DNA of 43,713 bases, taken from IMG/VR virus record IMGVR_UViG_3300044712_000819, positions 1 through 43,713 of that record; one strand, 5' to 3'. Made by a program: the position numbers and the translations under genes. Below the pieces are notes generated by a model. It did no database searches and had not been told where the DNA came from. It was given only the letters and a program-made list of their open reading frames with translations. The number at the start of each line of letters is the position of its first letter. The stretch's first letter is position 1. This DNA is from a virus. Shown piece after piece: positions 1 through 43,713 of this stretch.

Positions 1-288
1 CTAAACACAAGTTAAAAGATGAAAAAATTTATGATAATATAGAAGCTAAACACAAGTTAAAAGATGAAAAAATTTATGATAATATAGAAGCTAAACACAA
101 GTTAAAAGATGAAAAAATTTATGATAATATAGAAGCTAAACACAAGTTAAAAGATGAAAAAATTTATGATAACATTGAAGCTAAACATAAATTAAAAGAT
201 GAAAAAATTTATGATAACATTGAAGCTAAACATAAATTAAAAGATGAAAAAATTTATGATAATATAGAAGCTAAACATAAGTTAAAAG
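1..288 (+). repeat. 45-bp direct tandem repeat inside a coding region
   Basis: Six complete 45-bp units begin at 1, 46, 91, 136, 181 and 226, and a seventh partial unit starts at 271. The first three are identical. Later ones differ at a few synonymous sites (AACATT for AATATA, CATAAATTA for CACAAGTTA), forming two sub-types. The unit is a multiple of three, so copy number can change without breaking the frame. The sequence identity points to recent expansion; the array may continue to the left. Confidence 0.95.
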
Positions 289-557
289 ATGATACTTTAT
301 ATTTGAATAAAGATAAAAATAATTTGCTTGTTGGGGAATCACTTTTTTCAAATATTGAAAATAAAAAAAAGGTAGAAAATATAACATTATTTGATAATAT
401 AAATGGTAAGAATAAACGACTAAATGGTGAATCTATGTATACTAATACCATTCATGAAAATTCACTTAAAAATGAACAAATGTATGTGAATAAAGATGAT
501 ATTAATAATGTAATTGAACCAAAGATTTTATTTTCAAATAAAAATAATTCAAAATAA
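1..557 (+). CDS. C-terminal part of a 15-residue-repeat protein (5' end outside window)
   Basis: The frame is open from the left edge (first full codon at base 3) to TAA at 555-557, so about 184 residues are visible and the start lies upstream. The first 96 residues are near-perfect copies of a 15-residue unit, KLKDEKIYDNIEAKH. The rest continues the same period in degenerate form, with a core of hydrophobic-(Y/F)-x-N (for example LYLN, LFSN, LFDN, MYTN, MYVN, LFSN). The units are rich in Lys, Asp and Asn and could form a rod or coiled structure, but I do not recognise the family. The stop overlaps the amidase ATG by one base (TAATG), so the two are probably translated together. A tail or virion-associated fibrous protein is a guess from position only. 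Confidence 0.75.
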   Translation, partial: KHKLKDEKIYDNIEAKHKLKDEKIYDNIEAKHKLKDEKIYDNIEAKHKLKDEKIYDNIEAKHKLKDEKIYDNIEAKHKLKDEKIYDNIEAKHKLKDDTLYLNKDKNNLLVGESLFSNIENKKKVENITLFDNINGKNKRLNGESMYTNTIHENSLKNEQMYVNKDDINNVIEPKILFSNKNNSK

Positions 558-1384
558 TGATAATAAAAGATATATTTTTAGATTTAGATGAATATTTTCA
601 AGAAGATATTAAAAAAACTACAATTTATTTACATCATACTGCCGGTTCGCACCGACCTGATTGGGTAGCCCAAGGTTGGAATAAAGATCAATATGCTGAT
701 GGTTCAACTAAAAAAATTGCAACAGCATTTGTTGTTGGTGGTAAAAGTACAAGAAATAATGATGTTGCGTGGGATGGTGTTGTTGTTAGATGTTTTCCAG
801 AAACAAAATGGGCTTGGCATTTGGGTGCAAATAATACAAATGGTGCGTTTGATAAAAGTTCAATTGGTATTGAAATATGTAATTATGGAGAATTAACTAA
901 ATCAAAAACAGGTCAATATATGACCTACGTCAATACCCCTGTTCCAGAAGATCAAGTAGTTGTATTATCAAATCCTTTCAGAGAATATAAATATTATCAT
1001 AAATATACAGATAAACAATTAGAAAGTTTGAAATTATTATTAATACAATTAGGCACAAAATATTCCATTAATCTTAAAATGGGTTTACAAGAATGGATTA
1101 ATAAAGAAACATTAGTTATGCCAAAAAATTTATCTGTTTTAGCTCAACAAAAATGGTTGAATAAAAATGGTTTTGTTGGTAAAAATGGCAAAAAACTGGA
1201 TGAAGATGGTGGTTGGGGTGAAAATACTGCATGGGCTGTTCAATCTGTTGGAAAAACTGCATTTGAATATAATCCATTAACGATGATTGGTTATCCAGGG
1301 ATTTGGACACATACTAATATTAGAATAGACAAAAATGATTGTTCCCCACAACCAAATTTAATTTCAATGTTAAAAACATTATGA
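557..1384 (+). CDS. N-acetylmuramoyl-L-alanine amidase (endolysin)
   Basis: A 275-residue protein of the amidase_2/PGRP fold, which cuts the bond between muramic acid and the stem peptide of peptidoglycan. Visible landmarks are TIYLHHTAG near residue 25 (first zinc histidine), KWAWHLGA near residue 85, SIGIEICNYGE near residue 105, and the C-terminal THTNIRIDKNDCSPQP, which supplies the last histidine and the Cys/Asp zinc ligand. There is no signal peptide, so it would need a holin, or act as a virion- or lysis-associated enzyme. The start is the ATG overlapping the previous stop. The next gene overlaps by ATGA, so this is one operon ending at the terminator at 1782-1811. Confidence 0.88.
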   Translation: MIIKDIFLDLDEYFQEDIKKTTIYLHHTAGSHRPDWVAQGWNKDQYADGSTKKIATAFVVGGKSTRNNDVAWDGVVVRCFPETKWAWHLGANNTNGAFDKSSIGIEICNYGELTKSKTGQYMTYVNTPVPEDQVVVLSNPFREYKYYHKYTDKQLESLKLLLIQLGTKYSINLKMGLQEWINKETLVMPKNLSVLAQQKWLNKNGFVGKNGKKLDEDGGWGENTAWAVQSVGKTAFEYNPLTMIGYPGIWTHTNIRIDKNDCSPQPNLISMLKTL

Positions 1385-1782
1385 AATATATTTTTACTGA
1401 TATTGATGGTGTTTTAAACCCTAAATTTCAAAAAGTTTGGGATCGTAGATGTATCTATGTTTATAATAAAATATGTCACGATTTCGATTTAAAACCTATT
1501 ATAACATCGACATGGCGTATAAGATATTCTATACAAGAATTACAAGAAATTTTTTATAAACAAGGAATCACAGTTAAAATATTTGATTATACACCTGTTC
1601 TTATGGATCATAGGGGATTAGAAATAGATCAATGGTTGATGGAAAACAGTTGGGAAAAATACGTGATAATTGATGATAGTGTAGATCAAATTATACCATA
1701 TGTCAATAATGTTATTTCTTGTAAAGGTTGGATAGGATTAACAGATGAACATTATGATAAAATCAAAAGTATATTAAAATAA
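1381..1782 (+). CDS. HAD-superfamily hydrolase
   Basis: A 133-residue small HAD domain. The N-terminal MKYIFTDIDGVLNP is motif I (nucleophile DxD), STWR is the motif II Ser/Thr region, and YVIIDDS near the C-terminus is the acidic motif IV. The layout resembles the HAD domains of phage and RNA-repair type proteins (HAD_SAK_2 group). It probably removes phosphate from a small or nucleic-acid substrate; the substrate is unknown. I chose the ATG at 1381, which overlaps the amidase stop as ATGA. An in-frame start 42 bases upstream would put 14 unrelated residues before motif I. Confidence 0.8.
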   Translation: MKYIFTDIDGVLNPKFQKVWDRRCIYVYNKICHDFDLKPIITSTWRIRYSIQELQEIFYKQGITVKIFDYTPVLMDHRGLEIDQWLMENSWEKYVIIDDSVDQIIPYVNNVISCKGWIGLTDEHYDKIKSILK

Positions 1783-1811
1783 AAAAAGAAGAACTTAGTT
1801 CTTCTTTTTTT
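1782..1811. terminator. Bidirectional terminator between convergent operons
   Basis: A stem of about 12 bp (AAAAAGAAGAAC / GTTCTTCTTTTT) with a TTA loop has an A run on one side and a T run on the other, directly after the HAD stop and before the stop of the minus-strand Nudix gene. Both strands end in a T run after the stem, so it can terminate both transcripts. Confidence 0.85.
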
Positions 1812-1812
1812 A

Positions 1813-2460
1813 TTAAAAATTTACTTGTTTGATAATTTCTTTGTGATGTGAAAATGCTAAATTGTTAGTTGATCTACTTAATAGAACCCATTTTCCGTTT
1901 ATTGCATCATCAGCATATTTTAATTCTGCTGATTTTTTCATTTGAATAATAAATGGGAAGGTAAAAAAGTTTATTTCTCTTGGATCATTAGCCCTGATCA
2001 TATTCATGGGTGTGATACTTTTTATGTCTTCCTGTTTGGCTAAAGTTTCTTCAATTAATTCTCTTACAACTGCTTGTTGTGGGGTTTCACCTAGATCAAT
2101 AAATCCACCTGGTAATGCCCAACCACGACCATCTTTTCGTTCAATTAGATAAACCCGACCTTCTTTTAATGCCACAGCATCAACAGCGAAATTTGCTGCA
2201 TAAATTATAGTGTTTCCATCCAATTCGAAGTATTTTGTAATTGGGTGTCCAGCATTCACGAAATTAGCAAAATTATCATTAATTATTGATATTTTGTTTT
2301 CCTGTTCTTTTGGTAAGTATAATTCAACATTATTACTTGTTAAGTAAATCCAATTGCCTTCAGTATCTTTATTGATTGCTGTAATAGTTACTAATTTAGA
2401 TAAATCAAAATTGTTTATTGATTCGTTAATAGTTTTAAATGTATTATAATCTTTTATCAT
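1813..2460 (-). CDS. Nudix hydrolase with N-terminal capsid-targeting-like tag
   Basis: A 215-residue protein. Residues 1-14, MIKDYNTFKTINES, resemble the T4 capsid-targeting peptide with an (I)-N-E cleavage site, as in seven other proteins in this window. The Nudix domain follows a beta-rich N-terminal section. The box is G119-x5-E125-x7-R133-E-L-I-E-E138, with the usual final glycine replaced. The region around residues 89-118 (AVDAVAL, RKDGRGWALPGG) resembles ADP-ribose/NAD(H) pyrophosphatase-type Nudix enzymes. Inference: a nucleotide-diphosphate hydrolase (ADP-ribose, NAD or capped RNA) packaged in the head and delivered at infection. It is the last gene of the minus-strand operon and ends at the shared terminator. 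Confidence 0.85.
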   Translation of the reverse strand: MIKDYNTFKTINESINNFDLSKLVTITAINKDTEGNWIYLTSNNVELYLPKEQENKISIINDNFANFVNAGHPITKYFELDGNTIIYAANFAVDAVALKEGRVYLIERKDGRGWALPGGFIDLGETPQQAVVRELIEETLAKQEDIKSITPMNMIRANDPREINFFTFPFIIQMKKSAELKYADDAINGKWVLLSRSTNNLAFSHHKEIIKQVNF

Positions 2461-2465
2461 ATTGA

Positions 2466-2657
2466 TTAAAATTTTTTAGTAAAACGTTTTTCGTTGTTTA
2501 CTTTTATTGTTGTTTCGTCGTTTACGATTTGTAACCAACGATTTAGAATTTCGATATCTTCATTAGATAACTTTTCTTCAAATATCTTATGTAACTGTAA
2601 TGTAAACCCACAATTACGTGTTACTTTTATCATTTGTGGTAAAATATTATTTGCCAT
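2466..2657 (-). CDS. Small hypothetical protein
   Basis: A 63-residue basic protein, start MANNILPQMIKVTRN. It has a mid-protein segment predicted helical by eye (IFEEKLSNEDIEILNRWLQIV) and no motif I recognise. It sits 5 bases upstream of the Nudix gene on the same strand. The upstream gap (2658-2711) holds TTTAATATATATGT on the minus strand, similar to the TATATA-type promoter motif seen elsewhere in the window, so this may begin its own late transcript. Confidence 0.55.
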   Translation of the reverse strand: MANNILPQMIKVTRNCGFTLQLHKIFEEKLSNEDIEILNRWLQIVNDETTIKVNNEKRFTKKF

Positions 2658-2711
2658 AATTTGTTTTACATATATATTAAATAACGCATGAACATTAATG
2701 CAATGTCCATG

Positions 2712-2867
2712 CTATCTTTTATCTGAATTTTCACCCAATTTGCTTATGAATTCTAAAACACCAATAAGTTCATTTTTAGAAAAATCTGTTAATGTTAGTT
2801 TTTCAATAATTTTGAATCTTAATAATTCTTTCGAATTATTTTTGTGTTTTTTAATAAATTCTTCCAT
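2712..2867 (-). CDS. Small hypothetical protein, 51 residues
   Basis: The frame runs from ATG at 2865-2867 to TAG at 2712-2714. The product starts MEEFIKKHKNNSKELLRF and is charged and helical (KLTLTDFSKNELIGVLEFISKL). It lies three bases after the stop of the next upstream gene on the same strand, as expected of an operon member. No family is recognised. It is shorter than usual gene-calling cut-offs, so it could be missed. Confidence 0.55.
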   Translation of the reverse strand: MEEFIKKHKNNSKELLRFKIIEKLTLTDFSKNELIGVLEFISKLGENSDKR

Positions 2868-2870
2868 AAC

Positions 2871-3293
2871 TTAATATTTCATAAATTCATTTAAATCGAA
2901 GCAAACAAGTTCACCATTTTTATTCCATCCGACTTCTTTACGACAAGCATTAGCAAATAACATTTGTGGTATTGTTAAGTTTCTGTTATCGAATTTTATT
3001 GGATTACAAAATTCTTGTTCAATAATTTCACCATTGTGGGTTAATTCAGTTTTTGCCATTTTTTTTCGGTTTTCGTCACTAACATTTTCATAGATATCTA
3101 TCTCTTCACGGTTATAATCAAAATGATCTTTTTCAATCAAAATTTTTATAACCTTTGTTTTATCAGCATTAGCGAAAACATAACGAGTTAAGCCATTATC
3201 AAAAAATGTGTAAGCTTCACCCTTATATAGGATAACGTGTTCGGTTATTGACTGTTCACGTTTTTCAAATTGTATAATTTGTTCTATATTCAT
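2871..3293 (-). CDS. Hypothetical protein with a possible degenerate kinase N-lobe
   Basis: A 140-residue protein. The segment DNGLTRYVFANADKTKVIKI followed by a glutamate-containing helix (REEIDIYENVSDENRKKMA) resembles the glycine-loop, VIK lysine and alpha-C glutamate of protein-kinase-fold proteins found in many phages, but no catalytic loop (HxD) or DFG is present at this length. It may therefore be a truncated or pseudokinase-like domain; this is a weak call. The ATG overlaps the stop of the upstream gene by four bases. Confidence 0.55.
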   Translation of the reverse strand: MNIEQIIQFEKREQSITEHVILYKGEAYTFFDNGLTRYVFANADKTKVIKILIEKDHFDYNREEIDIYENVSDENRKKMAKTELTHNGEIIEQEFCNPIKFDNRNLTIPQMLFANACRKEVGWNKNGELVCFDLNEFMKY

Positions 3294-3979
3294 ATCTTTG
3301 CTGTTTTGCCTTGATTAATAACATCTAAACAATGTTGGCAAGTTATTTTTTCGGTTGAATTTAATTCAACATCGTGTGTATAATCACCACCAATTAAAAT
3401 GCCACATAATGTGTAATTATCATTAAGTGTTGTAATAACATGAACATCAGAATTAGTATCATCATCAAACCTAAATTTAACTTTTGTTGGATCAATTAAT
3501 TTAGTTTTTCTTGATGTTTTTTTCTGAATTATTTTTTTCTGAATTATATCAGATTTAACGGATTCAATAGAATCAATAGATTTGTTTAATTTTTCTATTT
3601 TTAATTCATTAATAGCTATTTCTTCACCACGTTTAGCAATATCTATTTCACATTTTGCTAATTTAAGTTCAATAGTTGATACCCTAAATCTATTATATGC
3701 TAGGTTTAGAAATCCTGCTTTTATAAGATCAATCATTTGTCTTTCCGAATTAGTTGATCTAGTAAAATATTGGGCAGTTTTATCAAGCATACAATTAACA
3801 TATGCTGTTGTTAATGAATTATCTGAAAGAAATTTTTGAATTATTTCCCCAATTTTATTGTCAGTTGCAGATTGTTCATAAACAAACGAATCAATAATTT
3901 TAATCATTGTTTCATTATCAAAATCTTTAAAGTATTCGATTAAGATTTTCTGAATTTGAATGTCTTGTGATTCTGTCAT
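3290..3979 (-). CDS. Hypothetical protein with coiled coil and C-terminal Cys-pair domain
   Basis: A 229-residue protein. The N-terminal half is helical; residues about 100-150 form a charged coiled coil (heptads around KRGEEIAINELKIEKLNKS). The C-terminal 55 residues hold a small domain seen in many phage proteins, with the pattern HVIT...TLCG...ITCQHC, likely a zinc-binding mini-domain (one Cys, one His, then CxxC). No function is known to me. It is the first gene after the strong host-type promoter at 4002-4032. Confidence 0.65.
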   Translation of the reverse strand: MTESQDIQIQKILIEYFKDFDNETMIKIIDSFVYEQSATDNKIGEIIQKFLSDNSLTTAYVNCMLDKTAQYFTRSTNSERQMIDLIKAGFLNLAYNRFRVSTIELKLAKCEIDIAKRGEEIAINELKIEKLNKSIDSIESVKSDIIQKKIIQKKTSRKTKLIDPTKVKFRFDDDTNSDVHVITTLNDNYTLCGILIGGDYTHDVELNSTEKITCQHCLDVINQGKTAKI

Positions 3980-4001
3980 AATTGTTGTTTTAATTATTGC
4001 A

Positions 4002-4032
4002 CAAAGATAACTATTATTTTTCAGAAAAACAA
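4002..4032 (-). promoter_or_regulatory. Bacteroidetes-type promoter
   Basis: Read on the minus strand: TTG (4032-4030), a 20-nt spacer, then TATCTTTG (4009-4002), matching the Bacteroidetes consensus TTG/TTTG - N19-21 - TAnnTTTG. The ATG of the downstream gene is about 25 nt further on (3979), which suits a start just after the -7 box. The same two boxes with the same 20-nt spacing recur at 7188-7218. Confidence 0.75.
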
Positions 4033-4038
4033 GTATAA

Positions 4039-4422
4039 TTATAGTAATTTATATTTTTTTCTATCTTTGGATATACCATTAACTATAACATCATTTACAC
4101 AAGAAATATTCCCCCAATAAACAATACCGTGGGATCGACCATAAGTTTTATTATCAATTATATCTGTGGTTAATTCTTCACAATGGCTTTCACATAAACT
4201 ATAAACTAATAGTATATAATACCAACCATGATACCAATGTTTGTGTACAGACTGAATAGTATATTCAGTTTTATTTTTCAAAAGCTTTTTACCTTCTAAT
4301 TCGTGATTAAAAATCTTACCATTTTCTGGATATAAATCTTCGAATAATGGTAAACCTAAACGTTTACGTTCATTAAGAATTTTTAAATATAGCTTTTCGT
4401 TAAATATTATATTTTCTATCAT
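4039..4422 (-). CDS. Hypothetical protein
   Basis: A 127-residue protein, start MIENIIFNEKLYLKIL. It contains an aromatic- and histidine-rich centre (SVHKHWYHGWYYILLVYS) and a Cys/His cluster (CESHCEEL), but no family I recognise. The ATG overlaps the stop of the upstream lipoprotein gene (ATGA type), so the two are co-translated. The region reads like other accessory small proteins of this operon. Confidence 0.6.
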   Translation of the reverse strand: MIENIIFNEKLYLKILNERKRLGLPLFEDLYPENGKIFNHELEGKKLLKNKTEYTIQSVHKHWYHGWYYILLVYSLCESHCEELTTDIIDNKTYGRSHGIVYWGNISCVNDVIVNGISKDRKKYKLL

Positions 4423-4862
4423 TTGTTAATATATTTCATAGCTTCTTTCCATTCATTGAATTCTGCAACAGTCATTTTCTTTATTTCTTCTGGTGTAATA
4501 TTAGAATATTTCCAAGCAACAAATTGGGCATCAGTCATTTTCGATAAGTCGTTTGGTAATACTATATTGTTATAATATTTAGAATTATCTATCAATTCAT
4601 TACTTTTAGTGATGATATAATTCAATTTTTTCCTTTCGGATGAAAATGTTTTAAATATTTTAAGATTTTTTTCTGAAATTTTTAAAGTTACATCATTCAT
4701 TGAATCTTGAAGTGAATTGAATTCTTCAAAATAGTAAATATTTGCATTATATTTTTTAGCTTCATTAAAAACTTTTACTGCTTTATCAAATTCAATTTTA
4801 GGTTCTTTTGAACAACTTGATAAAATTATAAGAAAGATTAATAGTAATAATAAATTTTTCAT
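4419..4862 (-). CDS. Predicted outer-envelope lipoprotein
   Basis: A 147-residue protein. The start at 4862 gives MKNLLLLLIFLIILSSCSKE, a lipoprotein signal peptide with the lipobox LSSC, so the mature protein would start at a lipidated cysteine. An in-frame ATG seven codons upstream (4883) falls inside the TATATTTG promoter box and is rejected. The body is helical and lysine-rich; near the C-terminus there are two similar MT(D/V)A(Q/E)F-x-(A/E)WK motifs. Phage lipoproteins often block superinfection or protect the envelope; that role is inference only. Confidence 0.75.
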   Translation of the reverse strand: MKNLLLLLIFLIILSSCSKEPKIEFDKAVKVFNEAKKYNANIYYFEEFNSLQDSMNDVTLKISEKNLKIFKTFSSERKKLNYIITKSNELIDNSKYYNNIVLPNDLSKMTDAQFVAWKYSNITPEEIKKMTVAEFNEWKEAMKYINK

Positions 4863-4880
4863 AAAGTTATAAATTAATTG

Positions 4881-4888
4881 CAAATATA
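4881..4888 (-). promoter_or_regulatory. Candidate -7 box for the lipoprotein gene
   Basis: The minus strand reads TATATTTG (TAnnTTTG) about 19 nt upstream of the chosen ATG at 4862. I do not see a good TTTG at the expected distance, so the promoter is weaker evidence than the one at 4002-4032, but it supports the shorter start of the lipoprotein. Confidence 0.5.
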
Positions 4889-4905
4889 ATAAATAATTTT
4901 GGATA

Positions 4906-5889
4906 TCACACTAAATATTTATCAACTTTTCCATATTGTTCTAACAATCTTATTGAAGAACTACTGATGTGATCAAATTGTTTATCTCCAAATATTGATA
5001 TTACTTTGATATTTGGCTTAAAGTCTTGTAAAAAATGGTATTGATTCATTTCATATTCAAGATCATATCCATTTCTCAACCCACGAATTACTGTCATATC
5101 ATATTCTTTGGAATCAAGATAATCTGGCAATAAACCAGTATAATAATCAACTTGATGATATTTCAAACAGTCAGGTATGGGTCTAAAATCATTATTTTTT
5201 GATGGATTAATTCCCCTTGCAACAATAACTTTATCAAAAATTTGTTCAGCTTTTTTACGAATGTTGTCATGTCCGATATGGTAGGGGTTGAACGAACCAG
5301 GATAAACCCCAATATTTGGTTTAAAATTATATACAGCTTTAATCCAATCTTCTTTAACGTGAAATTTTTCTAAAACTTTTCGTCTTTCTTCTTTGTAAAT
5401 TGAATAATCTACAAATTGATATTCTTTAAAAACATTATATGCATTTTCGTAGAAAACATCAAAATCATCATATAAATTATATAAATCAAGCATACACAAA
5501 GTTTTTCCCAATTCACTTGTTGGTTCGTGATCATGTGTGGTATCTAAAATTGCATCATAAACACTATCATTTCTAATCAAACTGTAGAAAAATATAGCAG
5601 AATTTAATTCATTATCTTTGACTAAAGGATCATATATGATATCATGAAATATGATTGCAAGAACTAATTCATCAGTCAATTCGATACCAAGTTTTTTCGC
5701 AATTTTAAACATATATACAATATGACTTTCCCAATTATGATAAAATCTATGTGGTTCATTAAGTCTATTAAATATATCATTTATTATTTCACCACTACAA
5801 TATTTAGATATAACTTTAATTGCCAATTCTAACGTATCTCGATTTTTCCCCAAAAGTCCCTTCCAACCACCTTTGTATTGTGTCTTCAT
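4906..5889 (-). CDS. HD-domain / phosphopantetheine adenylyltransferase-like fusion
   Basis: A 327-residue two-domain protein. Residues about 40-180 are an HD metal-dependent phosphohydrolase domain: EPHRFYHNWESH (H47, H51, H56), FHD at 81-83, DNELNSA, and THDHEP near 120. Residues about 191-327 are a nucleotidyltransferase of the HxGH class: GVYPGSFNPYHIGH, then VIRGLRNGYDLEYE, then ISSSSIRLLEQYG. The middle motif is diagnostic of CoaD (pantetheine-phosphate adenylyltransferase) rather than NMN or heptose nucleotidyltransferases. The CoaD part is slightly short (about 137 versus about 160 residues). Inference: coenzyme A or related dinucleotide metabolism, with the HD domain removing a competing or regulatory nucleotide. 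Confidence 0.85.
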   Translation of the reverse strand: MKTQYKGGWKGLLGKNRDTLELAIKVISKYCSGEIINDIFNRLNEPHRFYHNWESHIVYMFKIAKKLGIELTDELVLAIIFHDIIYDPLVKDNELNSAIFFYSLIRNDSVYDAILDTTHDHEPTSELGKTLCMLDLYNLYDDFDVFYENAYNVFKEYQFVDYSIYKEERRKVLEKFHVKEDWIKAVYNFKPNIGVYPGSFNPYHIGHDNIRKKAEQIFDKVIVARGINPSKNNDFRPIPDCLKYHQVDYYTGLLPDYLDSKEYDMTVIRGLRNGYDLEYEMNQYHFLQDFKPNIKVISIFGDKQFDHISSSSIRLLEQYGKVDKYLV

Positions 5890-5890
5890 A

Positions 5891-6139
5891 TTAAATTTCT
5901 TCTAATTGTTCATATTTTAATTTTTTTCGCCATTTTTCGTATCTTATTTTTTGTTTAATAAGTTCAGCGATAATTGCCTTTGTTTTAATAACATTTTCTT
6001 TATAAAAAGAACCACAATCTTCATAACAACCTAATTCTTTTTCTTCCTTTTCTTCCCGTTCCAATTGTAATTGTAATTCTTTTATTCTGTTGATAGTGTC
6101 TTTAATTATTTTGGTTAATAATTCATCTACTTCTGCCAT
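5891..6139 (-). CDS. Small coiled-coil protein
   Basis: An 82-residue, highly charged helical protein starting MAEVDELLTKIIKDT. The Glu/Lys heptads (LQLQLEREEKEEKE) are interrupted by CYEDCGSFYK, where two cysteines could form a disulfide or bind metal. It lies one base from each neighbour in the operon (HD/CoaD fusion downstream, ClpX-like ATPase upstream). It might be an adaptor for the ATPase, but nothing in the sequence proves this. Confidence 0.6.
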   Translation of the reverse strand: MAEVDELLTKIIKDTINRIKELQLQLEREEKEEKELGCYEDCGSFYKENVIKTKAIIAELIKQKIRYEKWRKKLKYEQLEEI

Positions 6140-6140
6140 A

Positions 6141-6968
6141 TTAATTTAATGTTAATTGTGTTTGAAATGTTACTTTTTTTGCATCATCATCTTTAAATCC
6201 ACCTTTAATAAAATATTGATGAATCAAAGTTGTTATCATCCTAGCACCTAATGTATTATTTTCAAAATTTTCTGCTATTTTAGTTTTTATCGCACCTTTA
6301 ACGGTTTCTAATTTAACTTCTTTAAATAGCAATAAATATTTATCTAAAAGTTCATTGGTATCTAAAATTAGATAAAGATCATCAAGCGTCAATCTTTGGG
6401 TATTAAATACCAATCCGACACGACCAAGAAATTCGGTTTTTAATCCTAATTCACGTAATCGGTCTAATGTGATATTATCTTCACCATTAAATGCTCCTGC
6501 AAATATAAATAAAACATTTTTTATTGATATATTGATATATTTACCATAATCACCAAATATTGCAGTTTCATCGGATTCTAATATTTTTAAAAATTCATTT
6601 TGAACACCATTTGTTGATTCGTGTGCTAAATCAGAATTACAATTTCCAGAAACAAATAGCTTATCGTACTCATCTACAAAACAAACTGTTGGTTTACCAC
6701 TAGTTCTACTTAATGGTGTTAATGCTTTTGATACACTATTGCCGGATATTCCTTCTTTTGTTAATTGTGCAGCATTTATTTCAACGTAAGGTAAATTTAA
6801 ACTGTCACATAATGAAGCAATTGTAAATGATTTCCCTGAACCAGATGGACCAGTTAATATAAAATGTGGTCTTATTTCTGAATTACTTGCTTTAAAAATT
6901 TTAAAAATTTTACTTATTTCTTTTGTTAATTGGGATTGACCCACAATTTTTGGATTTATTTCTGCCAT
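6141..6968 (-). CDS. ClpX-like AAA+ ATPase
   Basis: A 275-residue single AAA+ module. The Walker A is TGPSGSGKS (G40-S47), the Walker B VCFVDEYDK, followed by a LKILESDE helix. The segment LKTEFLGRVGLVFNTQRLT corresponds to the ClpX/HslU EFIGR arginine-finger region, and NTLGARMITTLI is the sensor 2 GAR motif. It lacks the ClpX N-terminal zinc domain and is shorter than ClpX (about 420). It probably unfolds or remodels a protein target, alone or with the host ClpP; the obvious partner candidates are its small operon neighbours. Confidence 0.85.
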   Translation of the reverse strand: MAEINPKIVGQSQLTKEISKIFKIFKASNSEIRPHFILTGPSGSGKSFTIASLCDSLNLPYVEINAAQLTKEGISGNSVSKALTPLSRTSGKPTVCFVDEYDKLFVSGNCNSDLAHESTNGVQNEFLKILESDETAIFGDYGKYINISIKNVLFIFAGAFNGEDNITLDRLRELGLKTEFLGRVGLVFNTQRLTLDDLYLILDTNELLDKYLLLFKEVKLETVKGAIKTKIAENFENNTLGARMITTLIHQYFIKGGFKDDDAKKVTFQTQLTLN

Positions 6969-7163
6969 TTATTTTGTTTTTAGTTGACTAACGTATTTAA
7001 GCCTAATTAGGTCATCACTACTAAATCGTTCCTTACATGAAAGACATTTAAAAGGATTTCCATGTGACCAATAATCATAAATTGCTTTTTTCTTTCCACA
7101 TAATGGGCAAATTTGGTATAATAAAACACCACCACCCCAACCACTTCCTTTTGTTCTACTCAT
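6969..7163 (-). CDS. Small zinc-ribbon protein
   Basis: A 64-residue protein with a clear four-cysteine ribbon: CPLCGKKK near residue 19 and CLSCKERF near residue 40, linked by an aromatic stretch (YDYWSHGNPF). The stop abuts the ClpX-like ATG. It is the first gene after the promoter at 7188-7218. It could be an adaptor recruiting substrates to the ATPase, or a nucleic-acid-binding protein; the sequence does not decide. Confidence 0.7.
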   Translation of the reverse strand: MSRTKGSGWGGGVLLYQICPLCGKKKAIYDYWSHGNPFKCLSCKERFSSDDLIRLKYVSQLKTK

Positions 7164-7187
7164 TTTTATAGTTTTCTATTAATTTTC

Positions 7188-7218
7188 CAAAGATATAAAA
7201 ATTAATTAAAAACTACAA
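7188..7218 (-). promoter_or_regulatory. Bacteroidetes-type promoter
   Basis: On the minus strand TTG (7218-7216), a 20-nt spacer and TATCTTTG (7195-7188), identical in both boxes and in spacing to the promoter at 4002-4032. It sits 25 nt from the ATG of the zinc-ribbon gene and probably drives the ClpX-like/HD-CoaD segment early in infection using the host polymerase. Confidence 0.75.
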
Positions 7219-7221
7219 TTT

Positions 7222-8184
7222 TTATTCACTTTTATTTAAATTATTTATGCGAATATTGATCTGATTAAGTTTTTCTTTCCTATCAAATCTTATTTTTTCT
7301 CTGTTAATATAAAAATTTCTAATTTCTTCATTCTTACGAGACATAAATTCCCTAAAAGATGTGATATCGTTGTTTTGTTGACAATATTTATTATATGCCA
7401 AATCTTTAAGTTTTTTATCTTTATAAAACCTATCAATTTGAATACCTTTAATTTTTACATAATTGATATCATCAAATAATATGAATCGTTTTTTTGCAAT
7501 AAAATATATTATTTTATTTGAATCTTGATCTATATTGTATAAATTATCAATCATATTATATATCAAATCAACTTTGAATGCACTGTGAACAAATATTGTA
7601 TCAGTATCAATATAAAGTATATTTTCTTTGTTATCTAATTCTAAAATTTTGTTCATTAAAACGTATGAAAAAGTTGATGTTATATTGCTTATATCACTTC
7701 CAATTTTATATAATTGTCCAAATTTATAATTTATAATAATTTTCAATAATTTATATTCATCTATATTTAAATTATTTTTCAAAACAACAACATTATCCAC
7801 TAAATATGAATATGAATCTAAATTATAACCAAACAAATTTTTAATTATATTTTTTTGGTATAAAAATTTCATTGTATAGGGATATAAATTACGAAACGAT
7901 AGAATATTTATATTATCTACCAATATGTTTTCTTTATTTAAAAACACAAACCCACCTTTTGATAATTGTGTACTAGCTGAATAAATTGTATCTATTAATA
8001 TCGACTGTTTTTCTGTTATCGGTGTCAATTTTTTTAAATTATCATTACAGTTATCGTAAATTAGTTGTAATTCATCATAATACTTAATAACATAGTTGTA
8101 AGTTTTTTCAGATTCGATAATTTCTTTATCTTTAATGTAAGTTTTTTTAAGATATTCGATAATATCTTCTTGTAGTTTATTCAT
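7222..8184 (-). CDS. Family B DNA polymerase palm-like protein, probably inactive
   Basis: A 320-residue protein whose middle carries the polymerase B motifs in order: a GG element (residues 77-78), motif A-like LSFRNLYPYTM (95-105), motif B-like KLLKIIINYKFG (145-156), motif C YIDTDTIFV (191-199), then KKRF (231-234) and KIKG (244-247). In active enzymes motif A is D-x-x-SLYP; here the catalytic aspartate is Ser96. There is no room for an exonuclease domain and the fingers are very short (about 40 residues between A and B, versus about 150 in RB69). YPYTM and the GG element recall the protein-primed branch. I infer a palm-only, catalytically dead relative with a binding or structural role. 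The C-terminal 80 residues are a basic helical tail. Confidence 0.7.
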   Translation of the reverse strand: MNKLQEDIIEYLKKTYIKDKEIIESEKTYNYVIKYYDELQLIYDNCNDNLKKLTPITEKQSILIDTIYSASTQLSKGGFVFLNKENILVDNINILSFRNLYPYTMKFLYQKNIIKNLFGYNLDSYSYLVDNVVVLKNNLNIDEYKLLKIIINYKFGQLYKIGSDISNITSTFSYVLMNKILELDNKENILYIDTDTIFVHSAFKVDLIYNMIDNLYNIDQDSNKIIYFIAKKRFILFDDINYVKIKGIQIDRFYKDKKLKDLAYNKYCQQNNDITSFREFMSRKNEEIRNFYINREKIRFDRKEKLNQINIRINNLNKSE

Positions 8185-8276
8185 AATAAAATTAATTATT
8201 TTTTATTGAGTTCAATTAAGAATCAGCTTTTATAATAAAAAATAAAATTTTTGTTTAAAATAAATAAACATGGATA

Positions 8277-8293
8277 TATTTTTTTTATATATA
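8277..8293 (+). promoter_or_regulatory. TATATATA-type phage promoter
   Basis: A T-run followed by TTATATATAG, like the motif TTTTTATATATAA found upstream of other genes (10005, 21404, 30943, 32681). It may act as the phage's own (late) promoter, comparable in position and AT composition to the T4 late TATAAATA box. Here the leader to the ATG is unusually long. Confidence 0.45.
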
Positions 8294-8298
8294 GTATC

Positions 8299-8327
8299 GT
8301 AACGCATTAAGATGCGTTTACATTTTT
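8299..8327 (+). terminator. Hairpin with T tail in the leader (attenuator-like)
   Basis: GTAACGCAT, loop TAAG, ATGCGTTTAC form a 9-bp stem with one bulged T, followed by ATTTTTT. It lies just after the promoter and far before the start codon, so it could terminate early, stabilise the mRNA 5' end, or act as an attenuator. Confidence 0.45.
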
Positions 8328-8420
8328 TGGGTTATGTTAGTTTAGAGTCATTGTGGCTTTGAAATTGTTGAAAAGCAATAAATAAATTGGCAAACCAAAA
8401 ACAAAAATAAAAAAAATGTT

Positions 8421-9347
8421 ATGACACACTACAAAATGTTAGACCGTGTTCCTTCGGTCGTGATTACTAGTAATCACAATGAATTAAAGTTGTATCAAGG
8501 TAATATCGTTTACTTAAACGATGGTGACAACTTCGAATTAAGATTTTTTAATCCGCTTCAGGAAAAATTGGGGGTAGAAATTATGTTCAACGGTATTAGA
8601 AAAGGTGATGGTTATTTAGTACTTAATCCTGGTCAAGATTTAATCTTAGACCGTTTCTTAGATGAACAGCGAAAAATGTTATTTGAAACTTATACTATTA
8701 ATGGTAATAACAAAGAAGCTGTTGAAGCAATTGAAAAAAATGGTGTAATTTCTTTTAATTTTTATAAAGAATATTATAGCAATTCTAATCAACAAAAAAA
8801 TGTAAATGTCAATTATGACTTTCCACCAAAACCAACTAGGTATGATAATCAAATATCATTTAATGGCACATTGAATTATTCAAATGGACAATCTGGACCA
8901 TCTGGACCATCTGGTGAAGCTAGTCGTTCAGGTACAAGTGGTACATCTGGATATAAAGGCATAAGAGGTGTATTAAATAGTATATCAACAAATAATGTAA
9001 CAAACATAAGTGGAAATGCAACTTTTACTTCGTCAAATTATTCAACATTAGATGGTATGGATCAAATGATGTTTTCTTCTCCTAGTGTTTTTGTTACAGA
9101 AAATGAAACTTTTGATTCTTTAGAAACAGGTAGAATTGAAAAGGGTGATATTTCTGATCAAAGATTGAAAGGTATTAATATGAATTTTGCATCTACCCCA
9201 TTTCATTCAATGACATATAGGCTTATGCCATATTCTACAATGAATCGTGAAATTGGTGAAATTCGTCAATATTGTAGCTGTTGTGGTTATAGACTAAGAA
9301 AATCAAATTGGAAATTTTGTCCATCTTGTGGAGAAAAAATATCATAA
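8421..9347 (+). CDS. Protein with short collagen-like stretch and C-terminal zinc ribbon
   Basis: A 308-residue protein. Residues 1-120 look like a beta-rich domain (LKLYQGNIVYLNDGDNFELR). Residues about 155-177 are Gly-Ser/Pro rich (GQSGPSGPSGEASRSGTSGT), similar to the Gly-Ser repeats of a second protein at 20329-20610. The C-terminus has a canonical ribbon with CSCCG and CPSCGEKI. The combination suggests a virion surface or tail-associated protein, but no family is recognised. It is the first gene of a plus-strand unit with the VWA gene seven bases downstream. Confidence 0.7.
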   Translation: MTHYKMLDRVPSVVITSNHNELKLYQGNIVYLNDGDNFELRFFNPLQEKLGVEIMFNGIRKGDGYLVLNPGQDLILDRFLDEQRKMLFETYTINGNNKEAVEAIEKNGVISFNFYKEYYSNSNQQKNVNVNYDFPPKPTRYDNQISFNGTLNYSNGQSGPSGPSGEASRSGTSGTSGYKGIRGVLNSISTNNVTNISGNATFTSSNYSTLDGMDQMMFSSPSVFVTENETFDSLETGRIEKGDISDQRLKGINMNFASTPFHSMTYRLMPYSTMNREIGEIRQYCSCCGYRLRKSNWKFCPSCGEKIS

Positions 9348-9353
9348 ATATAT

Positions 9354-9962
9354 ATGAAAAAGATAAATATAAATTGTATAATAGATATGTCTGGTTCTAT
9401 GAGTTCTATTATAGAAAAAGCAAGAGAAGGATTCAATCAATTTTTGAAAGAACAAAAATTAAGTAAAAATAAGATAAAATTTTCATTGTTATTTTTTGAT
9501 ACATATTTTTATATGCCATATAAAAATGTCAATATCGAAGATGTTGAAGAAGTTAATGAAGATACATATTATGCTAACGGTGGTACTGCACTTTATGATG
9601 CTATTGGATTTATGATAGATGATTATGTTGAAAAATTAGCGAAAACACCTAAAGATAAACGTGCTGATAAAACGCTTTTTGTTATTCTTACTGATGGGTT
9701 TGAAAATAGTTCAAGGGTATATAATTGTGAATTAATTAAATTTATGGTAACTGATATACGAGAAAATTTTAATACAGAATTTATATATCTTGGTGCAAAT
9801 CAAGATGCGTGTTTTGTTGCTGAATCTATGGGTATAAATAGTAGTAATGCTTTTAATTATGCTGCTACTAATGATGGTATAACTGTTGCATATTCAAGTA
9901 TATCTAAGGCGACAAGTTATTATATGGAAACAGATGAAAAAGAAAATTTATTTCAAATATAA
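9354..9962 (+). CDS. VWA-domain protein
   Basis: A 202-residue protein consisting of one von Willebrand factor A domain. The metal-ion-dependent adhesion site is complete: D11-x-S13-x-S15 in CIIDMSGSMS, T78 in ANGGTALYDAI, and D114 in FVILTDGFENS. It has no signal peptide, so it is cytoplasmic or in the virion. VWA domains bind protein partners through the metal; the adjacent zinc-ribbon protein is the natural candidate. Unlike the second VWA protein at 42863-43713, there is no MoxR ATPase next to it. Confidence 0.85.
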   Translation: MKKININCIIDMSGSMSSIIEKAREGFNQFLKEQKLSKNKIKFSLLFFDTYFYMPYKNVNIEDVEEVNEDTYYANGGTALYDAIGFMIDDYVEKLAKTPKDKRADKTLFVILTDGFENSSRVYNCELIKFMVTDIRENFNTEFIYLGANQDACFVAESMGINSSNAFNYAATNDGITVAYSSISKATSYYMETDEKENLFQI

Positions 9963-10004
9963 TTTTTCGTAATTTTAATAGAAATATAAGAAAATCCATA
10001 ATTT

Positions 10005-10020
10005 ATTTTTTATATATAAG
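10005..10020 (+). promoter_or_regulatory. TATATATA-type promoter before homing endonuclease
   Basis: TTTTTTATATATAAGA followed by AATAAAAATTAAATTATGG. The whole leader is nearly identical to the one before the unrelated endonuclease gene at 32709 (promoter 32681-32700), which points to a shared expression cassette. Confidence 0.6.
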
Positions 10021-10035
10021 AATAAAAATTAAATT

Positions 10036-10965
10036 ATGGATTTAATATTATTAGAAAAAATAAAAGAATTAAGATGTGAAAATAATGGTATAACGAAAAT
10101 CGCTAGACTATTAAATAAAAGTACAGATACAATTAGAAAATATTTAGTATATTTGGGTGAATTGTCTGAAATTCCAAAAAATGTTGGGGGTAGAAAGAGA
10201 AAATATAATGTTGATGATAATTTTTTTGAAAAAATAGACAATGAATATAATGCATATATTTTAGGTTTTATATATGCCGATGGCTGTATATTAGAAAGAA
10301 ATCAATTTAGTATCACAGTAAAACGAGATGATGAATATATATTGGAAAAAATAAACATTTGTATGAAATCTAATTTTCCAATCGTTAGATATTCATCTAA
10401 ATATGATGAAAATCATAAAGCTACAGATAAAAGTTCATTGAGGATAACTAGTAAAAAAATTATAGAAGATTTATATAAACTTGGATGTACTAAAAGAAAA
10501 TCTGACACATTAACATTTCCAAAAATAGATAAGGTGTATATTAGAGATTTTATGAGGGGATATTTTGATGGTGATGGTACTGTATTTTTGGTTCAAGAAG
10601 ATGATATTAGATTTGGAATAATTTCGACAAAAGAATTTTGTGATAGTTTTTTGAAATTATTACCATATAATGGAAAAACTGAAATTCATAAAGAATATAG
10701 ATGTGAAAAAAATGTTTATTATATATCATTAGGTGGTAAATATGTGATTAAAAAAATATATGATTTTTTATATGATAATTCAAATATATATTTAACTAGA
10801 AAGTATGATATATTTGAAAATTATTATAAAAATTGCAAATTTTATGTCGGTAAATTATGTCCAAATTGTGGTGAAACTGGTGGATATAAACATGGCAAAT
10901 ATAAAAATAAACAAAAACTTACTTGTAAATATTGTAATAATCATTTTTATGATGAAATTATTTAA
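10036..10965 (+). CDS. LAGLIDADG homing endonuclease (free-standing)
   Basis: A 309-residue protein. Residues 1-45 are a helix-turn-helix (ITKIARLLNKSTDTIRKYL). Two LAGLIDADG helices follow: YILGFIYADGCI near residue 75 and FMRGYFDGDGTV near residue 175, each with the metal-binding aspartate at its end, so it can act as a monomer. The C-terminus carries a zinc ribbon (CPNCGETGG and CKYCNNHF), probably for DNA binding. The enzyme cuts a specific long site to spread its own gene. Its end overlaps the next, oppositely oriented gene by four bases, consistent with insertion between existing genes. Confidence 0.9.
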   Translation: MDLILLEKIKELRCENNGITKIARLLNKSTDTIRKYLVYLGELSEIPKNVGGRKRKYNVDDNFFEKIDNEYNAYILGFIYADGCILERNQFSITVKRDDEYILEKINICMKSNFPIVRYSSKYDENHKATDKSSLRITSKKIIEDLYKLGCTKRKSDTLTFPKIDKVYIRDFMRGYFDGDGTVFLVQEDDIRFGIISTKEFCDSFLKLLPYNGKTEIHKEYRCEKNVYYISLGGKYVIKKIYDFLYDNSNIYLTRKYDIFENYYKNCKFYVGKLCPNCGETGGYKHGKYKNKQKLTCKYCNNHFYDEII

Positions 10966-11594
10966 TAAACAATTTTATCATCCATATCCAAGTTCAGTTT
11001 TATAAATGAAAAACCAAATTCTGTTTCGATTATAATATCATCATCAGTTTCTATTTTATAACAACATTTATCACAATCCCACAAAGAATCCCTAATTCCT
11101 TGTTTTAAATCTATTATATTTTCAACATTAATTGGATAAATTCGACATTCTAATATGTGTGGTAAATATTTTTTTTCCAATGACATTGCAAATGTTCTTA
11201 AATTAAACCATTCTTCTTTAGCGATTCGTTTATTATGAAAATCTTTATCAAACCATATTTTTTCTAATCTTTCATATTCTAACCTATCTTCTTCTGATAC
11301 GTTAATTGTATGATTATTTTGACAATAAACATCAATCGTAGGTAAATGTGCAGCAACGATATACTCACCAATCATAAATCCTAGTTGATATTCTACGCTT
11401 TTTGGTTCAGGTTTTTTAGGAATATGATTTTTTAGTCGTTCTCTTAATCTTTCTACAACAGTATTTTTATCTTTTTTGGGAAAATTTCCTTTATCAACAA
11501 ACCAATCTTTATTAAATTCTGATTTTTCTTTATTGTCATTGTCGAAAATATCTAAGCATTTGATTGATTCTTCAAAACTTTTTTCTTTTTCCAT
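10962..11594 (-). CDS. Hypothetical protein
   Basis: A 210-residue acidic protein starting MEKEKSFEESIKCLDIF. It contains a helical segment (YQLGFMIGEYIVAAHLPTID) and a C-terminal cysteine cluster (WDCDKCCYKIE), with no recognised family. I chose the ATG at 11594 because a near-perfect promoter lies 16-46 bases upstream; the longer TTG-start version would begin inside that promoter. Confidence 0.65.
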   Translation of the reverse strand: MEKEKSFEESIKCLDIFDNDNKEKSEFNKDWFVDKGNFPKKDKNTVVERLRERLKNHIPKKPEPKSVEYQLGFMIGEYIVAAHLPTIDVYCQNNHTINVSEEDRLEYERLEKIWFDKDFHNKRIAKEEWFNLRTFAMSLEKKYLPHILECRIYPINVENIIDLKQGIRDSLWDCDKCCYKIETDDDIIIETEFGFSFIKLNLDMDDKIVY

Positions 11595-11609
11595 AGTGTG
11601 AATTTTTGG

Positions 11610-11640
11610 CAAATATAAAAATAAAAATATTATAAACAAA
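11610..11640 (-). promoter_or_regulatory. Bacteroidetes-type promoter (consensus match)
   Basis: On the minus strand TTTG (11640-11637), a 19-nt spacer and TATATTTG (11617-11610): an exact match to the Bacteroidetes consensus TTTG-N19-TAnnTTTG. It fixes the start of the downstream gene at 11594. Confidence 0.8.
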
Positions 11641-11656
11641 TATTAATGTAGAAATA

Positions 11657-11950
11657 TTAAATAATATTGTATTTTTTAGCTTTTAATTTTATTAAAAAAT
11701 TTGGATCATTAAATTTATTGTCGAAATGATCAGATATATTCCAAAAATCAATAAATGCTTTTATGTACGTTTGTTGATCTTCGGATAAATCATTAATATT
11801 AAATTCATCAGCAGATAGTTGTGGTAATCCTTCAGCAGATAACCACAAATTATATGAATTTGTTAAATAATCAAGAATATCTTTATCATAATTAAAATAT
11901 TTATAATATTCAACTTTTTCGTTTAATTGATCAAATTTTTTTATTTTCAT
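11657..11950 (-). CDS. Small protein with capsid-targeting-like tag
   Basis: A 97-residue protein beginning MKIKKFDQLNEKVEYYKYF. The first 11 residues match the tag shared by eight proteins here, with a likely prohead protease site after LNE. The rest is acidic and helical (ADEFNINDLSEDQQTYIKAF) with no known domain. If processed it would leave an internal head protein of about 86 residues. The next gene downstream is separated by the promoter at 11610-11640. Confidence 0.6.
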   Translation of the reverse strand: MKIKKFDQLNEKVEYYKYFNYDKDILDYLTNSYNLWLSAEGLPQLSADEFNINDLSEDQQTYIKAFIDFWNISDHFDNKFNDPNFLIKLKAKKYNII

Positions 11951-11956
11951 ATTTTT

Positions 11957-12649
11957 TTATTGTGGTATTATTGATGTTCCAACACGATCAACATATTCTT
12001 TCATTTGCTTTAATTGTTCCGTTGTTCTAATTCCACCAGAAAATTTTATTCTAATATCATCTGGTAATATTTTTCGCATAAATTTAACTTTTTCTAATTT
12101 TGTTTCAAATGAATCATCATTTGGTAATTTTCCAGTAGATGTCATAATAAAATCAACATTTCCATTTATACACATTTTACAAATGTCTTCAATTTCTTGA
12201 TAATTTAAAGCACCGACTTCAATAATTGTTTTTATAACTACACCTTCTCTGTGACAATATTCGGATAATTTTCTAATTTCTTCTTGTAAGTCTTCGTGAT
12301 TTTCTGGATTTTTTATTAATTTATAATTAATTACAACATCAATTTCATTTGCACCATTTATAATTGTTTCATCAATTTCGTTAATTTTATTCTTAATATA
12401 ATCATCACCTTTTGGAAACCCAACCAAAGAAGATATTTTAGTTTCATCATTCAAAAAAGAATATACTGCTGATACATATTTTGGTAAAACACAAATAGAA
12501 TAAAAATTATTAACTTCAGCTTCTTTACATAACTCTTTAATATTATCATTACTTAAATTGTCTGATATTTTAGTATAATCAATTATCCTATTGAATTTTT
12601 CTCGTTCTTTATTTTCTAAGAATTCGTATATTTTATTATAAACAATCAT
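11957..12649 (-). CDS. deoC: Deoxyribose-phosphate aldolase (DeoC)
   Basis: A 230-residue TIM-barrel aldolase that splits 2-deoxyribose 5-phosphate into glyceraldehyde 3-phosphate and acetaldehyde, in deoxynucleoside breakdown. Visible signatures: SLVGFPKGD, EIDVVINYKLI, TIIEVGAL, FIMTSTGK (the Schiff-base lysine of the family) and IRIKFSGGIRT, ending RVGTS. Length fits the family (about 220-260). I start at the ATG at 12649; 14 extra upstream residues possible from 12691 would overlap the TATATATA promoter. It may redirect nucleosides from degraded host DNA into energy metabolism, as proposed for other phage DeoC enzymes. Confidence 0.9.
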   Translation of the reverse strand: MIVYNKIYEFLENKEREKFNRIIDYTKISDNLSNDNIKELCKEAEVNNFYSICVLPKYVSAVYSFLNDETKISSLVGFPKGDDYIKNKINEIDETIINGANEIDVVINYKLIKNPENHEDLQEEIRKLSEYCHREGVVIKTIIEVGALNYQEIEDICKMCINGNVDFIMTSTGKLPNDDSFETKLEKVKFMRKILPDDIRIKFSGGIRTTEQLKQMKEYVDRVGTSIIPQ

Positions 12650-12666
12650 TTTTAAAATTAATTTAT

Positions 12667-12680
12667 GGTATATATAAAAA
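12667..12680 (-). promoter_or_regulatory. TATATATA-type promoter for deoC
   Basis: On the minus strand TTTTTATATATACC, about 18 nt upstream of the deoC ATG, preceded by TTTG. It matches the phage-type motif at 10005, 21404, 30943 and 32681. Confidence 0.45.
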
Positions 12681-12728
12681 TATTTAAACAAATATTTTAA
12701 AAAACATTATATTAAGAAAAAAATAATT

Positions 12729-13166
12729 ATGAATAAAATTTTATTAATTGTATTTTTATTTATTTCAGCATTTTCTTTTTCCCAAGAAAGATCAATGAAA
12801 CCCATTATGAATGATATGAATGAAGTAATAAGTGTAGTTGAAAGTCAAGGGTCAGAGGTTGTTAAAGTTGAATTTGATATCGTTAGTAGTGATGTGAAAA
12901 CATCATATAGAGTATTATATCCAAATTTGGCATATTCTGTTGGTGTTCTTGGTGATTATCGGGCAGAAGATATGGATGTTGAAGTTTATAAACAAAAAAG
13001 TGATGGTACGTATGAGTTTGTTATTTCAGATACTAAAGTGTCTGATTATGCATTAGTTTATGTTTATCCAACAGAAGAAGTTTGGTATAAATTCGTTATT
13101 AAATGTTATAAATTTAAACCTGGTTATAGTTCTTGTCATTACGGGTTGGTTATAGTACATCAATAA
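12729..13166 (+). CDS. Secreted/periplasmic protein with signal peptide
   Basis: A 145-residue protein with a classical signal peptide MNKILLIVFLFISAFSFSQ, likely cut before the glutamate or at the glutamine, a pattern typical of Flavobacteria exported proteins. The mature part is beta-rich with two cysteines (KCYKF...SSCHYG) that could form a disulfide. No family is recognised. A stand-alone gene with its own terminator, facing away from deoC. A phage protein exported to the periplasm could interfere with entry of competing phages or alter the envelope; this is inference. Confidence 0.75.
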   Translation: MNKILLIVFLFISAFSFSQERSMKPIMNDMNEVISVVESQGSEVVKVEFDIVSSDVKTSYRVLYPNLAYSVGVLGDYRAEDMDVEVYKQKSDGTYEFVISDTKVSDYALVYVYPTEEVWYKFVIKCYKFKPGYSSCHYGLVIVHQ

Positions 13167-13195
13167 AAAAGTCAGTTTTTAACTGACTTTTTTTT
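13167..13195 (+). terminator. Rho-independent terminator
   Basis: AAAAAAGTCAGTT / AACTGACTTTTTTTT forms a stem with a TTT loop right after the secreted-protein stop. The symmetric A/T runs mean it can also end the minus-strand transcript coming from the tagged-protein cluster. Confidence 0.85.
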
Positions 13196-13271
13196 ATAAA
13201 TATTCTTCATCTTTGAAAATATATTCTAAAAAATTTTTAATATGTTCACATATTTTATTTAATTTTTCCAT
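13194..13271 (-). CDS. Very short reading frame (25 residues)
   Basis: Starts MEKLNKICEHIKNFLEY and runs to TAA at 13196-13194, at the foot of the terminator. Its ATG overlaps the stop of the upstream tagged-protein gene as TAATG, the same coupling used by real genes here, which is the only support. It could be a small helical peptide or a chance frame. Confidence 0.35.
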   Translation of the reverse strand: MEKLNKICEHIKNFLEYIFKDEEYL

Positions 13272-13792
13272 TAATCACCTAATTTTTCACCATTTTCATA
13301 AAACATTTGACCATCTTTATCAATTTTAAAAATTGTTCCAGAAAGTGGACTAACAATAATGGCAAACCCATCTTTCATACCTAAATATTCACCTTTAAAT
13401 TTACTATATTTTGGTTTTTTGTCTGTTCCTATCCAAGTTCGTAATTGTAATTCTTGTTTTCTAGTCATACCTTTTTCTTCATCTCGAATTGTATATAATG
13501 GTTCATCTACTAATGTTTTAGTTTTTATTATGTGATGTTTATAATCAATATAGATTGCCATTTTTGTATGCCAAAATTGTTCATTTTCTTCTTTGTCCCA
13601 AGATATGTTATCCCAATAATAAACATTAAAATCACCATCTTGACATATCCATTCTTTTCCATCATAAAAATTATCTAATACGTGTTTGAATGATTCTTCT
13701 TCACCAAAATTCATAATTCGCCAATCACCATCTGTTTCAACATCAGCAATCTTCTTGTTGTAATTTTCTTCAAAAGTTTTTAAGTATTTCAT
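13271..13792 (-). CDS. Protein with capsid-targeting-like tag
   Basis: A 173-residue protein starting MKYLKTFEENYNKK, with the tag and a likely cut after FEE. The body is rich in Trp, Tyr and acidic residues and has beta-rich stretches (YLGMKDGFAIIVSPLSGTIF) but no known domain. The ATG overlaps the stop of the preceding gene in the cluster by four bases, so it is made with the other tagged proteins and probably packaged with them. Confidence 0.65.
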   Translation of the reverse strand: MKYLKTFEENYNKKIADVETDGDWRIMNFGEEESFKHVLDNFYDGKEWICQDGDFNVYYWDNISWDKEENEQFWHTKMAIYIDYKHHIIKTKTLVDEPLYTIRDEEKGMTRKQELQLRTWIGTDKKPKYSKFKGEYLGMKDGFAIIVSPLSGTIFKIDKDGQMFYENGEKLGD

Positions 13793-14370
13793 TCTATGAT
13801 ATTTAATTTTGCACCATTGCGTATCAATGTTTTTATTTCTTCGTTTTCAAGACTTTCTTTGAATTTATCGTTTTTCTTTTGTTTATCTTTCAATATCCAA
13901 TTATTACCTGAATTAGATGTTTGATAAATATATGTAACATCATCAAAAGTCAATTTAATTGTTTTTGCTGTTAATTTTTTATAAAAATCATCAACATTAC
14001 CTTTAATCGTATATATTTCAATTGGATACCATTTATCATTTTTATAATATTGTAGAATTAAAAAATTTGGATTATCTAAAACAGTTTCATTTCGACTATA
14101 AAGAAAGAAGAATTTCATATCTATATCTTTTCTTAAAAAATTTTCTATTTCCGTAGTAGATTCCATTTGACCTTTTTTAAGATCATCTTTAAATAGTTGC
14201 TTATTAAAATCACCTTCATTATATAAATCATCAATTGTTTTATTTATATAATTATCATTGGATAAGTGAATAGCAAAAAAATCGGTTTTTTTGTCGTTAA
14301 TACTATTCAATAATCCATCAACATCAGTTGTGATCGCTTCTTTAATATATTCTATGTATTTTTTTATCAT
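13789..14370 (-). CDS. Protein with capsid-targeting-like tag
   Basis: A 193-residue protein starting MIKKYIEYIKEAITTDVD, with a likely prohead protease site IKE-A at residue 11. The first 41 bases of the gene are 38/41 identical to those of the gene at 14833-15525. The rest is an alpha/beta protein with no recognised family (FFFLYSRNETVLDNPNF, then a C-terminal lysine-rich helix). It belongs to the four-gene run 13271-14836, with very short spacings. Confidence 0.65.
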   Translation of the reverse strand: MIKKYIEYIKEAITTDVDGLLNSINDKKTDFFAIHLSNDNYINKTIDDLYNEGDFNKQLFKDDLKKGQMESTTEIENFLRKDIDMKFFFLYSRNETVLDNPNFLILQYYKNDKWYPIEIYTIKGNVDDFYKKLTAKTIKLTFDDVTYIYQTSNSGNNWILKDKQKKNDKFKESLENEEIKTLIRNGAKLNIIE

Positions 14371-14374
14371 AATA

Positions 14375-14836
14375 TTAATTTTCTTCTATTAATTTGATTA
14401 TTTTAGCTGATGGTGTACGATATTCAAATACCCTACTATCGAAATCACCATATGGAACACCATTCCAATAATTTTCTGCATATTTTTTTTCTAATTTTTC
14501 ATTATGTTCTGGTGTAATCATATCAATTTCGGTATACCAATTCAAATCTGATTTTTCAACTTTACCTAACGGTTCTACTAAATATATAAAATCTATTGCC
14601 CCACCAGCACTATCAATTAAATCAATATCATCTACCATAAATACAGAATCATATCGACTTAGTTTATCTTTTGGTTTATATTTTTCCATTATTTCTTCTA
14701 ATTGAACATCATTTATTTTGGTGTATGATTTGTCGTGTGGTTTTAATATTGTACCAATAGGTAATAAATCATATGACCCATGATAATATTTTTTGTTCTT
14801 TGCTTCGTTAATATATTCTATGTAATTTTTTATCAT
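14375..14836 (-). CDS. Arr/ART-like ADP-ribosyltransferase with capsid-targeting-like tag
   Basis: A 153-residue protein. Residues 1-12, MIKNYIEYINEA, are the tag with the site INE-A. The catalytic-looking domain starts immediately: KYYHGSYDLLPIGTILKP resembles the HGT...L..G opening of Arr-type NAD-dependent ADP-ribosyltransferases (NAD-binding histidine), and FIYLVEPLGKVEKSD matches their central VEP strand; RVFEYRTPSAKII ends the fold. Length after the tag (about 140) equals Arr. Inference: a small ADP-ribosyltransferase packaged in the head and injected, the functional counterpart of T4 Alt. The target could be host RNA polymerase or translation factors. The domain call is by motif resemblance. 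Confidence 0.7.
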   Translation of the reverse strand: MIKNYIEYINEAKNKKYYHGSYDLLPIGTILKPHDKSYTKINDVQLEEIMEKYKPKDKLSRYDSVFMVDDIDLIDSAGGAIDFIYLVEPLGKVEKSDLNWYTEIDMITPEHNEKLEKKYAENYWNGVPYGDFDSRVFEYRTPSAKIIKLIEEN

Positions 14837-15525
14837 AATTTTTTTCGTATACTTTTTAAAAATATATTCAATTCTTTAATTTTATCAAATGGTGTAGAAT
14901 CACGAAATGCATTTAATTCTGTTAATGTTGCATCAATATCAGCATCAAAAAGCTTTTTCCATTCATCAAATATTCCTTGATATTCTGGATTTTTCTTTAC
15001 AAAACGTTCAAAATTTGGAAGATTTATACCACCTAAATTAATAGTAATTTCTTCTATTTTACTAAAATCTATATCACCATTTTCATAAAAAATATCTTTA
15101 ACCTTTGCTAATTCTTGTTGTAATTCTTTTCCATTATAATCATAACCATACATTATAAGATTATATTCATATTTTTTTAATGTTAATTTAAATAAATTTT
15201 TATCAATCGCATCTTTTATTAAATCTTCGAAATCTTCTAATTTTTTTTGGGCAAATTCTCTACGTTTTATTTTTGTTAAGTCTTGTCCAGTTAATATTAT
15301 TAAATAATCTAAATTTTTTAAAAATTCTTTATTGGCGTGATCATTACACCATTTATTAAAATTAACACCGTGCTTATCTTGTTCAGTATTCCAATCGAAA
15401 TTATAATAAAAATATGATCCATATTCATCAACAAGTATCTTCTGAATATTTTTAGGAAAATCTTCAATTCTTATTAATTCATTAGTGATCGCTTCTTTAA
15501 TATATTTTACGTATTTTGTTATCAT
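14833..15525 (-). CDS. Protein with capsid-targeting-like tag
   Basis: A 230-residue protein starting MITKYVKYIKEAITNE (site IKE-A). The body is mainly helical and charged, with an aromatic early region (YGSYFYYNFDWNTEQDKHG) and a C-terminal helical bundle-like part. No family is recognised. The ATG overlaps the upstream stop by four bases, and the gene overlaps the ADP-ribosyltransferase-like gene downstream by four bases, so these are co-expressed. Confidence 0.65.
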   Translation of the reverse strand: MITKYVKYIKEAITNELIRIEDFPKNIQKILVDEYGSYFYYNFDWNTEQDKHGVNFNKWCNDHANKEFLKNLDYLIILTGQDLTKIKRREFAQKKLEDFEDLIKDAIDKNLFKLTLKKYEYNLIMYGYDYNGKELQQELAKVKDIFYENGDIDFSKIEEITINLGGINLPNFERFVKKNPEYQGIFDEWKKLFDADIDATLTELNAFRDSTPFDKIKELNIFLKSIRKKL

Positions 15526-15839
15526 AATATATTATATTTTATTGCTTTAATTTCGAATTCAGTTAATTTTCTTATTATATCTTTTTCTTCAATTTCATAA
15601 AAACTATCATTAATTTTTGGTTCGTGACAAACATAAGTTTTTTCTACATCATTAAATTTTTCTTTAATGTTAAGGTATGAAATATTAATTGGGTCTTGTT
15701 CACTAAGAATAGTATAAATTATTAATATTTTATTAACTAAATCATATTCATCACTTGTTACAATAATATAATCACCAATTTCATATTTTTTATCATTAGC
15801 ATTTTCATTAAATAAATTGTAGTTTTTAATAAATTTCAT
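15522..15839 (-). CDS. Small protein with capsid-targeting-like tag
   Basis: A 105-residue protein. The start at 15839 gives MKFIKNYNLFNENANDKKYE, with the tag and a likely site FNE. An earlier in-frame start (15863) would add eight residues before the tag and is rejected. After the tag YEIGDYIIVTSDEYD looks like the opening strand of an SH3-like barrel. It is the first gene of the tagged cluster; AATATATAAT sits just upstream on the minus strand as a possible promoter. Confidence 0.62.
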   Translation of the reverse strand: MKFIKNYNLFNENANDKKYEIGDYIIVTSDEYDLVNKILIIYTILSEQDPINISYLNIKEKFNDVEKTYVCHEPKINDSFYEIEEKDIIRKLTEFEIKAIKYNIL

Positions 15840-15905
15840 ATGATTATATATTAAAATAAACAATTAAAAAATTGTGTTATATAATTATAAAAATAAGTGT
15901 TAACA

Positions 15906-16541
15906 ATGAATTCATTTGATTATTTTGAAGAAATATATTGCATTAATTTAGATGAACGAACAGATAGGTGGGAACATGCAAAAGAAGAATTTAGAAAAGC
16001 CGGTATTTTAGATAGGGTTAAACGGTTTTCAGGAATACGTGATTCTGATGGTAGATTGGGTATAATAAAATCTAATTTAGCTATAATAAAAATTGCAAAA
16101 GAAAAGAAATTAAAAAACGTTTTAATTTTTGAAGATGATGTTCAATTTATTGTAGATAATCCCCAGGAAGTTTTAGCAAAAACTATTCAACAAGTTGGAA
16201 ATATTAAATGGCATCTTTTTTATTTGGGTGCAAATACACATCAAAAACTTACTAAATTTAAACCAAATCTTATTTTATTAAAGAATGCATTTGCTGTTCA
16301 TTCTATGGCATATAGTGAATTAATGTATGATATTTTCATAAATAAATATGAAAAAATGAAAGTCATATCAATATTTGATGATATTCTTGATGTGTTTTTA
16401 GCAAGAAAAATTCAAGAAAAATATGTTTGTCTTATGACGCATCCTATGATGACAACGCAAATGAATTCATATTCTGATATCGAAAATAGGATTGTGGATT
16501 ATTCTTTTATTGAAGAAAGATACAAAAATAATATAAATTAA
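15906..16541 (+). CDS. Glycosyltransferase family 25-like protein
   Basis: A 211-residue protein with IYCINLDERTDRW at residues 9-21 and VLIFEDDVQF near residue 80, the two hallmarks of family 25 glycosyltransferases (LPS galactosyltransferases and related enzymes), where EDD binds the metal and nucleotide sugar. KWHLFYLGAN and the later HSMAYS fit the same fold. It would transfer a sugar to a glycan or protein in the cytoplasm. A GTG start nine bases upstream is possible, but the ATG at 15906 fits the family N-terminus. It may act with the heptose genes in this window. Confidence 0.82.
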   Translation: MNSFDYFEEIYCINLDERTDRWEHAKEEFRKAGILDRVKRFSGIRDSDGRLGIIKSNLAIIKIAKEKKLKNVLIFEDDVQFIVDNPQEVLAKTIQQVGNIKWHLFYLGANTHQKLTKFKPNLILLKNAFAVHSMAYSELMYDIFINKYEKMKVISIFDDILDVFLARKIQEKYVCLMTHPMMTTQMNSYSDIENRIVDYSFIEERYKNNIN

Positions 16542-16545
16542 ATAT

Positions 16546-17694
16546 ATGAATGAAATAATGATAAATAAACAACCAATATTAATATCAGATCAATCTTTAG
16601 AACGTAGAGAAGATATTTATTCTATAATTGAATATGGTAAAATTGTTAATAAATGTTCATTGAGTGATCAACTTTATTCGACAGATTTTTGGTCATATTT
16701 AAAAGATAATTATGATATTAAAGATAAAAATATCACTATGTTTTGTGATATTCATTCTGATACTAAAAACAGAACTGAAAAGGTGTTTAAATATGTTATT
16801 AAAGTTGAAACCCCATTTAAATTTATGTTAATTTTTTATGATGAAGAAAAGGTTATAGATAATAAAATATATGAAACAGAAGAAGATCAACGAAATAAAA
16901 TTTCAGACTTAACAATTTATTATGATTTTAATGTAGTAAAAAATATTGATAAATTAATTACCGATTTTAGAAAAATGGTATGTTTACCAATAATGGCAAA
17001 AACATTTTTTATAATATCATCAAATTCTATGGGCTACGAATTAAGAGCGACAAATATTAAAGAATTTGATGTTCAACTAGATTTAAATTATGGCGAATCA
17101 TTTGTTGAAAAATATAATGATATCGTTGATAAATTAAAAAATAATAAGCATGGTTTATTTTTATTTCATGGTGAATCAGGAACAGGAAAAACTGTTCTCA
17201 TTAGAAAATTAGTGTCTGATTTATCTGAAGAAAAGACTATTATATATGTCCCATCTTATTTTATGTTTGATATTGCAAATCCAGAACTTATATCATTTAT
17301 ATCCAAATTTAAAAATTCAATATTATTATTAGAAGATGCTGAACAAATATTAACATCATCAGAAGAAGAAAGAAATCAAGCGGTTGCAAACATATTAAAT
17401 ATCAGTGATGGGTTGCTAAACGATCATATGGATATGCAAATTATTGCAACATTTAATGCAAATAAAAAGATAATAGATAAGGCATTGTTGCGAAAGGGTA
17501 GATTAATGGTTGATATTTGGTTTAAAAAATTGTCAGCTATTCAAGCAACTAAGTTATCAAAATATATTGGATTAAATAAAACATATACAGAACCTAAAAC
17601 ATTGGCAGAAATTTATGAAGAAAAAGGTGGAAGTAAACAATTAATAGATAATGATACAGTAACAACAAAAATAGGGTTTAATTATGAAAAATAG
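16546..17694 (+). CDS. AAA ATPase (BCS1/Vps4-like module)
   Basis: A 382-residue protein. The N-terminal 190 residues are unknown. The ATPase core has Walker A HGESGTGKT (G209-T216), Walker B SILLLEDAEQ, sensor 1 IIATFNANKK and an arginine-finger segment ALLRKGRLM, as in the classical AAA clade. The C-terminal lid is short. Such stand-alone AAA proteins are common in large T4-like phages and probably remodel a protein complex; no target is evident. It is four bases after the glycosyltransferase and overlaps the next gene by 11. Confidence 0.85.
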   Translation: MNEIMINKQPILISDQSLERREDIYSIIEYGKIVNKCSLSDQLYSTDFWSYLKDNYDIKDKNITMFCDIHSDTKNRTEKVFKYVIKVETPFKFMLIFYDEEKVIDNKIYETEEDQRNKISDLTIYYDFNVVKNIDKLITDFRKMVCLPIMAKTFFIISSNSMGYELRATNIKEFDVQLDLNYGESFVEKYNDIVDKLKNNKHGLFLFHGESGTGKTVLIRKLVSDLSEEKTIIYVPSYFMFDIANPELISFISKFKNSILLLEDAEQILTSSEEERNQAVANILNISDGLLNDHMDMQIIATFNANKKIIDKALLRKGRLMVDIWFKKLSAIQATKLSKYIGLNKTYTEPKTLAEIYEEKGGSKQLIDNDTVTTKIGFNYEK

Positions 17695-17947
17695 TGGGAT
17701 TGGTGATTGTAATAAAAAAAAATGGGGAACAAATACTAATGTTAAGGACGATATATTGAATTCTTTTGGATTCATGTGTAATGGTGGAAGTTTTGATGAA
17801 AATGATAATCCGACTTATCGTGTCTATAAAATAAATGGTGAATTTTATAAAGAATTTAGTAAAGATGATTTTGAAAAAATAGATAAGATTTTTTTACGAA
17901 ACGAAAGAAAACAAAAATTAAAAAGAATTTGTGAAAAAAGGAGATAG
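17684..17947 (+). CDS. Small hypothetical protein
   Basis: An 87-residue protein starting MKNSGIGDCNKKKWGTN, with a beta-strand region (YRVYKINGEFYKEF) and a strongly basic C-terminus (RNERKQKLKRICEKRR). It may bind nucleic acid, but no family is recognised. The ATG lies within the end of the AAA gene (11-base overlap) and its own end overlaps the next gene, so translation is coupled. Confidence 0.6.
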   Translation: MKNSGIGDCNKKKWGTNTNVKDDILNSFGFMCNGGSFDENDNPTYRVYKINGEFYKEFSKDDFEKIDKIFLRNERKQKLKRICEKRR

Positions 17948-18149
17948 AATTGTTTGTGTTGATATTAGTGATGCATCAAAATTAAAATTAAATTCAATTT
18001 ATACAATTGAAAATTATTTGGATAAAAATGATGGATGTATTCCCCAAATATTATTGCAAGAAATAGAAGATATTTATTATAAATCTGAACGGTTTGTTGG
18101 TCTTAGAGAACTTAGAAAACAGAAATTGATGAAAATAAAAAAATTATGA
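17931..18149 (+). CDS. Small SH3-like protein, GTG start
   Basis: A 72-residue protein. MKKGDRIVCVDISDASKLKL with LNSIYTIENYL resembles the small beta-barrel proteins many phages encode. No ATG is available; the GTG at 17931 gives a natural N-terminus and overlaps the previous gene by 17 bases. The function is unknown. Confidence 0.55.
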   Translation: MKKGDRIVCVDISDASKLKLNSIYTIENYLDKNDGCIPQILLQEIEDIYYKSERFVGLRELRKQKLMKIKKL

Positions 18150-18406
18150 TATATTTAGAAATATTGGGATTATTTATATTGTTAACATTTTTAACTTTTC
18201 CATTATGGATACATGGTAATTATAAAACTATTTTTGATTTTAAAGAAAATCACAAAATAAACAAATATTTAAAGTTGGAACAAAGATCGTATAATTTACA
18301 AAAACAATTTAATAAGATTTGTAGTCAAAAACAACCATTTTTAATTGATGAAAAAACTTCGATTATTTGTAATTTTCCTTGTACTGGTAAATGTGTGTTT
18401 AAATAA
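18146..18406 (+). CDS. Small membrane protein
   Basis: An 86-residue protein with one N-terminal transmembrane segment (ILGLFILLTFLTFPLWI), followed by a charged, mostly helical tail and three late cysteines (IICNFPCTGKCVF). Type II or N-in topology is likely. It overlaps the previous stop by four bases and ends base-to-base with the convergent gene at 18407. Holin, envelope or superinfection functions are possible; none is proven. Confidence 0.6.
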   Translation: MIYLEILGLFILLTFLTFPLWIHGNYKTIFDFKENHKINKYLKLEQRSYNLQKQFNKICSQKQPFLIDEKTSIICNFPCTGKCVFK

Positions 18407-19381
18407 TCACATCTTATTAAGTTCTATAATATTTTTAAATTCTTTCAAAATTCTATCTTTATTTTCTGATTCTGATTTATTTATATAATCGACAACCATC
18501 TCATTTAATGATAGTGTTGAATCGTTTAGTATAATATCATCTTTATCTTTTAATACATCATCATCAGAATAAGTTACATTTATAAAATCATTTTCAGATA
18601 ATAACATTTCTATTTTAAGTTTGTTATCAATCAATAATTTTTTATTTATATTTAAAGTAATATAATTGTTTGTAATAATATCCTTTGAAATATTCAAATC
18701 TTCTTCTGTGTTTATTGATAATTTTTTGAAATTTGGGCTTTTTTTATTTAAAATAAATTTGTCGGTGTCTGTGTGTGTTTCTAAAACTATAAATCCCCGT
18801 TTTTCATCACTATCCACATTATAAGGTGCTGCTAAATTTTTAATATTTGCAGTTATACTATTTTTATCATAATATCCATTATAACACTTTTTGAAAAATC
18901 TTAATTTTGAAACAAAAACATCCTTTTTTGGTGAATTTAAATAATCAAAATTAAAAAAACAATAATCAGAATCAAATTTATCAATATCTTCAATTTTTGT
19001 TTTATGTGGAAACATAGCAAATTTTTGTTCCAATAATAATTTTACTTCTGTGGGTTTTTTAATAACACCAACCCGTTTAATGTGTTTTACAATATTTAAT
19101 GTTAGCGCATCATTTTCACCTTCTAATATAAATACTGGTAATATATTAGCCAACTTTTCGAAGAGTTCTTGGGTGAATTTTAAGACGTTTAAATCAACTG
19201 ATTTTGATTTACACATAAAGTTACCCAAATGAATTAAAATGTCATTATCATCGACATTCGAAGTCAAATATGGGATGAATTCGTTGTAGTAATAATAATC
19301 TAAATTTTTTAACCAATCTTTGGTTGATATATTTTTAGATAAATTAAAATTTGTATTACTCAATATAAATATTTTTGACAT
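18407..19381 (-). CDS. Degenerate SbcD/gp47-like metallophosphoesterase
   Basis: A 324-residue protein laid out like the T4 gp47/SbcD nuclease subunit, but with the metal ligands replaced: SNTN at 8-11 for S-D-T-H, HLGN at 51-54 for the GD motif, and GEND at 88-91 for GNHD. Downstream, AAPYNVDSDEKRGFIVLET matches the family's substrate-loop and cap transition (PYQ...KGF-ILD). The pattern of Asp/His to Asn changes suggests loss of nuclease activity while the fold is kept. It may bind the Rad50-like partner or regulate it. I see no active gp47 or gp46 in this window. The C-terminal 90 residues are charged and helical. Confidence 0.6.
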   Translation of the reverse strand: MSKIFILSNTNFNLSKNISTKDWLKNLDYYYYNEFIPYLTSNVDDNDILIHLGNFMCKSKSVDLNVLKFTQELFEKLANILPVFILEGENDALTLNIVKHIKRVGVIKKPTEVKLLLEQKFAMFPHKTKIEDIDKFDSDYCFFNFDYLNSPKKDVFVSKLRFFKKCYNGYYDKNSITANIKNLAAPYNVDSDEKRGFIVLETHTDTDKFILNKKSPNFKKLSINTEEDLNISKDIITNNYITLNINKKLLIDNKLKIEMLLSENDFINVTYSDDDVLKDKDDIILNDSTLSLNEMVVDYINKSESENKDRILKEFKNIIELNKM

Positions 19382-19436
19382 AACGTTTTTTAATACTTAT
19401 ATTGCACAATAAATAAAATGTTTATTTTTGTTATTT

Positions 19437-19898
19437 TTATATTTGTTGAAATGATAAATTTTTTCCTGCTTTATCAAATATAACTTCACCATTTGTTATT
19501 AATTTTTCAACAAAATCATTTATTTGATATTGTTCATAATAATAAAGTTCACTAGTTTCATCAGTTTCTTTTAAATCACCATTATCATCATAATAATATC
19601 CATCAGTAATTCCTGGAGCTTCAGTTAAACCGAAACCAAAATCGCCAATGTTTTCGATATACAAATATTCAGAATTACCTTGAACATCATCAAACAAATC
19701 ACCGAACAATGATTGTAGTTTTTGGTAATCATATTCATCTATATTAATATCTTCATCTTTAATATAATCTAAACCATCTTCATTTAGTATAATTTTTAAT
19801 CCATTAGGTAATGTTTCAATATCTAAATATCTAAACGATTGTTTATTATTCAAATTTTCATTTAGTTTAAAATTTTCAAATTGTTTTATGTGTTTCAT
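19437..19898 (-). CDS. Acidic protein with capsid-targeting-like tag
   Basis: A 153-residue, very acidic protein beginning MKHIKQFENFKLNENLNNK: the tag with a likely cleavage after LNE at residue 14. The remainder is rich in Asp, Glu and Tyr (YYYDDNGDLKETDE) and may mimic DNA or bind a basic partner. It is separated from the main tagged cluster by 3.6 kb. TATATAAG on the minus strand just upstream is a possible promoter. Confidence 0.62.
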   Translation of the reverse strand: MKHIKQFENFKLNENLNNKQSFRYLDIETLPNGLKIILNEDGLDYIKDEDINIDEYDYQKLQSLFGDLFDDVQGNSEYLYIENIGDFGFGLTEAPGITDGYYYDDNGDLKETDETSELYYYEQYQINDFVEKLITNGEVIFDKAGKNLSFQQI

Positions 19899-19917
19899 AA
19901 TAGTATTTTTATTTTTC

Positions 19918-20298
19918 TTATATATTATTTTTATTTCTTACTTTTTCTATTTTTTTTAATTTTGCTTTTCTCAATAGCCTTAATTTTAAAACATCTAAGT
20001 CACCATAAATTTCATCAACAGAAAATGTTACTTTGATATTAAATTGATTGAAAGAATAATCAATTGGAAATATTCCATATAATACAATATTGTGAAAATT
20101 TGACATTACTTTATGTTGTGAATTTTTTTTTAATGTTAATTCGACCCAATTTTCTATTGGTATATAATTTTGATTGCTAGTATTTGTAATGAGCCTTATA
20201 TTGGATTCATTAATATCAATAGTTTTAAGATCAAATTCTATATTATTAATGTATATTTTTAAATTACTAAAATTACTAAAATTATGATTGATTTCCAT
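19918..20298 (-). CDS. Hypothetical beta-rich protein
   Basis: A 126-residue protein starting MEINHNFSNFSNLKIYI. Alternating hydrophobic strands and the segment IVLYGIFPIDYSFNQFNIKV give a beta-sandwich impression, followed by a basic C-terminal helix (LKLRLLRKAKLKKIEKVR). It could be a small structural or decoration protein. I do not recognise the family. Confidence 0.55.
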   Translation of the reverse strand: MEINHNFSNFSNLKIYINNIEFDLKTIDINESNIRLITNTSNQNYIPIENWVELTLKKNSQHKVMSNFHNIVLYGIFPIDYSFNQFNIKVTFSVDEIYGDLDVLKLRLLRKAKLKKIEKVRNKNNI

Positions 20299-20328
20299 AT
20301 AATTGTTTTGTTATTTAAAAAATAATTA

Positions 20329-20610
20329 TTACCATCTACCATTTTCTAAATTTTTGGCAATATATTCAGAATAATCAATATTTTTGGTAATATTTTTGGC
20401 AATATATTCAGAATAATCAATATTTTTGGTAATATTTTTGGCAATATATTCAGAATAATCTATTGATGATGAACTAGATGATCCTGGTATACCACTTGGA
20501 CCAGAAACCCCAGATGATCCTGGTATACCACTTGGTGTTTCCCATATTCCATCTTTCCATGTTGAATCTTGTTGAATAAAATAAATTTCTACAAATTTTA
20601 ATTCTTTCAT
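20329..20610 (-). CDS. Collagen-like/short-repeat protein
   Basis: A 93-residue protein in three parts: an N-terminal head (MKELKFVEIYFIQQDSTW), a Gly-Ser-Pro stretch (SGIPGSSGVSGPSGIPGSSS), and three tandem copies of a 14-residue unit IDYSEYIAKNITKN, ending LENGRW. The layout resembles a trimeric fibre segment or a small virion appendage. The ATG overlaps the upstream stop by one base (TAATG). Serines and threonines in the low-complexity part are plausible glycosylation sites. Confidence 0.6.
   Translation of the reverse strand: MKELKFVEIYFIQQDSTWKDGIWETPSGIPGSSGVSGPSGIPGSSSSSSIDYSEYIAKNITKNIDYSEYIAKNITKNIDYSEYIAKNLENGRW
20351..20460 (-). repeat. 42-bp tandem repeat (2.6 copies) in coding region
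   Basis: Two identical 42-bp units start at 20351 and 20393, and a third partial copy runs 20435-20460. The unit length is a multiple of three and encodes the 14-residue repeat of the collagen-like protein. Confidence 0.9.
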
Positions 20611-21044
20611 TATACCGTTTTTATTTTTAATAGCTGATCAAAATATTTTTCACTTAAAAAGTCTTTACCTTCCAATATGTGATTTTTATATTCTTCAGTT
20701 GTATATAGTTCATTGGAATTAGTCCAAGAATCGTTGGCAATATAAACAATAACATGTTCATTATTAACAGTTAGTACTTCTCTTCGATAATGTTTAGGAC
20801 AACCTTCCCATTTGTCTAATGTTAAAATATCACCCATATCAACACCATAAAGAATTCCTTCAACTTCTGAATTTTCATCTTTAATAATATTGGCAAATCC
20901 TATATTTGGGTTTTTTTGTGATATTTTATTAATGATAAAACGATAACCTTTAAGTATTCCTTTTTCTTTAGATTTAAAATTTACACCCCTTGATATCATT
21001 CGATTATCATCAAGGTTGCTTCCATATGCGAAATATTTTAACAT
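20610..21044 (-). CDS. Gamma-glutamylcyclotransferase-like protein
   Basis: A 144-residue protein of the GGCT/AIG2 fold. YFAYGSNLD at residues 4-12 is the glycine-rich substrate loop; GYRFIINK, GFANI, EGILYGV and LDKWEGCPKHYRR follow in family order, with the glutamate of LDxxEG as the usual catalytic acid. Members release 5-oxoproline from gamma-glutamyl compounds or gamma-glutamylamines. Phage members are common, but their substrate is unknown. Confidence 0.85.
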   Translation of the reverse strand: MLKYFAYGSNLDDNRMISRGVNFKSKEKGILKGYRFIINKISQKNPNIGFANIIKDENSEVEGILYGVDMGDILTLDKWEGCPKHYRREVLTVNNEHVIVYIANDSWTNSNELYTTEEYKNHILEGKDFLSEKYFDQLLKIKTV

Positions 21045-21089
21045 AATTAATTTTTTTTATATTATATTATATTTAACATAAAATGTTTA

Positions 21090-21347
21090 TTAATTCCATA
21101 TTTCATCTTCTTCTCCTCGTTCGTTATCTTCTATTTTCTTTCTAAAAGCAAGTGCATCACGTTTTATCTGTTTTGCAGTTTGTATAACATATTCTAAATC
21201 ATGTCTTAATCTTACAGATGCAACTTTGAATTCTTTTTTATAAAGTTTATAGTAATCAATTCTACAATAGTTTAATCGTTCAATAATGTCTTCAATTGGA
21301 TTGTTTTCATCATCATATTCATCATAATTATCATCGTATTTGTTCAT
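21090..21347 (-). CDS. Histone H1-like (Hc1-type) small protein
   Basis: An 85-residue protein. After an acidic N-terminus (YDDNYDEYDDENN) comes a helical basic part: LYKKEFKVASVRLRHDLEYV and TAKQIKRDALAFRKK. This resembles the conserved helix of Bacteroidetes Hc1-type histone H1 proteins (K-x-A-x-x-R-x-R-K-x-x-x-x-L...K-x-I-R). It may coat or compact DNA. Call by pattern resemblance only; the acidic head is unusual. Confidence 0.45.
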   Translation of the reverse strand: MNKYDDNYDEYDDENNPIEDIIERLNYCRIDYYKLYKKEFKVASVRLRHDLEYVIQTAKQIKRDALAFRKKIEDNERGEEDEIWN

Positions 21348-21366
21348 AATCTTTTAATAATTTTTT

Positions 21367-21390
21367 CATTTTTCCAAAAATGGAAAAATG
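21367..21390. promoter_or_regulatory. Perfect palindrome, candidate operator
   Basis: CATTTTTCCA, spacer AAAA, TGGAAAAATG: 10-bp perfect arms in the divergent region between the H1-like gene (minus) and the ribbon-helix-helix gene (plus), 14 bases from the TATATATA promoter. Position and symmetry fit a binding site for the dimeric regulator encoded at 21428. The flanks lack a T tail, so a terminator is unlikely. Confidence 0.55.
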
Positions 21391-21403
21391 TTAATATTTT
21401 TTA

Positions 21404-21420
21404 TTTATATATAAAATAAA
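21404..21420 (+). promoter_or_regulatory. TATATATA-type promoter
   Basis: TTTATATATAAAATAAA directly upstream of the regulator ATG at 21428. The core TTTATATATAAA is palindromic and could also serve the minus-strand gene at 21347. Confidence 0.55.
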
Positions 21421-21427
21421 AAACGTT

Positions 21428-21568
21428 ATGAAAGAAGAATTAAAATCTATTAGAATAAATAAAGATATTCATAAAAAATTAAAAATTTTTTGTTCTGAAA
21501 ATGATTTAAAAATTGGTTTATTATTAGAACAATTAATAGTAAAACATATTGAAAAAAAAATGAATTAA
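21428..21568 (+). CDS. Ribbon-helix-helix DNA-binding protein, 46 residues
   Basis: The frame runs from ATG at 21428 to TAA at 21566-21568. ELKSIRINKDIHKKLKIFCS is a short beta strand and helix A, followed by ENDLKIGLLLEQLIVKHIEK as helix B, the layout of Arc/CopG/MetJ-type ribbon-helix-helix proteins. These bind palindromes as dimers and often repress their own gene; the palindrome at 21367-21390 is a natural operator. The endonuclease ATG follows two bases after the stop, so the pair forms one cassette. Confidence 0.65.
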   Translation: MKEELKSIRINKDIHKKLKIFCSENDLKIGLLLEQLIVKHIEKKMN

Positions 21569-21570
21569 AA

Positions 21571-22653
21571 ATGATAAAAACTGATAAAATAAATATCACA
21601 ATTAACACGAATAAAGTAAAAAAGATATACGAAGAATTAGGATATATTATACCAAAAGAATATATAAACAGCGTTATAGAAATAGATATAAAAGATTTGA
21701 ATAAAACAAGTCATAAAACAGTGGAATGTGAATGTGATATATGTGGAAGAATCAATAAAACTACATATTTATCATATAATAATAGTATTAATAAGCATGG
21801 GTATTATTCGTGTTCAGGAAAATGTTCTATGTCAAAAATAAAAAATATTAAAAAACAAAATTATGGTGATGAAAATTATAATAATGTTGAAAAAAATAAA
21901 AACACATGTTTAAAAAAATATGGGGTTGAAAATGTTTTTCAATTAAATGATGTTAAAAATAAGATAATAAAAACGAATTTAGAAAAATTGGGGGTTGGAA
22001 ATCCATCACAGTCAGAAGATATTAAAAATAAAAAAATTAAAAAATGTTTAAGTAATTATAATACTAAATATCCGGCACAGAACAATGATATAATTGAAAA
22101 AATGAAAAATACCAATTTAAATAGATATTTGGTGGAAAATTACACACAAACAAATGAATATAAAGAAAAATCAAAACAAACCAATATAGAAAGATATGGG
22201 GTAGATAATCCCGCAAAAAATTATAAAGTAAAAGAAAAATCGAAACAAACTTGCATAGAAAGATATGGTGTGGAATATCCATCACAAAATATAGATATTT
22301 TTAATAAACAGCAAAAATCAGCTTTAAGAATTATAAAATTTAGAGATACCGATTTGAATTATCAAGGAACATATGAATTAGATTTTTTAAATGAATATTA
22401 TGATATAATTAAAATAAGTAAAAAGCATAAATCAATAAAATATTTTTTCGAAAATAAAAACAGAATATATTATCCAGATTTTTACTATGAACCATTAAAT
22501 TTGATTATCGAAGTAAAAAGTGATTATACATTTAATAAAGAATTAAATAAAAATTTAGCAAAACGGAAATCGTGTTTAGATAATGGGTATAATTTTATTT
22601 TTATAATAAACAAAAATTATAATGATTTTCAAAAATTATTAGATAATATTTAA
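21571..22653 (+). CDS. Vsr-like homing endonuclease with tandem YGV repeats
   Basis: A 360-residue protein. The N-terminal part has a zinc ribbon-like element (CECDICGR and CSGKCS). Residues about 105-255 are six degenerate repeats of about 23 residues with the pattern T-x-x-x-x-Y-G-V-x-N-P-x-Q-x-x-x-I-x-x-K, which probably bind DNA. The C-terminal nuclease-like core has IYYPDFYYEPLNLIIEVKS (D...E-V-K), as in the Vsr/EDxHD family of phage homing endonucleases. It is related in domain order to the protein at 32709-33938. Its 3' end overlaps the convergent kinase gene by 15 bases. Confidence 0.8.
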   Translation: MIKTDKINITINTNKVKKIYEELGYIIPKEYINSVIEIDIKDLNKTSHKTVECECDICGRINKTTYLSYNNSINKHGYYSCSGKCSMSKIKNIKKQNYGDENYNNVEKNKNTCLKKYGVENVFQLNDVKNKIIKTNLEKLGVGNPSQSEDIKNKKIKKCLSNYNTKYPAQNNDIIEKMKNTNLNRYLVENYTQTNEYKEKSKQTNIERYGVDNPAKNYKVKEKSKQTCIERYGVEYPSQNIDIFNKQQKSALRIIKFRDTDLNYQGTYELDFLNEYYDIIKISKKHKSIKYFFENKNRIYYPDFYYEPLNLIIEVKSDYTFNKELNKNLAKRKSCLDNGYNFIFIINKNYNDFQKLLDNI

Positions 22654-23616
22654 ATTATGAATTTCTGTTATTAATTTATCTTTATTTATTGGTACGACAC
22701 CGATTTCTTCACAAACTATTCCACCTGCAATATTTGCAATATTTGCAATTTTTTCTATATTTAAGTCACCGAGTAAAAATGAAATTATACTTATACATGT
22801 ATCACCCGCACCAGATACATCCACAACATTTCTTATTATTCCTGGTATAATTTTATTGATAGTTTTGTTATCTTTTTTATATGATAAAAACATCCCCCTT
22901 TCCGATAATGTTACAAACACAATTTCAATCCCTCTTTTATGTAATAATTCAGAACCCAATATTAAATCATTTTCATTGTAATTGCCAGAAAATGGAATAT
23001 TTAATCCATCTATAAATTCTTTTAAATTTGGTTTGAATAATGTTATGTTATTATAATATGAAAAGTTTTTTTTCTTTGGATCAACTACAATTGGTATATT
23101 TAAGTTATTCGCTTTGGTTGTTATAGTTGATATAATCGTATTATTTAAAATTCCTTTATCATAATCTTGTAACAATACACAATCTATTTTTTCATTTGAT
23201 AATATATTAAGTATTTCTGATATTAATTTATTTTGATCATTGAAATTTAAATCAGTTTTTATTTCTTCATCCAATCTAAGCATTTGATGATTATTTCCGA
23301 TTATTCTTATTTTATTAGTGGTTATTCTATTATTTGACTTAATGATATGATCAGTAGATATTTTTAATTTATCTAATTCTGATAAAAAAATTTTACCTTT
23401 TAAATCATCACCAATTATGGAACATATTATGGGTGTTCCACCAAGATTTTTAATATTTGATGCAACATTTGCGGCACCACCTAATTTATGTTGGGTTGAT
23501 AATATATCAACAATTGGTACTGGTGCTTCTGGTGAAATTCTTTCTACATTACCACACATATAAGAATCTAACATAACATCACCAACAATTAAAATAGTTT
23601 TATTTTTGAAATCCAT
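22639..23616 (-). CDS. Heptose-7-phosphate kinase-like (HldE kinase domain, PfkB family)
   Basis: A 325-residue protein matching the kinase half of HldE/RfaE, which phosphorylates D-glycero-D-manno-heptose 7-phosphate on the way to ADP-heptose. Evidence: TILIVGDVMLDSYMCGNVER at the start, ERISPEAPVPIV, HKLGGAANVASNIKNLGG, VVDPKKKNF, KPNLKEF, and the ATP-site VVDVSGAGDT. The adenylyltransferase half of bifunctional HldE is absent. Together with the heptosyltransferase at 39968-41137 it suggests a phage heptose pathway. It lies just downstream of the baseplate genes on the same strand, 47 bases from the spike gene, with AATATATAAT upstream. Confidence 0.88.
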   Translation of the reverse strand: MDFKNKTILIVGDVMLDSYMCGNVERISPEAPVPIVDILSTQHKLGGAANVASNIKNLGGTPIICSIIGDDLKGKIFLSELDKLKISTDHIIKSNNRITTNKIRIIGNNHQMLRLDEEIKTDLNFNDQNKLISEILNILSNEKIDCVLLQDYDKGILNNTIISTITTKANNLNIPIVVDPKKKNFSYYNNITLFKPNLKEFIDGLNIPFSGNYNENDLILGSELLHKRGIEIVFVTLSERGMFLSYKKDNKTINKIIPGIIRNVVDVSGAGDTCISIISFLLGDLNIEKIANIANIAGGIVCEEIGVVPINKDKLITEIHNLNII

Positions 23617-23663
23617 AATATATAATTTGATTTTTTATTATATATTAAATGAACATCTTCCTA

Positions 23664-25748
23664 TTAAGAACATTCGGATTTTTTTATACTATTCATAATA
23701 GATTTTATTTGATCATCTGATGTTCCAACATGTTGATGATAATATGATTTTCCTGTGTCTGGATTTGCGATAGATGCCCATTCTTTGGATAATCCTTTTT
23801 GAAAATCATGATCCGACATTTTACCATTTAGCCATTTATCATATCCTCTGTTTAAAATTAGTTTTTGCATAGCTAATTTATCTTGTGTATCTGCTGAAAA
23901 TATTGTGCTGTCTGGTAAACCTAATGCACCAACAAGTTCATTTAAAGTTCCACGTATAAATTGATATTTTCCAACAGCCGTAGATGATGATCCATTTTTT
24001 AACATTAAAAGTTGAACTTCTTTTATTTCCCCAATTGTTAGATTGGATAATGGTTGAACATTCTTTCCCGATAACAGTCTAGTAGGTGTATATTTACCAT
24101 ATCCAAATGTTATATCATATGCTGTAACAGCATCACCTTTTTCTTGTGATGCTTTTTTATTTGTTGTACCTTCACCTTCTGAAATTTGATCTAATAATTT
24201 TTTTGCGTTTTTTTCTTTGCAATTAAGTGTGGAATTTTCACTAACTGGACCTTCACTTTCATCTGATTGCTTATTTATTGGTGTTGTTGGTTCAGTTTCA
24301 CTACCTTTATTAAATTGGTTTGTTGATTCACAAGGTTCATTAACAGAAAATTGTGTATTTGTATCCGTTTTCACATTATAATCTTGACCATTAAATTGAT
24401 TATCTGTTGGTGTTACTTTTGGATCACCCAAATTTACAAATTGACCTTCAACAAAATCTTGGTTGTTGTATCGTTTATATAATTCGCTTGTTGGAAATCC
24501 GAACCCCATATCAAAGTGCCATTTTTCACCAAATGATTGTCCCCATCTAAATCCTAATGATTTACCAATAGAACCAAGATTATTCCAATCGGGGTAATTG
24601 TTTTGTGTAGCTTTAGTTATTAGTTTATTTTTATATGTAGGCCATATATCTATAGCTAAACCATATTGATGGTAACTTTTTCCTGGTTGTGCAGCATCTT
24701 TATTACCTTGTGATATTATTTGTCTTTGGGCTTCTATTGATCTATATCCGCTAGTCACAGTTATTTTTGTATCCAATTCGGCTTCAATTCGTTCTATTAA
24801 TCTTGTTGCATATGGTCTCATTTGTGGATGGAGTCCATCAATATAGCTTTGGTTGCCTTTTTGTCTAACAGTTTTAACTTTATTCGGTTCTTCTTTAGTT
24901 TCATTTGGTCTTATCGGCACAATATCACTTGGTGCCGCATTTTTTAATGTTTCACAAGCTTTTTGATTTTGATCTAATATAGCATTATTTAATTGTTGAT
25001 TTAGTATTGGATCATCTTCTATTGGTATAATTAAATCTATATCATTTTTATTATTGATTGTTTCTGGTGATCTACTAAGTATTTTAACTTCGCCATTATC
25101 TACAATTTTAACATTGTTTGATACAAAATCAGGTCTTAATGATTGATATTCTTGACATAATTTAGTGAGTTTGGTTTTTATAATTGGCGCACCAATATTA
25201 CCTATCATAGAAAATGGTTTCATAAATTCTGCAATAAATTTATCCATCCATTCAAAATATCGTGTACCTAAAACTGCATCTTGATCAGCACCTCTTGATC
25301 CAAGATTTAAAATTTCTTCATTATCTTTTAATTCAAGATTTATTGATGCATTATCAATTGTAATTTTATTGAGTAATTGATCAAGTGTAAATGTTTTTCC
25401 TTTTACATATATTTGGGTTGATTCATCAAATAGTAAAGCAGTAAAATCCACATATTCTTCATCACTTAATGATTTAAGTTTTCTTTGTAAATTTTCATTA
25501 TAGTTTTCAGAATAAATATAATAAGGTGAATATAAATCATCTGATAAAAAAAGAACATTTACTAATTTTCCAATAGCTGGAACTTGAAATTCTTTGCCTG
25601 ATAAACTTGTAAATGGATAAGCATATGGAATATCTTCAATTGGAATTGTATGATAAAGTGTTTGAACTCTTACTTTAATCCTACCTTTTCTATTTGGGTC
25701 TTTGTTATCTTCTACTATTCCAACATAAAAATCTCTTGATAATTGCAT
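23664..25748 (-). CDS. gp5-like baseplate spike/hub with M15 peptidase and muramidase domains
   Basis: A 694-residue protein. Residues 1-85 are the gp5/VgrG-type OB-fold (FYVGIVEDNKDPNRKGRIKV). Residues about 300-425 are an M15 (VanY-type) peptidase: TSGYRSIEAQRQI, SYHQYGLAIDIW (zinc ligands H360 and D367) and EKWHFDMG (H411). Residues about 520-690 look like a phage muramidase/transglycosylase (glycoside hydrolase 104-like): ISEGEG with the catalytic glutamate, FGYGKY, TAVGKYQFIRGTLNEL. T4 gp5 has only a lysozyme. This tail tip could thus cut both peptide and glycan during penetration. A low-complexity Thr/Asn/Glu linker (about 430-510) joins the enzymes. Confidence 0.85.
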   Translation of the reverse strand: MQLSRDFYVGIVEDNKDPNRKGRIKVRVQTLYHTIPIEDIPYAYPFTSLSGKEFQVPAIGKLVNVLFLSDDLYSPYYIYSENYNENLQRKLKSLSDEEYVDFTALLFDESTQIYVKGKTFTLDQLLNKITIDNASINLELKDNEEILNLGSRGADQDAVLGTRYFEWMDKFIAEFMKPFSMIGNIGAPIIKTKLTKLCQEYQSLRPDFVSNNVKIVDNGEVKILSRSPETINNKNDIDLIIPIEDDPILNQQLNNAILDQNQKACETLKNAAPSDIVPIRPNETKEEPNKVKTVRQKGNQSYIDGLHPQMRPYATRLIERIEAELDTKITVTSGYRSIEAQRQIISQGNKDAAQPGKSYHQYGLAIDIWPTYKNKLITKATQNNYPDWNNLGSIGKSLGFRWGQSFGEKWHFDMGFGFPTSELYKRYNNQDFVEGQFVNLGDPKVTPTDNQFNGQDYNVKTDTNTQFSVNEPCESTNQFNKGSETEPTTPINKQSDESEGPVSENSTLNCKEKNAKKLLDQISEGEGTTNKKASQEKGDAVTAYDITFGYGKYTPTRLLSGKNVQPLSNLTIGEIKEVQLLMLKNGSSSTAVGKYQFIRGTLNELVGALGLPDSTIFSADTQDKLAMQKLILNRGYDKWLNGKMSDHDFQKGLSKEWASIANPDTGKSYYHQHVGTSDDQIKSIMNSIKKSECS

Positions 25749-25767
25749 TAATTATATTGTTTTTTTT

Positions 25768-27291
25768 TTAAAAATTTGTTGCTTCTCGTATTGTGTCTTG
25801 TAAATCATTTAATAATCCGGATGCCATTTCTTTTCCAAGATTTACAACATTTATACGATCATTGAAATTGGTATTATAAACATTATCTGGTTCTATTTTA
25901 TTTATTGTTGTTGCATTAGAAAATTGTGATAATAATTCATTTACAGTAGAACCACGTTTTTCCCTTAAATATGTTTCGAGATTATCCATATAATTTAAAC
26001 CCCTATTTACAATAGTTTGTTGTGCTTTTCCTAACAATTGATTTAAATATCCTTTTTTTTGTGGGGTTGTTTCTGTTTTTATTCTTGATAAATCATCTAA
26101 ATAATTTTGTTTAGTTCCAACTTCTGCTACATCTTTAGTGAATAATGATGATTGCCAAGCATCAATGGTTAAACTATTGTTAATTAATGGAAATTTACTT
26201 GATCTCGTTACAGATTTAAAGAAAATGTCAAATGATAATGATTGTGGTGTATATGTTGGTCCACCACCATAACCACCAATTTCCATATCATTTCCATAAT
26301 TTTTACTTTCAAAAAAATTAAAATTGCAATCATGTAAAGTATATACTATTTGTGACTTTGGTGATAATGTATACTTAATATTTTTGTTAACATTATAATC
26401 TTTATTAACTTTATTTGTATCTGAACTAGGATTAGAACTTTGTGGTATTTGATGATTTCTCATATCATTTATTTTAATTGTCATATCAAATCTTAATAAA
26501 TTATCTGGAAACATAAATCTTTGATTTCTATAACTATATACTAAATTATTATATAATTCTGCGATATACCAAGATAACATAGACACATCTTCGTTCAAAG
26601 TAATTGTTATTTTATCTTCCCCATATTTTATCATTTTTTTGTTGAGGTTGTCTAAACCTGTAAGTTTTGTAACATAATATATTTTACTTTTATTGTTAGG
26701 TAATGTGTCTTTATTAAAAATTTTAAAAAACACTTTTTTAAATTCTTTCCAAAGTTCAAATCTACTTCCATATCCAACAGTATCAATTACATTATATTTT
26801 TGAATAAAATATTTAAGACTATTTTTATTTACAGCATCTGATAAATTATCTGATCCTGAAAAAAATGGTGTATTATCGTTAAATGATATTTCAAATGATG
26901 GAATAAATGGATCTTCATACCAAAAATCATTTTGTCCATATCCACCCATTTCAGTGTTTGAATATAATGCCCTTTTAAAGGTGTTGGTATTTTCATCATA
27001 TATTAATTGAACAGCCTTACCATCTTGTCCTTCCCAAAATTCTTCTGATTTCGCATCTGATGTGTGATATGGATCATAAGCATCTAATTCTTTACTTTCT
27101 AATCCCAAGGTTTGTTTAAGTAACCCGACATTTGTGCCTGTTGCATTTGCTAGTGCTTCAAGTGCTGTATCATTTGCATATCCTTTTATATATTTTGCTG
27201 AATTTATTGGTAATGATTTCATAATGCTTTCAGAACCAAGCGATGTTGCTAATACATTTTCATTTATTAAATTTTTATAACTTAGTGACAT
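25768..27291 (-). CDS. Baseplate tube-initiator-like protein (gp48/gp54 type)
   Basis: A 507-residue protein. The central part (about 220-370) has tube-fold features: KITITLNEDVSMLSWYIAEL, MFPDNLLRFDMTIKINDMR and SLSFDIFFKSVTRSS, like T4-type baseplate tube proteins that cap the hub and start tail tube assembly. The N- and C-terminal helical parts are unfamiliar. It lies between the hub and spike genes in an unbroken late operon. Assigned by fold-like motifs and context. Confidence 0.6.
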   Translation of the reverse strand: MSLSYKNLINENVLATSLGSESIMKSLPINSAKYIKGYANDTALEALANATGTNVGLLKQTLGLESKELDAYDPYHTSDAKSEEFWEGQDGKAVQLIYDENTNTFKRALYSNTEMGGYGQNDFWYEDPFIPSFEISFNDNTPFFSGSDNLSDAVNKNSLKYFIQKYNVIDTVGYGSRFELWKEFKKVFFKIFNKDTLPNNKSKIYYVTKLTGLDNLNKKMIKYGEDKITITLNEDVSMLSWYIAELYNNLVYSYRNQRFMFPDNLLRFDMTIKINDMRNHQIPQSSNPSSDTNKVNKDYNVNKNIKYTLSPKSQIVYTLHDCNFNFFESKNYGNDMEIGGYGGGPTYTPQSLSFDIFFKSVTRSSKFPLINNSLTIDAWQSSLFTKDVAEVGTKQNYLDDLSRIKTETTPQKKGYLNQLLGKAQQTIVNRGLNYMDNLETYLREKRGSTVNELLSQFSNATTINKIEPDNVYNTNFNDRINVVNLGKEMASGLLNDLQDTIREATNF

Positions 27292-27303
27292 AATTTTTTC
27301 TTT

Positions 27304-28731
27304 TTATTTTAATGATCTAAGATCATTTTTAGAATCACTACCTTTTCCATAATCAATACTTAAATCTCTTCGCATAAGTGTGATTTCTTGTTCAACACCA
27401 TTTTTTCTTTTAAATTCATAATTTATTCCTGTTACAAACCAATATCCTGATAATTTTGTATTTATATTATTTTCTGGTGATTTTTTATTTGCATTTTGTG
27501 ACAATAAATCTTGTTGGTTATATATTTCAATTTTTATATTCTGAAATCTTTTAATTGAAAAATTTACTTGTTTTAATATTACAGTTAATACCATTTTTTC
27601 TAAGGTATCTAAATTGTATTTATTAGATGCTTTAGCTATTCCATAGTTTTCATGTACATTATTTTCAGTGTCCATTTTTCCAACAAAATATTCATCATTT
27701 ATATTTTCAACATAAAGTTGAGATGGCTTATCAAATAATTGTTTTAATGTTCCATCATCAGTATTTAAATTTGTATCATCAGTAATAAGTTCTTTTAAAT
27801 TTTGTTTATACACAGTATTTTTATTTTTTATATACCATGTACTTTTCATTTTATAGCTTTTTTTTAAATTAACCTTAAATGATTTATTGACAAGATCGAA
27901 CTTACATATATATTTATTTGTCATATTATATGCAGTATTATTTGTTAAATATAATAATACATTTTTTTCTTCTGGATTTTTTTCCATTTGTTTGTTTGTA
28001 AATTCACCTAATTCTTCCCTATTAAATTCATTTAATTCTGATTGTATATCTACATAATTTAGATTATAATAAAAATCAATAAATGTCCATATGAAAGAAT
28101 CTTCTGAAATCCAAGAATATTTAGTAATTTCATCAATGAAATGTAAATATGTTTCTTGTGGATTTATCCAGCACATTTCATCATTACTAGCTGATATATT
28201 TGATGCCCAACCCAAATTAATTTGTAATGCAATTTCTTTTAGAACATTGTAACTAGTTCCACGTTTTGCTTCGTATCTACTGTAATGTAAATCATCCACA
28301 TTCAATATGCCACATATTATATATTTATATATGTCCCTATTTTCTTCCACTTTTATTGTTCTATATGTTGTACATCTAAAATCCATTCTAATTGGCATTG
28401 TGTTTTCTGAACTTGATTTGATAAAAATGCAAATAAGTGTATCGTGATCAAATGGATATAAATCATTAAACAATATACCTTTTGAATCATAACAACACAA
28501 TTCAATTTCTGGTAAGAATTTATCATTATATAATTTAACTGATATAATATCTCTAGGATCAATATTAGTTCCAACTATTGGGGGGGTTGTAGTGGTGTCA
28601 TTCAATTTTTTGATATACACATATGGTGTATAATCAAACGATTGTGCTAAAATGTCTGCCGATAATGGATCGTTTAACTGAAATGTAATATCTTCTGTTT
28701 TTATTTTTGCTTTTTCTATAACTTCTATCAT
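27304..28731 (-). CDS. Baseplate hub protein (gp27-like)
   Basis: A 475-residue protein. The layout matches gp27/gpD/VgrG hub proteins: N-terminal beta domain (RDIISVKLYNDKFLPEIELC), the GTSYNVLKEIALQINLGWAS helix-turn typical of hub domain 2, and C-terminal KLSGYWFVTGINYEFKR with ITLMRRDL. Hub trimers hold the spike and adapt to the sixfold tube. The ATG overlaps the gp53-like stop upstream by four bases; the tube protein follows 12 bases downstream. Confidence 0.78.
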   Translation of the reverse strand: MIEVIEKAKIKTEDITFQLNDPLSADILAQSFDYTPYVYIKKLNDTTTTPPIVGTNIDPRDIISVKLYNDKFLPEIELCCYDSKGILFNDLYPFDHDTLICIFIKSSSENTMPIRMDFRCTTYRTIKVEENRDIYKYIICGILNVDDLHYSRYEAKRGTSYNVLKEIALQINLGWASNISASNDEMCWINPQETYLHFIDEITKYSWISEDSFIWTFIDFYYNLNYVDIQSELNEFNREELGEFTNKQMEKNPEEKNVLLYLTNNTAYNMTNKYICKFDLVNKSFKVNLKKSYKMKSTWYIKNKNTVYKQNLKELITDDTNLNTDDGTLKQLFDKPSQLYVENINDEYFVGKMDTENNVHENYGIAKASNKYNLDTLEKMVLTVILKQVNFSIKRFQNIKIEIYNQQDLLSQNANKKSPENNINTKLSGYWFVTGINYEFKRKNGVEQEITLMRRDLSIDYGKGSDSKNDLRSLK

Positions 28732-29207
28732 TCGAAACTATTTATAATTTTTACTTTATTATCTTTTGTTATTGTAATTTGATTCAAATTTGATGGTTTA
28801 ACTGTCACTGGCAAATTCTTATCATTTGTTGATTTGTTCTTGTTGTTTGTTTGTGATGATGCTATTAGATTTGTTCTTTCGGTTGTTAATAAATCTGAAT
28901 CTGTTGTATAAAATAATTCCAAACTTTCATAATTACAATAATATATATATTGTCCTTCTATAACAGAATATGGATTAGTCAAATTATTCATAATCATTAA
29001 TTCTTCTACATAATCAGGTGATCCGTATAAAAAATTAGATATTTTATCCAATCTCATTTCAAATTCTCTTGGTACAACATATGAATTAATCAAAATAATA
29101 TTATCATTAAGTTTTAAATTTTTTTGAAATAAATTAAAAAGATCACCTTGTTTTGGGTCTCTTTTTATTCTTACATTGGGTTTACCATCAAATGATGTTA
29201 TTTTCAT
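28728..29207 (-). CDS. Baseplate wedge protein, gp53/LysM-like
   Basis: A 159-residue protein. EMRLDKISNFLYGSPDYVEE followed by NPYSVIEGQYIYY is the LysM-like core of T4 gp53, which links wedge to hub. The C-terminal 60 residues are a Ser/Asn/Lys-rich tail. Both ends overlap neighbours by four bases, placing it firmly in the hub operon. Confidence 0.75.
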   Translation of the reverse strand: MKITSFDGKPNVRIKRDPKQGDLFNLFQKNLKLNDNIILINSYVVPREFEMRLDKISNFLYGSPDYVEELMIMNNLTNPYSVIEGQYIYYCNYESLELFYTTDSDLLTTERTNLIASSQTNNKNKSTNDKNLPVTVKPSNLNQITITKDNKVKIINSFE

Positions 29208-30925
29208 ACTGCATTATTATTTTTAATATTAAAACCTAAACCATTTTTTATATCATCAAGATAATTAGATTTTATTCCCCAACCACTATTTGATTTATCC
29301 ATTTTTTCAGCATACCATTCATCAGTTTGTCCAGGTGATATATTTTTCCAATTTTCAACATTATTTTGGGTTGGTTTTGTGTCAAATAATTCTGGTTCAC
29401 TAGATGGTGGTGTAGATGTATAATTTCTTCTGTATGTGTTATTAAGCATTCGTAATATTTCTTGCTTTCCTAATGATCGTGATAAAGAACATGTAAATTT
29501 AACTGTTATATATTTTGGTTGATCATTAAACCCCATTTCGGTACTAGTGTCAATTGTTGCACTTTTTATAATAATGTGATTAGTTGATAACCAAGGGGAA
29601 TATGGGTTTCCAATAGTTAAATGCCAAGGTGTTGAACTTAATCTACCACCAGTCATCAATTCTATTGATCCTCTTAATTCATACCGATGAATTGCAACGG
29701 TACTAGTCAATATGGTTCCCATTAATTTTTTTATTACATCTAATGTAACATCAGCACCAGATGAAAAACTTTCACCAAATGATGACACAACTTCTTTTGT
29801 TTTTGCTGCAACGTCTTGAAATAAACTGCTTAGTGATGTCCAAAAACTTTCCATTATTGTTGATACAAATAACCACCAAGCATCAACATCATTTGCTTTT
29901 CCTGATATTGCCTTTCTTGCCGCTACTATTGTTGGCGAATTTTCACTCCAATAAAATTTCATATTTGATGTGCCAATAGCTAGTAAATTGTCAATAATAT
30001 CCATCATTGCGGAACCTGGATCAATATCACCCAACATTTTTTGTTCATATGTTGTTTCTAATTCAAATGTAAAATCGGATTTGATATTTTGGGAATCTGC
30101 TGGACGATATGGTCCTTCTTGTAGAACATTTGGATCGCCAACAGGTATATTCATTAAACCCCATTCTGATGCATCTCCACCAGATTCGATTCCTGTATAT
30201 GAATTTCCTTCTTCTTCTGTTCCTGTAAGACCGGCCCTTTTGTAAAATTCAAATAACATACCTTGTGCAAAATCTGGTATTGGTGCTATTGGTGTTTTAT
30301 CTAATCCAGGCATCTTACTAATGATTTCCATAAGTTTTTGATCAAATCTTTTATCAGTTGTATTCCAAGTTTCATTAAATGATATATTACCGAAATTTTG
30401 ATCAGCTTTAATCCACCCCACACATATTGCAATTGGTTCACATGTCATTTCTTCTAAATTTTCGTGAAGAAATGCACCATCTGGAAATCGTCGAAGAATA
30501 CACATTCTATTTAATGGATATACACCCAAATCTCTTAAATATGATAAATCCGCAGCTTTTAATCTTAATGCAGCACCAGGTTCACCCCTTCTAACATCAA
30601 AATCTTGTAGTAATTTTACATATGGATGTTTTTTCCCATCTTCTTTATATATTCCACCCCTTACATTATTTCCATTAACTAAATAATTTTTTATTGCATC
30701 TGTGCCATGATTTAAACCTTTATAAACAACATAATTATTGTTTGTAAAAATACTACGGGTGTTTTCTTTTGTTGTATCTAATGGACTACCTTTTTTTTCT
30801 GATCCTTTAGTACCATATTTACCATATTCTTTATCGAATATCGAATAATTATCTAATTGTTGATTTATTGCTTTAGAATTATCTATACTACTAAAAAGAA
30901 AATCCATTTCTGAATAATGAGCCAT
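29204..30925 (-). CDS. Baseplate tail-tube cap-like protein (gp48/gp54 type)
   Basis: A 573-residue protein. The C-terminal part contains TPWHLTIGNPYSPWLSTNHI, SATIDTSTEMGFNDQPKYIT and LSRSLGKQEIL, the signature of T4-type gp48/gp54 baseplate tube proteins. The N-terminal 300 residues are specific to this group; a hydrophobic helical region (about 325-400) is next to the tube domain. It is the first gene of the hub operon, driven by the palindromic TATATATA promoter at 30943-30956. Confidence 0.75.
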   Translation of the reverse strand: MAHYSEMDFLFSSIDNSKAINQQLDNYSIFDKEYGKYGTKGSEKKGSPLDTTKENTRSIFTNNNYVVYKGLNHGTDAIKNYLVNGNNVRGGIYKEDGKKHPYVKLLQDFDVRRGEPGAALRLKAADLSYLRDLGVYPLNRMCILRRFPDGAFLHENLEEMTCEPIAICVGWIKADQNFGNISFNETWNTTDKRFDQKLMEIISKMPGLDKTPIAPIPDFAQGMLFEFYKRAGLTGTEEEGNSYTGIESGGDASEWGLMNIPVGDPNVLQEGPYRPADSQNIKSDFTFELETTYEQKMLGDIDPGSAMMDIIDNLLAIGTSNMKFYWSENSPTIVAARKAISGKANDVDAWWLFVSTIMESFWTSLSSLFQDVAAKTKEVVSSFGESFSSGADVTLDVIKKLMGTILTSTVAIHRYELRGSIELMTGGRLSSTPWHLTIGNPYSPWLSTNHIIIKSATIDTSTEMGFNDQPKYITVKFTCSLSRSLGKQEILRMLNNTYRRNYTSTPPSSEPELFDTKPTQNNVENWKNISPGQTDEWYAEKMDKSNSGWGIKSNYLDDIKNGLGFNIKNNNAV

Positions 30926-30942
30926 TTTATCTAATAATTTTC

Positions 30943-30956
30943 TTTTATATATAAAA
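30943..30956 (-). promoter_or_regulatory. TATATATA-type late promoter for the hub operon
   Basis: The minus strand reads TTTTATATATAAAA, 17 nt from the ATG of the first baseplate gene (30925). As it precedes structural genes, it is the best evidence that this motif is the phage late promoter. Confidence 0.6.
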
Positions 30957-30973
30957 TAATTATTCTTCTAATG

Positions 30974-31375
30974 TTAATAATCTCTGATTATTTGTATTGC
31001 ATCAAATAGATAAATACTTGATAAAAGATTATCGTATAACTCTTGATTATCTTTGAAATCTTCAAAAAAGAATAGTAAATTAAAATTAACTTTTTTTATT
31101 AAATTTTCTTTTATCTGAAAAATATCATCAATTTCTAATGTCTGAATTTTATTTAGATTTGGTATATAATATACATCTTTATTTTTCCTAATTGTTTGTG
31201 TAATTTTCGTATATATTATAAGATTAAAATATTCTTTCCATTCATTACTAGATTCTAATCCATGATCTTCTAACTGCTGTTTTATGTCTATTATTGATTT
31301 ATTTCGAATCTTATTTATTTTGATATATTTATCAAGTTTCTTCCTGTTTTTAACAAAGACTATGTAGAAATCCAT
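30974..31375 (-). CDS. Hypothetical protein
   Basis: A 133-residue protein starting MDFYIVFVKNRKKLDKYIK, with a hydrophobic C-terminal half (FNLLFFFEDFKDNQELYDNL). Basic in the first third. No family is recognised. It precedes the baseplate operon on the same strand; a TATATATAAT motif lies just upstream on the minus strand (about 31393-31402). Confidence 0.55.
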   Translation of the reverse strand: MDFYIVFVKNRKKLDKYIKINKIRNKSIIDIKQQLEDHGLESSNEWKEYFNLIIYTKITQTIRKNKDVYYIPNLNKIQTLEIDDIFQIKENLIKKVNFNLLFFFEDFKDNQELYDNLLSSIYLFDAIQIIRDY

Positions 31376-31483
31376 ATAATAATTTTTTTTGATTATATAT
31401 ATTTTGATTGTGGTTCAATTTGTTTATTTAAAAAATATTTACCATTAAAATTCTTTATAAAATAATAAAATAAAATTAAACAA

Positions 31484-31518
31484 TAAGCCAGTAAAGCCTG
31501 TTTTTACTGGCTTTTTTT
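31484..31518 (+). terminator. Orphan rho-independent terminator
   Basis: AAGCCAGTAAA pairs with TTTACTGGCTT (11 bp; loop around GCCTGTT), followed by a T run on the plus strand only. The nearest plus-strand gene to the left ends at 22653, beyond nine kilobases of minus-strand genes, so the terminated transcript is unknown: a small RNA starting in 31376-31480, or an insulator against antisense read-through. Confidence 0.75.
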
Positions 31519-31520
31519 AA

Positions 31521-31553
31521 TTAAAACTTTTTATTATGTTTTATGTATAATAA
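31521..31553 (+). repeat. 33-bp direct repeat, copy 1 (promoter-like)
   Basis: 32 of 33 bases match the copy at 31617-31649. The 3' half, TTTATGTATAATAA, resembles an extended -10 element (TG-TATAAT). Start-to-start distance is 96 bp. Confidence 0.7.
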
Positions 31554-31616
31554 TTAAAATTTATTATTGATCATCCAAAACAATGGTAAATCTTTTTTGT
31601 CATTAACATAATTATT

Positions 31617-31649
31617 TTAAAACTTTTTATTATGATTTATGTATAATAA
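31617..31649 (+). promoter_or_regulatory. 33-bp direct repeat, copy 2, likely uvsX promoter
   Basis: Second copy of the 33-bp element (one mismatch), ending 23 bases before the uvsX start. Its position suggests a promoter or activator site, probably for middle expression, with copy 1 a tandem duplicate. Confidence 0.55.
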
Positions 31650-31672
31650 GAATAAAAAATAATTTAAAAATT

Positions 31673-32641
31673 ATGGCAAAAATTGCAAAAACTGCAAAAA
31701 CTTCTCAAAAAAAATCTAATGATTTTAACTTTTCAAGTTTATCGAGTCTTATAGACAATATGGACAAAAAAGATATAATTTCAGTTGAAGATTTTAATAA
31801 AGAAAAGAATTTTATATCAACAGGTATTCATATTGTTGATGGACTTTTATCAAAAAGTATTTTAAAAGGTGGTATTCCAGCTAACAAAATTACTCTTATT
31901 GCTGGACCAAAACAAACAGGTAAATCATTTATATCCTTAAATATAGCAAGAAATGCTCAAAATATGGGATATAATGTTGTTTGGATTGACACTGAATATA
32001 GTATTGAAAAATCAGATTTTGATATGTATGGTATTGATACATCAAATTCTGATACATTTATGTTAATACGTACTAACATAGTTGAAAAAATCAAAATTTT
32101 CTTGATGTCATTTTTAGATGCTTTACAAAAGTTAAAAGATACTGGTGTTGATGTATCAAAAACAATTGTGATATTAGATTCAATTGGTATGTTATCATCA
32201 GAAAAAGAAAAGGAAGATACCCTTAAACAAACAGTGAAACAGGATATGACACGTGCAAAACAGATAAAATCATTGATGAGACTTATTACTAATGATTTGG
32301 GTAGATTAAATATACCATTGGTTGCAACAAATCATATTTATTTATGTTTAGCTGGTGGACATAAAATTTTAAAATCTGATGGTACATCTGAATTAATTGA
32401 AAATTTAAAAACTGGTGATATTGTTAAAACATTAGGTGGTGATAAACCTGTACTAAAAACAGTAAAATATCCAAATAGTCCAATTATTCAAATAACATTA
32501 GATAATGGTGAAATAATAAAATGTACACCTAAACATAGATTTTTAGTTAAACCTAATTGGGTTGCTGATGAAAATAATGAATGTTGGAAAATAGCAGAAG
32601 AATTAACTGAAAATGATATAATTTTAGCTGTTAGTGAATAG
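31673..32641 (+). CDS. uvsX: UvsX recombinase N-terminal part fused to split-intein N-half
   Basis: A 322-residue protein. Residues 1-224 are the N-terminal part of a UvsX/RecA strand-exchange ATPase: Walker A AGPKQTGKS (G78-S85), the VVWIDTEYS strand, Walker B TIVILDSIG, and VATNHIYL, which corresponds to the conserved NH-x-Y of T4 UvsX. At residue 225 (base 32345) the sequence switches to an intein N-fragment of 98 residues: CLAGGHKILKSDGTSELI (block A, nucleophile Cys1) and IIKCTPKHRFLV (block B, T-x-x-H). It then stops. The rest of the recombinase and intein is at 33956-34663. Trans-splicing would rejoin NHIYL to TQDMF. Confidence 0.93.
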   Translation: MAKIAKTAKTSQKKSNDFNFSSLSSLIDNMDKKDIISVEDFNKEKNFISTGIHIVDGLLSKSILKGGIPANKITLIAGPKQTGKSFISLNIARNAQNMGYNVVWIDTEYSIEKSDFDMYGIDTSNSDTFMLIRTNIVEKIKIFLMSFLDALQKLKDTGVDVSKTIVILDSIGMLSSEKEKEDTLKQTVKQDMTRAKQIKSLMRLITNDLGRLNIPLVATNHIYLCLAGGHKILKSDGTSELIENLKTGDIVKTLGGDKPVLKTVKYPNSPIIQITLDNGEIIKCTPKHRFLVKPNWVADENNECWKIAEELTENDIILAVSE

Positions 32642-32680
32642 TCTAATATATATGATTAGTGGAAATAAAATGGATTTTTA

Positions 32681-32700
32681 TTTTTATATATAAAATAAAA
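32681..32700 (+). promoter_or_regulatory. TATATATA-type promoter inside the fractured uvsX
   Basis: TTTTTATATATAAAATAAAA followed by ATTAAATTATGG: its own promoter for the endonuclease between the uvsX halves. Nearly the same leader precedes the LAGLIDADG gene at 10036. Confidence 0.6.
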
Positions 32701-32708
32701 ATTAAATT

Positions 32709-33938
32709 ATGGAAATTGAAAATATTATTAAGAATAGTAAAAATTTATCGGGTGTTATGAAAATGATTAATAATAATCCAAATTTACTAAATAGAATAAA
32801 TGATTTAACAAATTATTTAGATGATACTGTTTCTATTTATGAAAGATTATTTAATATTAAATATAATTTGGATCATATTTTAATATGTCCTATATGCAAA
32901 CATAATAAATTGGAATGGAACATGAAATATAAAAAATATAAGAAAACTTGTAATTGTAAATCTTGTAAATTGGAATATTTGATGTTAAACAGAGATTTAG
33001 AAAAAGAAATGAACAGAAGGAAAAAAATAAGTGATGTTCAAAAAAATAAATCAGATGAAGAAAAGAAAATGATACGAGATAAAATTGTAAAAACAAATTT
33101 GGAAAAATATGGTGTTGATAGTTTTGCTAAATCTGATTTATTTAAAGATAATATGAAAAAGAATAAAGGTTATGTTTCACCATTCGAATTAAATGAAACA
33201 CATAAAAAATCAAAAAAAACATTAATGAAAAAATATGGTGTTGATCACAATTTTAAGATTGATGCTGTTAAAAATAATAAAAAGAATACGTTTTTGATTA
33301 AATATGGTGTTGATGTTCCAACAAAATGTGATTCTATAAAAAATAAAATTATAGATACAAATAATATTAAATATGGTGGTAATTCACCAATGAATAATAT
33401 TGATATAGTACATAAAGCTAAAGAAACATATAAAATAAATTATATTGATAATGATGATAATAAAAAATCTTTATTATTAAAACGTGAAAACACAATGTTA
33501 GAAAAATATGGTGTTAAATATTGGATGCAAAATTGTGATAATGCTGATAATATGACTAAAAAAACATCATATAAAAAATATATTTTAAATAACAAAGAAT
33601 ATTCATTACAAGGATATGAAGATTTTGCATTATTTAATATTTTATTAAAAAAATATAATATTAATGATATAAAAATATCCAACAGTGAAATAACAGCAAA
33701 TATTGGTAATATCTATTATACATATAACAATAAAAAACATCGTTATTATCCTGATTTTTTTATTTGTAGCAAAAATAAGATTTATGAAGTAAAATCCAAT
33801 TATACATATAATTGTGATTTAGAAAAAAATAAATTGAAAGAACAAGCATGTTTAAATGCAGGAATAAATTTTGAATTTATCATAATTAATAAACAAACAT
33901 ATAAAGATTGGATAAATATAAATATAAATATAAAATAA
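32709..33938 (+). CDS. Vsr-like homing endonuclease between the uvsX halves
   Basis: A 409-residue protein. The N-terminal part holds a cysteine cluster (CPICKHNK, CNCKSCKLEY). The middle has tandem repeats of the form T-x-x-x-K-Y-G-V-D (about residues 135-285), like the protein at 21571-22653. The C-terminal nuclease core has HRYYPDFFICSKNKIYEVKS (D...E-V-K), consistent with the Vsr-like/EDxHD homing endonucleases that accompany split inteins in fractured phage genes. It starts 67 bases after the N-half stop and ends 17 bases before the C-half start. It presumably cuts intein-less uvsX. Confidence 0.83.
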   Translation: MEIENIIKNSKNLSGVMKMINNNPNLLNRINDLTNYLDDTVSIYERLFNIKYNLDHILICPICKHNKLEWNMKYKKYKKTCNCKSCKLEYLMLNRDLEKEMNRRKKISDVQKNKSDEEKKMIRDKIVKTNLEKYGVDSFAKSDLFKDNMKKNKGYVSPFELNETHKKSKKTLMKKYGVDHNFKIDAVKNNKKNTFLIKYGVDVPTKCDSIKNKIIDTNNIKYGGNSPMNNIDIVHKAKETYKINYIDNDDNKKSLLLKRENTMLEKYGVKYWMQNCDNADNMTKKTSYKKYILNNKEYSLQGYEDFALFNILLKKYNINDIKISNSEITANIGNIYYTYNNKKHRYYPDFFICSKNKIYEVKSNYTYNCDLEKNKLKEQACLNAGINFEFIIINKQTYKDWINININIK

Positions 33939-33955
33939 AAAATAATAAAAAATAT

Positions 33956-34663
33956 ATGAAATTTAAAGAATTAAAAATTAAAAAAGTTGAATATTTAGAA
34001 GATTTAGAAACAACATATGATATTCAAATAGAAGATTCACATCATTATTTATTAGAAAGTGGAATAGTGTCACATAATACACAAGATATGTTTCCACAGA
34101 CAATTATGAGTGGTGGTGAAGGTTTATATTATGCTGCAAGTGTAATATTATTTTTAAGTGATTCAAAATTAAAAACAGGTGAAGAAGATGAAATGGATCT
34201 AGGTCGATCAGGATCTATAATTACAGCAAAATGTAATAAAAATAGATTAGCAAAACCTAAGAAAGTCAAATTTGAAATAGATTATAGTAAAGGTATTAAT
34301 CCATTTAAGGGTTTGGATTTATTTTGTACTATTGAAAATTTTGATAAAATAGGTATTGCAAAAGTTAAGAAAGTTGTCGATAAAGATACTGGTGAAATAA
34401 CATATGCATCATATAATCGTTGGTATGTTAAACATTTGGATACACATTTAGCAGAAAAACAATTATTTAATCGAAAGGTTTTTACACCTGAAGTTTTAGC
34501 TAAAATGGAACCAATTATATATGATTATTTTAAATATCCGTCATATGATGAATATCTTAGAGAATTAGAAGAAATTGATGAAAAATTAAATGAAATAGAA
34601 GAAAAAGATATGTTAACATCAGAAGAATTTGATCTCGATGATGATGAAAATTTATTTAATTAA
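33956..34663 (+). CDS. uvsX: Split-intein C-half fused to UvsX C-terminal part
   Basis: A 235-residue protein. Residues 1-41 are the intein C-fragment: MKFKELKIKKVEYLEDLE, then TTYDIQIEDSHHYLLESGIV and the terminal S-H-N (block F and G). The first extein residue is Thr42 (base 34079), followed by TQDMFPQTIMSGGEGLYYAA, which corresponds to TQEMF of T4 UvsX. The remaining 194 residues give the C-terminal recombinase part with an acidic tail (SEEFDLDDDENLFN), as in T4 UvsX. Spliced UvsX would be about 418 residues (T4: 391). The ATG at 33956 is the natural start; an upstream alternative would overlap the endonuclease. Confidence 0.92.
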   Translation: MKFKELKIKKVEYLEDLETTYDIQIEDSHHYLLESGIVSHNTQDMFPQTIMSGGEGLYYAASVILFLSDSKLKTGEEDEMDLGRSGSIITAKCNKNRLAKPKKVKFEIDYSKGINPFKGLDLFCTIENFDKIGIAKVKKVVDKDTGEITYASYNRWYVKHLDTHLAEKQLFNRKVFTPEVLAKMEPIIYDYFKYPSYDEYLRELEEIDEKLNEIEEKDMLTSEEFDLDDDENLFN

Positions 34664-34689
34664 AATGAAAGAATTAAAAAAAATAGACA

Positions 34690-35196
34690 ATGATAAAAAT
34701 TGATGATTATACAAAAAAATTAATATTAATAAAATATAAAACATGTTCTATTATATCAAATGATAAAGATGGTTGGAATCCTAGACTTATATTAATAGAT
34801 AATAATGATATTGAATCACATATTGATGGTGAAAATGAAATTTTAGATTTTTTATTATCATTAAAAACAATTACTATAAATTTTGATAATTTATCATATC
34901 ATAGTGCGGTATCAATATTAACTGAAATATTGATTAAAATATTAGAAAGTTTTGATGATATCACCGACATCATATCAAATGATAAAATTTGTAGTTGTTT
35001 ACAGGAAAATTATTTTTATAAATATCAGGAATATGAAAATATATCTAATATTTTAAATGTTGGTTTTTATGGTGATAAAGTAAGATTAAATATTGATATA
35101 AATCAAACTTCGGATGATAATATAATATTTTTTAAAAATAATGACAATATCATTATAACTATTAAAATTATTGATGATAATAATATATTAAATTAA
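34690..35196 (+). CDS. Hypothetical protein in the replication operon
   Basis: A 168-residue, Asp/Asn/Ile-rich acidic protein starting MIKIDDYTKKLILIKYKTC. No motif is recognised. It lies between uvsX and the helicase (2-base gap), where a mediator, loader or other replication accessory protein would be expected, but the sequence shows nothing specific. Confidence 0.6.
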   Translation: MIKIDDYTKKLILIKYKTCSIISNDKDGWNPRLILIDNNDIESHIDGENEILDFLLSLKTITINFDNLSYHSAVSILTEILIKILESFDDITDIISNDKICSCLQENYFYKYQEYENISNILNVGFYGDKVRLNIDINQTSDDNIIFFKNNDNIIITIKIIDDNNILN

Positions 35197-35198
35197 AA

Positions 35199-36539
35199 AT
35201 GGCAGATATTACAAATACAAATCAAGAAAAACATTATTTTGTTCACATATTAGAAAATCCTGATCAATTTAGTAAGGTAGAACCATATTTTTTTAAGAAT
35301 TCTGATATAATGTTCATTTATACAGTAATTAGGGATGAATATATTAGAAGTGAATCACATACTGTTCCAAGTATTAATCAGATATATTCTATGGTTAAAC
35401 TTGCTGATCAAGAAAATAAAATAAATGACAAAGTTATAAAATTGCTTATTCAATCTGATAATAGTGATATCAGTTCTGAATGGTTATTACCAAGATTTAA
35501 AAGTTGGAAAATACAAAATCAACTTAAAGGTGATATGCTTAAAGGAATTGATATGGTTCGTGGGTTAGAAGAAATTGATTACACTAATGTAACAGAAGTT
35601 GCCCAAAAACTTAAAGCTATGTTTAATAATGTACTTTTGGTTGATGATGATGATAGTGATTTGGGTGATGATTTTGATGATCCGGAATCACACAAACAAC
35701 AAATTTCTAAAAATTGTATTCCCACAGGTTGGCCTTGTATTGATACAATTTTGGGTGGTGGTTGGAGTAAATCTACATTAAATGTAATTATGGGTGAAAC
35801 CAATGTAGGTAAATCAATGTGGTTACATAATGTTGCAGTCAATGCTGCAAATGCTGGCACTAATGTTTTGATTATTACTTTGGAAATGGCAAATAGAAAG
35901 GTTTTTAAACGATTGGGTTGTATGAGACTTAAAATCAATGTTGATGAATATGATGAAAAGTCAAAAGACCCAATGTTTATGAAACAAAGATTAAATAATT
36001 TGAAATCTCAAGTTACGGGTGGTAGTTTGTTTGATGCTCAACCAGGCAAATTATTTGTTAAAAAGTATAATACTAGTGACTGTACCGTAACAGATATTGA
36101 TAATTATGTTAAAAAATTTGAAGAAACTAAAAGGCTTAAAGTAGGTATGGTAGTTGTCGATTACATAAATATTATGTCAATTGAAAAAGGTTTTGATGTT
36201 ACCAATATGTTATATTTAAAAGGTAAACATTTAGCTGAAGGGTTGAGAAGAATTGGTGATAAATATGAATGTGCGATTGTTACTGCCACACAAACTGATA
36301 AAGCGGTTTGGGGTGCATCTGATATTAAATTGGCTGATATTCCTGAAAGTAAAGCAATTGCTGATACTGCTGACTCAGTTTGGGGTATTATTCGTAATCC
36401 AGAAATGAAACGTAATAATATTTATAGATTAAAAATATTAAAGTTAAGGGATGGTGAACATCATGAAGAACAAGTTCGATTTGATTTTAATACAAAATTT
36501 TTAACTATGGATAATGATACATTGGTTGGAGTAAAATAA
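35199..36539 (+). CDS. Replicative DNA helicase (gp41/DnaB family)
   Basis: A 446-residue hexameric helicase that unwinds DNA at the fork. The C-terminal RecA-like core shows TGWPCIDTILGGGWSKSTL, Walker A GETNVGKS (G199-S206), LIITLEMANRKVFKRLGCM (motif H1a region), Walker B MVVVDYINIM and IVTATQTDK (H3 region), then SKAIADTADSVWGI and an Arg-rich end. The N-terminal 150 residues are the helical primase-binding/collar domain. Length is close to T4 gp41 (475). No intein is present, although gp41 is a known split-intein host. Confidence 0.92.
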   Translation: MADITNTNQEKHYFVHILENPDQFSKVEPYFFKNSDIMFIYTVIRDEYIRSESHTVPSINQIYSMVKLADQENKINDKVIKLLIQSDNSDISSEWLLPRFKSWKIQNQLKGDMLKGIDMVRGLEEIDYTNVTEVAQKLKAMFNNVLLVDDDDSDLGDDFDDPESHKQQISKNCIPTGWPCIDTILGGGWSKSTLNVIMGETNVGKSMWLHNVAVNAANAGTNVLIITLEMANRKVFKRLGCMRLKINVDEYDEKSKDPMFMKQRLNNLKSQVTGGSLFDAQPGKLFVKKYNTSDCTVTDIDNYVKKFEETKRLKVGMVVVDYINIMSIEKGFDVTNMLYLKGKHLAEGLRRIGDKYECAIVTATQTDKAVWGASDIKLADIPESKAIADTADSVWGIIRNPEMKRNNIYRLKILKLRDGEHHEEQVRFDFNTKFLTMDNDTLVGVK

Positions 36540-36561
36540 TATTAAAAATAATTAATACTTA

Positions 36562-37230
36562 ATGGTTAAAAAGAAAGACTATGAATTAGATGATAATTTA
36601 GAAGAATTAAATAATGAAGAAGAAATTGTCGATTTAGAAATTATCGAAGAAGATTATGATGAAAATTCTGGAATAGAAGAATCGGATTGTGATGTTGTTG
36701 ATGATGATGAAGATGATAGTGATATTTGGTTTAAATTTAATACTAATAATCATAAAATTGAAGGTAAACATGCATTACAAAGAGATACTATATTTAAAGG
36801 TAAGGATGATACCAATACAGAAGATGGTGATTCGAGTTCAACACAAGATACATTTAATATAAATGATGGATTTACACTTGAAGTTGGATCTAGCTTTGAT
36901 TTTGAAAGCAAGAATAATGAAGATTATGTCAATAGAATAAATTTATCAAAAGATGTTTATGATCTATTAAATGAAAAAACAGAATTAGATTTTTCATCCA
37001 ATAGAAGAAAACCTAATCGTCAAGCATTTAATGATTATTATAAAATGTTATTGGAAAATGTGGGAAAAGAATATACAAAATCTGAAATTTTTGTAGAACT
37101 ATCATATTATTTTACAGATAATATTTTTAATATGTTCAAATTATTAGATAAAGAATATGCAACACAAATTATCGTTGAACTAAAACAAAGTGGATATTTA
37201 AGAAATCTTAATAATATCAACTTTATATAA
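36562..37230 (+). CDS. Acidic hypothetical protein
   Basis: A 222-residue protein with an extremely acidic, probably disordered N-terminus (for example DVVDDDEDDSDIW) and a more ordered, helical C-terminal 100 residues (NRINLSKDVYDLLNEKTELD). It could mimic DNA or bind a replication protein. It sits between helicase and ribonucleotide reductase with short gaps. Family unknown. Confidence 0.6.
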   Translation: MVKKKDYELDDNLEELNNEEEIVDLEIIEEDYDENSGIEESDCDVVDDDEDDSDIWFKFNTNNHKIEGKHALQRDTIFKGKDDTNTEDGDSSSTQDTFNINDGFTLEVGSSFDFESKNNEDYVNRINLSKDVYDLLNEKTELDFSSNRRKPNRQAFNDYYKMLLENVGKEYTKSEIFVELSYYFTDNIFNMFKLLDKEYATQIIVELKQSGYLRNLNNINFI

Positions 37231-37247
37231 AAATAAAATAAATTATA

Positions 37248-39800
37248 ATGGAATATAAAAGAGAAGAAGCATTTAATGCATCATTGGAATATTTTAAAAA
37301 TGATACTTTAGCCGCAGATGTTTTCGTAAATAAATATGCATTAAAAGAAACAAAAAATGGTGAAACAGTTTATTACGAAAAAACACCAGATGATATGCAT
37401 AAGAGGATTGCAAAAGAATTACATAGAATAGAACGTAATTATGAAAATCCATTATCAGAAGAAGTTATATTTGAAACTTTAAAAGAATTTAAATATATTA
37501 TACCTGGTGGTTCACCTATGTCTGGTATTGGTAATGATGCACAAGTTGTATCATTATCAAATTGTTTTGTTATAGGAAATTCGTTTGATTCCTACGGTTC
37601 TATTTGTCAGGTGGATGAAGAACAAATTCAACTTATGAAACGTAGGGGTGGTGTTGGTCATGATTTATCGCATATTAGACCAACAGGTATGCCAGTAAAA
37701 AATTCCGCACTAACATCAACGGGACTAGTCCCATTTATGAGTAGATATTCAAATTCAACTAATGAAGTAGCACAAGGTGGTAGACGTGGTGCATTAATGC
37801 TAACATGTTCGGTAAAACATCCAGATTCAGAACAATTTATTGATGCAAAATTAGAACAAGGTAAAGTAACAGGTGCAAATATATCGGTCAAAGTAACAGA
37901 TGATTTTATGCAAGCTGCAATAAATTCACATATGTTCACTCAATTATATCCAATTGATTCATTGTCACCTTTAGTAACAAAACAAATAGATGCACATAAA
38001 TTGTGGAAAAAAATTATTCATAATGCTTGGAAATCTGCTGAACCTGGTGTTTTGTTTTGGGATACAATAATGACAGAATCTGTTCCAGATTGTTATCAAG
38101 ATTTCGGATTTACTACGGTTTCAACTAATCCATGTGGTGAAATAACACTTTGTCCTTATGATAGTTGCAGATTATTATCATTGAATCTTTATGGTTTTGT
38201 TGAAAATCCATTTACTTCTAATGCTTTTTTTAATTGGGATAAATTTGAAAAATATGTAATATATGCAGAAAGATTTATGGATGATATTGTTGATCTCGAA
38301 ATTGAAAAAATTCAAAAAATTTTAGAAAAAATTGAACTTGATCCGGAATCAGAAGAAACAAAGAGTACTGAAAGGGATGTTTGGATTAAGATTATGAATA
38401 TGACTGTTAATGGTCGTAGAACGGGGTTGGGTGTTACTGCTGAAGGTGATATGTTAGCAGCACTTGGGTTCAGATATGGAACTAAAGAAGCAACAGATTT
38501 TTCAACTGAAGTTCATAAAAAATTGGCTATTTCTGCGTATAAATCATCAGCAATTATGGCTAAAGAACGTGGGTCGTTTCCAATATATGAATATTCTAGA
38601 GAATTAAATAATCCATTTATTCAACGATTAAAAGATGCTGATCCAGAATTAACAGAAATGTTAAAATATGGTAGAAGAAATATTGCATTGCTTACAATTG
38701 CACCAACAGGTTCAGTATCTATCTTAACACAAACAACATCAGGCATTGAACCAGCATATCTTGTTTCATATAAACGAAGAAGAAAAATTAATCCAAATGA
38801 TAAAGCAGGTAGAATAGATTTTATTGATGCAGAAGGTGTAAAATGGGAAGAATATAATGTATTTCATCATAAATTTGAAACTTGGTTAGAAATTAATGGA
38901 TATGATGTTAATGAAATTAAAAGCTTAAAAGATATTGAATTGCAAAAAATTATTGAAATGTCACCGTACAACAAAGCAACATCAAACGATGTAGATTGGG
39001 TTGAAAAGGTTAGAATGCAAGGAAATATCCAAAAATTTGTTGATCATTCTATATCTGTTACAGTCAATTTACCAAGTAATGTTACTGAAGAAATTGTTTC
39101 TAAGGTGTATGAAATGGGTTGGAAAAGTGGATGTAAAGGTTTAACTGTGTATCGTGATGGATCACGACAAGGTGTTATTATGTCTAATGAAGGTACAACA
39201 CAGAATGTTGTTCAACAAGAAAATAATGCCAAAAAAAGACCAACTAAACTTGAATGTGAAGTTGTTAGATTTACAAACAATAAAGAAAAATGGATAGGAT
39301 TTTTGGGTCTTATGGTGGATGATAAAACTGGTGAAAAGTACCCATATGAATTATTTACAGGTTTAGTCGATGAATTTCCTGTTCCTTCATATGTTGAAAA
39401 GGGTGAAACAGTTAAATTTAAAGAAAAACCTAAAGAAGGTGAAGAAATTCAAAGTAGATACGATTTTGTGTATAAAGATAAAGATGGTTATACTGTTATT
39501 ATGCAAGGACTTAATCGGGCATTTGATCGTGAATTTTGGAATATGAGTAAATTGATTTCAGCTTTATTAAGACATAGAGTTCACTTACCAAGTGTAATTA
39601 GTATTATTGATGGTTTACAATTAAATGATACAATGGCTTTTGGTACTTGGAAATCGGGTGTAAAACGAATTATCAAAAAATATATCAATTCAACAATAGT
39701 TAATGAATCTTGTCCTAATTGTGGTGCAACAGCACCAGATTTAATCTATGAAAATGGATGCAAGACGTGCAAGCAGTGTGGATGGTCAAAATGCGAATAA
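37248..39800 (+). CDS. nrdJ: Class II (B12-dependent) ribonucleotide reductase
   Basis: An 850-residue enzyme that makes deoxyribonucleotides using adenosylcobalamin. Visible marks: VSLSNCFVIG (redox Cys106), RRGGVGHDLSHIRPTG, NPCGEITL (thiyl-radical Cys and glutamate), DSCRLLSLNL (second redox Cys), NGRRTGLGVTAEGDMLAALG, and a C-terminal zinc ribbon CPNCGATAP...CKQCGWSKCE. The lack of a neighbouring NrdB and the single long chain fit class II. The gene has no intein. It needs no oxygen, but needs host or imported cobalamin. Its 3' end is followed by the long inverted repeat at 39815-39905. Confidence 0.92.
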   Translation: MEYKREEAFNASLEYFKNDTLAADVFVNKYALKETKNGETVYYEKTPDDMHKRIAKELHRIERNYENPLSEEVIFETLKEFKYIIPGGSPMSGIGNDAQVVSLSNCFVIGNSFDSYGSICQVDEEQIQLMKRRGGVGHDLSHIRPTGMPVKNSALTSTGLVPFMSRYSNSTNEVAQGGRRGALMLTCSVKHPDSEQFIDAKLEQGKVTGANISVKVTDDFMQAAINSHMFTQLYPIDSLSPLVTKQIDAHKLWKKIIHNAWKSAEPGVLFWDTIMTESVPDCYQDFGFTTVSTNPCGEITLCPYDSCRLLSLNLYGFVENPFTSNAFFNWDKFEKYVIYAERFMDDIVDLEIEKIQKILEKIELDPESEETKSTERDVWIKIMNMTVNGRRTGLGVTAEGDMLAALGFRYGTKEATDFSTEVHKKLAISAYKSSAIMAKERGSFPIYEYSRELNNPFIQRLKDADPELTEMLKYGRRNIALLTIAPTGSVSILTQTTSGIEPAYLVSYKRRRKINPNDKAGRIDFIDAEGVKWEEYNVFHHKFETWLEINGYDVNEIKSLKDIELQKIIEMSPYNKATSNDVDWVEKVRMQGNIQKFVDHSISVTVNLPSNVTEEIVSKVYEMGWKSGCKGLTVYRDGSRQGVIMSNEGTTQNVVQQENNAKKRPTKLECEVVRFTNNKEKWIGFLGLMVDDKTGEKYPYELFTGLVDEFPVPSYVEKGETVKFKEKPKEGEEIQSRYDFVYKDKDGYTVIMQGLNRAFDREFWNMSKLISALLRHRVHLPSVISIIDGLQLNDTMAFGTWKSGVKRIIKKYINSTIVNESCPNCGATAPDLIYENGCKTCKQCGWSKCE

Positions 39801-39814
39801 TCTGATAATCAAGT

Positions 39815-39905
39815 AGTTAACCCACATATTTTACATTTTTGACAACCATTTTTTAATATATAGATTATGGTAAAATATAAAGAATGTAAAATATGTGGGT
39901 TAACT
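39815..39905 (+). repeat. 23-bp perfect inverted repeat flanking a small-gene start
   Basis: The left arm (39815-39837) and right arm (39883-39905) are perfect reverse complements over 23 bp; one G-U and two A-U pairs extend the RNA stem to 26. The 45-nt interval contains a TTTTTAATATATAG promoter-like motif and the ATG (39867) of a 34-residue gene, whose CKICG codons lie in the right arm. There is no T tail, so it is not a simple terminator. Confidence 0.85.
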
Positions 39906-39971
39906 TTTCCATATTTAGATAAGAAATATTCTGAATTTGATGAATTTTTAAAAAATGATTTAAACATATGA
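39867..39971 (+). CDS. Tiny Cys-pair protein, 34 residues
   Basis: Starts MVKYKECKICGLTFPYLDKK and ends at TGA 39969-39971, which overlaps the next ATG as ATGA. A single CxxC knuckle (ECKICG) suggests a metal-binding dimer or half zinc ribbon. Support comes from the promoter-like sequence just upstream and the coupled stop. It may serve as a leader peptide controlling the heptosyltransferase, given the inverted repeat around its start. Confidence 0.5.
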   Translation: MVKYKECKICGLTFPYLDKKYSEFDEFLKNDLNI

Positions 39972-41137
39972 ATTTTATAACAAGGTTTAAGAATAATATA
40001 GCTTATTTAGAAATATTAGGTGATAATAGTGATCAAAATGAATATTTTGTGGAATTTATTGATTTAAACACAAATGAAGTGAAATATTCATCTACAATTA
40101 AGATTAATTATTGGTCACAATTATCTAATATTACTGGAATGAATATTTTGATTCGTGTGACATCAAATAATCAAGTATTATTTGAAAGAAGACAAGACTA
40201 TAAATTTAATAGGGTTTATATTAAATTTGGTTCAATAGCACTTGGTGATGCTGTTGCTTGGATACCTTATGTCGAAGAATATAGAAAAATAAATAATGTA
40301 GAAGTTATTTGTTATACCCAATATAAATATTTATTCGATGATGTATATCCCGACATTAAGTTTACGAATATTTCAGATTCAAATTATATCAATGATGTAG
40401 ATAAGAAATTTAAAATTGATTATGGTCCGGAATTGTATTTAATTAATAATATACATTCCCCCGAAGATTGGAAAAATGAAAATAAAAAATATGATAATTG
40501 TGTTGATTATTTTGATTATAGAAAATATCCCCTTCAATCAATAGCTTCATTAATTTTGGGGTTACAAGAAACAGAAATAATTCCAAAGATAAATATACCT
40601 GAAGATAATGGTCCAAAAATTAAAGGAAAGTATGTTGTTGTTGCTATACAGTCTACAGCACAACTAAAATATTGGAATAATCCATATGGTTGGGACAGAT
40701 TATTTGAATTCTTGGGCAAAAGTGGATATAAAGTAGTTTTAATAGATAAATATAAAAGTTATGGAACGCATGGTTGTTTTAATGAAGCACCAAAATCCAA
40801 ATATGTGATAAATAAATGTGGAAATCATCCATTAAGTGAAAGAATAACAGATATTAAATATGCTGATATGATGATTACTATTAGTTCAGGTTTAGCTTGG
40901 GTTTCTTGGGCTGTAGGTACACCAGTAGTAATGATAAGTGGATTTACAAAACCATGGTATGAATTTAAATCAAACATTATTAGAATACATAATCCTAATG
41001 TTTGTAATGGGTGTTGGAATGAAAATAAAAAATATGATTTACATTGGCTATATTGTCCTAAATTTAAAAATTTTGAATGTACAAGAGAAATATCACCAAA
41101 AGATGTTATAAGTGCAGTTAAATCTTTAATGAAATAA
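39968..41137 (+). CDS. TibC/Aah-like O-heptosyltransferase
   Basis: A 389-residue protein. The first 75 residues are a beta domain; the rest is a GT-B glycosyltransferase. Characteristic are the C-terminal motifs: ISSGLAWVSWAVGTPVVMIS, SGFTKPWYEF, then the four-cysteine metal finger C-x2-C (VCNGCWNE), YCPKFK and FECTREI. This finger is the hallmark of the autotransporter heptosyltransferases (TibC, Aah), which move heptose from ADP-heptose to serines of repeat proteins. With the HldE-like kinase it suggests phage-directed protein heptosylation. The target may be a Ser-rich virion protein. Confidence 0.82.
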   Translation: MNFITRFKNNIAYLEILGDNSDQNEYFVEFIDLNTNEVKYSSTIKINYWSQLSNITGMNILIRVTSNNQVLFERRQDYKFNRVYIKFGSIALGDAVAWIPYVEEYRKINNVEVICYTQYKYLFDDVYPDIKFTNISDSNYINDVDKKFKIDYGPELYLINNIHSPEDWKNENKKYDNCVDYFDYRKYPLQSIASLILGLQETEIIPKINIPEDNGPKIKGKYVVVAIQSTAQLKYWNNPYGWDRLFEFLGKSGYKVVLIDKYKSYGTHGCFNEAPKSKYVINKCGNHPLSERITDIKYADMMITISSGLAWVSWAVGTPVVMISGFTKPWYEFKSNIIRIHNPNVCNGCWNENKKYDLHWLYCPKFKNFECTREISPKDVISAVKSLMK

Positions 41138-41203
41138 TTATGGGACAAAATGTCCCATAAAATGTCCTTTAAAATAAAAAAACCACATTTAGTGGTTTTT
41201 TTA
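41138..41203. terminator. Double hairpin terminator between convergent genes
   Basis: First a 10-bp palindrome TTATGGGACA-AAA-TGTCCCATAA (41138-41160), then AAAAAACCAC-ATTTA-GTGGTTTTTT (about 41176-41203) with T runs on both strands. The second hairpin serves both the heptosyltransferase and the MoxR operon; the first is an extra stem. Confidence 0.8.
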
Positions 41204-41204
41204 T

Positions 41205-42482
41205 TTACTTTTTCATCAAAGGTGCTGGTTCATCATCATCAACATACCCAGTTATTATGTCCCTAAATTTATCTAACCTTGGATTTGCTAGAAATTTTTC
41301 ACTTATTCTATTTTCATCGGTTTCAATAGTATTAAAAGAATATTCAGTATCTAATACATGTGTTAAATATCCAATACATTCATCATCTGATATTGTTTCT
41401 AAAAATTTAATAAGATTTTCAGTTTGTTTATCATTTAATAATGCTACTTTTCGTTCTTTCATTGATTGAAGAAGATCAGATTTTTTGTCTCTGTTGAATT
41501 TTTTTATTTCATTTTCGATAGCATCAAAATCATTTAACACATTATCAAGTGATATTTTAAGTGTATCTTCACAATATTTAAAAAATCTAATATTACTAGC
41601 ACCAATAAAACCACATCCTATTTCTTTTATGTCTTGTAACCAAGTTATTGTTGGTGGAAAATGCCTATACAATTTAGGTTCACCAGTTTCCATATCTATA
41701 ATTTTTTTACCATCACGACCAATTCTAGTTGTATATTGTTCATTACCGAAATTTTTCCAAATATAATCGGATAAAAATGTCCATGATCTTGGTGTGGCAT
41801 ATGCTTTATTTTTAGTTTTATCATCTACTTTTTTCCAATAATAATCTTGATTGTTTTTAAGAAAATTTGTAATTGATGGACAAACAAATTCATCTGCATA
41901 ATTTTCATACCATTCGGTAAATGTTAATGTGTGTTCAATATGAACCAAACGGTTATTGAGTGCCATATCAAATTCTTCGACATCTGTACCATCTTCTTCA
42001 CCCAAATTTCCAGAAGCACACATTAAAACATTATCATTAAATTTAAAGAATGTGCCAATTTCTCTTTCTAATAATATCTGAAGTGCCGCATTACGAACAG
42101 CACTTGATGATCTATTTAATTCTTCAAAATGAATAATTGTGGGTTGGGTGTTTGCTTTATATGCCCATTCGGGTGCAATATGACGTAATAATTTTTGTGT
42201 GTTACCATTGATTACAATTTCATCAACCATTGGAAATAAACCAACATCAGTTTCATCAACCATTGATAACCGAACATCAAAATATTGATATCCAATTTTT
42301 TTTGCAATATTTCTTAAAATTGCAGATTTTGCAAATCCTGGTGCGGAATAGATATATAACACACCACTAGCAGAATTCATAATCTTAAAATATTTCTTTT
42401 CTTTATCTGAAAGATTATTATATCCTATCGGAAATATACTAGCTGGTGTATATTTAATACCCTTTGAAATTTGTTCTGTCAT
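41205..42482 (-). CDS. MoxR-type AAA+ ATPase
   Basis: A 425-residue protein. The ATPase core shows a Walker A region SAPGFAKSAI (residues 46-55) in which two usual glycines are alanines, Walker B TIIHFEELNR, sensor 1 LMCASGNLGEEDGTDVEEFD and NNRLVHIEH. These match the MoxR/RavA group, chaperone-like ATPases that work with VWA proteins. A VWA protein is encoded two genes upstream in the same operon, supporting the pairing. The C-terminal 180 residues are helical and specific. Confidence 0.85.
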   Translation of the reverse strand: MTEQISKGIKYTPASIFPIGYNNLSDKEKKYFKIMNSASGVLYIYSAPGFAKSAILRNIAKKIGYQYFDVRLSMVDETDVGLFPMVDEIVINGNTQKLLRHIAPEWAYKANTQPTIIHFEELNRSSSAVRNAALQILLEREIGTFFKFNDNVLMCASGNLGEEDGTDVEEFDMALNNRLVHIEHTLTFTEWYENYADEFVCPSITNFLKNNQDYYWKKVDDKTKNKAYATPRSWTFLSDYIWKNFGNEQYTTRIGRDGKKIIDMETGEPKLYRHFPPTITWLQDIKEIGCGFIGASNIRFFKYCEDTLKISLDNVLNDFDAIENEIKKFNRDKKSDLLQSMKERKVALLNDKQTENLIKFLETISDDECIGYLTHVLDTEYSFNTIETDENRISEKFLANPRLDKFRDIITGYVDDDEPAPLMKK

Positions 42483-42498
42483 GTTAATTTTTATTTAA

Positions 42499-42870
42499 TT
42501 ATTTTTTTGATTTATATAAAAGATAATTTTTTATTTCAAATATTTTATATTCATCTTTGATAGATACTATGAATTTGGAAAAATTATCTGATTCAGAAAA
42601 ATTTAGATTAAGTTTTTCTTTTAGTTTTTCAGTGTCCATTTCTTCTGTAAAAAAAATTCCTGGTGAAATTTTTTCTGTCAACACAAAGCATTTTTTTATT
42701 AATTCTTCTATAATATTAGTTGATGTGAATTCTAATGTATCAGTAATTAATTCAGAACTACTTTTTATTGCATAAATAAGATGACCAATTGGTTCTTCTG
42801 TTTTAATTATATAATAATTGTAAGTAACACCATTTGTAAATAATTTTAATAATTTTTCTTTTTTAGTCAT
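42499..42870 (-). CDS. Hypothetical protein between MoxR and VWA genes
   Basis: A 123-residue alpha/beta protein starting MTKKEKLLKLFTNGVTYNYY. No motif is recognised. It overlaps the VWA gene by eight bases and lies 16 bases before the MoxR ATG, so it is probably a third component of the same complex. Confidence 0.6.
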   Translation of the reverse strand: MTKKEKLLKLFTNGVTYNYYIIKTEEPIGHLIYAIKSSSELITDTLEFTSTNIIEELIKKCFVLTEKISPGIFFTEEMDTEKLKEKLNLNFSESDNFSKFIVSIKDEYKIFEIKNYLLYKSKK

Positions 42871-43713
42871 TTTGTAATCCGATGTTTATTATTTGTTTTA
42901 CTCTACCATTATCGCAAACAATTGGACATTTATTTGATGTTGATAATATCAATGTTTTTGTTTTTATATTTTTGAAATTTAAATGATCAGTATATCCATC
43001 AGTAAGAATACAGGTGTTTAGCATATAAATTTTATTCTTTTTATCGGAAATATAATTTAATGCCAGTTGAAGTGTTGTCCCACCCAACCCAAGAATTGAC
43101 ATTTTTTCTAATTCTTTCATTTTTTTAATTTTTACGACTTTTTGAATATTGACATCACATTGTATAAGATTTATTTCAATATCATTTTGAAAAATATATG
43201 ATAATGTTTTTTCAAATTCACCACACATTGATCCAGATGTATCTAAAATTACATTTATTTCATTTTTATATTTTTTTCTTCCTTTTAATCCTTCAATATT
43301 TCTACGATTTGGTCTAACAATAGTTTTTTGTTTTTTTGACCCAAAAACGTAATTATTCATAGTTCTTTTAATTTCTTTTAAATAATCTTTTCTGACTTTT
43401 CTAAGTTTATTTAAAATTTTTTCAACTTCACCAGATTCCAATCCTCGGCTTTTAAGAATTTGCATAATATTTTCAACAATTTCTCTTTTAAAATCACTAG
43501 AAACAGTATCAACAATGTGAACATCAAGTGTGTTTTGTTCTTCTCGTTCTTCACCTTCGAATATTGTTTCAAGTGAATAACATTCAATATTGTTTTGACC
43601 ATATTTGCCATATCTAGGTTTGCCTGATGTATCTAGCGATCCTTGTCTTGATTTGTTATTATTTATTTCTTTATGTCCACAATTTGGGCAATCACAATAA
43701 TCCTGATTGTCCT
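42863..43713 (-). CDS. VWA protein of the MoxR pair (5' end outside window)
   Basis: The frame is open to the right edge, giving about 282 visible residues. The visible N-terminal part has a cysteine cluster (CDCPNCGHKE), then a helical region (VSSDFKREIVENIMQILKS, DYLKEIKRTMNNYV). The C-terminal VWA domain shows NVILDTSGSM, LGGTTLQLALNYI and CILTDGYTD, a full metal site. The layout resembles the VWA-containing metallopeptidase-like partner of MoxR ATPases. A start at 43465 would remove the helical part and is unlikely. Confidence 0.82.
   Translation of the reverse strand, partial: DNQDYCDCPNCGHKEINNNKSRQGSLDTSGKPRYGKYGQNNIECYSLETIFEGEEREEQNTLDVHIVDTVSSDFKREIVENIMQILKSRGLESGEVEKILNKLRKVRKDYLKEIKRTMNNYVFGSKKQKTIVRPNRRNIEGLKGRKKYKNEINVILDTSGSMCGEFEKTLSYIFQNDIEINLIQCDVNIQKVVKIKKMKELEKMSILGLGGTTLQLALNYISDKKNKIYMLNTCILTDGYTDHLNFKNIKTKTLILSTSNKCPIVCDNGRVKQIINIGLQND

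What the first reader, a model, noticed from the sequence alone, without database searches (positions are those of the whole stretch)
31673..34663. Fractured uvsX: split intein plus Vsr-like homing endonuclease
Seen: a recombinase frame stops after CLAGGHKIL...TPKH (intein N-half, 98 aa); 1.3 kb later another frame starts with an intein C-half (41 aa, ending SHN) and continues the recombinase with TQDMF. Joining residue 224 (NHIYL) to Thr42 restores the conserved UvsX block seen as NHTYETQEMF in T4. The gene in between has a PDF...EVKS nuclease core and its own promoter. Known: the same arrangement occurs in phage gp41, NrdJ and IMPDH genes from metagenomes with Vsr-like endonucleases. Inference: natural trans-splicing restores the recombinase; UvsX may be a new or rare host gene for such an intein.
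Basis: partly seen in the sequence, partly recalled or inferred. Interest (0 to 1): 0.9.

Follow-up and report, generated by a model that had tools for sequence, protein, structure and literature searches.

The report
Phage uvsX gene split by intein
In this giant-phage-like DNA the gene for the recombination enzyme UvsX is cut in two by a pair of self-splicing intein halves with a mobile nuclease gene between them, so the enzyme is probably rejoined after translation; the arrangement is known from other phage genes, but the position within UvsX and the nuclease partner appear new, and relatives show intact, fused, split and nuclease-less versions of the same site.

Summary
Confirmed. The window holds UvsX residues 1-224 fused to a 98-aa N-intein (31673-32641), a separate endonuclease gene (32709-33938), and a 41-aa C-intein fused to the last 194 UvsX residues (33956-34663). 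Both intein halves pass curated NCBIfam cut-offs, and the splicing residues looked for are present (Cys1, TPKH, His-Asn, Thr+1). Seven other public contigs (six distinct lineages) carry an intein at exactly this codon, so it is not an assembly error; close relatives have the empty site there. Trans-splicing is the best explanation but was not shown.

Corrections: the endonuclease is better called a PD-(D/E)XK protein of Pfam DUF7487 (TnsA-like core) than Vsr-like. UvsX is not a new host gene: T4-like phages (TG1, SEA1, Thanatos-1, PspYZU05) and Lak-B carry split UvsX inteins, but 13 alignment columns downstream, with GIY-YIG/NUMOD3-type genes in the T4-like ones.

New: this insertion site, the DUF7487 partner, and a series of states at one site: empty; contiguous mini-intein without nuclease (L003); split, nuclease in frame with the C-half (L151); fully fractured (window, L001, L024, L028); split with a nuclease remnant (L002). 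Presence is as patchy as random on the UvsX tree.

The parts
31673..32344 (+). UvsX N-extein, residues 1-224, ending NHIYL
   Evidence: phrog_97 UvsX-like 3.3e-48; RecA/UvsX PDB matches of the joined extein
32345..32638 (+). N-intein half, 98 aa, CLAGGHK...TPKH...AVSE (Cys1, TxxH); TAG stop at 32639-32641
   Evidence: TIGR01445 intein_Nterm 28.4 bits over cut-off 24.5; PF14890 4e-8, just under its cut-off
32656..32669 (+). leader box TTAGTGGAAATAAA before the nuclease gene
   Evidence: exact only in the L001, L024 and L028 cassettes among 144 loci; near-match TTAGTAGTAATAAA in L151
32685..32693 (+). TATATATAA promoter-like box, starting 24 nt before the nuclease start codon
   Evidence: ATATATAA within 45 nt upstream of 6 genes, 23-29 nt from the start; 0.7 expected
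32709..33938 (+). free-standing PD-(D/E)XK endonuclease gene (DUF7487), 409 aa
   Evidence: PF24308 1.1e-37; homologues in L001, L024, L028, L151 at 46-61% identity
32886..32966 (+). zinc-ribbon-like cysteines C60, C63, C81, C86 of the nuclease
   Evidence: invariant in five homologues; role inferred
33753..33794 (+). nuclease catalytic core PD349...E360-V-K362
   Evidence: invariant D349, E360, K362; model and TnsA match
33956..34078 (+). C-intein half, 41 aa, MKFKELK...GIVSHN
   Evidence: TIGR01443 intein_Cterm 24.3 bits over cut-off 15.6
34079..34663 (+). UvsX C-extein, 194 aa, starting TQDMF (Thr+1), with stop
   Evidence: phrog_97, phrog_18112; contiguous with the N-extein in empty-site relatives

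Best explanation
The uvsX gene of a large phage related to the 634-735 kb Mahaphage genomes is broken by a naturally split class-1-type intein at NHIYL|TQDMF, in the DNA-binding L2 region of the recombinase. The two precursor proteins are made separately, the 98-aa and 41-aa halves associate, and splicing (Cys1 attack, transfer to Thr+1, Asn cyclisation next to His) joins UvsX into a 418-residue enzyme. The gene between them encodes a PD-(D/E)XK homing endonuclease with its own promoter-like leader, which probably cuts uvsX genes lacking the element so that the intein and nuclease are copied in by recombination. Shown: gene order, intein motifs and families, conservation, empty sites, recurrence and patchiness. 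Inferred: trans-splicing, endonuclease activity and target, and homing.
For: Both intein halves exceed curated cut-offs. Cys1, TxxH, terminal His-Asn and Thr+1 are conserved in all seven aligned inteins. A contiguous 142-aa version of the same intein exists at the same codon in one open frame in L003. dN/dS is 0.03-0.38 for both intein halves and the nuclease, and 0.04-0.27 for the exteins, so none looks like a decaying pseudogene. Empty sites lie at the identical codon in many relatives. Intein presence needs 7 changes (at least 4) on a tree of 27 UvsX proteins, no fewer than with shuffled labels. Intein data reject the UvsX tree topology (AU p 0.02-0.03). L001 and L024 share the element at 84% of synonymous codons against 67% in their exteins (p 1e-7). 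No RNA intron family matches the stretch.
Against: No splicing, expression or cleavage was measured. The model of the L003 precursor failed, so the intein fold was not tested by structure. The halves show no clear opposite charge (IntN -3, IntC -4). The window is a 43.7 kb fragment, so a second intact uvsX elsewhere in the genome is not excluded. Synonymous sites are near saturation in most comparisons with the window, so they say little about recent transfer there. UvsX data do not reject the intein topology (AU p 0.16-0.17).
Confidence: 0.86

Rival explanations
1. The nuclease gene has simply broken uvsX: the halves are non-functional relics, and the phage uses a host recombinase or a second uvsX.
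For: The window is a fragment, so another copy cannot be ruled out; L002 shows nuclease decay.
Against: Exteins and intein halves are under purifying selection in several lineages and keep every splicing residue; even after nuclease loss in L002 both halves remain open.
Confidence: 0.06
2. The halves act as a two-subunit recombinase that assembles without splicing.
For: Split inteins bind each other tightly (established knowledge), so assembly alone is possible.
Against: The break lies in the L2 region, where 139 extra residues would sit at the DNA-binding site; the splicing residues are invariant and the same intein occurs uninterrupted in L003.
Confidence: 0.03
3. Splicing is real but the nuclease is not the mobility agent for this site: it is a stand-alone element that landed in the linker of an existing intein and targets another sequence.
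For: Most relatives of the nuclease found here do not lie next to recognisable intein halves, and L003 has the intein without it.
Against: The same nuclease lineage with the same leader box sits in this linker in L001, L024, L028 and (with a variant box) L151, and intein presence is patchy.
Confidence: 0.25
4. Assembly chimera joining two genomes.
For: The window is a metagenomic contig.
Against: The same order recurs in contigs from several unrelated samples.
Confidence: 0.01

Closest known systems
Fractured genes with split inteins (gp41-1, NrdJ-1, IMPDH-1; Dassa et al. 2009, cited in PMC7090010; the paper itself was not held, details from own knowledge)
   Same: A conserved phage replication or recombination gene broken by a split intein at the usual split point, a free-standing endonuclease gene between the halves, and control elements travelling with it.
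   Different: Host gene UvsX at this site; DUF7487 PD-(D/E)XK nuclease rather than the Vsr-like family; gp41-1 is the closest of these by sequence but weak (E 1e-4). Whether that paper's gene types include UvsX could not be checked.
Split UvsX inteins of T4-like phages (Yersinia TG1, Salmonella SEA1, Shewanella Thanatos-1, Pseudomonas PspYZU05) and Prevotella phage Lak-B
   Same: UvsX broken by a split intein, +1 Thr (Ser in Lak-B), with an ORF between the halves (a homing-endonuclease-type gene in the T4-like ones).
   Different: Insertion 13 alignment columns further downstream (after ..MSGG / ..QAMG); GIY-YIG/NUMOD3-type genes in the T4-like phages; N-intein only about 33-36% identical where tblastn aligned it.
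T4 SegA and intron endonucleases of T4 (review PMC2988022)
   Same: Mobile nuclease genes of phages; SegA also targets uvsX, and homing in T4 uses UvsX.
   Different: SegA is GIY-YIG and lies between genes, not inside an intein.
I-Bth0305I (EDxHD, Vsr-like) and I-Ssp6803I (PD-(D/E)XK) homing endonucleases (review PMC3943268)
   Same: Restriction-enzyme-like catalytic cores used for homing.
   Different: No detectable sequence similarity to either in the PDB search.
VidaL atypically split intein (PDB 6vgv)
   Same: Split intein; a related intein occurs in the neighbouring helicase gene of related contigs.
   Different: Different split point and host gene. From memory, unchecked: a Lake Vida split intein named for UvsX has been reported.

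Membership tests
Split intein (Hint, class-1 type) | N-terminal splicing region with Cys1 and TxxH | tested here: met
   TIGR01445 28.4 bits over 24.5; C1 and TPKH present and conserved
Split intein (Hint, class-1 type) | C-terminal splicing region ending His-Asn, followed by Cys/Ser/Thr | tested here: met
   TIGR01443 24.3 over 15.6; SHN|T
Split intein (Hint, class-1 type) | halves in separate reading frames | tested here: met
   1.3 kb and another gene between them
Split intein (Hint, class-1 type) | Hint fold of the assembled halves | tested here: inconclusive
   model of the contiguous homologue L003 had mean pLDDT 47, with a poor alignment
Split intein (Hint, class-1 type) | trans-splicing activity | not testable with these tools
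   needs expression
UvsX/RecA recombinase | UvsX family match over both exteins, contiguous in relatives | tested here: met
Fractured-gene arrangement | conserved gene broken by a split intein, with a free-standing endonuclease gene between the halves | tested here: met
Vsr-like / EDxHD homing endonuclease | Vsr-type catalytic domain | tested here: inconclusive
   no Vsr model up to E 0.1, no I-Bth0305I match; a PD...EXK core is present instead
DUF7487 PD-(D/E)XK nuclease | family model and catalytic residues | tested here: met
   PF24308 130.5 bits over 27; D349, E360, K362 invariant
Homing endonuclease | cleaves the allele lacking the element | not testable with these tools
   patchy presence and empty sites agree with it

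The most novel reading that the evidence does not exclude
One codon of one gene preserves a whole cycle of intein evolution: empty site, nuclease whose frame still runs into the C-half (L151), complete separation (window, L001, L024, L028), loss of the nuclease with the intein still split (L002), and return to a contiguous mini-intein (L003). If the branching holds, split inteins can fuse back to contiguous ones in nature, and splitting is a by-product of nuclease gain and loss rather than a dead end.
Probability: 0.35. Interest if true: 0.72.

Novelty: new variant of a known kind. Interest (0 to 1): 0.52.

Why it matters
It adds an apparently unreported intein insertion point in a core recombinase and links a family of unknown function (DUF7487) to split-intein mobility, here and, on the opposite strand, in a topoisomerase-like gene (L128). 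Because T4-type homing itself uses UvsX (PMC2988022), an element that breaks uvsX must let the enzyme be restored, which ties its spread to its own splicing. The set of states at one site makes the question of how split inteins arise and revert directly testable, and offers several candidate natural split inteins with Thr+1 for protein ligation.

Tried and rejected
The nuclease model is confident only for about the first 90 residues and the catalytic core; VIA-align gave no match at Z 5 or more, and I-Bth0305I and Vsr were not among the rows shown. A hairpin sequestering the uvsX-nuclease start codon was considered: leader folding is not beyond shuffled sequence in the four loci (z -0.4 to -1.1). 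An RNA intron was excluded as far as Rfam goes. Charge complementarity of the halves was not seen. A scan of cellular genomes for the nuclease lineage found no relative. Whether L003 is a re-fused split intein: it groups inside the split forms (support 86/97), but a tree holding all split forms together is not rejected (AU p 0.12). The library had no paper found to describe a UvsX intein.

Full report
What is there. The N-half ORF (31673-32641) reads UvsX residues 1-224 followed by a 98-aa N-intein and a TAG stop; the C-half (ATG 33956 to 34663) reads a 41-aa C-intein and UvsX residues 225-418. Between them lies a 409-aa ORF (32709-33938) on the same strand. NCBIfam's intein_Nterm and intein_Cterm models match the two halves above their curated cut-offs at exactly these places, and UvsX families match both exteins. 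Joined for the search, the intein matches solved inteins weakly (Pho RadA E 9e-5, gp41-1 E 1e-4), as a divergent intein would.

Recurrence and empty sites. Scans of viral contigs brought an intein of the same family at the same codon in L001, L002, L003, L024, L028, L151 and L155 (L153 is the L151 lineage cut at a contig edge). Many relatives have uvsX uninterrupted with the same junction residues, for example ...NHVYL|TQDMF... in L012, 87% and 82% identical to the window's two exteins. An assembly error is therefore excluded. The closest UvsX in named records are the 735, 636, 634 and 642 kb uncultured phage genomes (50-61% identity), whose sizes match the four largest genomes of the Mahaphage clade, predicted to infect Bacteroidetes (PMC7162821); the window is probably a fragment of a large phage of that kind.

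States of the site. L003 carries a contiguous 142-aa mini-intein in one ORF with uvsX and no nuclease. L151 has a separate N-half, but its nuclease frame runs without a stop into the C-intein and C-extein (647 aa, with an internal ATG at the expected C-half start). The window, L001, L024 and L028 have three separate genes. L002 is still split but keeps only about 50 residues of the nuclease's 3' end without a start. On the intein tree L003 falls among split forms, suggesting re-fusion, but this is not statistically firm.

Selection and mobility. dN/dS is 0.03-0.38 in both intein halves and the nuclease. On a tree of 27 UvsX proteins the intein needs seven changes, at least four by well-supported branches, which is as scattered as shuffled labels. 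The intein data reject the extein topology (AU p 0.026 and 0.022), though the extein data do not reject the intein topology. Between L001 and L024 the element matches at 84% of synonymous codons against 67% in the exteins (p 1e-7), but for the window most comparisons are at saturation, so recent transfer into this phage is not shown.

The nuclease. Pfam DUF7487 (1e-37) and, weakly, TnsA-like (1e-5, just under its cut-off); four cysteines and a PD349...E360-V-K362 core are invariant in five homologues; the model's best Foldseek matches are TnsA chains (E 0.04). No Vsr or I-Bth0305I match was seen. Relatives at about 22-42% identity are common in viral contigs; apart from the uvsX cassettes, the one case seen next to intein halves is L128, where a topoisomerase-like gene is split at EGDSAGG and the nuclease lies on the opposite strand.

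Control elements. The nuclease leader carries TTAGTGGAAATAAA, exact only in the uvsX cassettes among the loci held at that point, and TATATATAA starting 24 nt before the start codon. ATATATAA lies 23-29 nt before six genes of the window against 0.7 expected within 45 nt, although the same upstream stretches also hold it four times on the other strand. This is modest support for a promoter.

Comparison. Split UvsX inteins already exist in public records of T4-like phages and Lak-B, largely without intein annotation, but 13 alignment columns downstream and, in the T4-like ones, with GIY-YIG/NUMOD3-type genes. The present site is in the L2 region: by the RecA alignment it falls in RecA's NQIRMKIGVMF stretch (the role of L2 is established knowledge, not tested here). 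The general arrangement is that of the fractured genes of Dassa et al. 2009, which could not be read here. I therefore rate it a new variant of a known kind.

Noticed in passing
window 9966-10965: A stand-alone LAGLIDADG endonuclease gene (PF14528 2e-10). Its leader folds into a strong RNA hairpin (-17.2 kcal/mol, z -4.0) that pairs AATCCAT with the start codon ATGGATT and has a TATATATAA box near the loop, reminiscent of translational control of T4 intron endonucleases.
   Followed up: partly
window 21571-22653: A second DUF7487 PD-(D/E)XK gene (2.7e-69), about 31% identical to the one in uvsX and not flanked by intein halves seen here.
   Followed up: no
L128:2683-6620: A topoisomerase-like gene split at EGDSAGG by an intein, with a DUF7487-type nuclease on the opposite strand between the halves.
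   Followed up: partly
L008:7718-8830, L015:6466-7545, L024:7663-8745, L003:5116-6210: In relatives the DnaB-like helicase gene next to uvsX carries a VidaL-like, apparently atypically split intein before the Ser of GETNVGK|S; the window's copy (35199-36539) is uninterrupted.
   Followed up: partly
L001:7778-10698, L015:8264-10582, L029:7656-10595: Ribonucleotide reductase genes of relatives carry one or two inteins, in L001 one of them split; the window's copy (37248-39800) has none.
   Followed up: no
window 31524-31553 and 31620-31649: Two near-identical promoter-like stretches (AAACTTTTTATTATG...TTTATGTATAATAA) 96 nt apart upstream of uvsX.
   Followed up: no
L024:3322-3700: An extra ORF of roughly 120 aa between the N-half and the nuclease leader, absent from the other cassettes.
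   Followed up: no
L056 (Prevotella phage Lak-B5): UvsX in Lak-B phages is split by an intein at the T4-like site with about 1.4 kb between the halves; the GenBank record has no annotation.
   Followed up: partly
window 7222-8184: A 320-aa protein with YIDTDTIFVHS, resembling motif C of B-family DNA polymerases by eye; no Pfam or PHROG support.
   Followed up: no
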